From positions 9,480,425 through 9,544,424 of the forward strand of contig NZ_JAQNDM010000002.1 of the NCBI RefSeq assembly GCF_028368975.1: DNA of 64,000 bases, in the 5' to 3' direction. Under the pieces are notes generated by a model. That model was not told the DNA's origin and did not search any database. It worked only from the letters and a program-made list of their open reading frames with translations. How positions within the stretch are numbered: the stretch's first letter is position 1; every line of letters begins with the position of its first letter. Positions 1 through 64,000 of the stretch are shown here, piece after piece. A program made the position numbers and the translations under genes. The stretch comes from Stigmatella ashevillena. GTDB taxonomy: Bacteria; Myxococcota; Myxococcia; Myxococcales; Myxococcaceae.

Positions 1-618
1 GCCCTGGAAATCCCCATCCATATAAACGCGCGCGCCCGCGGGCTTGGATTTCACCAGCGCGTTGCCGCGCAGCATCGCGCTGCGGCCGGTGGCCACCTGG
101 GCGCGCAGGGAGATGAATTCCTTGGAGTAGCGCTTGGGGCTCAGCTCGAACGTGGGGTTGAGCGCCATCAAGTCGATGAGGTGGAGCCGGGCCTCCTCCA
201 CATCCCCCCGCCGGTGAAGCACGGCGGCATACAGGGCGGTCGCCTCGCACAGCTCCTTGCAGGCGCTCATCATCGCCGCGGCCGCCTGCAACTCCTTGAG
301 GGCGGCGCGCAGCTTGCGCTCCGCGTCCTCGTAGTCGTTGGCCTCGTAGGCCTTCACGCTCTCCGAGAGCCCCTGGGTGCCCCGCTGGAGCGAGGCCTTG
401 GCTTCCTCATCCGGGGGCATGCCGAACAGCTCTTCGGGTTTGCGCACGGTGAACCCGGAGAACTCCGCAAGCCCCTCGTTCATGTAGGTTTCGAGCTTCA
501 CGCCGCGCGCCTCGGCTCCCTGGTCCATGGGAATGAGGAGGGCGCTGACCCGCCGCGGGGTGGGGGGCGGGGAGGCCAGGGCCAGGGCGGGGAGCAACGT
601 GAGCGCCAGGACTTTCAT
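1..618 (-). CDS. Exported PEGA-domain protein (3' end outside window)
   Basis: The first 206 residues are visible, starting at the ATG at 618; the C-terminus lies beyond base 1. It opens with a signal peptide (MKVLALTLLPALALA, then Ser-Pro-Pro), so the protein is exported. The middle is helical and TPR-like (acidic and Ala-rich, about residues 75-150). The last visible part, with GARVYMDGDFQG, looks like the start of a PEGA domain, a small beta domain common in myxobacterial envelope proteins. It lies 46 bases downstream of another PEGA protein on the same strand, so the two are probably co-transcribed. Function unknown; a role at the cell surface is inference. Confidence 0.75.
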   Translation of the reverse strand, partial: MKVLALTLLPALALASPPPTPRRVSALLIPMDQGAEARGVKLETYMNEGLAEFSGFTVRKPEELFGMPPDEEAKASLQRGTQGLSESVKAYEANDYEDAERKLRAALKELQAAAAMMSACKELCEATALYAAVLHRRGDVEEARLHLIDLMALNPTFELSPKRYSKEFISLRAQVATGRSAMLRGNALVKSKPAGARVYMDGDFQG

Positions 619-664
619 GGGGAAACCTCGGTACCTGCCGACACCTGCGCGTGGCGAGCCATTC

Positions 665-2029
665 CTAGAAGCCCAGCCCCGGGAAGCCGGAGATGACGCC
701 ACCGGGCCGTCCCTTGTCTGCCTGGGTGGCGTAGAAGATGCCACCCGTCACCACGGCGGCCCCTCCCACCACGGCGGCCCAGAACCAGGGCTTCTTGACG
801 AGGGACGAGGCCGTGGGGGCCCCGGCCGGGGAGGCGGTCAGAGGGCCTCCCACCAGGAAGCCATGGATGCGTTGCGCCGCACCCTCCACGCTGTCGCTGG
901 GCTTCTTCGAGCGGGTGTCCAACTGCACGCCGCGCAGTCGGCCTTTCGTCTGGACGTCCCACACCTGCACCTCGGCCCCCACGCGGCCCTTCTTCTCGCT
1001 CACGGCGGCGAGCACCACGTAGCGCGCGCCCAGGCGCTCGCCGAGCGAGGCCACCTCGGGGGGAAGGGCGGAGGCGTTGAAGCCCTGCTCGGAGGTGGCC
1101 CGGGTCACGGCGTCCACCACGGTGGCCATCTCCGGAAGCAGGGCGAGCTGGGGCTTCAGCTCCACGTTTTTGGTGGCGGAGAGCTGGGGGTACTCGATGA
1201 CCGGCTGATAGCCGGGCCGGGAGATGACCACCGGGTGCCGCCCCGCGTGCAGTTTCAGCTCGGGCAACGGGGTGACGCCCACGTCCTTTCCATCCACCGT
1301 CACCCGGGCGCCTCGCGGCACCGAGTCGACGAGGAGCGTGCCGGGCGGCTGCCGGGAGAACTCCTGCTGCATGTCCGTGAAGGCCGTCTGGACGTCCGCG
1401 CCGAAGAGCTCCGAGTCCGGTTGAATGGCCGGGTAGGTGGAAATGGCCCGCAGGAAGGAGCGCTTGCCCGTCTCCGGCTCGCCGTTGAGGAGCTGGGCGG
1501 CGCCCAGGAAGATGAAGGCCTTCGCCAACTGCTCGGGTTTCAGCTCCGCGGGGAACTTCTGGTAGGCCTCCACCGCCTCAAGGAACTTCCCCGCGGCGGC
1601 CTCGGGGTCCAGGTTGTCGTAGAGGCCCTTGCCCTCCTCGAAGAGCGCGTCGGCCTCCTGGAAGGAGGCGGGGGCGGGCCGGGGGAAGACGGTGGCCAGG
1701 TCCACCAGGGCCACGTCTGGCTTCGCGGCCAGCAGGCGGGAGAGCTCCTCCTGGAGCGCCTCGGCGGACTTCGAGGAGGCGCCTTGGCGCGGTGCGGCGA
1801 ACACCGCGGTCCGGGGACCCGAGGGCACCGGGGTCACCACGGTCGCGGGGGCAGGCTCGGGCGGGGAAGGGGTGGGCGTGAGGGGCGCGGGCTCGACGGC
1901 GGTCGGCGCCGGGGGGGGGACACGCTTCGAGGCGGCGGGCTTCTTCGCCTTGGCGCGGCGGGAGGACTGGGCCTCGGCCTGGACGCCCAGGACGAGCGCG
2001 AGGACGAGGAGAAGACGGGCAAGGGGCAC
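665..2029 (-). CDS. Exported TPR-like/PEGA-domain protein with C-terminal membrane anchor
   Basis: 454 residues. Residues 1-20 form a signal peptide (MPLARLLLVLALVLGVQAEA). A Lys/Pro-rich spacer (about 22-75) is followed by a helical TPR-like part (about 85-225), then a PEGA domain (about 231-285, with VDSVPRGARVTVDGKDVG and a Pro-Gly-Tyr turn). The stretch from 290 to 410 has mixed alpha/beta character. A hydrophobic helix near 414-436 (WFWAAVVGGAAVVTGG) precedes a short Gly-rich tail, so the protein probably ends in a membrane anchor. It is followed by a second PEGA protein on the same strand and preceded, after 52 bases, by the end of parE. PEGA domains are thought to mediate surface or peptidoglycan contacts; no enzymatic motif is visible. 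Confidence 0.8.
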   Translation of the reverse strand: MPLARLLLVLALVLGVQAEAQSSRRAKAKKPAASKRVPPPAPTAVEPAPLTPTPSPPEPAPATVVTPVPSGPRTAVFAAPRQGASSKSAEALQEELSRLLAAKPDVALVDLATVFPRPAPASFQEADALFEEGKGLYDNLDPEAAAGKFLEAVEAYQKFPAELKPEQLAKAFIFLGAAQLLNGEPETGKRSFLRAISTYPAIQPDSELFGADVQTAFTDMQQEFSRQPPGTLLVDSVPRGARVTVDGKDVGVTPLPELKLHAGRHPVVISRPGYQPVIEYPQLSATKNVELKPQLALLPEMATVVDAVTRATSEQGFNASALPPEVASLGERLGARYVVLAAVSEKKGRVGAEVQVWDVQTKGRLRGVQLDTRSKKPSDSVEGAAQRIHGFLVGGPLTASPAGAPTASSLVKKPWFWAAVVGGAAVVTGGIFYATQADKGRPGGVISGFPGLGF

Positions 2030-2081
2030 GGCCGGGATGCTACCCGAGCCGAGCCCCTGGACACCATGCTCTCAGAGAGGA

Positions 2082-4010
2082 TCAGAAATCGAGATCCTGG
2101 ACCTCGCCTGCCCGCTCCATGATGAACTTGAAGCGCGCGCTGACATCCTTGCCGAGCAGGTCATTGATGACGCGGTCGGTCTCCAGGGGGTTGTCGATCG
2201 TCACCTGGAGGCTCATGCGCTTGTGGGGGTCGAGCGTCGTGGTCTTCAGCTCGTCGGCCGTCATCTCGCCGAGGCCCTTGAATCGCATGATGTTGGGCTT
2301 GGCGTTGCCCTTGGCCTTCTCCCGGACGATGCGGTCCCGGTCCGCCTCATCGAGCGCCCAGTACGTCTCCTTGCCGATCTCCACCTTGTAGAGCGGGGGC
2401 TGGGCGATGTGGACGGCGCCGCTCTCGATGAGCGGGCGCAGGTGCCGGTAGAAGAAGGTGAGCAGCAGCGTGGCGATGTGGTGGCCGTCGCTGTCGGCGT
2501 CCATGAGCAGGAAGACGCGGCCGTAGCGCAGCTTGGAGATATCGAAGTCCGAGCCGATGCCGCACCCCAGGGCGCTGACGATGTCCTGGAGCTCTTTGTT
2601 GGTGGCCACCTTGTCCGTGGAGGCCTGCTCCGCGTTGAGCACCTTGCCGCGCAAGGGGAGGATGGCCTGGGTGCGCCTGTCTCTTCCCTGCTTGGCGCTG
2701 CCGCCTGCGGAGTCACCTTCCACGAGGAACAGCTCGCTGGTGCCCGGCTCCGTGGAGGAGCAGTCGGCGAGCTTGCCCGGCAGGTTCAGCCGGTGGCTCA
2801 CCGCCGTCTTGCGGCTCACCGCCTGGGAGGCGGCACGGCTGGCCTCGCGCGCGCGGGCGGCCAGGATGATGCGCGCCACGGCCGCCTCGCCGATGGTCTT
2901 GTTGTCGTTGAGCCACTTCTCCAGCGCCGGCCGCAGCACGCCATCCACCTGGGCCGTCACCTCGGGGTTGTTGAGCCGCCCCTTGGTCTGCCCCTGGAAC
3001 TGCGGCTCCACCACGTAGCAGGAGAGGATGGCGGTGATGCCCTCGCGGATGTCCTCCGCGGTGAGGGTGACGCCCTTGGGGCTCAGGTTGTGCGTTTCGA
3101 TGTAATTGCGCACCGCCTTCACCACCGCGCCGCGCAGGCCCGCCTCGTGCGTTCCGCCTTGCGGGGTGGGGATGCCGTTGACGTAGGAGCGGATGTTCTC
3201 GTCCGTGGCCTCCGTCCACACCAGGGCGGCCTCCAGGCGCACCTCGGTGTCGCGCGAGTGGTAGAAGACGGCGCTGCCCGGGGGCACCACCGGCTTGTTG
3301 CGCTCGGCCACCACCTTGTTGAGGTACTCGGCGATGCCGCCATCGTGCTTGTACGTCACCGAGGTGGCGGGGCTGGCCGTCTCATCCTTCCAGACGACCG
3401 TCATGCCCTTGTGCAGGTAGCTCTTGGCCTCCAGGCGCTCACGGATGAGCTCGGGATCGAACTTCAGCTTCTCGCCGAAGATCTCCGGATCCGGCTCGAA
3501 GGTCGTGGCGGTGCCGGTGCCGCGCGCCGGGCCCTCTACCTTCAGCGGGGTGGTGGGCTTGCCGCGGGCATAGTGCTGCACGTGGCGCTTGCCCTCGCGT
3601 TTGATCTCCACGAGCAACTTGCGCGACAGCGCGTTCACCACGGAGCTGCCCACGCCGTGCAGACCGCCCGAGTGGATGTAGTTGCCCTGCTCGAACTTGC
3701 CGCCCGCGTGCAGCGTGGTGAGGATGACCTCCACGGCGGGCTTCTTGAGCTTGGGCATGATGTCCACGGGGATGCCGCGCCCGTTGTCCACCACGGTGAT
3801 GCTGCGGCTGTCCTTGTGGAGCGTGACTTCCACGGTGGAGGCGTGGCCGTTGATGACCTCGTCCACCGAGTTGTCGAGGATTTCCCACAGCAGGTGGTGA
3901 TAGCCCGTGCTGTCGGTGCCTCCGATGTACATGGCCGGGCGCTTGCGCACCGGCTCCAGGCCCTCGAGGACCTGGATGTCCGCACCTGTGTACGTTTCCT
4001 TCTTCGCCAT
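2082..4010 (-). CDS. parE: DNA topoisomerase IV subunit B
   Basis: 642 residues. ParE supplies the ATPase and TOPRIM half of topoisomerase IV, which unlinks daughter chromosomes. The GHKL ATPase has E43 and N47 in [10 protein letters not shown], then DNGRGIP near 75 and [14 protein letters not shown]. The TOPRIM domain has [16 protein letters not shown] and [15 protein letters not shown], and the C-terminus has RFKGLGEM. The DADSDGxHIATLL form, rather than GyrB-like DADVDGSHI, and the lack of a long insert favour ParE over GyrB. The ATG at 4010 has a GAGGA ribosome site 6 bases upstream and lies 12 bases after the parC stop, so parC and parE form one operon. Confidence 0.93.
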
Positions 4011-4022
4011 GACGTTCCTCGG

Positions 4023-6407
<2,385 letters not shown>

Positions 6408-6669
6408 GTGTTCAGGCAAAGGAACATCCGTTCCCCAACGCGGCCCGCGCCTCGCGCAGTCCACGCCATGCGGAAAACGGGTGGGTGATTGTCGGCCCCC
6501 CTACCATGGCCCACTGACAGAGGAAAAGAATTCGAGGGGTTGCGGCCTCTCGGAGGCCCCAAATCTATACAGGCGTTCAGTGTTTCGCGCCAGCCGAAGC
6601 CTTGCGTAAAGCATCGAAAAGACGGGGCTCTCCGCCCGCTGGGCAGGGGGAAGGCCGAGGCGGCGAGAA
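6408..6669. other. Intergenic region upstream of parC
   Basis: 262 bases between the stop of the exported protein at 6670 and the parC start. It should hold the parC-parE promoter, but no convincing -35/-10 pair stood out. A short hairpin (GGCCTC-TCG-GAGGCC, 6544-6558) lies about 110 bases past the 6670 stop; it lacks a T-run and is too weak to call a terminator. Confidence 0.4.
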
Positions 6670-7344
6670 CTAGGGCCTGACCGGGCTTCCGGCCTTGGTG
6701 CCAGGGCTCTTCGCGCTGCCTCCCCGGAAGATGCGGACGCCACTGCCCGAGCCGCCACTGAGCATGCCGGCGAGGGTCCCCTGAATCGCCTTGCTGCCAG
6801 TCGGGTGGTAGATGACGCGCACCTTGCGGCCCGAGGGCAGGGTGGTGCTGGTGGCGTCGATGAGCAGGTAGACGGTCCGGTCCTCGAACTGGACGCGCTC
6901 CGGGTCCTGGCGGTGGTTGAGGTCCGCGAGCGCCTCGCCATCCTCGACCGACTGGGCGTTGTCGGAGAGCTGGCGCACCTTGACGCGCAGGAAGGTGTCG
7001 GCGCGGTTGTCCAGGTACTCGCGCACGCCTTGAACGACGATGGCCAGATCCGCGCCCGTCTCCGGAACGCCCTTGCCGAGCTGGATGCCCGTCGAGGTGC
7101 TCGAATCGGTGTCCAGGAAGAGGGTGGCGTTGGCACAGCGGTTCTTGCAGGCGTCGCCCCAAGGGTCCTTGTTGAAGAGCAGGCGCATGGCGAAGTCGCT
7201 GCCCTGAGGGCCCACGGTGGCATCGATGATGACGGGGCGCTCCTGATCCGGCGGAGGGCTGTAGCGCAGGGTGGACTTGGGTGCGGCGGCGGTGCCCGTG
7301 CTGGCGAGCAGGGTCCAGGCAAGCGTCAGCAACGGTCTCTTCAC
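6670..7344 (-). CDS. Exported protein of unknown function
   Basis: 224 residues with a signal peptide (MKRPLLTLAWTLLASTGTAAA). The mature part looks like a beta-rich domain: it opens with an alternating hydrophobic stretch (PVIIDATVGPQGSDFAMRL), has two close cysteines in DACKNRCAN that could form a disulfide, and an acidic segment DTDSSTSTG. The C-terminal third is Gly/Ser-rich (SGGSGSGVRIFRGGS) and basic. No known domain was recognised and no catalytic motif is visible. It is transcribed alone, divergently from the hydrolase at 7536, with 191 bases between the two starts. Confidence 0.7.
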   Translation of the reverse strand: MKRPLLTLAWTLLASTGTAAAPKSTLRYSPPPDQERPVIIDATVGPQGSDFAMRLLFNKDPWGDACKNRCANATLFLDTDSSTSTGIQLGKGVPETGADLAIVVQGVREYLDNRADTFLRVKVRQLSDNAQSVEDGEALADLNHRQDPERVQFEDRTVYLLIDATSTTLPSGRKVRVIYHPTGSKAIQGTLAGMLSGGSGSGVRIFRGGSAKSPGTKAGSPVRP

Positions 7345-7481
7345 GGCAGGGCCTCCCGAGGGCTTCCAGGGACATTCAAATGGGAAGTGGGCCGCGCCTC
7401 AAGTCACCCGGCGTGTTTCCTCTCCCCGCAGCGCCTGCGCCCCCGCCCCCTTTCTGATGAAACAGGTGGGTGTCCCACAGC

Positions 7482-7496
7482 CTACCTATCTGGTAG
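7482..7496. promoter_or_regulatory. Short inverted repeat in divergent intergenic region
   Basis: CTACC-TATCT-GGTAG, a perfect 5-bp dyad with a 5-base spacer, lies 40 bases before the start of the hydrolase at 7536 and inside the divergent promoter region. It could be an operator, but 5-bp dyads occur often by chance. Confidence 0.25.
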
Positions 7497-7535
7497 CGTG
7501 GCACAGCGGCCCGGACGTGGGCGCGAGGAGGAAGG

Positions 7536-8198
7536 ATGACCTTGGAAACACTGTATGTACGTCAGCTCAAGCTCGGGCCCATGGACAACTTCGTGTACCT
7601 GGTGGGGGCGGCGGACGCCCCCGAGGTGCTGGTGGTGGATCCGGCCTGGGACGTGCCGGCCATCGAGCGCGCGGTGGCCGAGGATGGCAAGCGGCTGGTG
7701 GGAGCGTTTGTGTCGCACTGCCACAAGGACCACATCAACGGGCTGCCGGAGCTGCTGTCGCGCCATGACGTGCCGGTGTACGCCCAGCGCGAGGAGGTGG
7801 CGTTCTCGGAGGACCTGCGCGCGCTGGGAGACGCGCTTCGCCCGGTGGGGCCGGGGGATGCGTTGACGGTGGGGCCGAGGACGTTCCTGGCGCTCCATAC
7901 GCCCGGCCACACGCCGGGCTCGCATTGCCTGCTGGCGGGGGATGCGTTGGTGTCCGGAGACACGGTCTTCATCAATGGCTGCGGGCGGTGTGACATGCGG
8001 GGGGGCAACCCGGAGGACATGTACCGCTCGCTGTCCCAGGTGCTGCTGCGGGTGCCGGATGAGACGCGGCTGTGGCCCGGGCACGACTACGCGGACGTGC
8101 CCGTGGCGGCGATGGGGCAGGTGCGCCAGGCCAACCCGTACTTCGCCTTTCCGGACGTGGCCTCTTTCGTGGCCTACCGCATGCGCCCGCGCCGGTGA
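7536..8198 (+). CDS. Metallo-beta-lactamase-fold hydrolase (glyoxalase II-like)
   Basis: 220 residues, cytoplasmic. The metal-binding signature is intact: H61-C-H63-K-D65-H66 in SHCHKDHINGL, then HTPGHTPGSHC with the next ligand, GDALVSGDTVF supplying the bridging Asp, and WPGHDY with the last His. This arrangement is typical of glyoxalase II, persulfide dioxygenase and related thioester or sulfur hydrolases; the exact substrate cannot be told from sequence. The start has a strong ribosome site (GGAGGAAGG). The stop is two bases before the start of the kinase gene at 8201, so the two are co-transcribed, which may link the enzyme to kinase signalling. Confidence 0.85.
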   Translation: MTLETLYVRQLKLGPMDNFVYLVGAADAPEVLVVDPAWDVPAIERAVAEDGKRLVGAFVSHCHKDHINGLPELLSRHDVPVYAQREEVAFSEDLRALGDALRPVGPGDALTVGPRTFLALHTPGHTPGSHCLLAGDALVSGDTVFINGCGRCDMRGGNPEDMYRSLSQVLLRVPDETRLWPGHDYADVPVAAMGQVRQANPYFAFPDVASFVAYRMRPRR

Positions 8199-8200
8199 AC

Positions 8201-9637
8201 ATGGACCCCACCTCGATTCCGAATGGTGAGACGGTGGGGCCCTGGCGGGTGCTGAACTGGGGCGGCCAGGGCTCCTTCGGGGTTGTCTACATTGTCGACC
8301 GGGTAGGGCAGGTGGGGAAGGGGCTCTTCGCGCTGAAGATCGCACGTCATCCGCTGAGCCTGCGATTCGAGCGGGAGGCGGAGCTGCTCGCGCGGCTCCA
8401 GCACCCCCACGTGCCGCGCCTCCATGACCGGGGCTGGTGGACGACGCGCGGGGGCGTGGCCTTCCCGTATCTGGTCATGGACTGGGTGGAAGGAGCGACC
8501 CTGTATGAGTGGAACGCCCGGCATCCGCTCACGTCCCGCCAGATGTTCCGGCTGCTCGCGCACGTGGCGCGTGCCCTGGAGGCGACGCATGGCGTGGGGG
8601 GCGTGCACCGGGACGTGAAAGGCGACAACATTGTGGTGCGGCGGGAGGACGCGCAGGCGGTGCTTCTGGACTTCGGCTCCGCGGTCTACGCGGAGACGCG
8701 CATGCTCACGCACCATCCACCGCCGCCGGGGACACCGCGATACCAGAGTCCCGAGTGCGTGCGCTTTCAGTGGGAAAGCTTGCGCCATCCCACCGCCCGG
8801 TATGAGTCCCATCCGGCGGACGACGTGTATGCCTTGGGGGTCACTGCCTACCGCCTCGTTATGGGCCGCTATCCGCCTGCCGCGATGGAGATGAAGGAGA
8901 CAGCAGAGGGCGTTCAGCCCTTCTATCCGCCGGTAGAGCCGCCCGGGAAATCGATGAATGTGAGCCCGGAGTTGTCGCGGCTCATCGTCCGGATGCTCTC
9001 CCGCGAGCCCTCGCAGCGGGGCAGTGCCGCACAGATTGCTCAGGCGCTCGAACGGGCAGCGAAGCGAGGGGGGCGCCGGGCGGATCAGCTGATCACCCCG
9101 GTGGTGGCCCAGAAGCATGCCCTGCTCAAGGTCTGTTTTGGCACGTGGGATCATGCCTGCGGATGGCTCCTGGGGGTTGCCCTGGGGCTGATCCTGGGCA
9201 TCGGGATGGGGCGGGGGAAGCTGTCTCCGCGCGCAGCGCCAACCAAGGAAGTCCGAGGGGGTGGCCAGGAGGATGGGGGCTCTGTGGGGCTCGCGGATGA
9301 AGCGGTAGCGGGCTCTGTGAGTACGGAATCGTTCGATCCTGTGCAAGATGGAATCCTGCACGACATTCCCAAGAGGCCGCTCCCGGGCCAGAGCCGCCCG
9401 CCCTGTGACGAGCCCGAGGTGGAGATCAATGAGGGTTGTTGGGTCAGGCTGACCGATGCATCCCCTCCCTGTGGTGAGCTCAGATATGATATGAGAGGAA
9501 GGGGAAGTGCTACAGGCCAACGTTTGATCCCCCTCTCCCCTCGACCTCCCTCTCGCCGTGAAAACGTGTGCTCAGCTGTTCTCGATGGTTCCGCTGTGGA
9601 GCAATGGCTGAGCACACGTTATTGGCTGCCGTTCTAA
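8201..9637 (+). CDS. Membrane-anchored Ser/Thr protein kinase (eukaryote-like)
   Basis: 478 residues from the ATG at 8201. The kinase domain (about 14-290) looks active: glycine loop GGQGSFGVVY (21-30), K46 in FALKIAR, HRD motif H136-R137-D138 followed by K140 and N143, DFG at D157, and a SPE motif at 183-185. One transmembrane helix (about 319-337, GWLLGVALGLILGIGMG) splits the cytoplasmic kinase from an outer tail of about 140 residues that contains five cysteines and no recognised sensor fold. It follows the hydrolase gene after 2 bases. Its stop at 9637 faces the convergent gene ending at 9645, leaving only 7 bases for termination. Myxobacteria hold many such kinases; target unknown. Confidence 0.88.
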   Translation: MDPTSIPNGETVGPWRVLNWGGQGSFGVVYIVDRVGQVGKGLFALKIARHPLSLRFEREAELLARLQHPHVPRLHDRGWWTTRGGVAFPYLVMDWVEGATLYEWNARHPLTSRQMFRLLAHVARALEATHGVGGVHRDVKGDNIVVRREDAQAVLLDFGSAVYAETRMLTHHPPPPGTPRYQSPECVRFQWESLRHPTARYESHPADDVYALGVTAYRLVMGRYPPAAMEMKETAEGVQPFYPPVEPPGKSMNVSPELSRLIVRMLSREPSQRGSAAQIAQALERAAKRGGRRADQLITPVVAQKHALLKVCFGTWDHACGWLLGVALGLILGIGMGRGKLSPRAAPTKEVRGGGQEDGGSVGLADEAVAGSVSTESFDPVQDGILHDIPKRPLPGQSRPPCDEPEVEINEGCWVRLTDASPPCGELRYDMRGRGSATGQRLIPLSPRPPSRRENVCSAVLDGSAVEQWLSTRYWLPF

Positions 9638-9644
9638 AGAGAGC

Positions 9645-11804
9645 CTACGGCATTTCCTCGACCAGCAGCAGGTTCTGTCCACGGTTCCAACCAAAGTAGT
9701 TGGAACCACAGGAGCTTGCATTCCACTGCTGCGTGGTTGACCAGATGGCGAACGTATGCGTGCCAGCTGTCAGGTTTGGGGTGATGCACGTCAGGTTCAC
9801 GGGATGGTGGTGATCCTGAGCCGCACCCGAAGCCATATACTGGGCATTGCTACACCCAGAGGGCTGATTGTCGATATACAGCTCAAAGAATCCCCAGTAT
9901 CCGTTGCAATTGAGCGTCGCACGGAATGTGTCTGAGTAGGTGAATTTCACCGTTTTCCCGGAAGTGCTGACGTTGTGAAGAATCTGCCGTGCACCGACGC
10001 CTGCCCAATATCCGGAGAGTTCGCCGCTTGCTACTCCTGCGTTCGAGTAGGTCAAACCAGTACTCGGAATTTCTTCGACGAGGAGAAGGGGGTTGCTGCG
10101 GGCCCAGCCAAGCCGTGGAGTGCCCGACATTGCCATGAACGCGACTTGCAGCGTGTGGCGGGTCGCAGAGACATTTGGCAGAATACAGGTCAGTACAAAG
10201 GGCTTTCGGATATCAGCATTAGCGCCTTGAGCATCGTGTTGGCCTGTGTAGCAGTTGGTGTTAGCGCCATCAAGCTGGACCATCACTGTGCCCGCTACGG
10301 CATTTTGATTGTACGCGACGCCTAGAGTGTCTGCGAGCGTTACTTTGAGCAGGGTCGTGGCGGACTGCTTCACAAATGTGACATCGCGTCCGTTTGCCTT
10401 GACAAACGATGTGCTCGTCGTAGCGGTCTCGCTGCCGACTTTCGAGAAGGCGTAAGGCTTGGTTCCATCCAATTCTTCGGCGAGAAGCACCGCGTTGGAA
10501 CCTGTTCCAGCACCGACGTAACTGGTGCCTCCGCTTGCAACAGCCCATGCATCGAATTCGTAGAGCCCCTTCGGAAGCTGCTCGGTGAGACAGACGTTTG
10601 CAAAGGGTTGGAAATAGTTCTGGTTCGAACCAGATGCATTCCAGTTGTACTGATAGGCGTCACACCCCATCGAGCTTCCGTTCATCCTCACCGAGTAAAC
10701 GCCATTGCCTCCAGTGGTGGAATTATAGCCTACGCGGAGGTTGTCGGAAACGGTGATTTTGATACGCGAGGTGTCGCTGGTCTTGTAGAGTGAAACCCGG
10801 CGCCCCACGGGAACCCATGGGTTGGCGATCTCTCCAGATTCGTATGTTCCCGGTGGATTGCTCGCCCACTTGGTCCGGAAGAAGTTGGCCGCGCTGCAAA
10901 CGAGCTGCGTGGTCTGAACTTCCAGATTGCTCAGGCTTCCGTCGCCGTTTGCATCGAGACCGCTCTTCACAGCCGTACCTCCGTAGGCGCAATTGGGGCC
11001 CGCCGGCTCCGGGTCGAGCCGGACGAGGGCGTTCTTGCCATTCTGCCCGGTGGCGCCGGTGCGGCCGTTGCACACGAAGGTGGTGTTGGAGACCTCGTCT
11101 GCGTCGAGGATTCCATTCTCGTTCGAGTCGAGGCCGCTTTTCACGGCGGTACCGCCCTGGGTGCAGTTGGCCCCGGCGGGTTCCACGTCAAGTCGGATGA
11201 GGGCATTGGCGCCGGTGAGGCTTGTTGCGCTCTGGCAGACATACTGAGTGGCCGTCACCTCGGGGGCGCCCAATTGCCCATCGGTGTTCACGTCGATACC
11301 GCCGAGCACCGAGGTTCCGCCCGCCGGACAGTTCGCACCGGCCGATTCAGGCAGCATTTTGACGACGTAGGCGGTGCCGCTCAGTCCGTCCGCGCTGTTG
11401 CAGACGTACTGGGTGCTGGTGACTTCGCTGTCATTTTGAAGCCCGTCGGCATTCGCATCGAGGCCGGACAGGACAGCGATACCTCCAGAGGAGCAACGTG
11501 CGGTGCCCTCCTCGGGGAGGAGCTTGACGAGGGACATCTTTCCACTGGAGTGGGTGCTCCCGCCGCTGCAGACGAAGGAAGTCTGCCGGACCTCGCTGTC
11601 GTTCAGTTCCCCGTCCCCGTTGTCATCCAGGCCGGTTTGGATGGCGGTGCCACCCAGAGGGCAGCGAGCGCCTGGAGGCTCTGGAATGAGGCGGACGGAA
11701 GCGTCTTTGCCGTTGGTGCCATCGCCGGAAGGCGAGGCGCAGGAGGTAAGCGCAAGGACAAAACCGGCCATGACAGACCGGCGAAGACTCCACTGCTGGA
11801 ACAT
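9645..11804 (-). CDS. Repeat lipoprotein with EF-hand-like loops and beta-domain repeats, copy 1
   Basis: 719 residues from the ATG at 11804, which has an AAGGGG ribosome site; an upstream in-frame start is unlikely. A lipoprotein signal ends LALTSC (lipid-bearing Cys22), so the protein is lipid-anchored. The first half has five repeats of about 48 residues, each with two cysteines and an EF-hand-like loop such as LDDNGDGELNDSE or LDSNENGILDADE, separated by collagen-like Gly stretches (GATGQNGKN). This resembles the myxobacterial family annotated as DUF7151. The second half has three beta-rich repeats of about 130 residues, each closing with a motif like LLLVEE. It is a tandem paralogue of 12284-14449 and is richer in A+T than its neighbours. 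Likely a calcium-dependent surface or adhesion protein; that role is inference. Confidence 0.85.
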   Translation of the reverse strand: MFQQWSLRRSVMAGFVLALTSCASPSGDGTNGKDASVRLIPEPPGARCPLGGTAIQTGLDDNGDGELNDSEVRQTSFVCSGGSTHSSGKMSLVKLLPEEGTARCSSGGIAVLSGLDANADGLQNDSEVTSTQYVCNSADGLSGTAYVVKMLPESAGANCPAGGTSVLGGIDVNTDGQLGAPEVTATQYVCQSATSLTGANALIRLDVEPAGANCTQGGTAVKSGLDSNENGILDADEVSNTTFVCNGRTGATGQNGKNALVRLDPEPAGPNCAYGGTAVKSGLDANGDGSLSNLEVQTTQLVCSAANFFRTKWASNPPGTYESGEIANPWVPVGRRVSLYKTSDTSRIKITVSDNLRVGYNSTTGGNGVYSVRMNGSSMGCDAYQYNWNASGSNQNYFQPFANVCLTEQLPKGLYEFDAWAVASGGTSYVGAGTGSNAVLLAEELDGTKPYAFSKVGSETATTSTSFVKANGRDVTFVKQSATTLLKVTLADTLGVAYNQNAVAGTVMVQLDGANTNCYTGQHDAQGANADIRKPFVLTCILPNVSATRHTLQVAFMAMSGTPRLGWARSNPLLLVEEIPSTGLTYSNAGVASGELSGYWAGVGARQILHNVSTSGKTVKFTYSDTFRATLNCNGYWGFFELYIDNQPSGCSNAQYMASGAAQDHHHPVNLTCITPNLTAGTHTFAIWSTTQQWNASSCGSNYFGWNRGQNLLLVEEMP

Positions 11805-11874
11805 CCGATACCCCTTTGAAGGCTGAGTCGCGGGACACGCTGCATCGCGGTCCATTCGCTGTCAGCGCCCAAAG

Positions 11875-11902
11875 CAGACATCAGCAGTTCAATGACGGTC
11901 AA
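11875..11902 (-). promoter_or_regulatory. Putative sigma-70-type promoter of repeat lipoprotein copy 1
   Basis: On the minus strand TTGACC, a 16-base spacer and TGTCTG lie 71-98 bases upstream of the start at 11804. The same arrangement occurs before copy 2, and sequence similarity between the two copies ends just beyond the TTGACC box. The -10 box is poor, so this is a candidate supported mainly by conservation between copies. Confidence 0.4.
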
Positions 11903-12283
11903 GGGAGGCTATTCCCCAAGGCGAAGCTTGGCCGGGCAGGAGGCAGCCGTAGCGCTCGCCACGTACATTATAGGGGTTTTTCTACCTGCATAGCGAAAAC
12001 GTTCAAGATCATACCAAATCTCAAGTGCAATAGAGTCTGGCTGCCCTTCCTCCGCGTCGGCCACCGCACGGAGTCCGGAGTTCCGTCGAGCGCTCCTGGA
12101 CTGCTCCCCACCCAGTTCTGCCGCGAGGTTGAGCAGCATTGGGGCTGAGTACTTTCAGCAACTGGTATGCGCACAGCCAGCGTGCTCTTCTCTTGCATCT
12201 TTCAGGACGAGCCCTGAAAAGACGTCTCACCCATCCGCATTGCCGAGCGAGAGATACGCTGGCTGTACGAGCCAATCATTGGC
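11903..12283. other. Spacer between the two duplicated lipoprotein genes
   Basis: About 380 bases without a convincing gene. It includes an A+T-rich patch around 11963-12030, unlike the surrounding DNA. Short open frames exist on the minus strand (for example 11909-12139, 76 codons) but none has a ribosome site or recognisable product. A 7-bp dyad at 12200-12219 (TTTCAGG...CCTGAAA) lies 65 bases beyond the stop of copy 2 and could be a weak terminator. No transposase or inverted-repeat ends of an IS were seen. Confidence 0.5.
12200..12219 (-). terminator. Possible weak terminator after repeat lipoprotein copy 2
   Basis: TTTCAGG and CCTGAAA form a 7-bp stem around a 6-base loop, 65 bases past the stop at 12284. 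There is no clear T-run after it on the minus strand, so the call is weak. Confidence 0.25.
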
Positions 12284-14449
12284 TTAGGGCATCTCTTCGA
12301 CCAACAAGAGGTTCTGCCCACGGTTCCAGCCAAAGTAATTGGAGCCGCAGCCACTTCCATCGTAATGCTGCGTGGTCGACCAGATGGCAAATGTGTGAAT
12401 GCCTGCCGTTAGGTTCGGGATGATGCATGTCAAGTTCGCGGGATGGTGGTACTCCTGTGCACCTGCACCTGCATTCCATACTTGTTGCCCGTTCATGCAG
12501 CCAGACATCTGGTTGTCGACGTAGAGCTGGAAAGTACCCCAGCGTCCATTGCAACCTGCCACTGCGCGGAAGGTATCCGAATAGGTAACCTTGACTGTTT
12601 TTCCGGAGGCGCTGACGTTATGAGGGACCTGCCGATCTCCGACGCCCGCCCAATTTCCAGAAAGGTTGCCGCTCACGAAACTTGTATTCGAATAGCTCAG
12701 CCCCGTGCTGGGGATTTCTTCGACGAGGAGAAGCGGACTGCTTCGGCCCCACCCAAGATGGGTGGGGCTACCAGAGTCTGCCCTGAGTGCAACATGCAGG
12801 GTATGCGGAGCTGCGGAAACATTCGGCAGGATGCAGGTCAGTACAAAGGGATTGTAGAAGTTGCCGCCAGTTCCTTGGGCATCATACTTGCCTGTGTAGC
12901 AACTCGTGGTGGCGCCATCAAGGAGGACCAGCAACGTGCCCGCCGCGCCATTCTGGTTGTTGCCCACGCGGAGCGTATCCGCGAATGTCACTTTGAGAAG
13001 TGTTGCGGCGGATTGCTTCACGAATGCGACTTCGCGACCATGGGCCTTCACAAATGATGCGCTCGTGACTTCGATGCCACTTCCAGCTTTCGAGAATGCG
13101 TAAGGTTTGATTCCATCGAGTTCTTCGGCGAGGAGCAATGCTCTATCTCCCGAGCCGCCAACGTAGCTGTTTCCGCCGCTCGCCATCGCCCACACCTCGA
13201 AATCATAGAGCCCCTTTGGGAGTTGCTCGGTGAGGCAGACATTCGCAAATGGAAAGCTGTAGTTCTGGTTCCATCCCGCTGCATTCGAGTTGGATTGTTG
13301 AGTGTCGCACCCTATCGAGCTTCCGTTCATTCGCACGGAATAGGTTCCGCTTCCGTTCGCGGAGTTATAACCCGCGCGAAAGGTATCGGAAATAGTGAGC
13401 TTGATTCGCGAGGCATCGCTGGTCTTGTAGAGTGAAACCCGGCGTGACGCAGGAACCCATAAGAGGTTGGTGATCTCACCGGAGTCGTAAGTGCCCGGTG
13501 GATTACTCGCCCACTGGGTCCGAAAGAAATGGGCTGAGCTGCACACGAGTTGAGTCGTCTGCACTTCCAGGTTGCTCAGGCTCCCATCACCGTTTGAATC
13601 GAGACCGCTCTTCACGGAAGTACCGCCGTAGGCGCAGTTGGGGCCTGCCGGCTCAGGGTCGAGCCGGACGAGGGCGCTCTTCCCATTCTGCCCAGTGGCG
13701 CCAGTGCGGCCATTGCAGACGAAGGTGGTGTTGGAGACTTCGTCAGCGTCGAGGGTTCCATTCTCGTTCGAGTCGAGGCCGCTCTTCACGGCGGTGCCGC
13801 CCTGGGTGCAGTTGGCTCCGGCAGGCTCCACGTCAAGCCGGATGAGGGCATTGGAGCCTGTCAGGCTCGTTGCGCTCTGGCAGACATACTGGGTGGCCGT
13901 CATCTCGGTGGCCCCCAATTGCCCATCGGTATTCACGTCGATGCCGCCGAGCACGGCGGTCCCGCCCGCCGGACAGTTCTGCCCGGCGGATTCAGGCAGC
14001 ATTTTGACGACGTAGGCGGTGCCGTTCAGTCCGTCGGCGCTGTTGCAGAGGTACTGGGTGCTGGTGATTTCGCTGTCATTTTGAAGTCCGTCGGCGTTCG
14101 CATCAAGGCCGGACAGGACGGCGATGCCGCCGGAGGCACACCGGGAGGAACTCTCTTCGGGGAGCAACTTGACGAGGGACATCTTCCCACTCGGGTGGGT
14201 GCTCCCGCCGCTGCACACGAAGGAAGTCTGCCGGACCTCGCTGTCGTTCAGCTGCCCGTCCCCGTTGTCGTCCAAGCCGGTTTGAATGGCCGTGCCGCCC
14301 AGCGGGCAGCGGGCGCCTGGAGGCTCTGGAACGAGGCGGACGGAAGCGTCTCTGCCGTTGGTGCCGTTGCCAGAGGGTGAGGCGCATGAAGTGAGCGCAA
14401 GGACAAAGCCGGCCATGGCCGACCGGCGAAAACGCCACTGCTGGAACAT
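12284..14449 (-). CDS. Repeat lipoprotein with EF-hand-like loops and beta-domain repeats, copy 2
   Basis: 721 residues from the ATG at 14449, preceded by the same AAGGGG ribosome site as copy 1. The architecture matches copy 1 along its length: lipobox LALTSC (Cys22), five two-cysteine EF-hand-like repeats (for example LDDNGDGQLNDSE, LDSNGDGSLSNLE), then three beta repeats ending LLLAEEL, LLLVEEI and LLLVEEM. The N-terminal repeats are almost identical between copies, while the beta repeats have diverged more, for example around the QQVWNAGAGAQEYHHP region. That pattern suggests selection or recombination acting differently on the two halves. Probably a cell-surface or outer-membrane-anchored protein; the ligand is unknown. 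Confidence 0.85.
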   Translation of the reverse strand: MFQQWRFRRSAMAGFVLALTSCASPSGNGTNGRDASVRLVPEPPGARCPLGGTAIQTGLDDNGDGQLNDSEVRQTSFVCSGGSTHPSGKMSLVKLLPEESSSRCASGGIAVLSGLDANADGLQNDSEITSTQYLCNSADGLNGTAYVVKMLPESAGQNCPAGGTAVLGGIDVNTDGQLGATEMTATQYVCQSATSLTGSNALIRLDVEPAGANCTQGGTAVKSGLDSNENGTLDADEVSNTTFVCNGRTGATGQNGKSALVRLDPEPAGPNCAYGGTSVKSGLDSNGDGSLSNLEVQTTQLVCSSAHFFRTQWASNPPGTYDSGEITNLLWVPASRRVSLYKTSDASRIKLTISDTFRAGYNSANGSGTYSVRMNGSSIGCDTQQSNSNAAGWNQNYSFPFANVCLTEQLPKGLYDFEVWAMASGGNSYVGGSGDRALLLAEELDGIKPYAFSKAGSGIEVTSASFVKAHGREVAFVKQSAATLLKVTFADTLRVGNNQNGAAGTLLVLLDGATTSCYTGKYDAQGTGGNFYNPFVLTCILPNVSAAPHTLHVALRADSGSPTHLGWGRSSPLLLVEEIPSTGLSYSNTSFVSGNLSGNWAGVGDRQVPHNVSASGKTVKVTYSDTFRAVAGCNGRWGTFQLYVDNQMSGCMNGQQVWNAGAGAQEYHHPANLTCIIPNLTAGIHTFAIWSTTQHYDGSGCGSNYFGWNRGQNLLLVEEMP

Positions 14450-14519
14450 CCGATACCCCTTTGAAGGCTGAGTCGCGGGACACGCCAGATCGCGGTCCAC
14501 TCGCCGTCAGCGCTCGGGG

Positions 14520-14547
14520 CAGATACCAGCAGTTCACTCCGGGTCAA
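14520..14547 (-). promoter_or_regulatory. Putative sigma-70-type promoter of repeat lipoprotein copy 2
   Basis: On the minus strand TTGACC, 16 bases, then TATCTG, 71-98 bases before the start at 14449. The -10 box is better than in copy 1 (TATCTG against TGTCTG), so copy 2 may be expressed more strongly. The match between copies breaks off just upstream of the -35 box. Confidence 0.45.
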
Positions 14548-14588
14548 GAAACAGAGCCTTTAAGGCTGCTGCGTTCAAGCCAAGCGGC

Positions 14589-14891
14589 TCAGGGGCAGAA
14601 ATAGCCGTCCGTCACCCATCCTCGGCGGTTAATGTCTCCGTAGGCGAAGCCGTAGACCGAACCTCCCGAGCGGCGCTCTACCAGAAATGTCTGCCCCTTG
14701 AAGAGCGTCCCCATCCAAGCTCCCGTTCCTGGATCGGTGCGCACGTATAGATCATTCGCGCAGACCGTCTCGCGCTTCCCAATGGTTCCGTTGGCCATCA
14801 GCCCCGGTGCGCTGGGAGTGACGGAAGCAATAGCGGGGAGTGCCGCAACGAACAGCGCGTATGACAGCAACACAGGGCGATGACAACGCAT
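14589..14891 (-). CDS. Small secreted SH3-like protein A
   Basis: 100 residues. The ATG at 14891 is chosen because the GAGGAA ribosome site is 6 bases upstream of it but abuts the alternative ATG at 14897. A signal peptide (MRCHRPVLLSYALFVAALPAIA) precedes a mature part of about 75 residues with the pattern of a bacterial SH3-like domain: VCANDLYVRTDPGTGAWMG, then GQTFLVERRSGG, then FAYGDINRRGWVTDGYFC. Two cysteines at the ends of this domain could pair. SH3-like domains of this kind often bind peptidoglycan. The related small protein at 14929-15240 lies 37 bases upstream on the same strand, so they may be co-transcribed. Confidence 0.75.
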   Translation of the reverse strand: MRCHRPVLLSYALFVAALPAIASVTPSAPGLMANGTIGKRETVCANDLYVRTDPGTGAWMGTLFKGQTFLVERRSGGSVYGFAYGDINRRGWVTDGYFCP

Positions 14892-14928
14892 GATCATTTC
14901 CTCGATTCAAGGGGGGCTCAAAGCCACA

Positions 14929-15240
14929 TCACCAGGAGCCGTAGCCGCCGATGCATTCGTAACGCATATAGCCCCAGTCGTTTGGGCCGTAGTCGAAGCT
15001 GGCCGCCCATCCGTTGTAGACAGGGTGGGCTCCCCGGGTATGGCCCACCTTGTCTCCTTTGGGCAGGACCCGTTTGAGACCTGTGGGACCATTGGCGCTG
15101 TCGTAATTCGTGTAGAAACTCGCGGTCTGGCACGTCACGACCGCATGGTCTGGCGGGACTTGGGCGTACGCGAGGGTGGCCAAGGCCACGGTGGAAGCAA
15201 TGGCCGCACCGACAAGGAGCTTCTGCTTTCTCAACTTCAT
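14929..15240 (-). CDS. Small secreted SH3-like protein B with buried ribosome site
   Basis: 103 residues from the ATG at 15240; an in-frame extension to 15303 is unlikely because it would run through the hairpin at 15245-15275. A signal peptide (MKLRKQKLLVGAAIASTVALATLAYA) is followed by a small domain with two cysteines: VTCQTASFYTNYDSANGP, KGDKVGHT, then NGWAASFDYGPNDWGYMRYEC. This follows the same plan as its downstream neighbour, an SH3-like wall-binding fold. The GAGGG ribosome site lies 4 bases before the ATG and forms the 3' arm of a perfect 12-bp hairpin, so translation is probably controlled. Confidence 0.75.
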   Translation of the reverse strand: MKLRKQKLLVGAAIASTVALATLAYAQVPPDHAVVTCQTASFYTNYDSANGPTGLKRVLPKGDKVGHTRGAHPVYNGWAASFDYGPNDWGYMRYECIGGYGSW

Positions 15241-15244
15241 CGAG

Positions 15245-15275
15245 CCCTCACACTCAGGGGGAATGAGTGTGAGGG
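15245..15275 (-). promoter_or_regulatory. 12-bp perfect hairpin covering the ribosome-binding site
   Basis: CCCTCACACTCA and TGAGTGTGAGGG form a 12-bp perfect stem around a 7-base loop. Read on the minus strand, the 3' arm contains the GAGGG ribosome site of the gene starting at 15240, only 4 bases before its ATG. Folding would block initiation. It could be a thermometer, a protein- or RNA-operated switch, or a DNA operator dyad. As a terminator for the macroglobulin gene (stop at 15354) it would lack a T-run. Confidence 0.7.
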
Positions 15276-15353
15276 ATTTTAAGCAGAAAATCTTGAAAAT
15301 CAAGTTTTGACCGAGCCCTGTTCATGCCTCGGCCAGTTGTTCCCGGGGGCGGC

Positions 15354-18300
15354 CTACCGCCTGGGAGCGATCGCCACCTTCACGCCGTCGAGCCAAATCT
15401 TGTGCTCGTCCGTGTAGTAGAGGTACGCGCGGCTCGCGGGGCCTGTGTACGTGCCGGGAACCGCCGCAATCAGAGACAAGGGAACGCTGATCCGCTTCCG
15501 CGGCTCCACGCCTCTCCAGTAGAGGACCACGTCCCGGCCAATCACCTCGTAGGAGTCCACCGTCTTCTGCTTCACCAACTCCTTGAGCTGGTCGTGCCGG
15601 ACCTCCAGCCCTCCTGGCACGCCGAAGATGGCTACGGCGGTCGGCAGGGTCTCGTCGGTCTTGTTGGAGACCGTCACCCGCGCCTCGGTGGGCTCTCCCT
15701 CGGTGAGTGCGCTTTTGGCCAGGGCCACCTCCAGCGTGAGCTTCGTCTCCGGCGAACTGGCGGGAAGCGGCGAGTGGTAGACGACTTCCATGGAGTACGG
15801 CAGCTCCGAACCGCCTTCCATTCGCAGCTCAAGCTTCCGCTCACCCGGGGTGAGCAGCTCGGACACATCGGGGAGCTTGAGGGCCTCTTGGGAGGTGGAC
15901 GTGAAGGGCAGGGCACTGCCCACGGGCTGACCATCGACGTAGACCCGTACCGAGCCGGGGGCTCTCTTCGCCGCGCGCCCCTTGTCGTAGGCGACGATGG
16001 CGCGCAGCGCGAGCACCGTGCTCTGGGTCGAGCCGTAGCGGCCCCCCTGGCACGAGTCCGCCAGGAACTTCATCGAGCGCTCCACGTTGGCCGCGCGGGC
16101 AGGCTCCCGCAGCCAAGCCAGCACCGCCAGCGCGGTGGTCTCGATGGCCAGCGCGTCGCCCTGGCTGCCTACGATGGACTGCGTGCCGCCCGCCACCGTG
16201 CCCTTGTCGTCCTGCTTCTCGGCGAGCCGGTCCATCAGCTTCCGGGCCTCGGTGCCATCTCCGGCGATCGTCATCACGTTCGCCGCGAGCGCCAGCACGT
16301 AGCTGTTCCGGCTCTTCAGCGCGGCCTGCTTCAGCGCGGCCACCTCCCGGGACAGCTCCGGGACCGGGCGGCCCGCGCTCTCCAGCAGTGCCCAGAGGAT
16401 GTAGGCATTCGAGGTGTCGGGGTCCTCCAGCCACGTGTGGAGCGCGCGGCGCTTGCGGGCGAAGCCTCCCTGGCCATCGCGCTGGCGCATCAACCAGGCG
16501 CGCGTGCGCTCGATCATCGCCGCGTCCACCTCGCGCACCTGCTTCATGTCGGTGAAGTGCAACAGGCCGAACGCCGTCAGCGCTTCGTGGCCGGGGTTCT
16601 CGCCGAACCACTCGTAGCCCTTCTCCGAGCACTCGAAGCCGGTCAGGCGCTTGTAGCCGGCGTCCAGCTTCTCGCGCGCCGAGGCCACCAGCTTCGGGTC
16701 CACTCCGCTGTGGGACTGGAAGTACTGCTGCGCCATCGTCATCGGGTAGGTGGTGGAGCTCGTCTGCTCGAAGCAGCCGGACGGCTCTTGAATGAGCCGG
16801 GCCAGGGACTCGGTCATGTTGGCCAGCGGGCTGGGGTACACGGTGATGGACGTCCGGACGCTGCCACGCACCAGGTTGGCCGGAAGGTTCACGGTGTGCA
16901 CCGCGGGCTTCCGAGCGGAGAGGAGCCCGCCAAACGAGGCGCGCAAGGGGAAGCCGTTCGGTTGGATCGTCAGCGTGCGGGTCACCGCGTCCGCGTAGTC
17001 CCCGGCGGTGGCCGCGAGCGTCAGAGAGAGGGGTTTCGACTCCTGGCCGATCTTCAGCTCGATGATGCGCCGGGCACGCTCATTCGCGGCGAGGTCCACC
17101 GCCCCCACGCTGGAGACCCGGACGTCGCCCGTCAGGCGGGCCTTGACCGTCGCCCCCCGGAGGGCCGCCGAGGTGCCATTCACCAAGGCCACTGGGAGCT
17201 GGATGACGTCCCCCGAGGTGACCTCCAGCGGGAGCTTCGGCTCGGCATAGAAGGGCTGCACGGATTCGAGGCTTGCCACCGTGGAGCCCAGGGCGCCGTC
17301 ATTGCCCACCGCGCCGGCGAAGGCCTTGAACGTGGTGACCGAGTCGTTCAGGGCGAAGGAGACCCGGGCCTCGCCCGTCTTGGCGTCGGTGCGCACGCCC
17401 GCGTTCCAGTAGAGCGTCTCCGCGAAGTCCACGCGGTCTCCGGCTTTGCGGTCCGGCCGCACCGCGTGCGCGTACTCCCGGAAATAGACCGTGGGTTGAT
17501 TCCAATGGGGTGCCTCTTCCTGCTCCAGGGCCAGGATGCCTTGGGGCTCTGCCCGAGCCCTTCGTTCCGCCCGGTTCGCGACGGGCTTGGCCGCGGCCAT
17601 GTCGCGTTTGGCCTCTTGCGGAGGGACGACGGGAGGGGGGGGCGGTGCGGCTTGAGCCATGGGGGGCGCGGCCGCAGGCACTGCCTGGGGTTTGGGGGCC
17701 GGCGGGGGGCGGCGCGGCTTGTCTTGAGCAGGAGCGGCTCCGCGAGGCGCAGCCACCATCTCGTCGACGAAGGCCTCGGGCATTACCGCCATGGGCGCAG
17801 GCACGGGGGGCGGTGTCCTGGCTGCCAGGGCGCGCCGGGCCGCGTCACCGTACTGGGAGATGAAGCTCGCCGCGTCGGTGAGGGCGAACCGCCGCCAGCC
17901 CTGGGTTCCCAGCAGCAGGTCCACCGCCTGTTTCGACTTGGGGTTCTTCTCGTCGAAGTAGATCTGGGCGTCGGCGAGCTCCCGCACCTCGGGCTCCAGC
18001 AGCACCATCACCGGGAGTTGCGGCGCCTGGTCACGCTTTTCGATGAGTTCCAGCATCGCATCGTCGGTGACGGTGAGCATCACCACGGCGGAGACCGGCT
18101 TGCCCTCCTGGGTCGCCCGGGCCGTGAGCTGCACGGTGTCTCCTGGCACGTAGCGCTTCTTGTCCGTGCGAACCTCGATGGCGAGTGCCTTGGCGGGCTG
18201 ACGGAACACGAGCCGCTCCGCGAGGGGGCGGCCCTCGGGGTCCCAGAGGGTGGCTACGAGCACACCGTCCGCGCCCTTGGGATCGAGCGTCACCGTGCCC

Positions 18301-19463
18301 TGCGGGCCCACCTCGGCCGAGGCGACTTGCACCTCGCGCTGGCTCAGCGTCAACCTCGCCCGGCTCATGCCCGCGAGCGCCACGGAGAGCGAGACGGGCT
18401 TGCCTGCGGGGATGACCTCGTCGCTCGAGCGGAGCGCTCCGCCCCGGGGCTTCACTTCGGGCAGGGCAAAGGTCTTCCGGATGCCCGAGGGCTCGTCGAT
18501 GCGCAGCGCATACTTCGCACCCGCCTTGGGGGTCAGCTCGAAGCGGCCGCGCCCCTCGTGCTCCGAGCGCACCCGGGAGACTTCCTGGCCGGTTGCAGAG
18601 TCGATCACCACGCCGGTCAGGTCCGCGGGCTTCTGGGCGGGCGTCTTCGCCTGGAAGTAGACCCGGGTGGGCAGCCCGGCGACGAGTTCACCTCCCTCGG
18701 GGTAGAAGGCAATGTCCAGCGTCTGGAGGAGAATGGGGAGGGTCTTCGCGGCGGTCTCCACCACGCCGCCGTCTTCGATGGCAAAAGCCAGGGAGCCATC
18801 TCCGCGTTCGATGTTCGCGGGCAGCTTGAAGCTGACCGTGCAGAGGCCCTTCTCATTGACGGTGCCTGGCACTTGCGCCACGGAGATGCCATCGACGAGC
18901 GCGGTGGCGGTGACCTTGGCGCCTGCGGGAACACCGCCTTCGGCGCGCTTCACGTCGAGGGTGGCGGTGACCGTGTCTCCGGGGCCATATCCTTCCCGGA
19001 GGAATTCGATCTGCGACTTGAGCCGGGGCGCCCGGTAGGCCCGCACGTCGAACTTCCGTTCTGCGGGGGCTTCTCCCTTCCAGGGGGAGGTGACCTTGAG
19101 CGTGTACTCTCCGCCCGCCATGTCGGCGGGGACAAGCCACCGGTAGCCCCAGACGGAGTCCTGAAGCTGGACCTGTGCGGAGGTGATGACGTCCCCTTTG
19201 GGCCCTCGGATCTCGATGGTGGCCTGCTCCGAGCCGGGGTGGGGCTTGCGGCTGTTCGCCTCGAGCACGAGGCCGCGGGCCATCACCTGTTCGCCGGGGC
19301 GGTACAGGGGTTTATCGGTGCTGACGAAGGTCAGGTAGCGGTGTTGCCCCCCGAGGGAGTCCGTGGTCGCCTTGGCGGCGAGCACGGAAGGAAGAAGGGC
19401 GGGAACGGTCAAGCCCATGGCGAGCAGCGTCAACAGGGCCCGTGGGGGGGAAGGAAAGCGCAT
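15354..19463 (-). CDS. Bacterial alpha-2-macroglobulin family protein with thioester
   Basis: 1369 residues from the ATG at 19463, with a GAGGA ribosome site. A signal peptide ends near LLPSVLAAKA, with no lipobox, so it is probably periplasmic or secreted. Macroglobulin domains fill the N-terminal half (STDKPLYRPGEQV near the start is typical of MG2). A long Pro/Ala-rich insert, coded by about 17500-17820, sits before the A2M domain. The thioester motif is intact: GCFEQ with Cys897 and Gln900. A thioester-domain helical barrel and C-terminal beta domains follow. The family traps proteases by covalent capture. There is no pbpC neighbour, unlike E. coli-type loci. A predator that secretes proteases could use it for self-protection; that is inference. 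Confidence 0.9.
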   Translation of the reverse strand: MRFPSPPRALLTLLAMGLTVPALLPSVLAAKATTDSLGGQHRYLTFVSTDKPLYRPGEQVMARGLVLEANSRKPHPGSEQATIEIRGPKGDVITSAQVQLQDSVWGYRWLVPADMAGGEYTLKVTSPWKGEAPAERKFDVRAYRAPRLKSQIEFLREGYGPGDTVTATLDVKRAEGGVPAGAKVTATALVDGISVAQVPGTVNEKGLCTVSFKLPANIERGDGSLAFAIEDGGVVETAAKTLPILLQTLDIAFYPEGGELVAGLPTRVYFQAKTPAQKPADLTGVVIDSATGQEVSRVRSEHEGRGRFELTPKAGAKYALRIDEPSGIRKTFALPEVKPRGGALRSSDEVIPAGKPVSLSVALAGMSRARLTLSQREVQVASAEVGPQGTVTLDPKGADGVLVATLWDPEGRPLAERLVFRQPAKALAIEVRTDKKRYVPGDTVQLTARATQEGKPVSAVVMLTVTDDAMLELIEKRDQAPQLPVMVLLEPEVRELADAQIYFDEKNPKSKQAVDLLLGTQGWRRFALTDAASFISQYGDAARRALAARTPPPVPAPMAVMPEAFVDEMVAAPRGAAPAQDKPRRPPPAPKPQAVPAAAPPMAQAAPPPPPVVPPQEAKRDMAAAKPVANRAERRARAEPQGILALEQEEAPHWNQPTVYFREYAHAVRPDRKAGDRVDFAETLYWNAGVRTDAKTGEARVSFALNDSVTTFKAFAGAVGNDGALGSTVASLESVQPFYAEPKLPLEVTSGDVIQLPVALVNGTSAALRGATVKARLTGDVRVSSVGAVDLAANERARRIIELKIGQESKPLSLTLAATAGDYADAVTRTLTIQPNGFPLRASFGGLLSARKPAVHTVNLPANLVRGSVRTSITVYPSPLANMTESLARLIQEPSGCFEQTSSTTYPMTMAQQYFQSHSGVDPKLVASAREKLDAGYKRLTGFECSEKGYEWFGENPGHEALTAFGLLHFTDMKQVREVDAAMIERTRAWLMRQRDGQGGFARKRRALHTWLEDPDTSNAYILWALLESAGRPVPELSREVAALKQAALKSRNSYVLALAANVMTIAGDGTEARKLMDRLAEKQDDKGTVAGGTQSIVGSQGDALAIETTALAVLAWLREPARAANVERSMKFLADSCQGGRYGSTQSTVLALRAIVAYDKGRAAKRAPGSVRVYVDGQPVGSALPFTSTSQEALKLPDVSELLTPGERKLELRMEGGSELPYSMEVVYHSPLPASSPETKLTLEVALAKSALTEGEPTEARVTVSNKTDETLPTAVAIFGVPGGLEVRHDQLKELVKQKTVDSYEVIGRDVVLYWRGVEPRKRISVPLSLIAAVPGTYTGPASRAYLYYTDEHKIWLDGVKVAIAPRR

Positions 19464-19703
19464 GAAGTCCTCGAAAGGGGGCTGAACGTCACCGGTAACG
19501 GACCATCGCGCGAAAAGTTCTTCCGCGCATAGAAGGGAGTTCACGCAGTCGCGCGAACGGGGGCGCCTCGGAGGTCGTGTGGAGAGGGGGCGACGGCTCG
19601 TGGCGCCGTCAGGGGCCGCACAGCGTGGGCTCCCTTCGGAGCGATGGCAGGTGGGGGCTTGCCACGCCACTCTCGTGGGCGCCTATCCGTTCCCGGGGGG
19701 AAC
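19464..19703. other. Divergent intergenic region, macroglobulin / fibrinogen-like gene
   Basis: 240 bases between two divergent starts, so it must hold both promoters. No consensus -35/-10 or -24/-12 pair with correct spacing was seen on either strand. Confidence 0.4.
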
Positions 19704-20462
19704 ATGACATTCTTGAAAGCGTTTGTGCTGGGCTCGGCTGTTCTCTGCGCGCCATCGATGGCAGCGGGTGCCGCCGCCCATGGGACGTCCCCTTCCACGG
19801 CGCTCGAGAGCTGCAAGGCGCTCCAGTCATCGGGGGGGGGGATGCTGTCGGGGGTCTACTGGGTTCAGCCCGCGGGTGCCCAGCCTCGCACGGTTTACTG
19901 TGACATGGAGACGAACGGAGGCGGGTGGGCCCTCGTCTACAACAGCATCTTGGGGATCAACACCACGGACTTCTGGAATATCGCTTACCTGGACAGGTTC
20001 GGCCGCAGGGGACGTCCCAGCCTGGATGCGCTCTTCTACGATGGAAGTCTTTACCTGAACGGCACTTCCTACATGGATGTCATTGAGGATCTTCAGGGGA
20101 AGACCGTGGTGGCAATGACCGCTTGGGCAGAGAAGATAGACCCCTATTCGATGAGATTTGTCTCGCCTCAGTTGGTGTCTGGCAATGCGGCCATTTACCA
20201 AGCGCAATTCGCGGGTGGCTGGTCTACCCGAGAGTTCGACGGGGATACGTGGAGTGGGAACTGTGCAAGCTATTACGCCAATGTCACCCAGCATTACAGC
20301 GCCTGCTGGTACTACAACTTGGGGGCGGATGCGGATCCCCTTATGGAAGATGGAAGGGTAGGCCCCCATTTGCACTCCGTTACGGCCCAATCCTTGGGGT
20401 TGAGCACGGACGGAAGCGAGTACACCCGCGTCCGTCGCATCTCACGCTTCGTGAAGTGGTGA
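19704..20462 (+). CDS. Secreted fibrinogen-like domain protein
   Basis: 252 residues from the ATG at 19704, which follows a G-run that may serve as ribosome site. After a signal peptide (MTFLKAFVLGSAVLCAPSMAAG) the segment GVYWVQPAGAQPRTVYCDM, then ETNGGGWALVYN, matches the opening of fibrinogen-related domains, and the cysteines at SCKAL, VYCDM, GNCAS and SACWY fit the family's disulfides. The family binds sugars or acetylated groups in animal lectins such as ficolins and tachylectins. It is divergent to the macroglobulin gene and convergent with the reductase, 14 bases away. A carbohydrate-binding, prey- or surface-recognition role is inference. Confidence 0.8.
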   Translation: MTFLKAFVLGSAVLCAPSMAAGAAAHGTSPSTALESCKALQSSGGGMLSGVYWVQPAGAQPRTVYCDMETNGGGWALVYNSILGINTTDFWNIAYLDRFGRRGRPSLDALFYDGSLYLNGTSYMDVIEDLQGKTVVAMTAWAEKIDPYSMRFVSPQLVSGNAAIYQAQFAGGWSTREFDGDTWSGNCASYYANVTQHYSACWYYNLGADADPLMEDGRVGPHLHSVTAQSLGLSTDGSEYTRVRRISRFVKW

Positions 20463-20476
20463 TCCGCGCTCCGATG

Positions 20477-21466
20477 CTAGCGGTTCAAGAGCTTCATCAT
20501 CGCTGCGGGGTACCGCGACCCGGTGGCGGCTCCTGGGGGGAACACCGCCTCCAGGGCCTTCAAGTCCTCGGCCGTCAGTGAAACGTCCAGGGCGTGGAGG
20601 TTTTCCTCGAGGTACTTGCGCCGCTTGGTCCCTGGGATGGGCACGAGGTCTTCTCCCTGGGCCAGCACCCAGGCGAGGGCGAGCTGGGAGGGCGTACAGC
20701 CCTTCTGGGCCGCGAGTTCCTTCACCTTCTGCACAAGCTCCAGGTTCTTGTGGAAGTTCTCCCCCTGGAAGCGGGGCGAGTTGCGGCGGTAGTCATCCGC
20801 TTCGAAGTCCTCGGGCCGGGTGAGGGCGCCCGTGAGGAAGCCGCGCCCCAGCGGGCTGTAGGGCACGAAGCCGATGCCCAGGCGTCGACAGGTGGCGATC
20901 ACTTCCTGCTCGGGGTCCCGCGTCCACAGCGAGTATTCGCTCTGCAACGCGGTGATGGGGTGGGTGCGGTGGGCCCGCTCGATGATCTCCGGTGGGGCTT
21001 CGCTGAGCCCGAGGTAGCGGACCTTCCCCTGTTGCACGAGCTCGGCCATGGCGCCCACCGTCTCCTCGACGGGGACGGAGAGGTCGACCCGGTGCTGGTA
21101 GTAGAGATCGATCGTCTCGATGCCCAGCCGCCGGAGACTGTCCTCGCACGACTTGCGCACGTACTCCGGCTTGCCATTCACGCCCCGGGCAGCGGGGTTC
21201 TTCGGATCGCGGACGATTCCGAACTTGGTGGCGAGAAACACCTGCGAGCGCTTGCCCTGGAGGACGCGACCGACCAGTTCTTCATTGAGGTGTGGGCCGT
21301 AGACGTCCGCTGTGTCGAGGAAGGTGACGCCCAACTCCAGCGCCCGGTGGATCGTGGCGATGGATTCCGCTTCATCGCGCCCGCCGTAGAACTCACTCAT
21401 TCCCATGCAGCCCAGCCCGAGGGCCGAGACTTGAGGGCCTTGGCGCCCCAGGTGTCGGAATTTCAT
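20477..21466 (-). CDS. Aldo/keto reductase
   Basis: 329 residues, cytoplasmic NADPH-dependent oxidoreductase of the aldo/keto reductase superfamily. The TIM-barrel signature is complete: [12 protein letters not shown] near 17-28, D51 and Y56 in DTADVYG, K81 in LATKFG, and H125 in YYQHR form the catalytic tetrad. The C-terminal [14 protein letters not shown] loop is the cofactor phosphate-binding segment. The closest pattern is the YajO/AKR13-like group that reduces assorted aldehydes and ketones; the natural substrate cannot be predicted. It is a single gene, convergent with the fibrinogen-like gene and divergent from the sensor kinase at 21623. Confidence 0.9.
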
Positions 21467-21564
21467 GCCGCGACCCTAACGGGCAGGCGAGCAGGGGGCT
21501 GCCTCACCGCCCAGGGGGGCAAAGCCACCTGTCCAGCAAGCGACAGACGTCCTTGATCTCTCCC

Positions 21565-21584
21565 AGGCTCCGGGAGGGGAGCCT
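21565..21584 (+). promoter_or_regulatory. 7-bp dyad upstream of hybrid sensor kinase
   Basis: AGGCTCC-GGGAGG-GGAGCCT, a perfect 7-bp inverted repeat with a 6-base spacer, 39 bases before the ATG at 21623. It may be a leader hairpin or an operator. Confidence 0.35.
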
Positions 21585-21622
21585 CTCGCCAGTGCGTCCA
21601 GGCCCCAGTAAAGGAGCGTTCC

Positions 21623-24600
21623 ATGAGCAACAGGGTCATGGATGAGGTGGTGGCGGGGGGCAGTGAGATGGGGGAGCGGATCCGGGCCATGGACTGGACA
21701 GGCACGCCGCTCGGTCCCGTGGAGCACTGGCCCCAGAGTCTGCGCTCCGCGCTGAGCATCTGCCTGGGCTCGAGCTTTCCCATCGCCCTCTACTGGGGAC
21801 CGTCCTTCACGTTGATCTACAACGACGCCTGGAGCCCGATCGCGGGGAGAAAGCACCCCCACGTGCTTGGGCGAGGCGGGGAGGAGGTATGGCCTGAAAT
21901 CTGGGACACCCTCCAGCCATTGCTCAAGAAGGTGATCCAGGCTGGGGAGGCCACGTATGCGGAAGACAGCCTGCTGCCCATGCATCGCCATGGCTACACG
22001 GAGGAGTGTTACTTCAACTTCACGCTGAGCCCCATTCGAGGAGAGAACGGCCGGGTCGAGGGCACGTTCAACGCGGTCATCGAGACGACCTATCGGGTGA
22101 TCAGCGAGCGCCGGACCCAGGTCCTCCGGGAGATAGGAGAGCGGACCGCCATGGTGCGCTCCGCGGAGCAGGCCTGCGAACTGGCGGCGAGCGCCCTGGG
22201 GGCCTCCCCCGCGGACGCGCCGTTCTGCGCGCTCTACCTCGTGGACGAGGCAGCCCAAGGCGCGCGGCTCGCTGGGTGCGCGGGGCTGGCTGCAGGAAGT
22301 TCTGCGGCGCCGGAGTTCATTGCGCTCCAGGAGGAAGCCGTGTCGCCCTGGCCGCTGGCTGAGGTGTGGCGGACGGGGCGCCTGCAAACCGTGACGGGGT
22401 TGGTGGAGCGTCTTGGCTTCGCGCTGCCTGGAGGCCCTTGGCCGGAACCCGTGCACTCGGCGTTGGTGGTGCCCCTCCAGGTGGGCTCAGAAGAGCACGC
22501 GTCCGGCTTCCTCATCCTGGGCACCAGTCCCCGGCGAGCCATTGACGAAGAGTACAAGCAGTTCGCCGAAAGGGTGGCGTCGTATGTCTCCAGCGTCGTG
22601 TCCCGTGCGATGGCGTATGAGGCCGAGCGCAAGCGGGCCGAAGCACTCGCCGAGATTGATCGTGCCAAGACGGCCTTCTTCTCCAATGTCAGCCATGAGT
22701 TCCGCACCCCGCTGACGTTGATGCTCGGTCCGACCGAGGATGCGCTCGCGTCACCGGAGAGAGCTCTGCGCGGCCCAGAGCTGGAGCGGGTGCACCGCAA
22801 CGAGGTGCGGTTGCTGCGGCTCGTCAATACCCTGCTCGACTTCAGCCGCATCGAGGCAGGGCGTGTCCAGGCCACCTATGCGCCGACGGACTTGTCCCAT
22901 CTGACGGGTGAGCTTGCCAGCACCTTCCGGTCCGCGGTGGAGCGGGCCGGCCTTCGCTTGCGCCTGGAACTGCCGCCGCTGCCCGAGCCTGTCTATGTCG
23001 ACCACGACATGTGGGAGAAGATCGTGCTCAACCTTCTCTCCAACGCGCTGAAGTTCACGTTCGCCGGGGAGATCGCCGTTGTCCTGCGCTGGCTGGGCAC
23101 GAAGGTCGAGCTGACCGTCCAGGATACAGGGACGGGCATTCCGGCCGGGGAGCTTCCGAAGATTTTCGAGCGCTTCCACCGCGTCCAGGGGGCCCGCTCG
23201 CGCACCCATGAGGGGAGCGGCATTGGCCTGTCCTTGGTGCAGGAACTCGTGAAGTTTCACGGAGGAACGCTCCGGGCCGAGAGCACCCTGGGTCAGGGGA
23301 CGGCGTTCATCCTCTGCCTTCCTACGGGCTGCGCACACCTGCCCCCGGACCGGCTTGGGGAGGCGCGGGTGCTGGCCCCGGCGGTCACCAGCGCGGCGCC
23401 CTTCGTGGAGGAGGCGTGGCGTTGGGTCTCGGAGGGAACGGGGAAGAGGGCCGTGGGCACGGCGCTCGATGCCTCCCCTTCGGTGCTGCCCCTGCCGGGG
23501 AAAGCCGAGGACGCGAACGCGCGCATTCTCCTCGTGGATGACAATGCGGACATGCGCGAGTACCTCGCGCGGCTGCTGAGCCCGCGCTGGAAGGTCGAAG
23601 CCGTGGCCGATGGGGCCGAGGCGCTCGAATCCGCCCGCTCCCATCTGCCGGACCTGGTGCTGACCGACGTGATGATGCCGCGCCTCGATGGGTTCGGTTT
23701 GATCCGGGAGCTGCGTTCGGAGGCGAGCACCCGCGCCACTCCGGTCATCATGCTCTCGGCCCGGGCAGGTGAGGAGTCCCGGGTGGAGGGACTGGAGGCG
23801 GGCGCGGACGATTATCTGGTGAAGCCTTTCTCGGCCCGGGAGCTCCTTGCGCGGGTGAGTGCGCGCCTGGAGATCTCCCGCATGCGCATGGCCCACGCGG
23901 CCGAGGTGCTCCGCCTCAATCAGGACCTGGAGCGGCGGGTCCGTGAGCGGACGGCGCAGCTCGAGGAGAGCAACCGGGAACTGGAATCCTTTAGTTATTC
24001 GGTGAGCCACGATCTGCGCGCGCCCCTGCGCCACATCCTCGGCTTCGCTGGCCTCTTGGAGAAGAGTTCCCGGGGAAAGCTGGACGAGAAGTCACAGGGA
24101 CACCTGCGCGTCATCGCCGAGGCGGCGCAGAAGGGCGGACAGCTCGTGGATGATCTGCTGGCGTTTAGCCGCCTGGGTCGGGCCGAGGTGAAGAAGCGCA
24201 CGGTGGAGCTGCGTCAGCTGGTGGACGAGGTCCGCGCGGATCTTGTCACCGAAGCGGAGGGACGGAGGGTGTCATGGCACGTGGCCCCCTTGCCCCAGGT
24301 GCAGGGAGATCCTTCCCTGTTGCGGCTGGTGCTGAAGAACCTGCTGTCCAATGCCCTCAAGTACACCCGGCCCCGCGCCGAGGCGCACATTCAGCTCACC
24401 ACCCGCCAGCAAGAGGGCGCGGTGGAGGTGTGCATCCAGGACAACGGGGTGGGGTTCGAGATGCAGTACGTGGGCAAGCTGTTCGGCGTCTTCCAGCGCC
24501 TGCACACGCCCGAGCAGTTCGAGGGCACGGGCATTGGTTTGGCCAATGTGCGGCGCATCATCCTCCGCCATGGCGGCCGCGTGTGGGCAGAAGGCGCGGT

Positions 24601-24688
24601 GGGCGAGGGGGCTGCGTTTCACTTCACGCTGCCTCAACCGCCCCGCTTATCAAGTGGGCCAGAACATGACCCACACCCAGACAGGTGA
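21623..24688 (+). CDS. Hybrid sensor histidine kinase with two kinase modules
   Basis: 1021 residues, no transmembrane helix, so a soluble sensor. Order: PAS-like domain (about 45-160, with LYWGPSFTLIYNDAW), GAF domain (about 165-330), first kinase with phospho-acceptor H358 in NVSHEFRTPL and ATPase motifs NLLSNALKF and DTGTGIP, a receiver domain (about 633-750) with phospho-acceptor D682 in LVLTDVMMP and K734, a coiled linker (755-788), then a second kinase of the phytochrome/cph1 type with H796 in YSVSHDLRAPL and ATPase boxes NLLSNALKY and DNGVGF. Both kinase cores look intact. The ribosome site is AAAGGAG. No separate response regulator is adjacent, so its output partner is unknown. The last 39 bases overlap the convergent small gene at 24650. 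Confidence 0.9.
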   Translation: MSNRVMDEVVAGGSEMGERIRAMDWTGTPLGPVEHWPQSLRSALSICLGSSFPIALYWGPSFTLIYNDAWSPIAGRKHPHVLGRGGEEVWPEIWDTLQPLLKKVIQAGEATYAEDSLLPMHRHGYTEECYFNFTLSPIRGENGRVEGTFNAVIETTYRVISERRTQVLREIGERTAMVRSAEQACELAASALGASPADAPFCALYLVDEAAQGARLAGCAGLAAGSSAAPEFIALQEEAVSPWPLAEVWRTGRLQTVTGLVERLGFALPGGPWPEPVHSALVVPLQVGSEEHASGFLILGTSPRRAIDEEYKQFAERVASYVSSVVSRAMAYEAERKRAEALAEIDRAKTAFFSNVSHEFRTPLTLMLGPTEDALASPERALRGPELERVHRNEVRLLRLVNTLLDFSRIEAGRVQATYAPTDLSHLTGELASTFRSAVERAGLRLRLELPPLPEPVYVDHDMWEKIVLNLLSNALKFTFAGEIAVVLRWLGTKVELTVQDTGTGIPAGELPKIFERFHRVQGARSRTHEGSGIGLSLVQELVKFHGGTLRAESTLGQGTAFILCLPTGCAHLPPDRLGEARVLAPAVTSAAPFVEEAWRWVSEGTGKRAVGTALDASPSVLPLPGKAEDANARILLVDDNADMREYLARLLSPRWKVEAVADGAEALESARSHLPDLVLTDVMMPRLDGFGLIRELRSEASTRATPVIMLSARAGEESRVEGLEAGADDYLVKPFSARELLARVSARLEISRMRMAHAAEVLRLNQDLERRVRERTAQLEESNRELESFSYSVSHDLRAPLRHILGFAGLLEKSSRGKLDEKSQGHLRVIAEAAQKGGQLVDDLLAFSRLGRAEVKKRTVELRQLVDEVRADLVTEAEGRRVSWHVAPLPQVQGDPSLLRLVLKNLLSNALKYTRPRAEAHIQLTTRQQEGAVEVCIQDNGVGFEMQYVGKLFGVFQRLHTPEQFEGTGIGLANVRRIILRHGGRVWAEGAVGEGAAFHFTLPQPPRLSSGPEHDPHPDR

Positions 24689-24787
24689 CCAGACCGCGGC
24701 GGGAGGTGCGGCGCGGGGGACCGGAGCACTGACGCTCCGGCGCTTGCGAAACTCTTCGAGATCGATAACTGCGGACGCTGGGTTCAT
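24650..24787 (-). CDS. Small 45-residue protein with aromatic C-terminus
   Basis: 45 residues from the ATG at 24787, which has a clear GGGGG ribosome site 6 bases upstream. The N-terminal MNPASAVIDLEEFRKRR has the amphipathic DLEEFRxRR pattern I recall from other small myxobacterial proteins. The middle is Pro/Ala-rich and the tail (VWSPVWVWVMFWPT) is very rich in Trp and Val, which could insert into or lie on a membrane. It overlaps the 3' end of the sensor kinase gene by 39 bases on the opposite strand. Function unknown; whether it is real rests on the start signal and composition. Confidence 0.5.
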   Translation of the reverse strand: MNPASAVIDLEEFRKRRSVSAPVPRAAPPAAVWSPVWVWVMFWPT

Positions 24788-24890
24788 GGCAGACCCCCTT
24801 TCCGGGTGAAGCCGTTGGAAGGCACTCACAGGAATTATCGGGGGCAGGGGGCTGCCAGTTGCGCGGAATTTCATCCGCCCGAGCGGAGGG

Positions 24891-25295
24891 TTAGCGCGAG
24901 GCCCAGGCGTTCCACTCCGGCCCCTGCTTCCGGTGCGCCGGGGCAGGCACCCACACCCATTCCTGCACGGTCTCGTAATGACCGGGCACCTGGCGCTGCT
25001 GGTAGAAGCCGCCCTCGCACCGCTCGCCCCGGCGGGACCGGAGGGGCTTGCACTCGCGCTGCACCCACACCTTCTCGGTGTGGCCAGGGACCCACTTCTT
25101 CACGCTCTTGAGTTCGTAGCGGCCCTGCTGCGCGTTCACTGGAGGGGTCGGCTGCGGCCGGTGGCTGCGGAGGCTCTGGGGCTGGGCCGCAGGGCTGGCG
25201 GCGTGCTGCGAAGCCTGGGGAGCGCCTGCCTGCGCGGCGGAACCCAGGAAGATCGCGCCGAGAGCCAGAAGGGAGAGGCCAGTCTTGAGTGCCAT
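24891..25295 (-). CDS. Secreted protein with PGHxE repeat motifs
   Basis: 134 residues from the ATG at 25295, with GAGGA 8 bases upstream. A signal peptide (MALKTGLSLLALGAIFLGSAAQAG) is followed by a Pro/Gln/Ser-rich spacer and a compact C-terminal domain. That domain holds two copies of a motif: KWVPGHTEKVWV and RQVPGHYETVQEWVWVP. Two cysteines lie between the copies. Repeated W/V-PGH-Y/T-E motifs of this kind occur in small periplasmic proteins of unknown function. It is downstream of the M50-like gene on the same strand, separated by 91 bases that contain a small hairpin at 25353-25367. Confidence 0.7.
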   Translation of the reverse strand: MALKTGLSLLALGAIFLGSAAQAGAPQASQHAASPAAQPQSLRSHRPQPTPPVNAQQGRYELKSVKKWVPGHTEKVWVQRECKPLRSRRGERCEGGFYQQRQVPGHYETVQEWVWVPAPAHRKQGPEWNAWASR

Positions 25296-25352
25296 GGTGC
25301 AGTTCCTCCGTCGTTGTTGAACCTTCTGACGGGGACCCCTCCCGGGCATTCA

Positions 25353-25367
25353 CTTCCCTCTGGGAAG
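25353..25367 (-). terminator. Small hairpin between M50-like gene and PGHxE gene
   Basis: CTTCCC-TCT-GGGAAG gives a 6-bp stem with a 3-base loop, 20 bases past the M50-like stop at 25387. There is no T-run, so it is at best a weak or factor-assisted terminator. Confidence 0.3.
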
Positions 25368-25386
25368 AGGCCTCCAGGAGGGGGGC

Positions 25387-26121
25387 TCAGAACCGCCGGG
25401 AGGGCATGGACAGGGAGGAGAACCGCGAGGTGGGGCGGGCATGCATGGAGACGTAGGCCGCCCACCCCAGCAGCAGCACGCCCAGCAGCGTCCACAAGAC
25501 GGCCCAGGCGATGGCGGGCACCCAGGTGTGTTGGGCCAGCAAGGCCGCGTCACTGATGGAGCGGATCGAGCTGTTCCAGAGATCGTCCCGGAGATCAAAC
25601 AGGGCGTAGAGCGCGGTGAAGGCCGCCAGGAAGAGGTTGAGCACGTCCACGGCCCCCTCCGGCAGGAACTTCGCCGCCAGTCCCAGCACGGTTGCGGTGC
25701 CCAGACAGAAGGCCAGGGTGAAGGGATCTCTCGCGTAGATCACCCCCATGGTGCCCAACCACACACATGCGGCGCCCAGCACCCACCGTCGCAGCCGGAA
25801 GCGGAAGGTGGCCAGCAGCAGCCCGGCGCCAGCCACCGCGCTGCCCAGGTAGCCCCCGGAAAAGACGATGATCTTCCGGAAAACCCCCGGAGGCAGGCTG
25901 GACAGGCAGGCGCCGGACTCGTCGATTCTCAGGGTGATGTGCTCCACGGAGCCACCCACGAGCAGGGTGGCGAGCGCGTGTCCGCTCTCGTGCATCATCA
26001 CCACCAGCAGCTTCACGGGAAGCAAGGCGGCCGTGTCCCAGAAGTACCATCCTGCCCCCAGGAACAGGAGGAGGAGGGCGACTCGGCCTGCGTTCAGCTT
26101 GGCGCCACTGGCAGTCTGCAT
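25387..26121 (-). CDS. M50-like membrane metallopeptidase family protein
   Basis: 244 residues from the ATG at 26121, with a GGAG site 5 bases upstream. It is hydrophobic with about six membrane helices. The metal-binding motif H44-E45-S-G-H48 lies at the end of the helix LPVKLLVVMMHESGHALA, the pattern of the M50B-like family (site-2-protease fold). A second conserved Asp-containing helix expected of active members is not obvious; AVDVLNLFLAAF (near 185) might supply it. It could be an intramembrane protease or a non-catalytic relative. It stands alone, divergent from the S46 peptidase gene with 107 bases between. Confidence 0.7.
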   Translation of the reverse strand: MQTASGAKLNAGRVALLLLFLGAGWYFWDTAALLPVKLLVVMMHESGHALATLLVGGSVEHITLRIDESGACLSSLPPGVFRKIIVFSGGYLGSAVAGAGLLLATFRFRLRRWVLGAACVWLGTMGVIYARDPFTLAFCLGTATVLGLAAKFLPEGAVDVLNLFLAAFTALYALFDLRDDLWNSSIRSISDAALLAQHTWVPAIAWAVLWTLLGVLLLGWAAYVSMHARPTSRFSSLSMPSRRF

Positions 26122-26228
26122 GGAGCTCCTTCCCCCCGGAACACATGGCTGGCCCTCATCTTCCGTGAAAAAAGCCCGGCTGGACACAGGGGGTCGCCTG
26201 CGGGCGTCAGACAGGGTAGGGAGGACCC

Positions 26229-28406
26229 ATGAGGACGATGTGGCTGCTACTGCTCTGGGGGGTGGCGCTCCCGGTGTTCGCGGGGGAGGGGAAATGGACG
26301 CCCCAGCAGGTGCTCGAGTTGGACCCGGCCTGGCTCAAGGCGCAGGGGCTCAAGTTGCCTCCCCAGAAGCTGTGGGATCCCAAGCGGGGAACGGGGCTCC
26401 TGGCGGGGGCCGTGAACGTGGGAGGGTGCTCGGGCGCCTTCATCTCCTCCTCGGGCCTGGTCATCACCAACCACCACTGTGTCTTCTCCATTGTTCAGGA
26501 GCACAGCTCGCCCCAGAGGGATTTGATCTCCCAGGGCTTCCTGGCCACGAGCCGCGAGGCGGAGCTGCCGGGCAAGGGCGCCCGCATCCTCGTGCCCCGG
26601 GCCTTCACGGACGTGACGAAGGAGGTGCTGGCCGCCGTTCCCGCCGGGGCGGATGACCTGGCGCGGTTCAAGGCCATCGAGCGCCTGCAGAAGGAGCTGG
26701 TGGCTGGGTGCGAGAAGCGTCCGGCCACGCGCTGCCAGGTGGCGTCGTTCGATGGTGGCTCCCAGTACGTGCTGGTGGATTCGGTGGAGTTGGCGGACGT
26801 GCGGCTCGTCTACGCCCCGCCGCGCGCGGTGGGCGAATTCGGGGGCGAAGAGGACAACTGGATGTGGCCTCGCCATACCGGGGATTTCGCCATTGTCCGT
26901 GCCTACACCGCGCCGGATGGCTCCGCGGCGGCGTACAGCGAGAAGAACGTCCCCCACAAGGCGGAGTTCTTCTTCCCGCTCGCCCCCCAGGGCATCAAAC
27001 CGGGAGAATTCGTCATGGTGCTGGGCTATCCCGGCACCTCGTTCCGCGCCCTGCTGGCCGAGGAGATGGCGGACCGTCAGGCGCGGTACTACCCGCGGGT
27101 CATCGACTTCTACGGGGAGTCCATCCGCGTTCTGGAGGAAGAAGGCGCGAAGGATGCCGCGGGGAAGATTGCCGTGGCCTCGACGCTCAAGGGACTCCAC
27201 AACCGTGCCAAGAACGCCAGCGGCCAAATTGCCGGGCTCGAGCGCGGGCGCATCGTCGAGAAGCAGCGTGAGGCGGAGGCCACCGTGGTGCGGTGGGCGG
27301 AGAAGAACCGCGCGCACGCGGGCGCGCTGCGGGCGCGCGAGGAGCTGCTGTCAGGGTTGAAGGAGGAGGCGCGGACGTGGGAGCGCGAGTTCCTGCTCGG
27401 CAACCTTCGGGCGGGCGCGCGAGGGGTGTCGATGGCGGCGACGCTGGGGCAGCTGGCGCGCGAGCGGGTGAAGCCCGACATGGAGCGTGAGCCCGAGTTC
27501 ATGGAGCGCGAGCTGGTGCGGCTGAAGGACCAGTTCGAGCGCGAGCAGAAGAACCTCTTCGTGCCCGCGGAGAAGCGGCTGCTCCTGGCCTTCGTGCGGC
27601 GCGCTCAGGCGCTGGGTCCCGGGGAGCGCATCGCCTCGGTGGACAAGCACTTCGGTCCTTCCTTCTCGGAGAAGGCGGTGGCCGCGAAGGCCGAGGCGAT
27701 GTACGGCGCGACGAAGGTGCTGACGCTCCAGGAGCGGATGGCCATGTTCCAGGAGTCCGAGGCCCAGCTCCAGGCGCGCCAGGATCCGCTGCTGGCCTTC
27801 GGGCTCGATCTGGCCACCGAGCTCACCGCCTTGGACGAGGTGAAGGATCGCCGCGAGGGGGCTCGGCGGCGCCTGCGCCCGGAGTGGCGGCGGGCGGTGC
27901 TGGCCCACGCGGGCAAGCCCGTGGCCCCGGATGCCAATGGCACCCTGCGCGTGACCTTCGCCAAGGTGCAGGGTTATTCGCCGCGGGACGGTGTCTTCTA
28001 CACGCCGCAGACGACGCTCTCGGGCGTGCTGGCCAAGCACACGGATGCCGAGCCTTTCGATGTGCCGGACAAGGTCCTCGCCTCGGCGAAGGCGAAGCGC
28101 TTCGGGCCCTGGGCGGATGCGGCGCTGAAGGACGTGCCGGTGGACTTCCTGGCGGACGCGGACACCACGGGAGGCAACTCCGGCAGCCCCACGGTGAATG
28201 GCAAGGGGGAGCTGGTGGGGGTGAACTTCGATCGGGTCTGGGAGAACGTGGCCAATGACTTCGGCTACAACCCGGACGTGGCGCGCAACGTGAACGTGGA
28301 TGTCCGCTACGTGCTGTGGATGTTGGATCAGGTGGAGAACGCGGAGGGGCTGCTGCGGGAGCTGGGCGTCCGCAAGGGCCCTCCAGGAACAGGGGAGAGC
28401 CGCTGA
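26229..28406 (+). CDS. S46-family dipeptidyl peptidase, predicted acidic (DPP11-like) specificity
   Basis: 725 residues with a signal peptide (MRTMWLLLLWGVALPVFAG), so exported. S46 peptidases remove dipeptides from free N-termini. The catalytic residues are visible: H83 in ITNHHC, the Asp within MWPRHTGDF, and S651 in TGGNSGSP. An inserted helical domain fills about 280-560. Eighteen residues after the nucleophile lies Arg669 (NFDRVWE). This position is Arg in DPP11, which cuts after Asp/Glu, and Gly in DPP7, which prefers hydrophobic residues. The ribosome site is GGGAGGA. Its stop overlaps the next start (TGATG), so the two are translationally coupled. Confidence 0.9.
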   Translation: MRTMWLLLLWGVALPVFAGEGKWTPQQVLELDPAWLKAQGLKLPPQKLWDPKRGTGLLAGAVNVGGCSGAFISSSGLVITNHHCVFSIVQEHSSPQRDLISQGFLATSREAELPGKGARILVPRAFTDVTKEVLAAVPAGADDLARFKAIERLQKELVAGCEKRPATRCQVASFDGGSQYVLVDSVELADVRLVYAPPRAVGEFGGEEDNWMWPRHTGDFAIVRAYTAPDGSAAAYSEKNVPHKAEFFFPLAPQGIKPGEFVMVLGYPGTSFRALLAEEMADRQARYYPRVIDFYGESIRVLEEEGAKDAAGKIAVASTLKGLHNRAKNASGQIAGLERGRIVEKQREAEATVVRWAEKNRAHAGALRAREELLSGLKEEARTWEREFLLGNLRAGARGVSMAATLGQLARERVKPDMEREPEFMERELVRLKDQFEREQKNLFVPAEKRLLLAFVRRAQALGPGERIASVDKHFGPSFSEKAVAAKAEAMYGATKVLTLQERMAMFQESEAQLQARQDPLLAFGLDLATELTALDEVKDRREGARRRLRPEWRRAVLAHAGKPVAPDANGTLRVTFAKVQGYSPRDGVFYTPQTTLSGVLAKHTDAEPFDVPDKVLASAKAKRFGPWADAALKDVPVDFLADADTTGGNSGSPTVNGKGELVGVNFDRVWENVANDFGYNPDVARNVNVDVRYVLWMLDQVENAEGLLRELGVRKGPPGTGESR

Positions 28407-29053
28407 TGCCGGATGACTTGCCGCCCGCGCTGCCCACCTTCCAGCCAGAGGAGCGGGTTTGCGGTAACTGCAAGCTGTGGAGCCCGCACTCGGTGGATCA
28501 CCGCGGGTGGGTGGGGCCCTGCCGCATCTACCCCGGCCGTGGGCTGTTTCCGCCTTCGGCCCCCATCTGTGACAAGTTCGCTCCCAAGGGAGGGGTGAGC
28601 GCTCCGGTGCCCGTGGCCTCTACCCGGGCCCGGACCGTGCGCACCGTGGCCCCCGTGGTGCGGCGCAAGAGCGATCCCAACGAGCTCGTCGATCTTGGAG
28701 ACCTGAACATGACGCGTGAAGAGCTGATGGAGATTTTCCGGGAGGCCTCGGGCGAGGGCGAGGCCCCTCCGCTGGCGGGCAAGTGGGAGGGAGGGACGAT
28801 CAAGCTCGTTCCGGGCAAGCCGGATGTGCAGGGCCGGGACATGCCCATCGACAGCCTGTTCCACAAAGTGGTGATGGTGCGCGACAGGCTCCGCACGCTG
28901 GAACAGAAGCTCAATGCGCACCCGAAGCTGACGGATGCCGAGAAGGTGGAGATGCAGAACTACATCACCCGCGTCTACGGCTCTCTGACCAGTTTCAATC
29001 ACCTCTTCCGGGAGAAGAGCGACCAGTTTGTGGGGCAGAAGGGCGACGAGTAG
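28406..29053 (+). CDS. Four-cysteine protein coupled to S46 peptidase
   Basis: 215 residues; its ATG overlaps the peptidase stop by one base. There is no signal peptide. The N-terminal 60 residues hold four cysteines (C19, C22, C39, C55) in CGNCKLW, GPCRIYP and PICDKF, which look like a small metal-binding or redox site. The rest is charged and helical (REELMEIFREASGEGE, then RDRLRTLEQKLNAHPKL), probably coiled coil. I do not recognise the family. Tight coupling to an exported peptidase is odd for a cytoplasmic protein. A role in regulating or handling that enzyme is possible, but coupling may only reflect shared expression. Confidence 0.75.
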   Translation: MPDDLPPALPTFQPEERVCGNCKLWSPHSVDHRGWVGPCRIYPGRGLFPPSAPICDKFAPKGGVSAPVPVASTRARTVRTVAPVVRRKSDPNELVDLGDLNMTREELMEIFREASGEGEAPPLAGKWEGGTIKLVPGKPDVQGRDMPIDSLFHKVVMVRDRLRTLEQKLNAHPKLTDAEKVEMQNYITRVYGSLTSFNHLFREKSDQFVGQKGDE

Positions 29054-29087
29054 CGTTTCGTTGCACACGCCACTCCGGAGAGGCCCC

Positions 29088-29438
29088 ATGCGCCCCTTTC
29101 AGGCTCTGCCGATGCTGCTCCTGTTCTCAACCCTCGGTTGCCGAGGGGTGCAGACGGCGGAAGATTCCCAGAAGGCCTCCCCGGCGAGGACCACGGTGCA
29201 GATCCGGAACAACAAGCAGATCGACTTCACCTTCTATGTGCTGAGCGCGACCCACCGGATTCGCCTGGGGGTTGTGCCGAGCGCCAGCTCGAGGATCTTC
29301 ACCGTTCCGGCACACCTCATCCAGGGCCAGGGAAGCCTCCGCTTTCAGGCGGACCCCATTGGCTCCAACGACGTGTTGTCCAGTGAGGACGAGCTTTCGG
29401 TGCGAGAGGGGGATGCGCTCCAGCTGACCCTTCAGTAG
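29088..29438 (+). CDS. Small putative lipoprotein
   Basis: 116 residues from the ATG at 29088. The signal peptide ends FSTLGC (Cys18), a slightly irregular lipobox. The mature part alternates hydrophobic and polar residues (TTVQIRNNKQIDFTFYVL) and looks like one small beta-sandwich domain with no cysteines. It may be co-transcribed with the coupled pair upstream (34-base gap). It is convergent with the charged protein at 29463, with 24 bases between stops. No known family was recognised. Confidence 0.6.
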   Translation: MRPFQALPMLLLFSTLGCRGVQTAEDSQKASPARTTVQIRNNKQIDFTFYVLSATHRIRLGVVPSASSRIFTVPAHLIQGQGSLRFQADPIGSNDVLSSEDELSVREGDALQLTLQ

Positions 29439-29462
29439 GGCCCTTGGCCGGGGCTTGCCGCC

Positions 29463-30083
29463 TCAGTACCGGTGATCGCGCGCCTCGCGCCGGTCCTCAC
29501 GGGACTCGCGCCGGTCCTCACGGATCTCCTGGCGGTTGTGTTCCTGCTCGGTGCGCGCCATCTGGAGCAGTTCCATCATCAGCGAGCGCTTGCGCTCCAG
29601 GCTGTTGCGGTCCACGCGCCCGTACAGGCCCTCCAGCTCCCGCTGGATGCCGCGGGTTCTTCTCAGCGCCTCAGCCTCCACACGCACGTCCCGCTTGTCG
29701 TCGCGGCGGTCGCGTTGGGCGTCCTGGAACTCTCTCCGGTCGTGCGCGTAGCGCGCATCGCGAACTTCATGGGTGTCCCGCCGCACTTCTGCCTGGGCGT
29801 CGGAGAGCTCATACCGGTTCTCCGCCAGGTCCGCGGCCACGTATGCGCGGAGGTCCGCATCCACCTGCCGCAGAGCGTCATGGTGGCGGCGAGACCAGGC
29901 GGCGTCGAAGCGAGCAATGAGGTTCTCCAGCTGCTTCAGGTCCCGCCGGTCATCGCGCTGCTCCTGGCGGTTTTGCTGGGCCTCCTGGCGGTTCTCAACC
30001 CGCTCGCCACGGCGATGAGGACCGTCCGCGAAGGCCAGGACGGGAAGGGAGAAAGCCATTGTTGCCAGCAGCCACTTCGACAT
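29463..30083 (-). CDS. Exported, extremely charged helical protein
   Basis: 206 residues with a signal peptide (MSKWLLATMAFSLPVLAFA). The mature protein is dominated by Arg, Asp, Glu and Gln and is predicted to be long helix or coiled coil. It has short periodic units such as RQEQRDDRRDLKQ and, at the C-terminus, an RED/RR repeat (REDRRESREDRREARD) encoded by two near-identical 19-bp tandem units around 29485-29523. There are no cysteines and no catalytic motif. Charged periplasmic helical proteins of this kind can act as chaperones or metal-binding spacers; here the role is unknown. It is a single gene. Confidence 0.65.
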   Translation of the reverse strand: MSKWLLATMAFSLPVLAFADGPHRRGERVENRQEAQQNRQEQRDDRRDLKQLENLIARFDAAWSRRHHDALRQVDADLRAYVAADLAENRYELSDAQAEVRRDTHEVRDARYAHDRREFQDAQRDRRDDKRDVRVEAEALRRTRGIQRELEGLYGRVDRNSLERKRSLMMELLQMARTEQEHNRQEIREDRRESREDRREARDHRY

Positions 30084-30157
30084 GGGGGGAACTCCGGATG
30101 ATTGCGTTCTGCTTAGAGGACGGGGGAGGGCTGGGAAGATTCAAGGCCCCTGTGTCT

Positions 30158-30852
30158 TCAAGCACGCCCTCCCGGTGGGCCGGGCTTCCAGAGGGGGGCG
30201 AAGAGGAGCGCGAGGACGAACGCCAGAAACAGCCCCGTGCCTCGGACCCACCCTCGTCCCAGGAAGATCAGCAGGCAGGGGAGCCCGGCGCACCCCGCCA
30301 GGACGAGCCTGCGCTGAAGGGGATGAGCCATGTCCTGCACCAGCGCCAGGCCGAGGGAGCCATGCCGAGCGAGGGCTTGCCAGACGCGCGTCCCCTGTTC
30401 CTGCTTGCGCAGCTGGCTCAGCAGGAGTTCACGGTGCCGCTCCATCTCCTGCTGGTGCTGCAAGGCACGGTGCTTCAGCACCTCCTGCTCCTGTGCCTCC
30501 TCTTGGAGGCGCACCTGCTGGCGCTGCTGCTGGTAGGCCCGCTGCTCGGGCGTGGTCAGGTTCGCGCCGCACACCTGGCAGGTCTCGAGAAATCGGCCGT
30601 TCTCGGACTCGCACTCGCGGCACGAGGGAAAGTGGGAGGGCTCCGCAGGGCGCTTCTCCAGAGAGAGGGGGGCCTCTTCTGGAGGCTTGAAGCGTTCGAG
30701 GTGGGCTTCGGGCACCGCGAGCTCCAAGGAGGCTGGGCCCGCCTGTTCTCCAGCCGCGAAGCGATGGCTGTCTCGCAGTTGTTGCGGCTCCTCGGTCTTC
30801 GAACGGGGCTCGCGCACGCGCTCCAAGTGCAAGAAGCGGGAGAACTTGGAGC

Positions 30853-30856
<4 letters not shown>
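30158..30856 (-). CDS. Zinc-ribbon membrane protein coupled to AAA ATPase
   Basis: 232 residues from the ATG at 30856, which overlaps the stop of the ATPase gene (ATGA), so translation is coupled. A zinc ribbon with C79-x2-C82 and C93-x2-C96 (SCRECESENGRFLETCQVCG) follows an N-terminal charged, partly disordered region. A Gln/Glu-rich coiled coil comes next (about 102-165, QQQRQQVRLQEEAQEQEVL). Two hydrophobic segments at about 183-202 and 207-222 (LVLAGCAGLPCLLIFLG and GLFLAFVLALLF) form a membrane hairpin. It may tether or recruit the ATPase to the membrane; that is inference. Confidence 0.75.
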
Positions 30857-32409
<1,553 letters not shown>

Positions 32410-32439
32410 GCCTCCGAATATAGCAGCCTTGCCGCTGCC

Positions 32440-34608
32440 CTACGGGAGGGCGGTGCTTTCGGCGGGAAGAGGGGCGGCCAACTCCTGGGCGTGCGTGAGC
32501 GCGGCGTTGGCTGGCTTTACATTGCCCAGCGCGAGTTCCCGGGCCGCGAGCGCCTTCCACAGGGCCGCTGAGTCCGGGTACAGCTTGACGGAGAGCCGCA
32601 GCAGATCCGCCGCGAGCGGATGCCGGTGGGCCCGTGACAGGAGTTTCTCGGGAGACAGCAGCTCGGGGCCCAAGGGTCTCGCCAGGGCTTGCCGGTACAG
32701 CAGCTCCGCGGCCTCGGCATCTCCCAACCGGAGGAAGCCTTCCGCCCGGGCCAGCAGCACGGGAATGGAGCCTGGATGGGTTTTCCCCGCCCAATCGAGA
32801 AGGAGCGCCGTGCGCTCAGGAGGGGCTCCTGGGGCCTGGGCGAGCTCCAGTGCCTCCTCGGAGAAGTCCGGGTGCACGGGGGCCCCGCTGAAGGCGCTCT
32901 GGAGAGACGCGAGCGCCGCGGGCAACTCGGGTCCCGCGCGCAGCACCATCGTGCGGACCGTCTCGGAATTGGCTGTCTTCCAAGGGCCCGCGAGCCGGGC
33001 GATGTGGGCCCGGAGTTCAGGGGTGAACTGGAGGGCTTCCGGGCACGGTTGCTGCGCGCAAGCTCGCAGGTAGTCCTCGAAGAAGCGCAGCGCCCCTTCG
33101 GCGGGGTAGGCGGCCAGGGCCTCGGGGCCGAGCGTGGCGGCGAGCTGCTCGGCCATCTGGACGCCGACGCGGATGAACAGCCGGTGGGCCCGGGGCTCGT
33201 GGGCCTGCTTCAGCTTTTTCAGCACGGCCCGGGGATCCCCGGTGAGCGACTCCCGGGAGAGCAACGCGGAGACCTCGGCGAATGAAGTGGGGAGATCTCC
33301 CGGCTCAGGTGGGGCCGCGAAGCCCGCGCGGTGGAAGGTGTGAAAGGCGCGGCCATAGGTGAAGAGGCGGTAGAGCCCCTCGTGCAGCACCTCGTCCACG
33401 GGATCCTCCGCAGAGACGGGCCGCCGCCGGGAGCCGCCCTCCAAGAGCTGCTCGGCGATGGTGCTGGCGAGGTCTTTGAGCAGCTCCGCCTGGTCCTCCA
33501 CGTTCGCGGAGAGGGCAATCGCCAACCGCTCCGCGGGGATGAGCAACAGGAACGTGCTCGTCTCGGGTTGACCGCCCGCGTGCGCCACCACGTAGTGTCC
33601 ACGCACGGGGTAGGTGGCCCAGCCCATCCCGTAGTCGGTCATTCGCCCATCCCGGGTCTCCATCGAGACCTGCATGAGGCGCGTCGTCTCGGGCCTGACG
33701 AGTGTGCTGGCCATCACCGCCCGCCCGAACGCGAGCAGATCAACGACCGAGGAGCGCGCGCCCCCTCCGGCGAAGCGGGACGAGACGTCCAGCTTGGAGG
33801 AGCGCAGCAGGGTCCCGTTCACCCGGCGGTAGCCCACGGCATGGTGGATGTCCCGGGTGCGGAAGTCATCCAACGCCGTGTTCACCATCCCCGCGGGCGC
33901 GAAGACCTTCTCCTGGAGGTACTTCCCATACGGCATCCCGGAGGCGTTTTCGATCAGCGCGCCCAGGAGGTTGAACCCATAGGATGTGTAGACGAACTCC
34001 GTTCCGGGCTCGAGGACGAGGGGCCAGTCCTTGAAGAGCGCGAGCGCCTCGGAGGTGCCCATCCGCTTCGTGATGTGGTTCTCCCGGGCCGGGTCCCGGT
34101 AGTGGCTGACCCCGCCCAGGTGGCCGAGGAGCTGGCGCACCGTGACGATCCAGGGCTTGGCGGGGAACTCGGGCACCCAGCGGCGGATGTCATCGTCCAG
34201 GCTGACCTTGCCTTCCTCCACCAACTGCAACACGGCCATGGCGGTGAAGGACTTGGAGATGGAGGCGGTGCGGTACGTCGTCCTGGGGGTGGCTGGGCGC
34301 CGCTGCGCGATGTCCCGGAGGCCATAGCCCGTGGTCCAGGCAAAATCGCCCTGCGCGACGCCCACCGAGAGCCCTGCCAGGAGTCGGCCCTTGAGGTGCT
34401 CGCGGATACGGGCCTCCAGGGCCTGGACCTTCCCGGTCGGCAGGGGCTCGGTCCCTGGGGGAAGCAGGGCGGGCGTGGCCGCGGTCCGGCTTCGGGAGGG
34501 CGTGACGAGCCCCTCGCTCCGGGGCGCCGCCGAGGCACTGCTGAACAGCAGCGCTGCCAGGAGCACCCAGCCACGGCGGGTGAAGCGCGTCCCGCGAAGG
34601 GCGCTCAT
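32440..34608 (-). CDS. LACTB-like serine beta-lactamase-fold hydrolase with helical-repeat tail
   Basis: 722 residues with a signal peptide (RRGWVLLAALLFSSASAAP). The beta-lactamase/penicillin-binding fold (about 60-390) has the nucleophile S116 with K119 in ASISKS, Tyr207 in YTSYGFN and H343-A-G345 in VAHAGGQ. The YTSYGF form in place of YxN resembles mitochondrial LACTB and related peptidases or esterases rather than antibiotic-degrading enzymes. The C-terminal half is an alpha-helical TPR-like array (about 420-715). Its start overlaps the stop of the SGNH gene by four bases, so the two are coupled. A peptidoglycan-peptide role is inferred from its operon. Confidence 0.85.
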   Translation of the reverse strand: MSALRGTRFTRRGWVLLAALLFSSASAAPRSEGLVTPSRSRTAATPALLPPGTEPLPTGKVQALEARIREHLKGRLLAGLSVGVAQGDFAWTTGYGLRDIAQRRPATPRTTYRTASISKSFTAMAVLQLVEEGKVSLDDDIRRWVPEFPAKPWIVTVRQLLGHLGGVSHYRDPARENHITKRMGTSEALALFKDWPLVLEPGTEFVYTSYGFNLLGALIENASGMPYGKYLQEKVFAPAGMVNTALDDFRTRDIHHAVGYRRVNGTLLRSSKLDVSSRFAGGGARSSVVDLLAFGRAVMASTLVRPETTRLMQVSMETRDGRMTDYGMGWATYPVRGHYVVAHAGGQPETSTFLLLIPAERLAIALSANVEDQAELLKDLASTIAEQLLEGGSRRRPVSAEDPVDEVLHEGLYRLFTYGRAFHTFHRAGFAAPPEPGDLPTSFAEVSALLSRESLTGDPRAVLKKLKQAHEPRAHRLFIRVGVQMAEQLAATLGPEALAAYPAEGALRFFEDYLRACAQQPCPEALQFTPELRAHIARLAGPWKTANSETVRTMVLRAGPELPAALASLQSAFSGAPVHPDFSEEALELAQAPGAPPERTALLLDWAGKTHPGSIPVLLARAEGFLRLGDAEAAELLYRQALARPLGPELLSPEKLLSRAHRHPLAADLLRLSVKLYPDSAALWKALAARELALGNVKPANAALTHAQELAAPLPAESTALP

Positions 34609-36449
34609 GGAACCTGCCAGGCCGAGGCCAGGGTGTCATACCGGACGAGCTCCGCCAGGAGCCAGGCGCCGACCACGCTGCCGCGTTGGAACGGATCCTG
34701 GAGGCCCGCAGAAACCGGAGGAGGGGTGACGGGAAGGCAGCCACTGCCATCCGCCGCCACGCCCAGGCGTGGAACGAGCGTCGCACACTTCAAGGATGAG
34801 GGCCCCGCGAGCGAGAGCCAGGGAGTGGGACCCCGGGCCCTGTCGAGCACGCGCCGGATGCCGGCCGTCCAGGGCCCTTCCGGTTCACCGGGCAGCAGCG
34901 CCACGCCTCGGGCCTGGGGAGAGGGATGGGCCCCGTGGGACAGCAGTTCGACCCCCAGGAGGGTGACCCAGGCCTGCGCCAGCGCGGCGGAGGGCTCGGT
35001 GCGGGGCGTGTCCTCCCAACTGCGCAGCAGCCCATTCGCCAGCAAGGCTCCCAGCACATCCAGCCCGCGCCCCTTGGGATGCACCAGGTCGTCGTGCATG
35101 AGCCCCTGGGTGTGGAAGCGCTGGATGGCGCCGGTGCCTCCCATGGCCGCGAACATGTCGAAGAAGGCGCACCCCTCCTCCAGGGCGATCTCCCGCTCCA
35201 TTCCAATGACTTCTTCCAGGTGCTCCCGCTGCTGGAAGGGCTTGGTGGCCTCGGGGCCCAGGACGGCATCCACGGGTCCTACCACCAGGCAGGCCGCGGT
35301 GGGCGTGGCCCGCGTGACGCGCTGGAGGAACAGGCGAAGGTCCCGCTCCACCTGGCTGGACGTGGAGCGCTTCCACTGGAGGCGCTTCACCTCGTTGCCG
35401 CCCAGCATGACGAGCACCAGCGAGGGCGCGCGGGCTCGGAGCTGATCCGCCACCATCGCCTCGTCCGCCCGGAGAAAGAGGCTGGCGTCCGCCGAGGGAA
35501 CTCCCAGCGTGTCGAGGATGATGCCCGGACCGGACTTGTCGAGGGCAAGTCCCTGGAGTGCCGTTCCCCGTTGGTGCGCGATGAGCTCCAGCGTCTTCGC
35601 CCCGGGTGGCAGCGTGAAGTCCGCCTGCTGGTGCTGGCCCTCGTTCTGGGGCTTTGTCTGGAGCAAGGGTTGGCCGTCCACGCGCAGCTCGAGAGGGCCC
35701 GGATTCTGGTCCAGCCAGAACAAGGTGCCCTTGCTCTCGCCCGAGAGGTTGAAGCGGGAGCGCGCGTGCGGCTGGCTGGAGACGTGGACGACCCCCGAGA
35801 GCCCAAAGGGCCAGGCGGATTCCTTGAGCTCTCCCACCGTGTGCACCGCCCAGCCGTCTGCGGTGCCCGTGCGCGTCCGCGGGCCGTAGGGTGCCAGCCG
35901 GTCGATGAGCAGCAAGCCGCGGCCTCCGTCTCCGAACCGGCGCACGAACTGGTCCCGGACGATGTCGACGATCCGGTCTCCGGCGATCAGCGAATTGCCG
36001 AACGCGGCGATCTTCACCGGCGAGGACTGCGGGCCTGTGCGCAGCCCATCCAGCGCGGAGAAGAACGGCTCGAGCACGGTCCGGGTGCAGAACGGGCCTG
36101 TCCGCTCCAGGCAGGGGTTCTCCAGGCTGGCGCCTGGGGCACGGAGTGACGCCGCCAGCCGGAGCAGCTCCTGCTCCTCCTTCGAGTTCCCGGTCAGCCG
36201 GCGCGAGTCCGCCGGGGCCAGCGCGCGCGCGATGAACTGGGCGGCGGCAAGCCGTTCCTGGCGGACTTCCCGGGGCGGCTCCGCGGCACGGGGGGCTCCG
36301 CTCCCGGCAGGGGGCGTGTCGCCTGCGGGCGCAGCGGGGCGGAAGGCCATCAAGGCCCCCACGGCGACGAACGAGGCGACAGCGATCGTGACCCTTCGTC
36401 CTCCAGGCAGACGTCTCGGGGAGGCTCTCATCCGGTGCGGCTCGTCCAT
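34605..36449 (-). CDS. SGNH/GDSL-type esterase with N-terminal anchor
   Basis: 614 residues from the ATG at 36449; an ATG at 36431 is a close alternative. A signal anchor (VTIAVASFVAVGALMAF, about 20-36) targets it across the membrane. SGNH motifs: block I is FGNSLIAGD with nucleophile S153, block III is LGGNEVKR, and block V is DDLVHPKG with the Asp-His pair. Block I reads GNS rather than GDS, which is tolerated in several acyl-transfer members. The C-terminal 150 residues contain two cysteines in SSLKCATLV and GSGCLPV. Such enzymes in envelope operons often remove or move O-acetyl groups on peptidoglycan or polysaccharide. It is preceded by a NagZ-like gene and followed by a coupled LACTB-like gene. 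Confidence 0.8.
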   Translation of the reverse strand: MDEPHRMRASPRRLPGGRRVTIAVASFVAVGALMAFRPAAPAGDTPPAGSGAPRAAEPPREVRQERLAAAQFIARALAPADSRRLTGNSKEEQELLRLAASLRAPGASLENPCLERTGPFCTRTVLEPFFSALDGLRTGPQSSPVKIAAFGNSLIAGDRIVDIVRDQFVRRFGDGGRGLLLIDRLAPYGPRTRTGTADGWAVHTVGELKESAWPFGLSGVVHVSSQPHARSRFNLSGESKGTLFWLDQNPGPLELRVDGQPLLQTKPQNEGQHQQADFTLPPGAKTLELIAHQRGTALQGLALDKSGPGIILDTLGVPSADASLFLRADEAMVADQLRARAPSLVLVMLGGNEVKRLQWKRSTSSQVERDLRLFLQRVTRATPTAACLVVGPVDAVLGPEATKPFQQREHLEEVIGMEREIALEEGCAFFDMFAAMGGTGAIQRFHTQGLMHDDLVHPKGRGLDVLGALLANGLLRSWEDTPRTEPSAALAQAWVTLLGVELLSHGAHPSPQARGVALLPGEPEGPWTAGIRRVLDRARGPTPWLSLAGPSSLKCATLVPRLGVAADGSGCLPVTPPPVSAGLQDPFQRGSVVGAWLLAELVRYDTLASAWQVP

Positions 36450-36519
36450 TCGCCCCGAGTCTAGCCAGATGGAGATCCAGGTCCACCCAGAGGCACGCTC
36501 GCCAGGACGCTCCCCCTGC

Positions 36520-37626
36520 CTACATTCCGTCCAGCAGCCCCATCCGGTCCTTGAGGCGCAGGACACGCCGCACTGCGGCGTCCAAGCGCTCCATGTTCTG
36601 AGGACTCGCTTCGGCCAGCGTCATCAAGATGCCGAAGTAGTCCAGCCCCTGGGCCCAGTCGGGAGGCGCCGTGGTCAGGATCAGATCATTTCCCGCCAGG
36701 AAGGCCAGCCGAAGCACCTCTTCCGGCTCGGCGCCGATCTGATCGGCCAGGGCTCGGATGGCCACGTCGTCGGTCACGCTGAGCCCTCCGCCTTCATGCG
36801 CCAGGGCCACCAGGGCGGGTTCGAGGATGGCGGGCTTCGGACCGAACCGCGAATAGACGATGTTCGACATCATCACGCCGCCGAGGAACCGGTCTGCTGC
36901 CCGGAACGCCGCGGCCTCTCGGCGCACGCGCGCTTCGTCCCAGGAGACGGTGGCGCGCTCGTGGTCCGAGTCGGCGTCGAGGTCCCCATAGCCCGGGAAG
37001 TGCTTGCCGATGGCCACCACCCCCGCCCTGGCCAGGCCCCGCGCGAAGGCCGTGGCCTTCTTCTTCACCACGTCAGGGTCTCCCGAGAAGGCGCGCCCGT
37101 TGCGGAACATGTGGCCCTGAGGCGCCACATCGAACACGGGGGCCAGGTTCATGTTGAGCCCCACCTCCTGCATGGTCTTGCCCGCGCGAAGGCCCCATGC
37201 CTCGACTTCGGCGTCCTCCAGCGTGGCCATGTCCCGGGCAAGCGGGAGCGCTTTGAGGCTGGGGTGCCGGTCGAGCCGGTTGAAGCCCCCCCCTTCGATA
37301 TCCACCGCGAAGAAGGGGGGAATCCGGGCGCGCTCGCGGCTCGAACGGATGCGGGCCTTCGCCGCGTCGAGCTTCTTGAGCGTGCCGCCCACGAACAACA
37401 CCCCGCCCACCTCCACGGGCCCGTCCTTGTTGAGCTGCGGGTAGGCCAGGAGCAACTGCCCGACCTTCTCGCGCAGGGACAGGGTGGCGAGGAGGCGCTC
37501 CACGCGCGCCTCATTGGGGGAACGGCTGCTGAAGCCCTGCGGCTTGCCTGCTTGAGCGGGGGAGCCACTCGGGACAAGCAGCACGAGCGCGAGGACGGCG
37601 AGCGATGAACGAAGCACGGCGCTCAT
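36520..37626 (-). CDS. Exported family 3 glycoside hydrolase, NagZ-like
   Basis: 368 residues from the ATG at 37626; a TTG upstream at 37647 is less likely. A signal peptide (RSSLAVLALVLLVPSGSPAQA) makes it extracytoplasmic, whereas E. coli NagZ is cytoplasmic. The GH3 motif KHFPGYGD (208-215) is followed by DSDH (219-222); NagZ has DSH, so the Asp-His acid/base loop has one extra residue here. The nucleophile is D286 in SVTDD. NagZ enzymes remove N-acetylglucosamine from muropeptides. With the SGNH and LACTB-like genes downstream (71-base gap to the SGNH start) this suggests a wall-remodelling or muropeptide-processing operon. Other beta-glycosidase activity is possible. Confidence 0.87.
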   Translation of the reverse strand: MSAVLRSSLAVLALVLLVPSGSPAQAGKPQGFSSRSPNEARVERLLATLSLREKVGQLLLAYPQLNKDGPVEVGGVLFVGGTLKKLDAAKARIRSSRERARIPPFFAVDIEGGGFNRLDRHPSLKALPLARDMATLEDAEVEAWGLRAGKTMQEVGLNMNLAPVFDVAPQGHMFRNGRAFSGDPDVVKKKATAFARGLARAGVVAIGKHFPGYGDLDADSDHERATVSWDEARVRREAAAFRAADRFLGGVMMSNIVYSRFGPKPAILEPALVALAHEGGGLSVTDDVAIRALADQIGAEPEEVLRLAFLAGNDLILTTAPPDWAQGLDYFGILMTLAEASPQNMERLDAAVRRVLRLKDRMGLLDGM

Positions 37627-37738
37627 GGGGCGCAGTCTGGCTCGCAAGACGGGCCTTTACGACGTGTTTTCTTTGGTGCAGTCTTCCCTGTGAAGTCTGG
37701 AATACGAGTTTTAGCGGAAACCTACAAAGGAGAGAACC

Positions 37739-38350
37739 ATGGTGCGCATGAATCGTTCGGGAGTGGTGCTGGTGGGGTTCGCGCTGCTGGCGGGATGTGG
37801 CGCGGAGGAGCGCGTCGAGGTGACGCCGGAGGGTGTTCTGGGCGAGGCCCTCTCCCTCGAGACGGCCGGAGAAGAGGGGTACTCGGCCCTGGCCTACTGT
37901 GATGACGTGACGACGTGGGACGCGAACTGGACCAACTTCGAGAACCAGGTCCTCACGCTGGTGAACCAGCGCCGCGCGGCGGGAGCGAGCTGTGGGGGCG
38001 TGAGCAAGCCCGCGGTCGCGGCACTTGCCCTGGATACGCGGCTGCGCTGTGCCTCGCGCAAGCACTCCAAGGACATGGCGGTGAACAACTTCTTCAGCCA
38101 TACGGGCACGGGCAACACCACCCCCTGGGCCCGGATGGCCTCGGCGGGCTACACCAGCTACACGAACGCGGGCGAGAACATCGCCGCGGGCCAAACCACG
38201 CCGGCCTCGGTCGTGACGGGCTGGATGAACAGCACCGGCCACTGCAACAACATCATGAACGGCGCCTTCAAGAAGCTGGGCGTAGGGTACTACTACCGGT
38301 CCGGCAGCACCTACGGGCACTACTGGACGCAAGACTTCGGCGCCCCGTAG
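37739..38350 (+). CDS. CAP-domain (SCP/PR-1) lipoprotein
   Basis: 203 residues with a strong AAAGGAG ribosome site 6 bases before the ATG. The lipobox is ALLAGC (Cys20), so the protein is membrane-anchored outside the cytoplasm. The CAP domain fills about 60-203: NFENQVLTLVNQRRAAGASC opens the fold, then RKHSKDMAVNNFFSHTG, AGENIAAGQ, and VTGWMNSTGHCNNIMNG with the two His and acidic residues typical of the family, and finally GYYYRSGSTYGHYWTQDFG. Cys pairs are plausible. CAP proteins have varied roles; in bacteria the biochemical activity is usually unknown. It is a single gene ending at a strong hairpin. Confidence 0.87.
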   Translation: MVRMNRSGVVLVGFALLAGCGAEERVEVTPEGVLGEALSLETAGEEGYSALAYCDDVTTWDANWTNFENQVLTLVNQRRAAGASCGGVSKPAVAALALDTRLRCASRKHSKDMAVNNFFSHTGTGNTTPWARMASAGYTSYTNAGENIAAGQTTPASVVTGWMNSTGHCNNIMNGAFKKLGVGYYYRSGSTYGHYWTQDFGAP

Positions 38351-38372
38351 TCATCCCGATAGGCATTCAAGA

Positions 38373-38401
38373 GGCGCCGGTCACGCAGAAGGACCGGCGC
38401 C
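38373..38401. terminator. Bidirectional hairpin terminator between convergent genes
   Basis: GGCGCCGGTC, a 9-base loop and GACCGGCGCC form a 10-bp perfect stem between the CAP stop (38350) and the POT transporter stop (38414). The position between two facing genes and the stem strength support a shared terminator, although there is no T-run on either side. Confidence 0.6.
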
Positions 38402-38413
38402 CCTGTGCCCCGC

Positions 38414-39946
38414 TCAGCGGGAGGAGGACTCCATCGCCTGCTTCAGCGGCTTGTTGAAGAGCCAGATGGCGGTGCCCGCGGCGAGGCCCATGGTCATGAG
38501 GACGAGGAAGAAGCCCTCCTTGGGCATCGTCGTGTAGAGCCGTCCGATGAAGCCGGACAGGGTGTTGCCGAAGAAGCTGGACAGGTACCAGATGCCCATC
38601 ATCAGCGAGACGATACGCACCGGAGACACCTTGGTCACCAGCGACAGGCCAACGGGGGACAGGTAGAGCTCTCCCACCGTTAGCAGCATCGCGCAGAGCA
38701 CCGGCCAGAGAAGGCTGCCCGTGCCATCGCCCACCACGCGGGCCCCCACCACCATCACGATGAAGGACAGGCCGAGGACGCAGCAGCCGATGGCCATCTT
38801 CGCCACGGAAGAGGGCTCGGTGCCGCGCTTGCTCTGCCAGGCCCAGAGGCGATCGAAGAACGGCGCCAGCAGGAAGATGAAGAAGGGGTTGGCGGACTGG
38901 TACCAGGTGGAGGAGGCCCACGAGGGCCAGTTGGATTTCTCGTCGGCCCAGGTCTGCATCGTGTTGCCTTGCTGCTCGTAGACGGCCCAGAAGACGATGT
39001 TGAGCGCGCACAGCGCCACCAGGGCCCACACGCGCTTCCACTCGCCCGGGGTCAGCGGCTGCTTCTGGGCCGGCGCGCCGCTGTCCTCACGCTGCTGCCG
39101 GGTGTCCGGAGCGAGGTACCTCTGCCCGGCGAGCTGCACCAGCAGGCCGAGGCACATGCCCACCCCCGCGGCGAGGAAGCCGTAGCGCCAGCCCACCATC
39201 GCCGCCAAGGTGCCACAGATGAGGTTGCAGATGAACGCGCCCAGGTTGATGCCCATGTAGAAGATGGTGAAGGCACCGTCTCGGCGAGGATCGCCCGGGG
39301 GATAGAGGCTGCCCACCTGGGTGGCGATGTTCGGCTTGAAGAAGCCGTTGCCGATGATGAGCAGCAGCAGGCCAATGAAGAACAGGGACTCGGAGCCGAA
39401 GAGGACGAACTGGCCCAGGGCCATCAGAATGCCGCCCACGAAGACCGACTGCCGCTGACCCAGGTACCGGTCGGCGATGAAGCCGCCCGCGACCGGCGTC
39501 AGGTAGACCAGGCCCGTGTAGATGCCATAGAGCACCGAGGCGTTGGGGCTCACGCTGCATGTCTGCTGGGCGATGGTGTGGGCCGCATCCGACGCCAGGG
39601 GAAGGATTCCCGCGGCCGCGTCGCCCGCCATCAGGCCCTTCACCTTCTCCGTGACACACAGCGAGAGTTCCGAGGGATCCACCGAGGGCAGCAGGGACCG
39701 GATGAACCCCCAGCCCACCACTTCCTCCGGGTTGCCCACCCCGTCATAGGCTTTGCCCTGCAACGTCTGCCGGACGCTGATGAACAGGTAGTTCACCATG
39801 TACAGCTTCATGAGGCCGCGCATCCCGTAGTACGAGAAGCGCTCCCACATCTCGGTGAAGAACAGCACGAAGAGGCCGGCCGGGTGCCCCAGCCACTGGC
39901 GGTTCGAGGCGGGGCCCTTCCACTCTGCAGGTGCAGTCGATGACAT
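38414..39946 (-). CDS. Proton-dependent oligopeptide transporter (POT/PTR family)
   Basis: 510 residues with about 12-14 membrane helices. The POT signature ExxERFxYY is present at 32-40 (EMWERFSYYG), where the glutamate and arginine take part in proton coupling. Further family signs are the TPVAGGFIADRYLGQ segment and GNGFFKPNIATQVGSLY. These inner-membrane carriers import di- and tripeptides with protons, fitting an organism that digests prey protein outside the cell. Loops around 90-130 and 240-260 are longer than the core. It starts 40 kb into the window with no partner gene in front; the GST gene behind it ends at 39983, upstream on the same strand. Confidence 0.9.
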   Translation of the reverse strand: MSSTAPAEWKGPASNRQWLGHPAGLFVLFFTEMWERFSYYGMRGLMKLYMVNYLFISVRQTLQGKAYDGVGNPEEVVGWGFIRSLLPSVDPSELSLCVTEKVKGLMAGDAAAGILPLASDAAHTIAQQTCSVSPNASVLYGIYTGLVYLTPVAGGFIADRYLGQRQSVFVGGILMALGQFVLFGSESLFFIGLLLLIIGNGFFKPNIATQVGSLYPPGDPRRDGAFTIFYMGINLGAFICNLICGTLAAMVGWRYGFLAAGVGMCLGLLVQLAGQRYLAPDTRQQREDSGAPAQKQPLTPGEWKRVWALVALCALNIVFWAVYEQQGNTMQTWADEKSNWPSWASSTWYQSANPFFIFLLAPFFDRLWAWQSKRGTEPSSVAKMAIGCCVLGLSFIVMVVGARVVGDGTGSLLWPVLCAMLLTVGELYLSPVGLSLVTKVSPVRIVSLMMGIWYLSSFFGNTLSGFIGRLYTTMPKEGFFLVLMTMGLAAGTAIWLFNKPLKQAMESSSR

Positions 39947-39982
39947 GTCCTCTCCTGATGGCCGGCCGTCTTCGTCCCAAGC

Positions 39983-40594
39983 CTACGGCTTGGTGAGGCC
40001 CTCGGCCTCCATCGCTGCCTTGACGGCGGGCCGGGCGCTGACGCGCTCATGGAAGGACTTCAGCGCGGGCCACTGGGAGATGTCCGGGCCCAGGTTCTTG
40101 GCCCAGTTCAGAATCACGAACAGGTAGGTGTCCGCCCCAGTGAGGTGCTCGCCCAGCAGGAACGGCTTGCCCTCGAGCTGCTTGGCGACGTACTCGAAGC
40201 GCTTGCCCAGCTTGTCGAGCGCGGCCTGCTTCGCTTCCGCGGTGATGGCCGGGTTGAACATCGGGCTGTAGGTCTTGTGAATCTCGGTGCCGATGAAGGT
40301 CAGCCACTCCTGCAAGCGGGCCCGCTCGAGGGAGCCCGGCGCGGGCGCCAGCTTCGCCTCCGGCTTCTGATCCGCGATGTACTGGACGATGGCCGGGCCC
40401 TCGGTCAGCACCTGGCCGTTGTCGAGCTGCAACGCCGGCACGTAGCCCTTCGGGTTGATGCTGTAGAAGTCCGTGCCCTTCTCGGTCTTGTGGGTGCGCA
40501 GATCGACCTTCTCGATCTCGAACTTCAAGCCGGCTTCGCGCAGAACGATGTGGGGCGACTGGGAACAAGCACCCGGCGTGTAATAGAGCTTCAT
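39983..40594 (-). CDS. Glutathione S-transferase, beta class
   Basis: 203 residues from the ATG at 40594. The thioredoxin-like N-terminal domain opens MKLYYTPGACSQSPHIV with C10, and H106 in EIHKTY matches the second active-site residue of bacterial beta-class enzymes. KGYVPALQLDNG and LTEGPAIVQYI are the glutathione-binding edges. The enzyme conjugates glutathione to electrophiles or acts as a thiol-disulfide exchanger. It lies 69 bases downstream of an ECF sigma factor gene on the same strand, so it could be part of that factor's stress response; this is inference from position. Confidence 0.92.
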   Translation of the reverse strand: MKLYYTPGACSQSPHIVLREAGLKFEIEKVDLRTHKTEKGTDFYSINPKGYVPALQLDNGQVLTEGPAIVQYIADQKPEAKLAPAPGSLERARLQEWLTFIGTEIHKTYSPMFNPAITAEAKQAALDKLGKRFEYVAKQLEGKPFLLGEHLTGADTYLFVILNWAKNLGPDISQWPALKSFHERVSARPAVKAAMEAEGLTKP

Positions 40595-40663
40595 GGACGG
40601 AGGCCTCCTGGACGGCGGGAAAGGCCGCTCCATATAAGACCTACGGCAATGTCCGATAGCCCC

Positions 40664-41173
40664 TTATGGGCGTTGGTCGCGTTCCTCCAACACTTCCAGG
40701 GTCCGCACCCGCCCCCGGTGGAGCGCGCTCTTTACCGTGCCCTCGGGAATGTGCAGTACCTGGGCAATCTCCGGGTAGCTGAAGCCCCGCACCTCCCGGA
40801 GCCACAGCACCTGCCGCTGAAGCTCGTTGGTCTCCTTCAGGGCCTCTCCGAAGTGCCGTTGCATCTCCTGGCCCACGGCCTGGGCTTCGGGGGAAGCGGG
40901 CTCCTGGGGCTCGTGACCCAGCCGTTCCCGGCGCTTGCGCGCCCTCAGCCAGTTGATGCTGCTGTTCACCATGATGCGGTGCAGCCACGTCGTCCAGGCA
41001 GCCCGGCCCTGGAAGTTTTCCGGCCGATGGGCCAGGCGGGCGAACACATCCTGGACGACATCCTCCGCGTCGTCGGAGTCCCCCACGATGCGCCGCGCAA
41101 TGGCCAGGGCACGGGTGCGATGCATACGGTAGATCTGCGTGACTGCGGGTAAACCGGCGACACCGGCGGTCAT
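40664..41173 (-). CDS. ECF-family RNA polymerase sigma factor
   Basis: 169 residues from the ATG at 41173, with GGAGG 5 bases upstream. Region 2 is visible at about 20-80 (RIVGDSDDAEDVVQDVFAR, then TWLHRIMVNSSINWLRARKRR) and region 4 at about 110-160 (LWLREVRGFSYPEIAQVL with the helix-turn-helix PEGTVKSALHRGR). These are typical ECF sigma factors that redirect RNA polymerase under stress. No anti-sigma gene is adjacent: upstream is a sigma-54 activator and downstream a GST. It may be controlled by a distant anti-sigma, by transcription, or through the hairpin in its leader at 41185-41207. Confidence 0.9.
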   Translation of the reverse strand: MTAGVAGLPAVTQIYRMHRTRALAIARRIVGDSDDAEDVVQDVFARLAHRPENFQGRAAWTTWLHRIMVNSSINWLRARKRRERLGHEPQEPASPEAQAVGQEMQRHFGEALKETNELQRQVLWLREVRGFSYPEIAQVLHIPEGTVKSALHRGRVRTLEVLEERDQRP

Positions 41174-41184
41174 GACTGCCTCCT

Positions 41185-41207
41185 GGACCCCCCGCATAAG
41201 GGGGCCC
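41185..41207 (-). promoter_or_regulatory. Leader hairpin before ECF sigma factor
   Basis: GGACCCCC and GGGGGCCC form an 8-bp stem with one mismatch and a 7-base loop, starting 12 bases before the ATG at 41173 and right next to the GGAGG ribosome site. There is no T-run, and there is no room for a promoter between the hairpin and the gene, so it is part of the leader RNA rather than a simple terminator of the upstream gene. Confidence 0.4.
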
Positions 41208-41291
41208 AAGGTCTGTAACGCGCGAGAAGCCGAAACGTTTTGCCGCCCTCCCGGTCAGGCCATGTCGGTGGAGGACTTACTCGTGGAGGGC

Positions 41292-42938
41292 TTACTCAGG
41301 GTCCTCCCGGTCTTCCCGGGTGAGGCCCCAGTCCTTCAGGCGCTTGAAGAGGGTGGAGCGCGCCACGCTCAGCTCCTTGGCCACTTTTTCGCGGTTGCCG
41401 CCGTGGCGGCGCAGGGAGTGCTCGATGATCTGCCGCTCCAGCCGCGTCATCATCTGCTCCAGTGTTATCCCCGGAGGGAGTTCGGTGAGGGAGGGCAGGG
41501 CCGAGGCGGGCTCGCGTCCGAAGTCGGGCTCAAAGGAGATGTCGCCCCCGTCGATCATCGCGCCCTTGCGCAGCAGCAGTGCGCGGTGCACCACGTTGCG
41601 CAGCTCTCGGACATTGCCCGGCCAGGCGTAGTGCTGGAGCCGCTCCAGCGCGGCCTGGGTGAGCTTCACCGCCTGCCCTCGCGGGGCGTAGGTGCGCACG
41701 AAGTGCTCGGCCAGTGGGGCAATGTCCCCCCGCCGGTTGCGCAAGGGCGGCAGTGTGAGGGGAATGACGCACAGCCGGTAGTACAGGTCCTCGCGGAATT
41801 TCCCCTCACGCGAGGCGGCCAGCAGGTCCCGGTTCGTGGCCGCCACCACCCGCACGTCCACGTGGACGGGGCGGCTGGCGCCCACCCGCTTGATTTCCCC
41901 GCTCTCCAGCGCGCGGAGCAGCTTGGCCTGCAAGTCCAGTGGCAGCTCTCCCACCTCGTCGAGGAAGAGGGTGCCCCCGTCGGCTTCCTCGAAGGCCCCC
42001 TTGCGCGCGGTCTGGGCGCCCGTGAAGGAGCCCCGCTCGTGGCCAAACAGCTCGCTCTCGATGAGTTCCCGGGAGATGGCCGCGCAGTTGAGGGGGATGA
42101 GGGGCTGGTCCGCGCGGGTGGAGCAGGCGTGCAGCGCGCGGGCCACCAACTCCTTGCCCGTGCCGGACTCGCCGAAGACGGCCACCGCGGCGGAAGAGGG
42201 CGCCACACGCTCGACGAGATCCATGAGCTGGCGGATGCAGGGCTCGTCGCCGATGAGGCCATGGCGCTTCGCCTCGCCCTGGAGGGCTGTTCGGGGCTCG
42301 AAGAGCAGCTCCGTCTCTCCCACGCGCAGGCAGGTGTTCAGCGGAATCTCCACCTCGAAGACGCGGGTGGGGCCCAGGAACGTGCCATTGGTGGAACTCA
42401 GGTCCACCACGTGGAAGAGCCCCTCGCGCCGTGTCACCTTGAGGTGTCGGCCGGAGATGAACCGGTCCTGGATGACGACCTCACAGGACGGGTCCTTGCC
42501 CACGGTGAAGCCCTCGCCCCGCGGCGCATGAATGAACTCGGTGGAGCCCTGCTTCACCCGCACCTGGACGGACTGGCCGGGCTCGGCCTGCCGGGTCATT
42601 GGCTGAAGGGCGGTGCTGCGGTGCGCCCCCGTGGGAGAATCCGTCTCGCCACTGCCCCGCTGGCGGAACACCGCGCGCCACTGGCCCAGGGTGATGTCCG
42701 CCCCGTCGGCCAGCTCTCCCTGCGCCATCGGCTTGCCAGAGACCAGGGTGCCCCGGCCGGAGAGATCCTCCAGCACGCAGCGGGTGCCATCGTGCTGGAG
42801 GGCCACGTGCCTGCGGCTGATGTCTGGGTCCGGCAGGACGACGTCACTCTGCTCGCCCCGCCCCAGCACCACGCGCCCGTGCTCCAGCCCCACCCTGAGC
42901 ACTTCCTCGCCACGACGAAAGAACACCAGCTCCGGCAT
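41292..42938 (-). CDS. Sigma-54 activator with two FHA domains
   Basis: 548 residues. Two forkhead-associated domains replace a receiver: FHA1 about 22-92 (VVLGRGEQSDVVLPDPDISRRH) and FHA2 about 140-213 (GKDPSCEVVIQDRFISGRH, then SSTNGTFLG). They bind phosphothreonine, so a Ser/Thr kinase should control the protein. The AAA domain (about 228-460) has Walker A GESGTGKE (256-263), Walker [10 protein letters not shown], and a sigma-54 contact loop reading GSFTGA (303-308) instead of GAFTGA. The C-terminal Fis-type helix-turn-helix ends the protein (REKVAKELSVARSTLFKRL). It is monocistronic, 105 bases after the gspN stop. Confidence 0.9.
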   Translation of the reverse strand: MPELVFFRRGEEVLRVGLEHGRVVLGRGEQSDVVLPDPDISRRHVALQHDGTRCVLEDLSGRGTLVSGKPMAQGELADGADITLGQWRAVFRQRGSGETDSPTGAHRSTALQPMTRQAEPGQSVQVRVKQGSTEFIHAPRGEGFTVGKDPSCEVVIQDRFISGRHLKVTRREGLFHVVDLSSTNGTFLGPTRVFEVEIPLNTCLRVGETELLFEPRTALQGEAKRHGLIGDEPCIRQLMDLVERVAPSSAAVAVFGESGTGKELVARALHACSTRADQPLIPLNCAAISRELIESELFGHERGSFTGAQTARKGAFEEADGGTLFLDEVGELPLDLQAKLLRALESGEIKRVGASRPVHVDVRVVAATNRDLLAASREGKFREDLYYRLCVIPLTLPPLRNRRGDIAPLAEHFVRTYAPRGQAVKLTQAALERLQHYAWPGNVRELRNVVHRALLLRKGAMIDGGDISFEPDFGREPASALPSLTELPPGITLEQMMTRLERQIIEHSLRRHGGNREKVAKELSVARSTLFKRLKDWGLTREDREDPE

Positions 42939-43043
42939 GCAGGCCTCCCTGGAGGGCCACCGGGGCTGGCTTTACACGACGGAGCGCTGTCTTTTCAACC
43001 CACCAGGTTGGCAGGGTTCCAAGTGGCGATTCAGGTAGGGTGT

Positions 43044-44051
43044 TTAGCGCTTGGGCAGGAAGGACAGCTTGCCGAGGGAGCCGCTCAGCCGGGCCGCGCG
43101 GAACTTCGGATCGTCCTTGTCGGGAGGCAGGAAGGAGAGTCCCGCCCCCGCGGCGCCCAGTTTCTGCACCAGCTCCGGCTCGACGCGCAGCTTCACGTCC
43201 ATGGCCGGCTCGGTGTACTGCAGGCGCGGCTTGAGCCGCAGGGTGCCCGTGGCCTGAAGCTCCAACTGGTCGCTGCGCAGTTGGAGGGTCTCCACCGTGC
43301 CCTGGCCTTTCTCGAAGCGGACGACGCCCTGCAACTCGCCCAGGGGGATGCTGGGCAGTCCCTCTGGAAACAGCAGGGCCACGGGGCTCTGGCCGACGAG
43401 GCCGGTGCCGGGCACGCTTCCATTGATTTGCAAACCCTGCCCGTCCAGGGCCAGTTCCCCGTCGGCTTGGGCCAGATCCGGCTCGCCCGGCTTGCCTCCC
43501 GTCCCCACGCCGGAGGGCAGGAGCAGATCCAGCGAGCCGTTCAGCCGACCCGCCATGTCCAGGCCGGTGAAGTTCTTGAGGTTGCCCTGGGAGGGATCCA
43601 GCCCTGCCAGGCGCACCTTCATCCGCCGCTCCGTCCGGCCACCGATGGAGCCGCTCACCGTGCCCCCCATCGCCTGGGCCTGGAAGGCCACGCCGGGAGG
43701 AAAGAGGGTGGGGCGCGCGAAGACGGACTCGAGGATCAGCGGCTCGCCCAGCTCCGCCGCCGCCAGCAGCTTCGTGGCGTCCGGATCGCCGCTGGTGAGC
43801 GCCGCCATGGTCTCCGCGCTGAGCGTGGAGGGCGGCACGCTCAGGCGCACGTCCCGGGCCGTCAGGCCAATGAGCCCCGGCCGCAGCGAGCCGATGCGCA
43901 GGACGTAGCCTGCGCGCAGCGCCTCGGTGGCTGCCCGGGCGCGCAGGGCGCTGTACGGGAAGGTCAGGAGGAAACAGAGGATGAGGGCCAGCACCGTGAA
44001 GGCGCTGTACCCCAGGACAATCTTCCAGCGGGCGGGCTTTTCGGTCGCCAT
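43044..44051 (-). CDS. gspN: Type II secretion protein GspN
   Basis: 335 residues, last gene of the T2SS operon, starting 4 bases after the gspM stop. One N-terminal membrane helix (about 11-31, VLGYSAFTVLALILCFLLTF) precedes a periplasmic beta-rich domain with repeated short strand pairs (GYVLRIGSLRPGLIGLTARDV, GTVSGSIGG, DMAGRLNGSLDL). GspN is an accessory, often dispensable inner-membrane protein whose fold resembles lipid-transfer or AsmA-like proteins. It is identified by architecture and gene order. No prepilin peptidase (gspO) follows it. Confidence 0.8.
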   Translation of the reverse strand: MATEKPARWKIVLGYSAFTVLALILCFLLTFPYSALRARAATEALRAGYVLRIGSLRPGLIGLTARDVRLSVPPSTLSAETMAALTSGDPDATKLLAAAELGEPLILESVFARPTLFPPGVAFQAQAMGGTVSGSIGGRTERRMKVRLAGLDPSQGNLKNFTGLDMAGRLNGSLDLLLPSGVGTGGKPGEPDLAQADGELALDGQGLQINGSVPGTGLVGQSPVALLFPEGLPSIPLGELQGVVRFEKGQGTVETLQLRSDQLELQATGTLRLKPRLQYTEPAMDVKLRVEPELVQKLGAAGAGLSFLPPDKDDPKFRAARLSGSLGKLSFLPKR

Positions 44052-44055
44052 GAGG

Positions 44056-44613
44056 TTACTTCTTGAGCTTGTAGGTGGAGACGGTGGTCCAGGCCGTCAG
44101 GGATTCGGAAGCGGGACGGGGCTCGACGCGCAGGTACTTCACCTTCACGATGCCCGGGCCGCTCTCCACGGAGCGCAGGAAGTCGGTCAGCTTGCGCAGG
44201 TCCACGTCCGTGAAGGTCAGCTCCATGCTGCTCTCCAGGATCTTCCCGTCGCCGATGCCCACCTCGCCCTTGGGCGTCATGTTGGGGACCTCGAGGCCGG
44301 AGGCCGTGGCCTTGTCGGAGATGTAGCTCAGCAGGCGCACGTCGCTGGCGCTGAGCTGCTGTTCGATCGACTTCCGGGCCTGCGTCGCCTCGTTGTAGCT
44401 GGCGGCCAACTGCTGCACCTGCTGGAGCTTGGCCAGCTTGTCCTGGGTGCGGCGCCGGTAGCCCGAGGCGCTGTTGGCGAAGGACAGCAGGGTGATGAAC
44501 AGGATGAAGGCGAGCACGGCCGTGCCGGCCACCGTCACCAGCCGCCGCTCGCGGGCGCTGAGCTGGTCGAACCGGGTACGCGCGTCGGTGAGGAGTTGGC
44601 GAAGCTTGTCCAT
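44056..44613 (-). CDS. gspM: Type II secretion protein GspM
   Basis: 185 residues. A short cytoplasmic start (MDKLRQLLTDARTRFDQLSA, RERR) is followed by one membrane helix (about 25-46, LVTVAGTAVLAFILFITLLSF), a periplasmic coiled coil and a ferredoxin-like fold ending KLKK. GspM pairs with GspL in the inner-membrane platform and passes energy from GspE to the pseudopilus. It lies between gspL (3-base gap) and gspN (4-base gap). Confidence 0.85.
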   Translation of the reverse strand: MDKLRQLLTDARTRFDQLSARERRLVTVAGTAVLAFILFITLLSFANSASGYRRRTQDKLAKLQQVQQLAASYNEATQARKSIEQQLSASDVRLLSYISDKATASGLEVPNMTPKGEVGIGDGKILESSMELTFTDVDLRKLTDFLRSVESGPGIVKVKYLRVEPRPASESLTAWTTVSTYKLKK

Positions 44614-44616
44614 GTC

Positions 44617-46209
44617 CTAGCTCTCCACCGTGGGCTGGTTGGGGCACTGCACCTGGATGTCCAGGCGGAAGGAGACCTTGGATCCGTCCCGCGTCTTCTC
44701 CACCTTGCCCGGGTTCACTTCCTTGAAGCAGCGGTGGCCCTTGAGAGCGGTCGTCAAGGTGTCGATCTCCTTGGAGCTGTCCGTCTCGCCCTGGATGATG
44801 ATGCGCTCCAGGTCGATCTGGATGCGATCCAGCTTCACCGGCACCTCGGCCGGGATGCGCTGGGTCACCTCTGCCAGAAGGTTGATCGCCGACTGCTGGG
44901 GCAGCGCCGCGGCGGGGCTCTCCACGCCTCGCAGCAGGTTGAGCGCGCGGTCATAGTTCGTCTCGCAGGTGCCGAGGATGCGCTGAGTGGTGGCGCACAG
45001 CAGCGCGTCCACCTGGGCTTCCCGCCGTGCGAGCACCGAGTTGCGGACCACGCCGCTGGCGATGAGCAGCAGGAGGATCGTGGCGGCGAAGGAGGCGAGC
45101 AACCCCACCTTGTCCTTCACGTAGTCATAGTCGCCCTTGAAGGCGAACTCCCCCCGCCGGAGGTTGAACCGGGGCGCCTTGGCGCCGGAGGCCTGGCCCC
45201 GGAGCGCCAGCGAGTACGCCTGGGCCACCTGAGGCTGGAGCTCCGTGGGGACCGCCGAGGAGGCCTCGTTCGGCAGCGCCAGCACCCGGGCTGGCATGTG
45301 GAGCTCCTTGCCGAACTGCTCGGCGAGCCCCTTGAGTCGCGCGGTGCCACCGCACAACACCACGGCCCCCACCTGGCGTCGGCTGCGCGCGGTGAAGGAT
45401 TTGAAGGTGGGGCGCAGCTCCCGCAGGATCGGCTGGAGGCCTCGGAGGAGGGCCCCCGCGGCCCGTTCGGCGTCCGGCCCCTGTGAGGCGGCCACGCTGG
45501 CCATCGCCCCGTGCAGCTCCTTCCAGTGGTGGGCCTCGGGCAGCGGCGTTTGAAACTCGGCGGCCAGTGCGCGGCTCAGCTCCTTGCCTCCGCCCGAGAA
45601 GGTGCGGGCGAACTCCAGCCCCGCCCCCGGTCGGCCGATGGCCACCGTGGTGCGCTCGTGGCCGATGTCCACCACGGCCACCGCGTCCACCCCGTCGAAC
45701 CCCTCGAACGCCGCGGGCGTCTGGAGGAAGAGGTTCTGATAGGTGATGCCCGGGTGGGTGACGATGCGCGGGGTGACGTTCAGATCGGTGAAGAGCCCCA
45801 GCAGCGAGGACAGCTCCTCCTTGCGCACCACGCCCACCAGCACGTCGCTGCTCACCTTCTCCTTCTGCCCCGTCACCTGGTAGTCGAAGACGACATCGGA
45901 CAGGTCGAAGGGCAGTTGGCTCTCCACCTCGAAGGGCAGCGCCGCCTCGATGCGCTTCGGATCGGCGAAGGGCAGGGTGAAGGTGTGCGTCATCAGCGCT
46001 GGGCCGGGCAGGGCGATGATGACCTGGTCCGCCTGGAGCGTGGGGTTCGAGAGCAGCTCCTGAAGGGCGGCCTTCAACGTCTCGGCGCGATCTCCCTCGG
46101 CGCGGCGCACCTCGGCGTAGGCCTTGGTGGCGTATCCCCTCATGTTCGACTCGAACAGCACGCCCTTCACGGCGTAGCTGCCAAGGTCGAGGCCTAGAAT
46201 CCGGGCCAT
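44617..46209 (-). CDS. gspL: Type II secretion protein GspL
   Basis: 530 residues, longer than the usual 380-420. The cytoplasmic part has the actin/PilM-like fold (ILGLDLGSYAVKGV at the start and VDAVAVVDIGHERTTVAIG near 185) that docks the GspE ATPase. A membrane helix at about 370-395 (VGLLASFAATILLLLIASGV) leads to a periplasmic ferredoxin-like domain that pairs with GspM. The extra length is in the cytoplasmic domain. It starts 3 bases after gspK ends, as expected for one operon. Confidence 0.87.
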   Translation of the reverse strand: MARILGLDLGSYAVKGVLFESNMRGYATKAYAEVRRAEGDRAETLKAALQELLSNPTLQADQVIIALPGPALMTHTFTLPFADPKRIEAALPFEVESQLPFDLSDVVFDYQVTGQKEKVSSDVLVGVVRKEELSSLLGLFTDLNVTPRIVTHPGITYQNLFLQTPAAFEGFDGVDAVAVVDIGHERTTVAIGRPGAGLEFARTFSGGGKELSRALAAEFQTPLPEAHHWKELHGAMASVAASQGPDAERAAGALLRGLQPILRELRPTFKSFTARSRRQVGAVVLCGGTARLKGLAEQFGKELHMPARVLALPNEASSAVPTELQPQVAQAYSLALRGQASGAKAPRFNLRRGEFAFKGDYDYVKDKVGLLASFAATILLLLIASGVVRNSVLARREAQVDALLCATTQRILGTCETNYDRALNLLRGVESPAAALPQQSAINLLAEVTQRIPAEVPVKLDRIQIDLERIIIQGETDSSKEIDTLTTALKGHRCFKEVNPGKVEKTRDGSKVSFRLDIQVQCPNQPTVES

Positions 46210-46212
46210 CGT

Positions 46213-47610
46213 TTATTCCTCTCTCCAGTACAGGAGCCGGCCGAGCGTGTCGTCGAGCCGGACCACGGCGGTGAGCGTCTTCTGGACGCTGCCCGCCTCT
46301 CCCACGGATTTGATGGTGAAAGTCTGGCTCTTGTCACCCACGAGCCGGTTGTTGTTCGCCGCGTTCTGGTTCACCGAGGGGTTGACGCTCGGGTTGATGG
46401 GCACGCCCGCGCTGGCGACGATGTTGACGAAGTCCGCCACGGACATGCCCATGAAGCTGAACATGCGCGCGGTGCGGATCTGGGTGATGATCTCCTGGAC
46501 GAACACCGGATCCTGCAGCCGGGGGTCCGGCTTCGTCTGGTCCGCCACGGAGAGGATGGCCATGTACATCATCATCGGATCGTCCGTGTTGATGTTGGGC
46601 CGGGAGTTGATGTCCGGATAGACGGTGAGCCGGTCCCGGAAGGCGGCCATGAAGCGGTCCGTCACGCCGTGCACCCGGTACAGCTCGTCCAGGCTGTCAA
46701 AGCGCGCGTTCTTCGCCTCGTAGCGCGGATCGAAGCGGTCGTAGTGCATGCCCTCGTCGGCGAAGCCGGAGGCAAACGGGTTGACGGGATCCGCCAGGTT
46801 GATGGCCGACTGCACCTCGTCCTCGTCCACCCAGTCCTTCAGCGCAATCACGACATCCTGAGGCGTGACGCGCACCTTGTTGGAGTCTTCCCGGTCGAAG
46901 AGGAACTCGAAGCGCTTGTCACCGAACAGGTCCATCATGCGCGCCGCGGTGGGCAGCGCGTCCGTGGCCAGCGATGAGAGGCGGTGGACGTTGAGCTTCT
47001 CCTCCTCGTCGTGGATGTCCGCCAGGAAGCAGCCCTCGAAGCCGCCGAAGGAGCGCCGGACAGGCGCCGCTGAAGCCTCCGTGGGCTCCTCTCCCTCGTC
47101 CATCTGGAAGTTCGAGTCCTGCGCAGGTGCTCCTTCCGCACCGCCTGCTGAGGCGTCGCTGTTCACCAGCCCCTTGAGCATGTGGCAGTCCACGCGCGCC
47201 AGCTTCCAGAGCTGGATGTTGAGCGAGGAGGGGGCTGCGGCCGGTGCCCCTCCCGCCGGAGCGCCGCCCGTGAGCTGCTGGAGCATGTTGCCCAGGTTCG
47301 GAATGGGCGTCTGGTCCACCTGTCGCTGGAAGCGCAGCAGGAGCCGACCGAGCGCGATGCCGGAGCGCGCCATGTAGAAGGCGCGGACCTCGTCCCGTTG
47401 GTTGGCCGCCAGTTGCAGGTCCACCCGGGTGTTGTAGGCGAACTCGGTGGCCACCACCGTGAGCACGGTGATGGAGATGATGGCGATGATGAGGGCCACG
47501 CCTCGGGTGCGCCGGTCTCGCCGGGCCGCGGGAGCAGCCACGGGGGCAGCCACGAGGGTAGGAGGTGGGGCAGGGCGCCGCCGGGCTTTCTGGGAGAAGA
47601 ATCCGCGCAT
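46213..47610 (-). CDS. gspK: Type II secretion minor pseudopilin GspK
   Basis: 465 residues, larger than the common 320-340. After a basic cytoplasmic leader the prepilin-like helix reads RTRGVALIIAIISITVLTVV: the GV/AL form without the Glu at position 5 is typical of GspK, the pseudopilus tip. A Pro/Ala/Gly-rich insert (about 100-170) adds length. The alpha domain of the family follows with acidic Ca-binding candidates (LFDREDSNKVRVTPQD, DWVDEDE). Its ATG overlaps the gspJ stop by one base (TGATG). Confidence 0.87.
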   Translation of the reverse strand: MRGFFSQKARRRPAPPPTLVAAPVAAPAARRDRRTRGVALIIAIISITVLTVVATEFAYNTRVDLQLAANQRDEVRAFYMARSGIALGRLLLRFQRQVDQTPIPNLGNMLQQLTGGAPAGGAPAAAPSSLNIQLWKLARVDCHMLKGLVNSDASAGGAEGAPAQDSNFQMDEGEEPTEASAAPVRRSFGGFEGCFLADIHDEEEKLNVHRLSSLATDALPTAARMMDLFGDKRFEFLFDREDSNKVRVTPQDVVIALKDWVDEDEVQSAINLADPVNPFASGFADEGMHYDRFDPRYEAKNARFDSLDELYRVHGVTDRFMAAFRDRLTVYPDINSRPNINTDDPMMMYMAILSVADQTKPDPRLQDPVFVQEIITQIRTARMFSFMGMSVADFVNIVASAGVPINPSVNPSVNQNAANNNRLVGDKSQTFTIKSVGEAGSVQKTLTAVVRLDDTLGRLLYWREE

Positions 47611-48281
47611 CAGAACCTCGGGAGCTCCGTGTTCAGCATGATCCGGGCCTGGGTGGTGTAACGCGCTTCCTTGTTGTTCTCGTCGAGGGCCGTCACCGTG
47701 ATGCGCACCCGGGTGGGGAGGATGGACTTCTTTTCATTGCGGCGCGTGTCCCACTCGTCATCCCACTCCTTGCGGGTGGAGTCCCAGTAGGAGAACTCCA
47801 CCTTCTTCACCCCTTCGAAGAGCACGTCCGTGGTGCCGCCTCGGTCCATCCGCTCGCCGATGTTGGGGTTCACCCGCCGCTTCAAGTCCTGTCGGCCCCG
47901 CGAGCCCTTCTCCGTGGAGTTCTCCACGAAGTACTCCACCACGGCCTGGTCCGACTCCTTGGAGTCCGTGTACAGGCGCTGGTGCGCGAACGTGGTGAAG
48001 AGCAGCCGGTCCTGCTCGCCCACGAAGTTGGTGGGCCGGTCGTTGGCGTCCCGGTAGCGCTTGGGATCGTACCGGTCGCTCACGAACGCCGAGCCCACCT
48101 CGCGCGCCATGCGGTTGAGCGAGACGCGCACCATGCGGTAGCGCTCCGCCTCGCCCTCGACCACTTCCTTGGCGCGGAAGCCTGTCTGGAAGGCCATGGA
48201 CACGATGGTGCCGATGAGCGCGGTGATGGCCACGGCGACCATCACCTCCATCAGCGTGAAGCCGCGGAAGGAACGTCTCAT
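47610..48281 (-). CDS. gspJ: Type II secretion minor pseudopilin GspJ
   Basis: 223 residues from the ATG at 48281, which overlaps the gspI stop (ATGA). The class III signal is RGFTLMEVMVAVAITA, with cleavage after Gly7 and the conserved Glu at mature position 5. A single helix and a C-terminal beta domain follow. With GspI and GspK it forms the pseudopilus tip. Numbers of charged residues are high, for example KEWDDEWDTRRNEKK. Length is close to the family norm. Confidence 0.88.
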   Translation of the reverse strand: MRRSFRGFTLMEVMVAVAITALIGTIVSMAFQTGFRAKEVVEGEAERYRMVRVSLNRMAREVGSAFVSDRYDPKRYRDANDRPTNFVGEQDRLLFTTFAHQRLYTDSKESDQAVVEYFVENSTEKGSRGRQDLKRRVNPNIGERMDRGGTTDVLFEGVKKVEFSYWDSTRKEWDDEWDTRRNEKKSILPTRVRITVTALDENNKEARYTTQARIMLNTELPRF

Positions 48282-49123
48282 CGGATGGCCCCCTTGCCCT
48301 GGAGTCCGTTCAGCGAGCCGCCCCGCTGCTGCATCCACTGCATGCGGTTCATGAGCGGCTGGCGCGTGCGCGGATCCAGCATCTGCCCGTTGGGGCCCGG
48401 CACCGGGCTGGGGACGACTTGGCCCGTGGCCGGATCCACCCACTGGCCGGAGGGGTCTCCCTCCCCCTGTCCGGTGCCGCCGCCCGCGCCGCCGCCCGCG
48501 CTGGCACCGCCGTTGCGGTCCGAGCCAGGCCCCAGCGACACCATGTGCGTCACCACGTCGATGCTCTCCACCTGCGTCCCTTCCTTCCAGGTGACGGTGA
48601 GGTGGACTTCGCGCACGGCCTTGGTGAGCTGGTCGATCATCTGGGTGAACATGGGCTGCGCCATGCCCATCGCCATCCCGGCCATGCCACCCCCGGCCGG
48701 TGTCTGGCCGCTGGGAAGGCCTTCCTTGCCGCCCGCCGCGCCTCCGAAGAGAGAGGCGATGCCGCCCATGTCGCCCATGTCGCCCATGGGCAGGTTGAAG
48801 ATGGCGCCGATGAGCTGGTCGGGGGAGACGCCGTCCGTCTTGGGGGCGATGATCTTCGCGCGCCACTTGAAGGTGGGCCACCCCTCCTCGGAGAAGTCGC
48901 CGGCCTCCTCGTCGTCGTCCGCGGAGAAGCCATCGTCGTAGAGCTTCTGCTCCAGGTCCGTCATCTTCGAGCGGGCCAGGAGCGAGGCCACCGTGAGGTG
49001 CTTGCTGTAGACGTGGTTGGAGACCGCGCCGGAGTTGAGATCGAAGATGGCCATCAGCGCCAGCGCCAGGATGGCGAGCGCGACGACGGTTTCCAGCAGG
49101 GTGAAGCCGCGGGTGCGCTTCAT
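48278..49123 (-). CDS. gspI: Enlarged type II secretion minor pseudopilin GspI
   Basis: 281 residues from the ATG at 49123 (overlapping the gspH stop), more than double the usual 120-130. The prepilin signal RGFTLLETVVALAILALALM is normal, cleaved after Gly5. After the GspI core (up to about 90) comes an inserted Met/Gly-rich segment (about 105-160, with PMGDMGDMGG and GGGMAGMAMGMAQPMF), a return of conserved-looking beta strands (EVHLTVTWKEGTQVESIDVVT), and a long Gly/Pro/Gln-rich tail. Such Met-rich loops sometimes bind copper or stick to membranes; here that is only a guess. Confidence 0.83.
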   Translation of the reverse strand: MKRTRGFTLLETVVALAILALALMAIFDLNSGAVSNHVYSKHLTVASLLARSKMTDLEQKLYDDGFSADDDEEAGDFSEEGWPTFKWRAKIIAPKTDGVSPDQLIGAIFNLPMGDMGDMGGIASLFGGAAGGKEGLPSGQTPAGGGMAGMAMGMAQPMFTQMIDQLTKAVREVHLTVTWKEGTQVESIDVVTHMVSLGPGSDRNGGASAGGGAGGGTGQGEGDPSGQWVDPATGQVVPSPVPGPNGQMLDPRTRQPLMNRMQWMQQRGGSLNGLQGKGAIR

Positions 49124-49836
49124 GACTTGGGCACCTCCAGCTCCTCGCCCACCACCGCCACCTTGCCGGTGAGCGGGGACAGGCTGAGGGTCCAGACGTT
49201 GTCCCCCTGGCGCACGTACACCTGGGCCTTCTCTGTGTAGCCCTGGGGGAAGAAGTAGAGGTAGGCCACGCCCTCGTGCACGGGCTCCTTCTGCTGGCGC
49301 GTCCACACCGAGACGCTCACGCTGCTGGGCAGTTCCCGCGGCGCCAGCTCCTCGTTGGTGTAGCTGGAGAAGCGCGCCGCATCCTCCACGCGGTTCTCCT
49401 CCTGCGCCATCAGCTCCTGGAGGCTGGGTGCCCCACCGCTGTTGGAGCTGGTGAAGTTGCGCCGATCGTCGCCGAAGCGCGCCTGGTCCTCCCGCGTGCG
49501 GTTCTCCTCCTTGAGGGCATCATCCCGGTTGCGCGCGGTGGTGACGCCGCTCGCCGCGCACTCGGCGTGGTAGCGCGTCGTCCCTTCGCTCTTCGCATCG
49601 GGAATCTCGAAGACCAGTCGGCACGTCTTCCCCGACAGCGCGGCGGTGTCGTAGAGCGAGCGGATGATGCCCGCCAGTTCCCCGGCGGCTGCCTTGGCCT
49701 TGCTGCCGGTGATGGCGCCCACGCCCGTCACCACCGCGGAGAAGAGCACCGCGGCGATGAGCAGGGCGATGGCGATTTCAATGAGCGTCAGGCCGCGCTC
49801 GGCGCGCCGCTTCATCCGCATGGGAGGGCTCTTCAT
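49120..49836 (-). CDS. gspH: Type II secretion minor pseudopilin GspH
   Basis: 238 residues from the ATG at 49836; an internal ATG at 49821 is an alternative. The prepilin signal is AERGLTLIEIAIALLIAAVL with Gly before the cleavage site and Glu at +5. The length exceeds the usual 150-190 because of a charged insert (about 110-165, NRDDALKEENRTREDQARF). GspH is a low-abundance pseudopilin near the tip. Its start overlaps the stop of the GspG-like gene upstream (49833), keeping the operon tightly coupled. Confidence 0.83.
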   Translation of the reverse strand: MKSPPMRMKRRAERGLTLIEIAIALLIAAVLFSAVVTGVGAITGSKAKAAAGELAGIIRSLYDTAALSGKTCRLVFEIPDAKSEGTTRYHAECAASGVTTARNRDDALKEENRTREDQARFGDDRRNFTSSNSGGAPSLQELMAQEENRVEDAARFSSYTNEELAPRELPSSVSVSVWTRQQKEPVHEGVAYLYFFPQGYTEKAQVYVRQGDNVWTLSLSPLTGKVAVVGEELEVPKS

Positions 49837-50267
49837 GGCCGTGTCTCCTCGAGCCCGCCACTGGTGATATCCGCGGCGTCTCCCTGGCCACCCGGCACCC
49901 CGTCCGAGCCATAGGAGATGATGCCGGCGCGTGCCTCGTTCATCCGGTACACGTAAGGGTGGCCCCACGGGTCCAGGGGGGGGCTGTCCATCACCTTGGC
50001 CTGCACGAGCGGGGTGAAGCCCTCCTGCTCCGTGGGAAAGCGTCCCGTGGCGCGTTGGAAGGCCTGGAAGTAGCCCTCCAGGCGGCGGATTTGCGCCCGG
50101 GCCCGGCGCTGCTTCTGGCCCAGGGCATCGTCCTGCGTCAGGTACACCAGCCCGAAGGCCATGGCCGTGGCGAGGGCAAAGACGATGGCCAGCACCCGCC
50201 GCCCCAGCCGGGCAGGGCTCGCCGTCCTATCGGGGGGCTGGAGGGAGAGGTGCTCGGCCATGGCCAC
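49833..50267 (-). CDS. GspG-like protein without prepilin cleavage site
   Basis: 144 residues. The C-terminal half matches GspG: EGYFQAFQRATGRFPTEQEGF, then PLDPWGHPYVYRMN, and the calcium-loop region SYGSDGVPGGQGDAADI. The N-terminus is different: 27 polar residues, then a membrane helix (RRVLAIVFALATAMAFGLVYL) with no Gly-Phe/Met-Thr-Leu-x-Glu processing signal. It therefore should not be cleaved or assembled like a pilin and would stay as a signal-anchored inner-membrane protein. It lies between gspG and gspH in the operon. It may be an assembly factor or regulator of the major pseudopilin, or a decaying copy. Confidence 0.8.
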   Translation of the reverse strand: MAMAEHLSLQPPDRTASPARLGRRVLAIVFALATAMAFGLVYLTQDDALGQKQRRARAQIRRLEGYFQAFQRATGRFPTEQEGFTPLVQAKVMDSPPLDPWGHPYVYRMNEARAGIISYGSDGVPGGQGDAADITSGGLEETRP

Positions 50268-50278
50268 GGGGTCCTCGC

Positions 50279-50698
50279 TTACTTGGAGCCGGGGTTGGCG
50301 TCGCGGGACGAGATGTCCGCGTCCTGACCCTCGCCGCCGGCGGTGCCATCCCCGCCGTAGGAGATGATGACAGGCTTGCCGCCCTCATTCAGGTACACGT
50401 ACTCGTTGTTCCAGGGGTCTCTCGGAATGGCCTCCAGGGCCTGCATCTCCACGAGCCCCCGCAGGCCCGTGGCCGTGTCGGGGTAGTTGCCCTTCTTCGT
50501 GTAGTAGAGCTTGAGCGCGTTCTGGATGCTCTTGATGTCCAGCTCGGCGCGGTCCCGGCGGGCCTGGTTGAGCTGGGGGATGACCGCCACGCCCACCGCC
50601 GCGGCGATGAGGCCGAGGATGGTGATGACGACCATGATTTCGATCAGGGTCATGCCGCGGTTGCGGCGTCGGCGCTGCTGCTTCTTCGTCGTGTCCAT
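50279..50698 (-). CDS. gspG: Type II secretion major pseudopilin GspG
   Basis: 139 residues from the ATG at 50698, which is 5 bases from the GAGGG site; the ATG at 50701 is only 2 bases from it. The prepilin signal RNRGMTLIEIMVVITILGLI is canonical, with Glu at mature position 5. The globular part shows the family features: KSIQNALKLYYTKKGNYPDT, DPWNNEYVYLNEG and the calcium loop SYGGDGTAGGEGQDADI. GspG is the main subunit of the pseudopilus that pushes cargo through GspD. A hairpin and a 7-bp repeat lie just upstream, perhaps to set its expression apart from gspF. Confidence 0.92.
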   Translation of the reverse strand: MDTTKKQQRRRRNRGMTLIEIMVVITILGLIAAAVGVAVIPQLNQARRDRAELDIKSIQNALKLYYTKKGNYPDTATGLRGLVEMQALEAIPRDPWNNEYVYLNEGGKPVIISYGGDGTAGGEGQDADISSRDANPGSK

Positions 50699-50720
50699 CA
50701 TGTCCCTCGATTGACTTTCT

Positions 50721-50741
50721 GGCAGGCGTCGGGGGCCTGCC
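50721..50741 (-). promoter_or_regulatory. Intercistronic hairpin upstream of gspG
   Basis: GGCAGGC and GCCTGCC form a 7-bp perfect stem with a 7-base loop between the 48-residue ORF and gspG, 23 bases before the gspG start. It could be an RNA-processing or stabilising element that raises the level of the major pseudopilin. Confidence 0.45.
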
Positions 50742-50756
50742 CATGCCGTTGTGTCA

Positions 50757-50784
50757 AAGGCTCAAGGCTCAAGGCTCAAGGCTC
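50757..50784. repeat. Four tandem copies of a 7-bp unit
   Basis: AAGGCTC repeated four times without a mismatch (28 bases), covering the stop codon of the small ORF and the spacer before the gspG hairpin. A simple repeat that could change copy number; the stop lies within the array. Confidence 0.9.
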
Positions 50785-50922
50785 GCTTGGGGTGGAAGCC
50801 GGAGCGCTGGCCTGCGAGTCGGAAGCGTAGAGGACGGCGCCCACGCCCAGCAGGGCCGCCGCCAGGGCCAGCAGGGCCGCCAGGGTGATGCCTTGGACCC
50901 ACCTGTCGAGCGTGTCATTCAT
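50776..50922 (-). CDS. 48-residue single-helix membrane protein in the T2SS operon
   Basis: 48 residues from the ATG at 50922, with GAGG 7 bases upstream. It begins MNDTLDRWVQ, has one membrane helix (about 11-32, GITLAALLALAAALLGVGAVL), then a short tail rich in Ser, Pro and Ala. It starts 11 bases after the gspF stop and sits before gspG, in the same direction, so it is translated with the operon. No standard Gsp component is this small or lies here. Either an accessory membrane subunit of the inner-membrane platform or a spurious frame; the start signal, helix and position favour a real gene. Confidence 0.6.
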   Translation of the reverse strand: MNDTLDRWVQGITLAALLALAAALLGVGAVLYASDSQASAPASTPSEP

Positions 50923-50933
50923 CGCCGCGCCTC

Positions 50934-52190
50934 TTACCGGATGACCGAGTTCACCTGCAGAATGGGCATCAGGATCGAGAAGGCGACGAATGCAATCACC
51001 GCGCCCATCATCACGATGAGGATGGGCTCGAGCAGCGAGGTGAGGGCGCCAATGCGCACATCCACCTGCGTCTCGTAGCTGTCGGCCACCGAGAACAGCA
51101 TCTCCTCCAACTGGCCGGAGCGCTCGCCGATGGCGACCATGTGGTAGACGAGCGGGGGGAACTCCCCGGAGCGCTTGAGGGGGTTGGCGATGCTCTCACC
51201 CTCGCGGATGGCATCGCGCGCCTTCTCCACCACCTCCGAGAGCACCGAGTTGGTGATGACCGCCTTGACGATGTCCATGGCGGCCAGGAGGGGCACCCCG
51301 CTCTTGAGCAGGGTGGCCAGCGTGCGCGCGAAGCGGGAGATGGCCAAGAGCCGCACCAGGCTTCCAAAGACGGGCGCCTTGAGCGCGAAGCGGTCCCAGA
51401 GGGGCTTGCCGCGCGGGCTGGCGAAGAACGTCACCGCCCCGAAGATGCCCAGGCCCAGCACCGGGAAGATGAAGAACCACCAGTCCTGCAGGAAGTTGCT
51501 CACGCCGATGAGCACCCGCGTGGTGAAGGGCAGGGTGGCGTTCATCGTCTCGAAGATCTTCGTCACCTTCGGCACGACGACGGTCATCAGCAGCACGAGG
51601 ATGCCGCCGCCCACCACCAGCATGATGGCGGGGTAGAGCATGGTGCCGACGATCTTCTGGCGCAGCTTGGCCTGGCCCTCGGTGAAGTCCGCCAGCCGCT
51701 GGAGCACCGTGTCCAGCGCGCCGGAGGCCTCTCCGGCCCGCACCATGTTGATGTAGAGCGAGCCGAACACCTTCTGGTGCTGCGCCAGTGCATCCGCGAG
51801 CGAGGAGCCCTCGTTCACCCGCTGCTTGATGTCGGACAGGATGCGCTTGAAGCGCTCCTTCTCCACTTGGTCCACCAGCGCGGTGAGCGACTCCACCAAG
51901 GTGACGCCCGCGGCCAGCAGCGTGGCGAGCTGGCGCGTGGTGATGGCGATGTCCTCGGTGGTGACACGGCCGCGCGCCATCTTGCGCAGGTCGATGTCGC
52001 GCTCGGCGAGCGCGGCCCCGGCACCCTTGCGCACCGCCCCCCGGCTGCCTTCGGCCTGGCCGAGCACGTCCGTGAGGAAGATGCCGTCCTTGCGCAGCTG
52101 GCTGCGCAGGGTCTTGGCCGAGTCGGCCTCCAAGAGCCCTTTGATGGTCTTGCCCGCGCTGTTGAGACCTCTGTACTCGAAGACAGGCAT
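50934..52190 (-). CDS. gspF: Type II secretion inner-membrane platform protein GspF
   Basis: 418 residues. Two similar cytoplasmic four-helix domains (about 70-190 and 270-390) separated by membrane helices at about 165-190, 215-240 and near 375-400, the standard GspF/PilC plan. The family signatures include MPVFEYRGLNSAGKTIKG at the start and ITTRQLATLLAAGVTLVESL; the second domain has RFARTLATLLKSGVPLLAAM. GspF couples the GspE ATPase to pseudopilus growth. The start (ATG at 52190) matches the family's MPxFEY opening. It follows gspE by 39 bases. Confidence 0.93.
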   Translation of the reverse strand: MPVFEYRGLNSAGKTIKGLLEADSAKTLRSQLRKDGIFLTDVLGQAEGSRGAVRKGAGAALAERDIDLRKMARGRVTTEDIAITTRQLATLLAAGVTLVESLTALVDQVEKERFKRILSDIKQRVNEGSSLADALAQHQKVFGSLYINMVRAGEASGALDTVLQRLADFTEGQAKLRQKIVGTMLYPAIMLVVGGGILVLLMTVVVPKVTKIFETMNATLPFTTRVLIGVSNFLQDWWFFIFPVLGLGIFGAVTFFASPRGKPLWDRFALKAPVFGSLVRLLAISRFARTLATLLKSGVPLLAAMDIVKAVITNSVLSEVVEKARDAIREGESIANPLKRSGEFPPLVYHMVAIGERSGQLEEMLFSVADSYETQVDVRIGALTSLLEPILIVMMGAVIAFVAFSILMPILQVNSVIR

Positions 52191-52229
52191 GATGGCTCAC
52201 CCCGGCCCCTCCCGTGGGAGGGGTGGTGG

Positions 52230-54041
52230 TTAGATGTCCTCCTGCGTGATGCTGAGGACCTCGGCGATGGTCGTCTCTCCCAGGGCCACCTTGCGCGCGC
52301 CGTCATCCAGCAGGGTGAGCATCCCCTTGCTCATGGCGGACTTCTTGATGGTGGACGCGTCCACGTTCTTGAGCACCAACTGGCGCACATCGTCATCCAC
52401 CAGCAGGAACTCGTAGATGCCCGTGCGGCCGCGGTAGCCGGTGCGGTTGCAGTTGGGGCAGCCCGTGGCCTTGTAGATGCGGTCCACGCCATAGCGCTCC
52501 TTGAAGGAGGCGCGCGTGTGGGCCAGCTCCTTGAGCTCGTGGTCCTCGGTGGAGGTGGGCGTCCGGCAGTCTGGGCAGACGCGGCGCACCAGGCGCTGGG
52601 CCAGGATGGCGGTGAGCGAGGAGGCGACGAGGAAGGGCTCCACGCCCATGTCCACCAGACGGGTGACGGCGCCCGCCGCGTCGTTGGTGTGCACCGTGGA
52701 GAGCACCAGGTGGCCCGTCAGCGAGGCCTGGATGGCGATTTCCGCCGTCTCCTTGTCACGGATTTCACCCACCATGATGACGTCCGGATCCTGGCGGAGG
52801 AAGGAGCGCAGGCCCTGGGCGAAGGTGAGGCCGATCTTCGGGCTGATGGCCATCTGGCCAATGCCCTTGAGCTGGTACTCGACCGGGTCCTCGACGGTGA
52901 GGATGTTGAGGTCCGGGGTGTTGATCTTCGACAGGGCGCCGTAGAGCGTCGTCGTCTTTCCGGAGCCGGTGGGGCCCGTCACGAGGATGATGCCGTGCGA
53001 GCGCTTGATGACGGAGGAGATCCCCGAGAGCGTGTGCTGGCTCATGCCGATCTCGGCCAGATCCAGAAGCGTCGCGGTCTTGTCCAGGAGGCGCATGACG
53101 ATGCGCTCGCCGAACGTGGTGGGGATGGTGGACAGACGGATGTCGATGTCGCGGCCGGCCAGCTTGATGCGGATGCGGCCGTCTTGGGGCAGGCGCTTCT
53201 CGGCGATGTTGAGCTGCCCCATCACCTTCACGCGGCTGACGATGGAGTTCTGGTAGCGCTTGGGAGGCTTGATGACCTCCTGGAGCACACCGTCCACGCG
53301 GAAGCGCACGAGCAGCTCGCGCTCCATGGGCTCGATGTGGATATCGCTGGCGCGCTCCTTGGCTGCGCGGAAGAGGATGGAGTTGACGAGCCGGATGACG
53401 GGGGCCTCGTCGTCCGTGTCGAGCAGGTCCTTGGGCTCCTCCAACTCGTGGGCCAGCGAGTCGAGATCCGCCTCCTCCATCTCGTCCACGAGCTGCTCGG
53501 CCTCGTTGATGGACCGGTCGTAGACGGCGTTGATGGCGTCCACGATGGTGGAGCCCAGGGCGATGCGCGGGCTGATGTTCTGGCCGAGCAGCAGGCGGGC
53601 GTTGTCCAGCACCGCCGTGTCCAACGGGTCCGCCACGGCGATGATGACCGTCTCATCCGCCAGCGCGAGCGGCAGCAGCTTGGCCTGCTTGGCGAAGTTG
53701 ATGGGAACCTTCTTCACCAACTCCGGGTCCACCTCATCCACGAAGATGCGCTGGAGGAAGGGCAGATCCAACTGGGTCCCGAGCGCCTTGGCCACGTCCT
53801 CTTCGCTCACCGCCTTGAGGCCGACGAGCACCTCGCCGATGCGGCCTCCCTTCTCCGCCTGGGTCCTGAGCGCCTCCTGGAGCTTCTCCTCGGAGAGCGA
53901 GGCAGTGGCCTGGAGGATCTCTCCCAGCGGGCGGCCAGACAGATAGGCCTGGCTGTGCGCGACGATCTGGGTGGCGTCGTTGCGGGACGGGCTGGGGGTC
54001 GGCGCGAGGTCCGGGGGGGCGGGATCGGTGGTCAGGCTCAT
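52230..54041 (-). CDS. gspE: Type II secretion ATPase GspE
   Basis: 603 residues. An N-terminal GspE_N domain (about 30-170) binds GspL. The ATPase core has Walker A GPTGSGKT (356-363), Asp box TVEDPVEYQ, Walker B/Asp motif QDPDVIMVGEIRDKETAE and a His box LVLSTVHTNDA. A tetracysteine zinc motif (CPDC, then CPNC about 45 residues later) marks the C-terminal metal domain typical of T2SS and type IV pilus assembly ATPases. It powers pseudopilus extension. Its start is 5 bases after the gspD stop. Confidence 0.94.
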   Translation of the reverse strand: MSLTTDPAPPDLAPTPSPSRNDATQIVAHSQAYLSGRPLGEILQATASLSEEKLQEALRTQAEKGGRIGEVLVGLKAVSEEDVAKALGTQLDLPFLQRIFVDEVDPELVKKVPINFAKQAKLLPLALADETVIIAVADPLDTAVLDNARLLLGQNISPRIALGSTIVDAINAVYDRSINEAEQLVDEMEEADLDSLAHELEEPKDLLDTDDEAPVIRLVNSILFRAAKERASDIHIEPMERELLVRFRVDGVLQEVIKPPKRYQNSIVSRVKVMGQLNIAEKRLPQDGRIRIKLAGRDIDIRLSTIPTTFGERIVMRLLDKTATLLDLAEIGMSQHTLSGISSVIKRSHGIILVTGPTGSGKTTTLYGALSKINTPDLNILTVEDPVEYQLKGIGQMAISPKIGLTFAQGLRSFLRQDPDVIMVGEIRDKETAEIAIQASLTGHLVLSTVHTNDAAGAVTRLVDMGVEPFLVASSLTAILAQRLVRRVCPDCRTPTSTEDHELKELAHTRASFKERYGVDRIYKATGCPNCNRTGYRGRTGIYEFLLVDDDVRQLVLKNVDASTIKKSAMSKGMLTLLDDGARKVALGETTIAEVLSITQEDI

Positions 54042-54046
54042 GGGGA

Positions 54047-56587
54047 TTACTCACCCTCTCCCGTGTCAGGCTGGATTCGAAGCTGCTCCGGGGTTTCGGG
54101 AGGAGGCGTTGACTCCTCTGAACCCGGGGGCGCGAGCGGGGCTTCCCGGACGGGGGGCCCGGCCGGGGCAGCCTGCGGGGCCTCGGGTGCCTGTCCGCCC
54201 TGCGGGGCCGGGCTCGTGGGTTTGGGTGCCGGGCTTTCTCCGGCGGGGGTGATCACCCGCTCGCCCGCGCCACCGGGGCCGCCGTTCTCCGCCTTCAACT
54301 GCTCGCGCAGCACCGTCTGGTTCATCCGCGACAGCGGCCCCGGCTTGCGGCTGAAGTCGATGGCCACGTCGTAGCCGGGCACCTGGCCGTAGAACTGCTC
54401 CACGAACTGCTGACGCTCCTTCATCTTGCGCTCGAAGATGGTGCGGAAGTCGCTCTGGTTGCGGATGATGTAGGGCGTCAGGAACAGCAGCAGGTTCGTC
54501 TTCGTCTTGCGGCGGGTGGTGTCCCGGAACAGGTGCCCCAGAAGGGGGATGTCGCCCAGGATGGGCACCTTGGAGACGCTCTCGATGGTGCGGTCCTGCA
54601 TGATGCCGCCGATGACCACCGTCTCCTGATCCTTGGCCACCACCGTCGTCTTCGCGCTGCGCTTCGAGGTGGTGGGGCCGAGCACGGGATCGCTGGAGGC
54701 GATCTCCTCGGTCTGCTCGGTGATGACCATGCGGATGAAGTCGCTCTCATTGATTTGCGGCTTGACGGTGAGCTTCAACTCCACGTTCTGACGGGTGATG
54801 GGGGCGAAGGAGGAGCCCAGGCCGAGCAGCGCGCTGCTCAAGCCGGAGCCGGCGCCGCCGGTGACGCCGCCGATGCCGCCGAGGCCGCCGCCGATGGAGC
54901 CGGGGGAGAAGCCGGCCTGGAAGGGCACGTTCTGGCCCACGGTGATTTCGGCCTCTTCGTTGTCGCTGGTGAGCAGGTGCGGGGTGGAGAGCACGTTCAC
55001 GTCCGAGTTCTGCTGGAGCGCGTGCAGCACCACACCGAAGGCCGGCACGTCGATGCCCAGGTTCTTCAGCTCGGGGATGACGGGCCCCTGGAGGCCGGCG
55101 AGGAAGCCGCCCAGGTTGACCAGCGAGCCCAGGCTCAAAGAGGGCGGGGCACCCTGCTTGGTGTACTTGGTGCCGATGATGCCCGTGGCGGCGCCGTCGC
55201 TGGTGTCCAGCTTGTAGCCCGAGTGCAGGTTGATGCCGAACTCGGAGTTGCGGTCGAGGTTGACCTCCATGATGACGGCCTCGACGAAGACCTGGCGGCG
55301 CGGGATGTCGAGCTTCTCGATGACCCGGACGATGTTCTTGAAGTCCGCCTGGCTGGCGACGATGACGAGCGAGTTGGTGGCCTTGTCGGCGGACACCTTC
55401 ACCTCACCGGAGAACAGCTCGGCGGCCACGGCCGTGTTCTGGCGGGGAACGCCCGGGGGTTGCTGCTGGGCGGGGTTGCGGGGCCGGTTGGCGGTGCCCT
55501 GGGCCAGCGTCTGCAGCGTGCTGGCCAGCTCCTCGGAGTCCGCGTTCTCCAGCGGGTAGACGTTGATGCGGCCGCCGGAGTCCGTGGGGATGTCCACCTC
55601 TTTGACGATGTCCTGGATGCGATCGAAGGCGCCCGGGCTGGCGACGATGATGAGCTTGTTGGTGCGCTCATCCGGGATGATCTGCGAGAGCGTCACCGGC
55701 CCGCCGCTGTCGCCTGAGCCCTGGGACATGTCGGGGGGCGGCATGCCGCCGGGCGTGGCGTTGCCGCCGAAGCCGCCGGCGCGCTGGCCGGGGCGCCCCT
55801 TGGACTCGAACAGCTTCTGCACCGTGGCGGCGACTTCCTGGGCGCTGGCGTACTGCACCTGGATGATGCGCAGCTCGTCGCTGGAGGAGCGCGTGTCCAA
55901 CTGGTTGATGATGCGCTCCAGGCGGTGCATGTTGGAGCCCACGTCGTTGACGATGATGGTGTCCGGCGGGTACGGGATGGTGTCGCCATCCTTGGACACG
56001 AGCTGCTGGAGCACACCGCGCAGGGGCTCCACCTCGACGTACTGGATCCGGAACAGCTTCGTCACCATCTGCTCATTGGTGGTGTAGGGCGTGTCCGCGT
56101 CGATGATCGTCGGGATGGGGTTCTGCTTCGCCGAGCGCTTGTCGACGATCTTCAGGAAGCGGCCATGCGGGTAGACGGACAGCCCGTTGGCATCCAGGGC
56201 CGCCAGGAAGGCGGCGTAGAACGATTCCGAGTCCACCTCCACGCGGCCGTTCTCGGGGCCGATGATGGAGATCTTCCCGCGCACGTTCTCCGGGAGGATG
56301 AACGTCTTGCAGGTGGCATCCGACACCGTCTGCACCAGCTTCTCGATGTCGACCTTGTCGAAGTAGATGCCGTAGCGGGCGCGGCGCCGCGCTTCCTCGC
56401 AGCTGGGGGTGGTACGCACGGTGGCGGAGGTGCCCTCGCCGCCCGGGGCCGTCGCCTGCGGGGCGATCTGCCGCTCCCCGGCGTTGTCGGGGTTGGTGTC
56501 TTGCGAGAGAGGGCGGCGCTGGGCCCAGGCGGGCGGGGTGGCCAGCACCAGGCACAGAAGGAGCGACCAGGACGGGAGCGTCTTCAT
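54047..56587 (-). CDS. gspD: Type II secretion outer-membrane secretin GspD
   Basis: 846 residues. Signal peptide (MKTLPSWSLLLCLVLATPPAWA) then N0 and repeated N1-N3 ring-building domains (for example VEVEPLRGVLQQLV and DELRIIQVQYASAQEVAAT). Gly/Pro/Gln-rich linkers break these (about 270-300 and 365-390). The secretin beta barrel spans about 430-700, with VFVEAVIMEVNLDRNSEFG at its start and VPILGDIPLLGHLFR near its end. The tail is long and Pro/Gly-rich. Secretin subunits assemble the outer-membrane pore. No lipobox pilotin gene is adjacent. It is separated from gspC by 27 bases. Confidence 0.93.
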   Translation of the reverse strand: MKTLPSWSLLLCLVLATPPAWAQRRPLSQDTNPDNAGERQIAPQATAPGGEGTSATVRTTPSCEEARRRARYGIYFDKVDIEKLVQTVSDATCKTFILPENVRGKISIIGPENGRVEVDSESFYAAFLAALDANGLSVYPHGRFLKIVDKRSAKQNPIPTIIDADTPYTTNEQMVTKLFRIQYVEVEPLRGVLQQLVSKDGDTIPYPPDTIIVNDVGSNMHRLERIINQLDTRSSSDELRIIQVQYASAQEVAATVQKLFESKGRPGQRAGGFGGNATPGGMPPPDMSQGSGDSGGPVTLSQIIPDERTNKLIIVASPGAFDRIQDIVKEVDIPTDSGGRINVYPLENADSEELASTLQTLAQGTANRPRNPAQQQPPGVPRQNTAVAAELFSGEVKVSADKATNSLVIVASQADFKNIVRVIEKLDIPRRQVFVEAVIMEVNLDRNSEFGINLHSGYKLDTSDGAATGIIGTKYTKQGAPPSLSLGSLVNLGGFLAGLQGPVIPELKNLGIDVPAFGVVLHALQQNSDVNVLSTPHLLTSDNEEAEITVGQNVPFQAGFSPGSIGGGLGGIGGVTGGAGSGLSSALLGLGSSFAPITRQNVELKLTVKPQINESDFIRMVITEQTEEIASSDPVLGPTTSKRSAKTTVVAKDQETVVIGGIMQDRTIESVSKVPILGDIPLLGHLFRDTTRRKTKTNLLLFLTPYIIRNQSDFRTIFERKMKERQQFVEQFYGQVPGYDVAIDFSRKPGPLSRMNQTVLREQLKAENGGPGGAGERVITPAGESPAPKPTSPAPQGGQAPEAPQAAPAGPPVREAPLAPPGSEESTPPPETPEQLRIQPDTGEGE

Positions 56588-56614
56588 TGGCAGGAAGGGC
56601 GTGCGCTGCGGGGG

Positions 56615-57541
56615 TTAACGGACGTTGTACGTTTTGCGGATCGGCGCTCCGTTGCGCTCGATCTCGATCTCGATGCGGCCGGCTTCCTTGAGCTTCGAGT
56701 AGACCTCTAGGGCCTTCTCGGGGCTGTTCAGCTCGAAGCCGTTGATGCGACGGATGACGTCACCGTTCTGAACGCCGATCTTCGAATAGATGGAGTCCGG
56801 ACGGATGGAGAAGAGCTTGAAGCCCTGGGCTTGGCCATCCTTGAAGGCCGGGACGATGCGCGCCTGCATGGCCACCTCGTTGAGGTTGGACAGGGTGCGA
56901 TCAATCTCCGTGCGGGGAACCTCATATTCGTTCTCCCCGGTAGAGCGGATGCCGGTGCCCAGGCCGTTGTTGGGCGGCCCCGCGGGGCGCGCATCGGCCA
57001 CGGGCGGAGGCGTGTAGGCGGGCACCGGCGCGGCGCCATCTCCCGGCTGCCCGTCGATGAACTCCCTGCGGCCACTGTTGATGATGATGACGCGCTCGCG
57101 GAGGATGTCCGTCACCTCGGCGCCCTGGATGCGATCTCCGACCATGTACGTCTGCGAGCGCTGGGTGCCCATGTCCTGCACGGAGGCGAAGGACCAGAGC
57201 TTGTCGGCGGCCACCAGCGTGCCCAGCAGCTTCACCCGCAGGCCGCTCTTGACGGGCTCCGCGTTCTCGTCCACGGCCGGGGCCGTGGTGGGCTCCTGCA
57301 CGGCCACCTCGGGCTCGGGAATCTTGATGCCAGTCAGCCGTGACAGGGTCTCCATGTCCAGCACGGCCTGCTGATCGGCCGCGTGGGTACGCTGCGGCGC
57401 GCGGGCCATCTGCTCCGAGCCGAGGCCAGGCGCAATGGCGGATTCCACGAACAGGTTCGCCGTGCGCGCCACCATCCAGGCGACGAGCAGGATGAACACC
57501 AGGTTCACGGTCCAGAAGTATTTGCGAAAGAAGAGTTCCAT
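56615..57541 (-). CDS. gspC: Type II secretion inner-membrane coupler GspC
   Basis: 308 residues from the ATG at 57541. An upstream in-frame start at 57580 is rejected because it would lie before the predicted transcription start. One N-terminal membrane helix (about 8-28, FWTVNLVFILLVAWMVARTA) leads to a homology region (GTLVAADKLWSFASVQDMG) that binds the secretin GspD. A C-terminal PDZ domain (about 225-305, IRPDSIYSKIGVQNGDVIRRING) may recognise cargo. The gene opens the operon and has a consensus sigma-54 promoter in front. Confidence 0.92.
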   Translation of the reverse strand: MELFFRKYFWTVNLVFILLVAWMVARTANLFVESAIAPGLGSEQMARAPQRTHAADQQAVLDMETLSRLTGIKIPEPEVAVQEPTTAPAVDENAEPVKSGLRVKLLGTLVAADKLWSFASVQDMGTQRSQTYMVGDRIQGAEVTDILRERVIIINSGRREFIDGQPGDGAAPVPAYTPPPVADARPAGPPNNGLGTGIRSTGENEYEVPRTEIDRTLSNLNEVAMQARIVPAFKDGQAQGFKLFSIRPDSIYSKIGVQNGDVIRRINGFELNSPEKALEVYSKLKEAGRIEIEIERNGAPIRKTYNVR

Positions 57542-57570
57542 CACGCGTCCAGAAGGGCTGCCCGTCATTG

Positions 57571-57586
57571 AGCAAGCCAAGTGCCA
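57571..57586 (-). promoter_or_regulatory. Sigma-54 (-24/-12) promoter of the gspC-N operon
   Basis: On the minus strand TGGCAC-TTGGC-TTGCT matches the consensus TGGCAC-N5-TTGCW completely, with GG and GC separated by 10 bases. The predicted transcription start is near 57560, 19 bases before the gspC ATG. Such promoters are silent without an ATP-driven activator; one is encoded immediately upstream. Confidence 0.85.
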
Positions 57587-57648
57587 CCCCTGGGGCGGCG
57601 TGAAACCGGTGGGCTACGGCCAAGTCCGCGAAATTATTCCGAGAGCAG

Positions 57649-57670
57649 GCCCCCTCCGGGACGGGGGAGC
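57649..57670 (-). terminator. Possible terminator of the NtrC-type regulator gene
   Basis: A G/C-rich imperfect hairpin (arms GCTCCCCC and GGGGGC, with a wobble) lies 62-83 bases past the stop at 57732. No T-run follows; weak call. Confidence 0.25.
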
Positions 57671-57689
57671 GAGCCATGGGGACAGCGTG

Positions 57690-57700
57690 GACAATTTGTC
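57690..57700. promoter_or_regulatory. Candidate enhancer (UAS) for sigma-54 activator
   Basis: GACAA-T-TTGTC is a perfect 5-1-5 palindrome about 135 bases before the predicted start site of the gspC operon, the typical distance for an enhancer bound by an NtrC-type dimer. Only one copy was seen, so cooperative binding would need a second, less obvious site. Confidence 0.5.
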
Positions 57701-57731
57701 AAAGCCTGGAGGGGCGCCGCATGACGGGCTG

Positions 57732-59150
<1,419 letters not shown>

Positions 59151-59176
59151 GGATGGAAGGCCTCTTAACACGGCCT

Positions 59177-59192
59177 TGCAAACCTTATTCCC
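59177..59192 (-). promoter_or_regulatory. Possible sigma-54-like promoter of the response regulator
   Basis: On the minus strand GGGAAT-AAGGT-TTGCA has a perfect -12 box (TTGCA) and correct GG-N10-GC spacing, but a poor -24 box. The predicted start would be near 59166, 16 bases before the ATG. If real, the regulator could control its own gene. Confidence 0.35.
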
Positions 59193-59210
59193 ATGGCGCC
59201 TTCCCGGAGG

Positions 59211-60560
59211 CTACAGGCCGAACGGGTAGGTGTCTGGGGCGTCCTCCTCTTCATGCCCGGCGTCCGCGTCCAGCGGCTGAAGCGCCCAGGTCTCGTCGCA
59301 ATGCACCACCGCGTCGAACTGTGCGGGCAGGTTCGCCAGGAAATAGTGGCTCCAGCGCTCCGTGCGGGGCGCGTACACCACACCGATGGCGCGCTCCAGC
59401 CGCCGCTCGCGCAGGCCCGAGGCGGCCTCACCCAGGTCTTCCATGCGCAGCAGGAAACGCGCGAGGTCCACCTTGTGGAACAGGTACTCATAGCTGCCCG
59501 GCAACGCGGGGCGGATCTGGCGGCGCAGACCGGGCCCGTCCCATTCCTTCGCCGCGATGACGGTGCCCGTGTACGTGCTGAAGCCCACGTTGTAGGTGGC
59601 CCTCCCGTGCCGCTGCCGCAGGAGTTGCCCCAGGTTCAGCTCGCCCTGTTCCCCCATCTGGGTGGCCCGGGCATCTCCCAGGTGCGAGTTGTGCGCCCAC
59701 ACCACCATTCTCGCGGGCTGGCCCGTCTTCCGGGACAGGTGCTCGGCCAGCGCATCTGCCGCATCCGCCATGTGCGTGTCCCGCAGGTTCCAGCTGTCGT
59801 GGCGGCCGGCGAACATCGTCCGGTAGTAGGCCTCTGCGTTTCGTGCCAGCCGTGCGTTCTGCTCGGCGAAGAAACGCGCGTCCTCATCCCGCGCGCCGAG
59901 GGGCTTGCGCCGCTGGAGCTCCAGGAGTTGCGCCACGGCGTCCTCTTCACAAGGGCTGGCGTGGCCGTAGGCCGTGGCATGCCCGTAGTGCTGCGGATCC
60001 TCACCAAAGTGATCGAAGCACGCGTAGCGCTGGCGCGCCCTCCGGGCCGCCTCGGGATCCACCTTCTCCAGGTAGTCCACCACCGCGCGCATCGAGGCGT
60101 GCAGGCTGTAGAGATCCAATCCATAGAAGCCCGCCCGGCGCTCCGGGCGTTGGGACGCGTTGTGGGCCCGCATCCAACGCACCAGCTCCGCGACTTCCTG
60201 GTTGCGCCACATCCATCGGGGGAAGCGCTGGAAGTCTCCCAGGGCCTCTTCCACTGTTTGGTCGTCCCCCTCTCCCTGAACGAAGGCGTTGACCCGGAGT
60301 GCATCCGGCCAGTCGGCCTCCACCGCCACCGCCGTGAAACCATGCTCGCTGATCAGCCGACGGGTGAGCGCCGCTCGCAGCGCGTAGAAGTCGTGGGTTC
60401 CGTGCGTCGCCTCGCCCAGCAGGACGAAGCGCGCCTCGCCGATGCCTTCTATGAGCGCATCCAGGTCCGATGCGGCCCCTGTCAGGGGGAGAGCGGCTGA
60501 GCGCACCCCGTTCAGGAGCACATGGGAGATGTCTGGCTTGTCGTCAAAGAGGGGAGCCAT
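59211..60560 (-). CDS. Erythromycin esterase-family hydrolase
   Basis: 449 residues, no signal peptide. It matches the EreA/EreB family: E50 and H53 in LLGEATHG and E81 in AVEADWPDA line up with EreB E43, H46 and E74 at a constant offset of 7, and H290/H293 in VVWAHNSHLGDA supply the catalytic base region. EreB opens macrolide lactones, but many family members in soil bacteria have other or unknown ester or lactone substrates, so resistance should not be assumed. It stands alone between the response regulator (60-base gap) and the DUF2000 gene. Confidence 0.85.
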   Translation of the reverse strand: MAPLFDDKPDISHVLLNGVRSAALPLTGAASDLDALIEGIGEARFVLLGEATHGTHDFYALRAALTRRLISEHGFTAVAVEADWPDALRVNAFVQGEGDDQTVEEALGDFQRFPRWMWRNQEVAELVRWMRAHNASQRPERRAGFYGLDLYSLHASMRAVVDYLEKVDPEAARRARQRYACFDHFGEDPQHYGHATAYGHASPCEEDAVAQLLELQRRKPLGARDEDARFFAEQNARLARNAEAYYRTMFAGRHDSWNLRDTHMADAADALAEHLSRKTGQPARMVVWAHNSHLGDARATQMGEQGELNLGQLLRQRHGRATYNVGFSTYTGTVIAAKEWDGPGLRRQIRPALPGSYEYLFHKVDLARFLLRMEDLGEAASGLRERRLERAIGVVYAPRTERWSHYFLANLPAQFDAVVHCDETWALQPLDADAGHEEEDAPDTYPFGL

Positions 60561-60704
60561 GCCCGTAAACTGAGCAGAGGCCTTGGAGCCGCCCAGTCAC
60601 CGGGTGTCAGCAGGTACTTGTCCAGGCAGGCGGGCAGGGCCTCGCTGAGTCACGGCGCTTGGCGGGTGAGCCGCACTTGAGGAGGCCGCATGGCTTGGGC
60701 CGTG

Positions 60705-61121
60705 TCACTTGTGAAGCGCCAGCCCCTTCACGGCCTTGTCGAGCTGTTTCCGGTCGCCACGGAGCGCGAGGCCCACCAGGTCGAGATCCTCCGGGTTCTC
60801 GGCTCGGAAGACCGCGCGGTTCGCCTCATCGTTGCCTGTCGCGAACATGGCACCGACGTAGACCGTGGCGGTCAGGCCGCGCTCGAGTGCGGCGCGGTGC
60901 GCGCCCTGAAGCTGAGCCCGTGAGGCACCGAAGACAAGCATGGGCTGGCCCAACATCCGGCTGTAGCGCCGCCCTGCGGCATCCTCATAAGGCTCACCGA
61001 GAGCTTCGGGTGCCGAGGCGGTGATGCCAGAGGCCAGAAAGGCGGTGACATTCAACTTCTGCCAACCGGCGAGATCCTCTCGCACGATGAGGGCGATCTT
61101 GGTCGTGAACAGTTCGGGCAT
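60705..61121 (-). CDS. DUF2000-family protein
   Basis: 138 residues, soluble. The opening TKIALIVREDLAGWQKLNVTAF, then SRMLGQPMLVFGAS and LTATVYVGAMFATGNDEANR match the pattern of DUF2000 proteins, which have a peptidyl-tRNA hydrolase 2-like fold and unknown biochemical role. It starts 27 bases after the AraC regulator's stop on the same strand. DUF2000 genes are often seen beside AraC-type regulators, so this pair probably forms a small operon with the regulator controlling it. Confidence 0.8.
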   Translation of the reverse strand: MPELFTTKIALIVREDLAGWQKLNVTAFLASGITASAPEALGEPYEDAAGRRYSRMLGQPMLVFGASRAQLQGAHRAALERGLTATVYVGAMFATGNDEANRAVFRAENPEDLDLVGLALRGDRKQLDKAVKGLALHK

Positions 61122-61148
61122 GGTGCTCTCCGCGAGTGAGGCGAATCT

Positions 61149-62048
61149 TCAGCGGAGGAGTTCCTGCCCGTCTGGAACGTTTGTGCACATTGCGCGGTAG
61201 GCCGCGGGCGTCAACCCGAACGCCCGGCGGAACCAGCGGCCCAGGTGACTCTGGTCGGCAAAACCCACGGCGGCCGCTACGGCGGAGGGAGCCTCGCCCG
61301 CCGCGAGCCGCTGACGTGCAGCAGCCAGGCGCAGCTGGACGAGGTAGGCATGCGGTGGCAGGCCATAGGCCGCGCGAAAAGCCCGCGACAGTTGGAAGCG
61401 GTCCGCGCCACAACGCTGCGACAGTTCGTCAAGTCCGAGATCCTGCTCCAGCCGCTCATGCAGCAGATCGCGGGCGCGGCGCGCGGCGCGGGCCGCCGTC
61501 TCCCCCATCCTCGTCACCACGGATGCGCCGAGGAGCGGATTGAGTGCAGCGGCCAGCGCATCCAGTGCTTCATCTCGCGCGAGCCGGGACTCCGGCACGT
61601 GCAGTCTCCTGAACGCGCGGCGGATGGCGGCCGCCAGCCGAGGCTCGTCATGGAGCGTGGCGCTGAATCCAACCTGGTGTGACGGGAAGCAGCCGTCCGC
61701 CGCCCGGGTGCAGGTCTCGGCGAGCCAGGACGGCGTCAGGTAGAGCATCAAGTACGTGAAGCCCGCTTCATCCCGGGCATGGCCATCGTGGATTTCTCCG
61801 GGCTCGATCAAAATGACCCGTCCGGGCGTGCTGCGATGGAGTGCTCTGCGGCATGAGAACTCCTGGAGCCCCTGTTCCGTGACCCCAACAAGGTAGGCGT
61901 CATGGAAGTGCGGATCGTACGCATGACCCGTGAAGTGAGCTCGGATGGTCTCGATGCCCGTGGCCGAGTCACGCGTGACGTCGACCCAGTCCTTGCCAGG
62001 ACGGGGCCGACGGGGCCGTTCAGAGGAGTACACGCGTGTGCCGGACAT
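61149..62048 (-). CDS. AraC-family transcriptional regulator
   Basis: 299 residues from the ATG at 62048; a GTG at 62075 is an alternative. The N-terminal AraC-binding-like cupin (about 25-160) has the His-rich entry YDPHFHDAYLVGVTEQG, then GRVILIEPGEIHDGHA. The C-terminal double helix-turn-helix occupies about 200-295: LDELSQRCGADRFQLSRAF and then SAVAAAVGFADQSHLGRWFRRAFGLTP, the family signature. Probably a ligand-responsive activator or repressor of the DUF2000 gene downstream. It follows the VWA gene by about 45 bases, so read-through from that operon is possible. Confidence 0.9.
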   Translation of the reverse strand: MSGTRVYSSERPRRPRPGKDWVDVTRDSATGIETIRAHFTGHAYDPHFHDAYLVGVTEQGLQEFSCRRALHRSTPGRVILIEPGEIHDGHARDEAGFTYLMLYLTPSWLAETCTRAADGCFPSHQVGFSATLHDEPRLAAAIRRAFRRLHVPESRLARDEALDALAAALNPLLGASVVTRMGETAARAARRARDLLHERLEQDLGLDELSQRCGADRFQLSRAFRAAYGLPPHAYLVQLRLAAARQRLAAGEAPSAVAAAVGFADQSHLGRWFRRAFGLTPAAYRAMCTNVPDGQELLR

Positions 62049-62093
62049 CTCAGTGCGGGAGGATACCACTGACACGTATGACGGAATTCCAGG

Positions 62094-63245
62094 TCAGCCT
62101 GGCCGCGCGAGCTGGAGTTCCTGGCGGGCCGCCCAGGCACGTAAGTCCTGGCGTTGAATGGCCGCGGCCATGAGTTCTGGAAACAGATCGGGTGTACAGG
62201 AGAAGGTGGGAATGCCCAGCGCCGCGAATTGCGCGGCGTGGTGACCGTCATGGGAGGGGGCTCCCTGGTCGCTCAGCGCCAGCAGACAGATGACCGTCAC
62301 GCCGCTCTGCACCAGGGATGCGGCCCGCTGGAGCATCCGGTGGGCATTGCCCCCCTCGTACAAGTCGGTGATGAGCACGAGGATGCTCTGGGCTGGACGC
62401 GTGATGAGCTGCTGGCAATAGGCCAGGGCCTGGTCGATGTCCGTGCCGCCCCCGAGCTGTGTGCCAAACAGCAGGTCCACGGGATCCGAGAGCTGTTCGC
62501 TCAAATCCACGACGGAGGTATCGAACAGCACCATCCGCGTGGACACGGCACGCAGCGAAGCGAGCACGGCGCCGAAAATGCTCGAATAGACGACCGAGGC
62601 CGCCATGGAGCCGCTCTGGTCGATGCACAGCACCACGTCCCTCAAGCTCGAGCGCTTGCGGCCATGGCCCACCAGTTTCTCCACCACCACGGACTTGCGC
62701 TCCGGCGAGTAGTTTCCCAGGTTGGCCCGCAGCGTCCGGTTCCAGTCGATCTCCGCCGCCCGGGGCTTCCTCGTCCGGGAGGACCGGGACAACGCTCCTC
62801 GCACGGCCCGCTCGGTGGGGGCGCGCAGCCGCCGCTCCAGATCCTCGACCACCTTGCGCACCACCCGGCGTGCCGTCTCCTTCGTCTTCTGGGGGATGAC
62901 CTTTCGCAGGGAGAGCAGCGTGGCCACCAGTGAGACATCGGGCTCCACGGCCGCTAGGAGCTCGGGCTGTAACAGCATCTCCGTGAGCCCCAGCCGCGTC
63001 ATCGCGTCCCCCTGCATGACGCGCACGACGGAGGAGGGAAAGTACTCGCGGATGTCTCCAAGCCAGCGGGCCACGTGAGGCGAGGAGCCTCCCAGCCCTG
63101 CCTTGCGCTCGGAGTCGTACAGCGCCGCGAGCGCCCGGTCCATGCGCAGCTCGGCGTCCCCGAGAGACACCTCCAGCGCCGCCTGGGCGGGCTCCCCGAG
63201 GACGAGCCGCCATCGCTCCCACCGCTCTTCGTCAAACGGTTTCAT
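62094..63245 (-). CDS. VWA-domain protein of a MoxR/DUF5682-type cluster
   Basis: 383 residues, no signal peptide or membrane helix. The N-terminal half (1-200) is helical and Arg-rich. The von Willebrand A domain begins near 204 with an intact metal site: D209, S211 and S213 in CIDQSGSMAAS, then a Thr/Gly loop GGGTDIDQAL and an Asp in ITDLYEGG. Its start overlaps the stop of the next upstream gene (63232) by 14 bases, so the two are coupled. VWA proteins in this arrangement usually act with a MoxR AAA ATPase and a DUF5682 protein; the ATPase would lie beyond the window. Confidence 0.85.
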   Translation of the reverse strand: MKPFDEERWERWRLVLGEPAQAALEVSLGDAELRMDRALAALYDSERKAGLGGSSPHVARWLGDIREYFPSSVVRVMQGDAMTRLGLTEMLLQPELLAAVEPDVSLVATLLSLRKVIPQKTKETARRVVRKVVEDLERRLRAPTERAVRGALSRSSRTRKPRAAEIDWNRTLRANLGNYSPERKSVVVEKLVGHGRKRSSLRDVVLCIDQSGSMAASVVYSSIFGAVLASLRAVSTRMVLFDTSVVDLSEQLSDPVDLLFGTQLGGGTDIDQALAYCQQLITRPAQSILVLITDLYEGGNAHRMLQRAASLVQSGVTVICLLALSDQGAPSHDGHHAAQFAALGIPTFSCTPDLFPELMAAAIQRQDLRAWAARQELQLARPG

Positions 63246-64000
63246 CGAGCCTCACCCCCAGCAGCAGTGACAATACGGGCAGGACCTTCGCCACACGCTC
63301 CGGATCCAATGCCTTGGAGGCCGCCGTTCCCTGACCCGCCCGCGGGGACGTGGACAGGTGCCGGATGCGTTCCGCCATGGCCCGCCGCTCGGACACGCTG
63401 AAGCCGGAGAAGGCACGCCTCACGAGGGGAAGTTGTTCGATGAAGGTGTCTCGCGCGAGGCTGGACAGCCACCCATCGAGCGCTGCCCACAGCTCGCTCC
63501 GGTGCAACAGCACCAGCGCGCTCCCCGAGATGAGCCCTTCGAGCCAGGCGGCGGCCTCGGAGGGAGGCACGGCGGCGGACAGGGCCTTCCGGGCGAGCAC
63601 CCCCAGCGCTTCGTCCTTCACCTGGCCCAGCTCCACCCGCAGCCTCAGCGCCGCGCCCCGCATGAGTCCGTGCACGGCGTCTCGTTGGATGAGCCCCTCC
63701 AGGGCATTCGACCAATCTTCCGCGCGCGTTCCTCCCTCCAGAAGCGCCACCGCGGCATGCATGGCGCGAAGCTGCTCGCGCCGCTGATGCGCGGCATCGT
63801 CATCCAGCGAGGTGCACGCACCGGGCAGCCCGATGAGAATGCGCTCGAAGAGTCCCTCGGCGATGGCGAGGATGGGAGCGGTGGGGGTCTGGCGGACGCT
63901 GCCGTAGCGGATGGCCTGCGCCAGCGCCGGGAAGGCCTCCAGCAGCTTGGGCACATCCGCTGACCGGGTGGAGAGTGCCTGGACATGGCTCAGCACGGTG
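63232..64000 (-). CDS. DUF5682-like protein, C-terminal part
   Basis: About 256 residues are visible; the frame is open to the window edge, so the N-terminus lies beyond base 64000. The visible part is alpha-helical, Leu/Ala-rich, with short motifs such as LDGWLSSLARDTFIEQLPLVR, RAFSGFS and a terminal LDPERVAKVLPVLSLLLG. This end pattern and the overlapping VWA gene fit DUF5682 proteins, which occur in a conserved cluster with SWIM-finger, DUF5691, MoxR AAA and VWA genes. I recall that cluster but cannot confirm the family by search, so the call is moderate. Its role is unknown; similar clusters are suspected of metal insertion or stress functions. Confidence 0.5.
   Translation of the reverse strand, partial: TVLSHVQALSTRSADVPKLLEAFPALAQAIRYGSVRQTPTAPILAIAEGLFERILIGLPGACTSLDDDAAHQRREQLRAMHAAVALLEGGTRAEDWSNALEGLIQRDAVHGLMRGAALRLRVELGQVKDEALGVLARKALSAAVPPSEAAAWLEGLISGSALVLLHRSELWAALDGWLSSLARDTFIEQLPLVRRAFSGFSVSERRAMAERIRHLSTSPRAGQGTAASKALDPERVAKVLPVLSLLLGVRLDETV

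Follow-up and report, generated by a model that had tools for sequence, protein, structure and literature searches.

The window analyzed here, a 64,000-nucleotide stretch of the Stigmatella ashevillena genome, contains a type II secretion system (T2SS) gene cluster on its minus strand. In these predatory bacteria, MYXO-CTERM surface receptors such as TraA are exported by the T2SS, as presumably are enzymes. The gsp genes C, D, E, F, G, K, L and M are all found in this one cluster. In the order of transcription, the gene of a response regulator is followed by an intergenic region of 190 nt, by gspC-gspD-gspE-gspF-gspG and by more gsp genes down to about position 44056. The first gene of the operon, gspC (56615–57541), has T2SSC and GspC_delta matches; no other gene of the genome matches T2SSC. 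It is followed by the secretin gene gspD (54047–56587; Pfam Secretin and GspD N0) and the secretion ATPase gene gspE (52230–54041), which is assigned by its sequence, its operon position and orthology in relatives. Then come gspF (50934–52190; NCBIfam GspF equivalog), gspG (50279–50701; prepilin/pseudopilin sequence and orthology) and a second GspG-like gene (49833–50267; Pfam T2SSG). Three further ORFs have their true start inside the ORF: a gspH-like pseudopilin ORF (49120–49968; N_methyl and gspH matches), a minor pseudopilin ORF that is probably gspI (48278–49306; N_methyl and operon position) and a gspJ-like ORF (47610–48881; T2SSJ). The genes gspK (46213–47610; T2SSK, GspK), the PilM/PilN-like gspL (44617–46209; PilM_2, T2SSL) and gspM (44056–44613; T2SSM) complete the cluster. 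At its 3' end, an FHA-domain sigma-54 activator identified by Pfam (41292–42938, minus strand) is a possible second regulator. Myxococcaceae relatives have an FHA-type activator in this position with 69–90% identity, and one other family has one with 50% identity. Thus the T2SS operon has sigma-54 activators on both flanks. A small ORF of 48 residues with one hydrophobic segment (MNDTLDRWVQGITLAALLALAAALLGVG...) is found between gspF and gspG (50776–50922, minus strand) and can be aligned in all nine Myxococcaceae examined.

The gene upstream of gspC (57732–59150, minus strand) encodes an NtrC-type response regulator of 472 residues with Pfam receiver, sigma-54 AAA+ and Fis-type HTH domains. 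Its receiver carries Asp54 (numbered from the ATG) and its AAA+ domain carries GAYTGA, which bears out the original prediction of an NtrC-type activator with these two features. The sigma-54 promoter of the gsp operon, TGGCACTTGGCTTGCT, is found as an exact match at 57571–57586 on the minus strand, with 29 nt between it and the ATG of gspC (57541). It fits the TGGCAC-N5-TTGCW consensus, and ten bases separate its GG from its GC. The TGGCAC-N5-TTGCT element with GG-N10-GC spacing that had been proposed ahead of gspC is therefore real in both sequence and spacing. Transcription of gspC is predicted to start near 57560. The exact TGGCACTTGGCTTGCT-type pattern has one match in the window and 14 matches in the 10.95 Mb genome versus 4 for a reversed control. 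With these numbers a chance position ahead of gspC is unlikely.

Alignment of the intergenic region among Myxococcaceae reveals four conserved islands on a diverged background, namely operator A, operator B, an IHF-like element and the –24/–12 promoter. Column identity averages 0.99 over the promoter core, 0.90–0.91 over the operators and 0.79 over the IHF-like island; it is 0.54–0.61 in the spacers between the islands and 0.73 in the N5 spacer of the promoter. Operator B, TGACAAATTGTCC (57689–57701, minus strand), contains the palindrome GACAATTTGTC at 57690–57700, an exact inverted repeat of odd length that is unique within the window. The center of the palindrome precedes the predicted start by about 135 nt, as the original prediction had it. 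Operator A, TGACAGCCCGTCA (57722–57734, minus strand), had escaped that prediction; its center lies 33 bp upstream of that of operator B and it overlaps the stop codon of the activator gene. Both operators belong to a TGACA-N3-TGTCA-type class. This class was defined on Myxococcaceae and then held in families outside the defining set. Just upstream of gspG (about 50713–50765, minus strand), TGACACAACGGCA and TGCCAGAAAGTCA form a degenerate operator-like pair with a distance of 32 bp; the downstream half of this pair is almost invariant in Myxococcaceae.

The third island, GGAATAATTTCGCGGACTTGGCCGT (57614–57641, minus strand), is located between the operators and the promoter and is unique in the genome. 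Its column identity and the position of the IHF pattern WATCARNNNNTTR make it a putative IHF-like bending site, with the core at 57621–57633. The best WATCARNNNNTTR match recurs at the same position across loci, and a match with at most one mismatch is found in 23 of 100 loci versus 2 expected; the window's own copy has 3 mismatches. The island also reads as GGAAT-N18-GT, which is ECF-promoter-like. We set this reading aside and tentatively prefer the IHF-like one, since a conserved CTTGG lies inside the would-be spacer.

Genome-wide questions were addressed by pattern searches. In the 10.95 Mb genome there is a single match to the paired operators with their N20 gap. When an operator followed after 90–120 nt by the promoter was searched for in 25 genomes, 12 of them had exactly one match each, and the reversed control gave no match in any of the 25. 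Comparison of coordinates places all 12 single matches ahead of gspC. With one match in each of these 12 genomes, and that at gspC, the unit looks dedicated to the T2SS.

Comparison of the intergenic region across genomes had been chosen beforehand as a test that could refute the original prediction. Missing –24/–12 boxes in close relatives would have spoken against it; the reverse was observed, which supports the prediction. Among 105 primary gspC loci of Myxococcota, a sigma-54 site matching at least 8 of 9 positions is kept within 100 nt in 99 (shuffles 1.0%), with a full 9/9 match in 96. At least one operator is found within 300 nt in 104 of the 105 (shuffles 2.1%). These loci cover many families and are mutually related, so that they are not independent trials. 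In most Myxococcota loci the sigma-54 element sits 28–63 nt upstream of gspC. Another 30 loci come from the most distant families; by our own count, 19 of them carry a sigma-54 site that scores 8/9 or better, and an operator pair at 40–42 bp is present in 15. In family f8 the operators are present and the –24/–12 sites near gspC are poor. A gspC locus of Oligoflexaceae (Bdellovibrionota), taken as outgroup, has neither an operator nor a sigma-54 site. Overall, most of the phylum Myxococcota has the unit. To be noted, the spacing of the operator pair is quantized: it is 31–33 bp in Myxococcaceae and in family f2, and 40–42 bp in most others. These distances are three and four helical turns, as expected if two activator dimers share one face of the DNA. 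The operator pairs appear to have moved by a whole helical turn with their register kept.

Two side observations were made among these loci. Second gspC paralogues are found in Myxococcus and Corallococcus relatives (L129, L131, L135, L137, L139, L140), and in several genomes they also have sigma-54-like sites and operator-like palindromes. The record BNCN01000003.1 (L050) is titled Comamonas sp. KCTC 72670 and has a clearly myxobacterial gspC region; it is mislabelled or contaminated.

The regulator gene adjoins gspC co-directionally in many families. Where it is unlinked, the operators at gspC persist, and most genomes have one clear orthologue with about 49–81% identity, usually well above the next match. 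All 77 regulator orthologues have Asp54, Thr82 and Lys104. In the same set the GAFTGA/GAYTGA motif and Walker A are nearly invariant, as is the recognition helix RTIYRK. We looked for recognition-helix residues that co-vary with the operator variants TGACA and TGCCA, and none is apparent. A simple motif scan of the 1.5 kb flanks of unlinked regulator orthologues recognized no kinase motif, and the regulator is classed as an orphan. A cross-table of regulator versus strict operator, tallied by hand, gives a moderate association (Fisher p = 0.014, kinship ignored). Operators with no detected regulator orthologue are found in four genomes (G070, G164, G012 and G185), all of them multi-contig assemblies. 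Four small-genome Myxococcota (G172, G173, G177 and G178) are natural rpoN losses. Neither rpoN nor a regulator orthologue is found in them, while a gspC match is retained, and at the gspC loci of two of them, G173 and G178, we saw neither a sigma-54 site nor a convincing operator. This joint absence gives indirect support to a dependence of the promoter on rpoN. In one further genome (G180) rpoN is kept and both the regulator and the operators are lost.

Taken together, the main T2SS operon of Myxococcota very probably has a dedicated sigma-54 control unit that is worked by the neighboring NtrC-type regulator. Dimers of this regulator would bind the two TGACA-N3-TGTCA-type operators on the same face of the DNA, at predicted positions near –135 and –168. 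A bend at the IHF-like site near –70 would then allow the AAA+ hexamer to contact the RNA polymerase–sigma-54 complex at TGGCAC-N5-TTGCT. ATP hydrolysis would open the promoter ahead of gspC and the gsp cluster would be driven from there. In this scheme, operators A and B would be the targets of the neighboring regulator. The regulator would be activated by phosphorylation, and the gspC promoter would drive the whole operon. Conservation of the unit over nearly all of the phylum makes it probable that a single dedicated regulator controls the T2SS. The pairing of this secretion machine with a sigma-54 activator of its own appears to date back to early Myxococcota. The architecture is classical; the target and the depth of conservation are unusual.

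Other explanations have to be weighed against such a unit. It is improbable, in our view, that gspC owes most of its transcription to a sigma-70 or ECF promoter or to transcripts running on from the regulator gene, with the sigma-54 site as an accessory boost at the time of starvation. The apparent indispensability of the T2SS genes during growth of M. xanthus would suit a constitutive promoter (PMC6434023), and the GGAAT-N18-GT reading of 57614–57641 is reminiscent of some ECF promoters. However, inspection of the intergenic region by eye revealed no canonical sigma-70 promoter, the conserved CTTGG and the fixed position of the IHF match speak against the GGAAT element, and it is the –24/–12 boxes that show the deepest conservation. 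Quite unlikely too is a sigma-54-dependent promoter whose main activator is another enhancer-binding protein (EBP), for example Nla28 or the FHA-type EBP on the 3' flank, the neighboring regulator then serving other targets. The conservation of the FHA-EBP at the end of the cluster would agree with this, as would the binding of the Nla28 DNA-binding domain (DBD) to the MXAN2511 (T2SS) fragment and the Nla28 dependence of the genes in development (PMC9765219). However, the Nla28 consensus half-site CT(C/G)CG(C/G)AG is unlike the gspC operators, and the published Nla28-linked –24/–12 site lies inside gspF with a match of 7/9 only. Furthermore, the operators are adjoined by the response regulator and not by the FHA-EBP, and the HTH of this regulator is conserved phylum-wide. 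One palindrome and one promoter match would be weak evidence if taken alone, but a coincidence of the two is practically negligible as an explanation and is refuted by the phylum-wide conservation, the quantized spacing and the genome-wide uniqueness.

The control of gspC by sigma-54 touches an old puzzle. The gene rpoN is dispensable in most bacteria. In M. xanthus its deletion is reported as lethal in two sources (PMC12316311; PMC4641369), and attempted deletions of T2SS genes failed in the same organism (PMC6434023). The gspC promoter makes this puzzle, in which rpoN and the T2SS genes both resist deletion, testable. If most T2SS transcription comes from this promoter, the lethality of rpoN loss would follow from the indispensability of the T2SS. 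We therefore offer as a tentative idea, and a somewhat doubtful one, that sigma-54 might be indispensable in M. xanthus largely via the promoter of an indispensable T2SS operon, that the regulator might thus be essential and that basal T2SS transcription might depend on the regulator phylum-wide. Under this idea the regulator could not simply be off during growth. The failed deletions of the T2SS genes (PMC6434023) likewise speak against the system being simply switched off in growing cells.

How much of this is new depends on the element considered. We take COG3031 to be the GspC/PulC group. A 2025 survey of sigma-54 regulons found T2SS COGs, including COG3031, enriched among the predicted sigma-54 targets of Myxococcia; as far as its available text goes, the survey gives a statistical enrichment and mentions no regulator or operator, no spacing and no connection with essentiality (PMC12316311). 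Ma et al. (2022) reported that Nla28-DBD binds the MXAN2511 T2SS fragment (PMC9765219). The statement of the original prediction that T2SS operons are not usually reported as sigma-54 dependent is thus only partly right, given the genome-wide prediction in Myxococcia (PMC12316311) and the experiment at an internal site of the operon (PMC9765219). A search mainly of openly available literature turned up no published account of this promoter, and none of the operators or the neighboring regulator. The dedicated regulator, its operator pair and the phylum-wide conservation are new, while the link between sigma-54 and the T2SS is itself not wholly new.

A close case is the MXAN2511 promoter of the Nla28 regulon, which like the gspC unit is of the EBP-controlled sigma-54 type and belongs to the same operon (PMC9765219). 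It is found inside gspF, upstream of gspG, and has a weak –24 box, and the gspC unit differs from it in both EBP and operator. The gspC promoter is not among the Nla28 targets listed there (PMC9765219). We rejected the published MXAN2511 site as the promoter of the operon; it is a 7/9 match within the coding sequence of gspF and its conservation may be coding-derived. With NtrC/glnA, ZraR and PilR/pilA the gspC unit shares a response-regulator EBP with a phospho-accepting Asp, GAFTGA and a Fis HTH, as well as tandem upstream operators, a –24/–12 promoter and a putative IHF-like site between them. Unlike these systems, it has a complete T2SS operon as its target, a single apparent target per genome, no recognized adjacent kinase gene and a TGNCA-N3-TGNCA operator at three or four helical turns. 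Sigma-54-controlled T6SS and T3SS clusters likewise place a secretion machine under sigma-54 and an EBP, whereas the gspC unit serves another secretion system and is conserved over most of a phylum.
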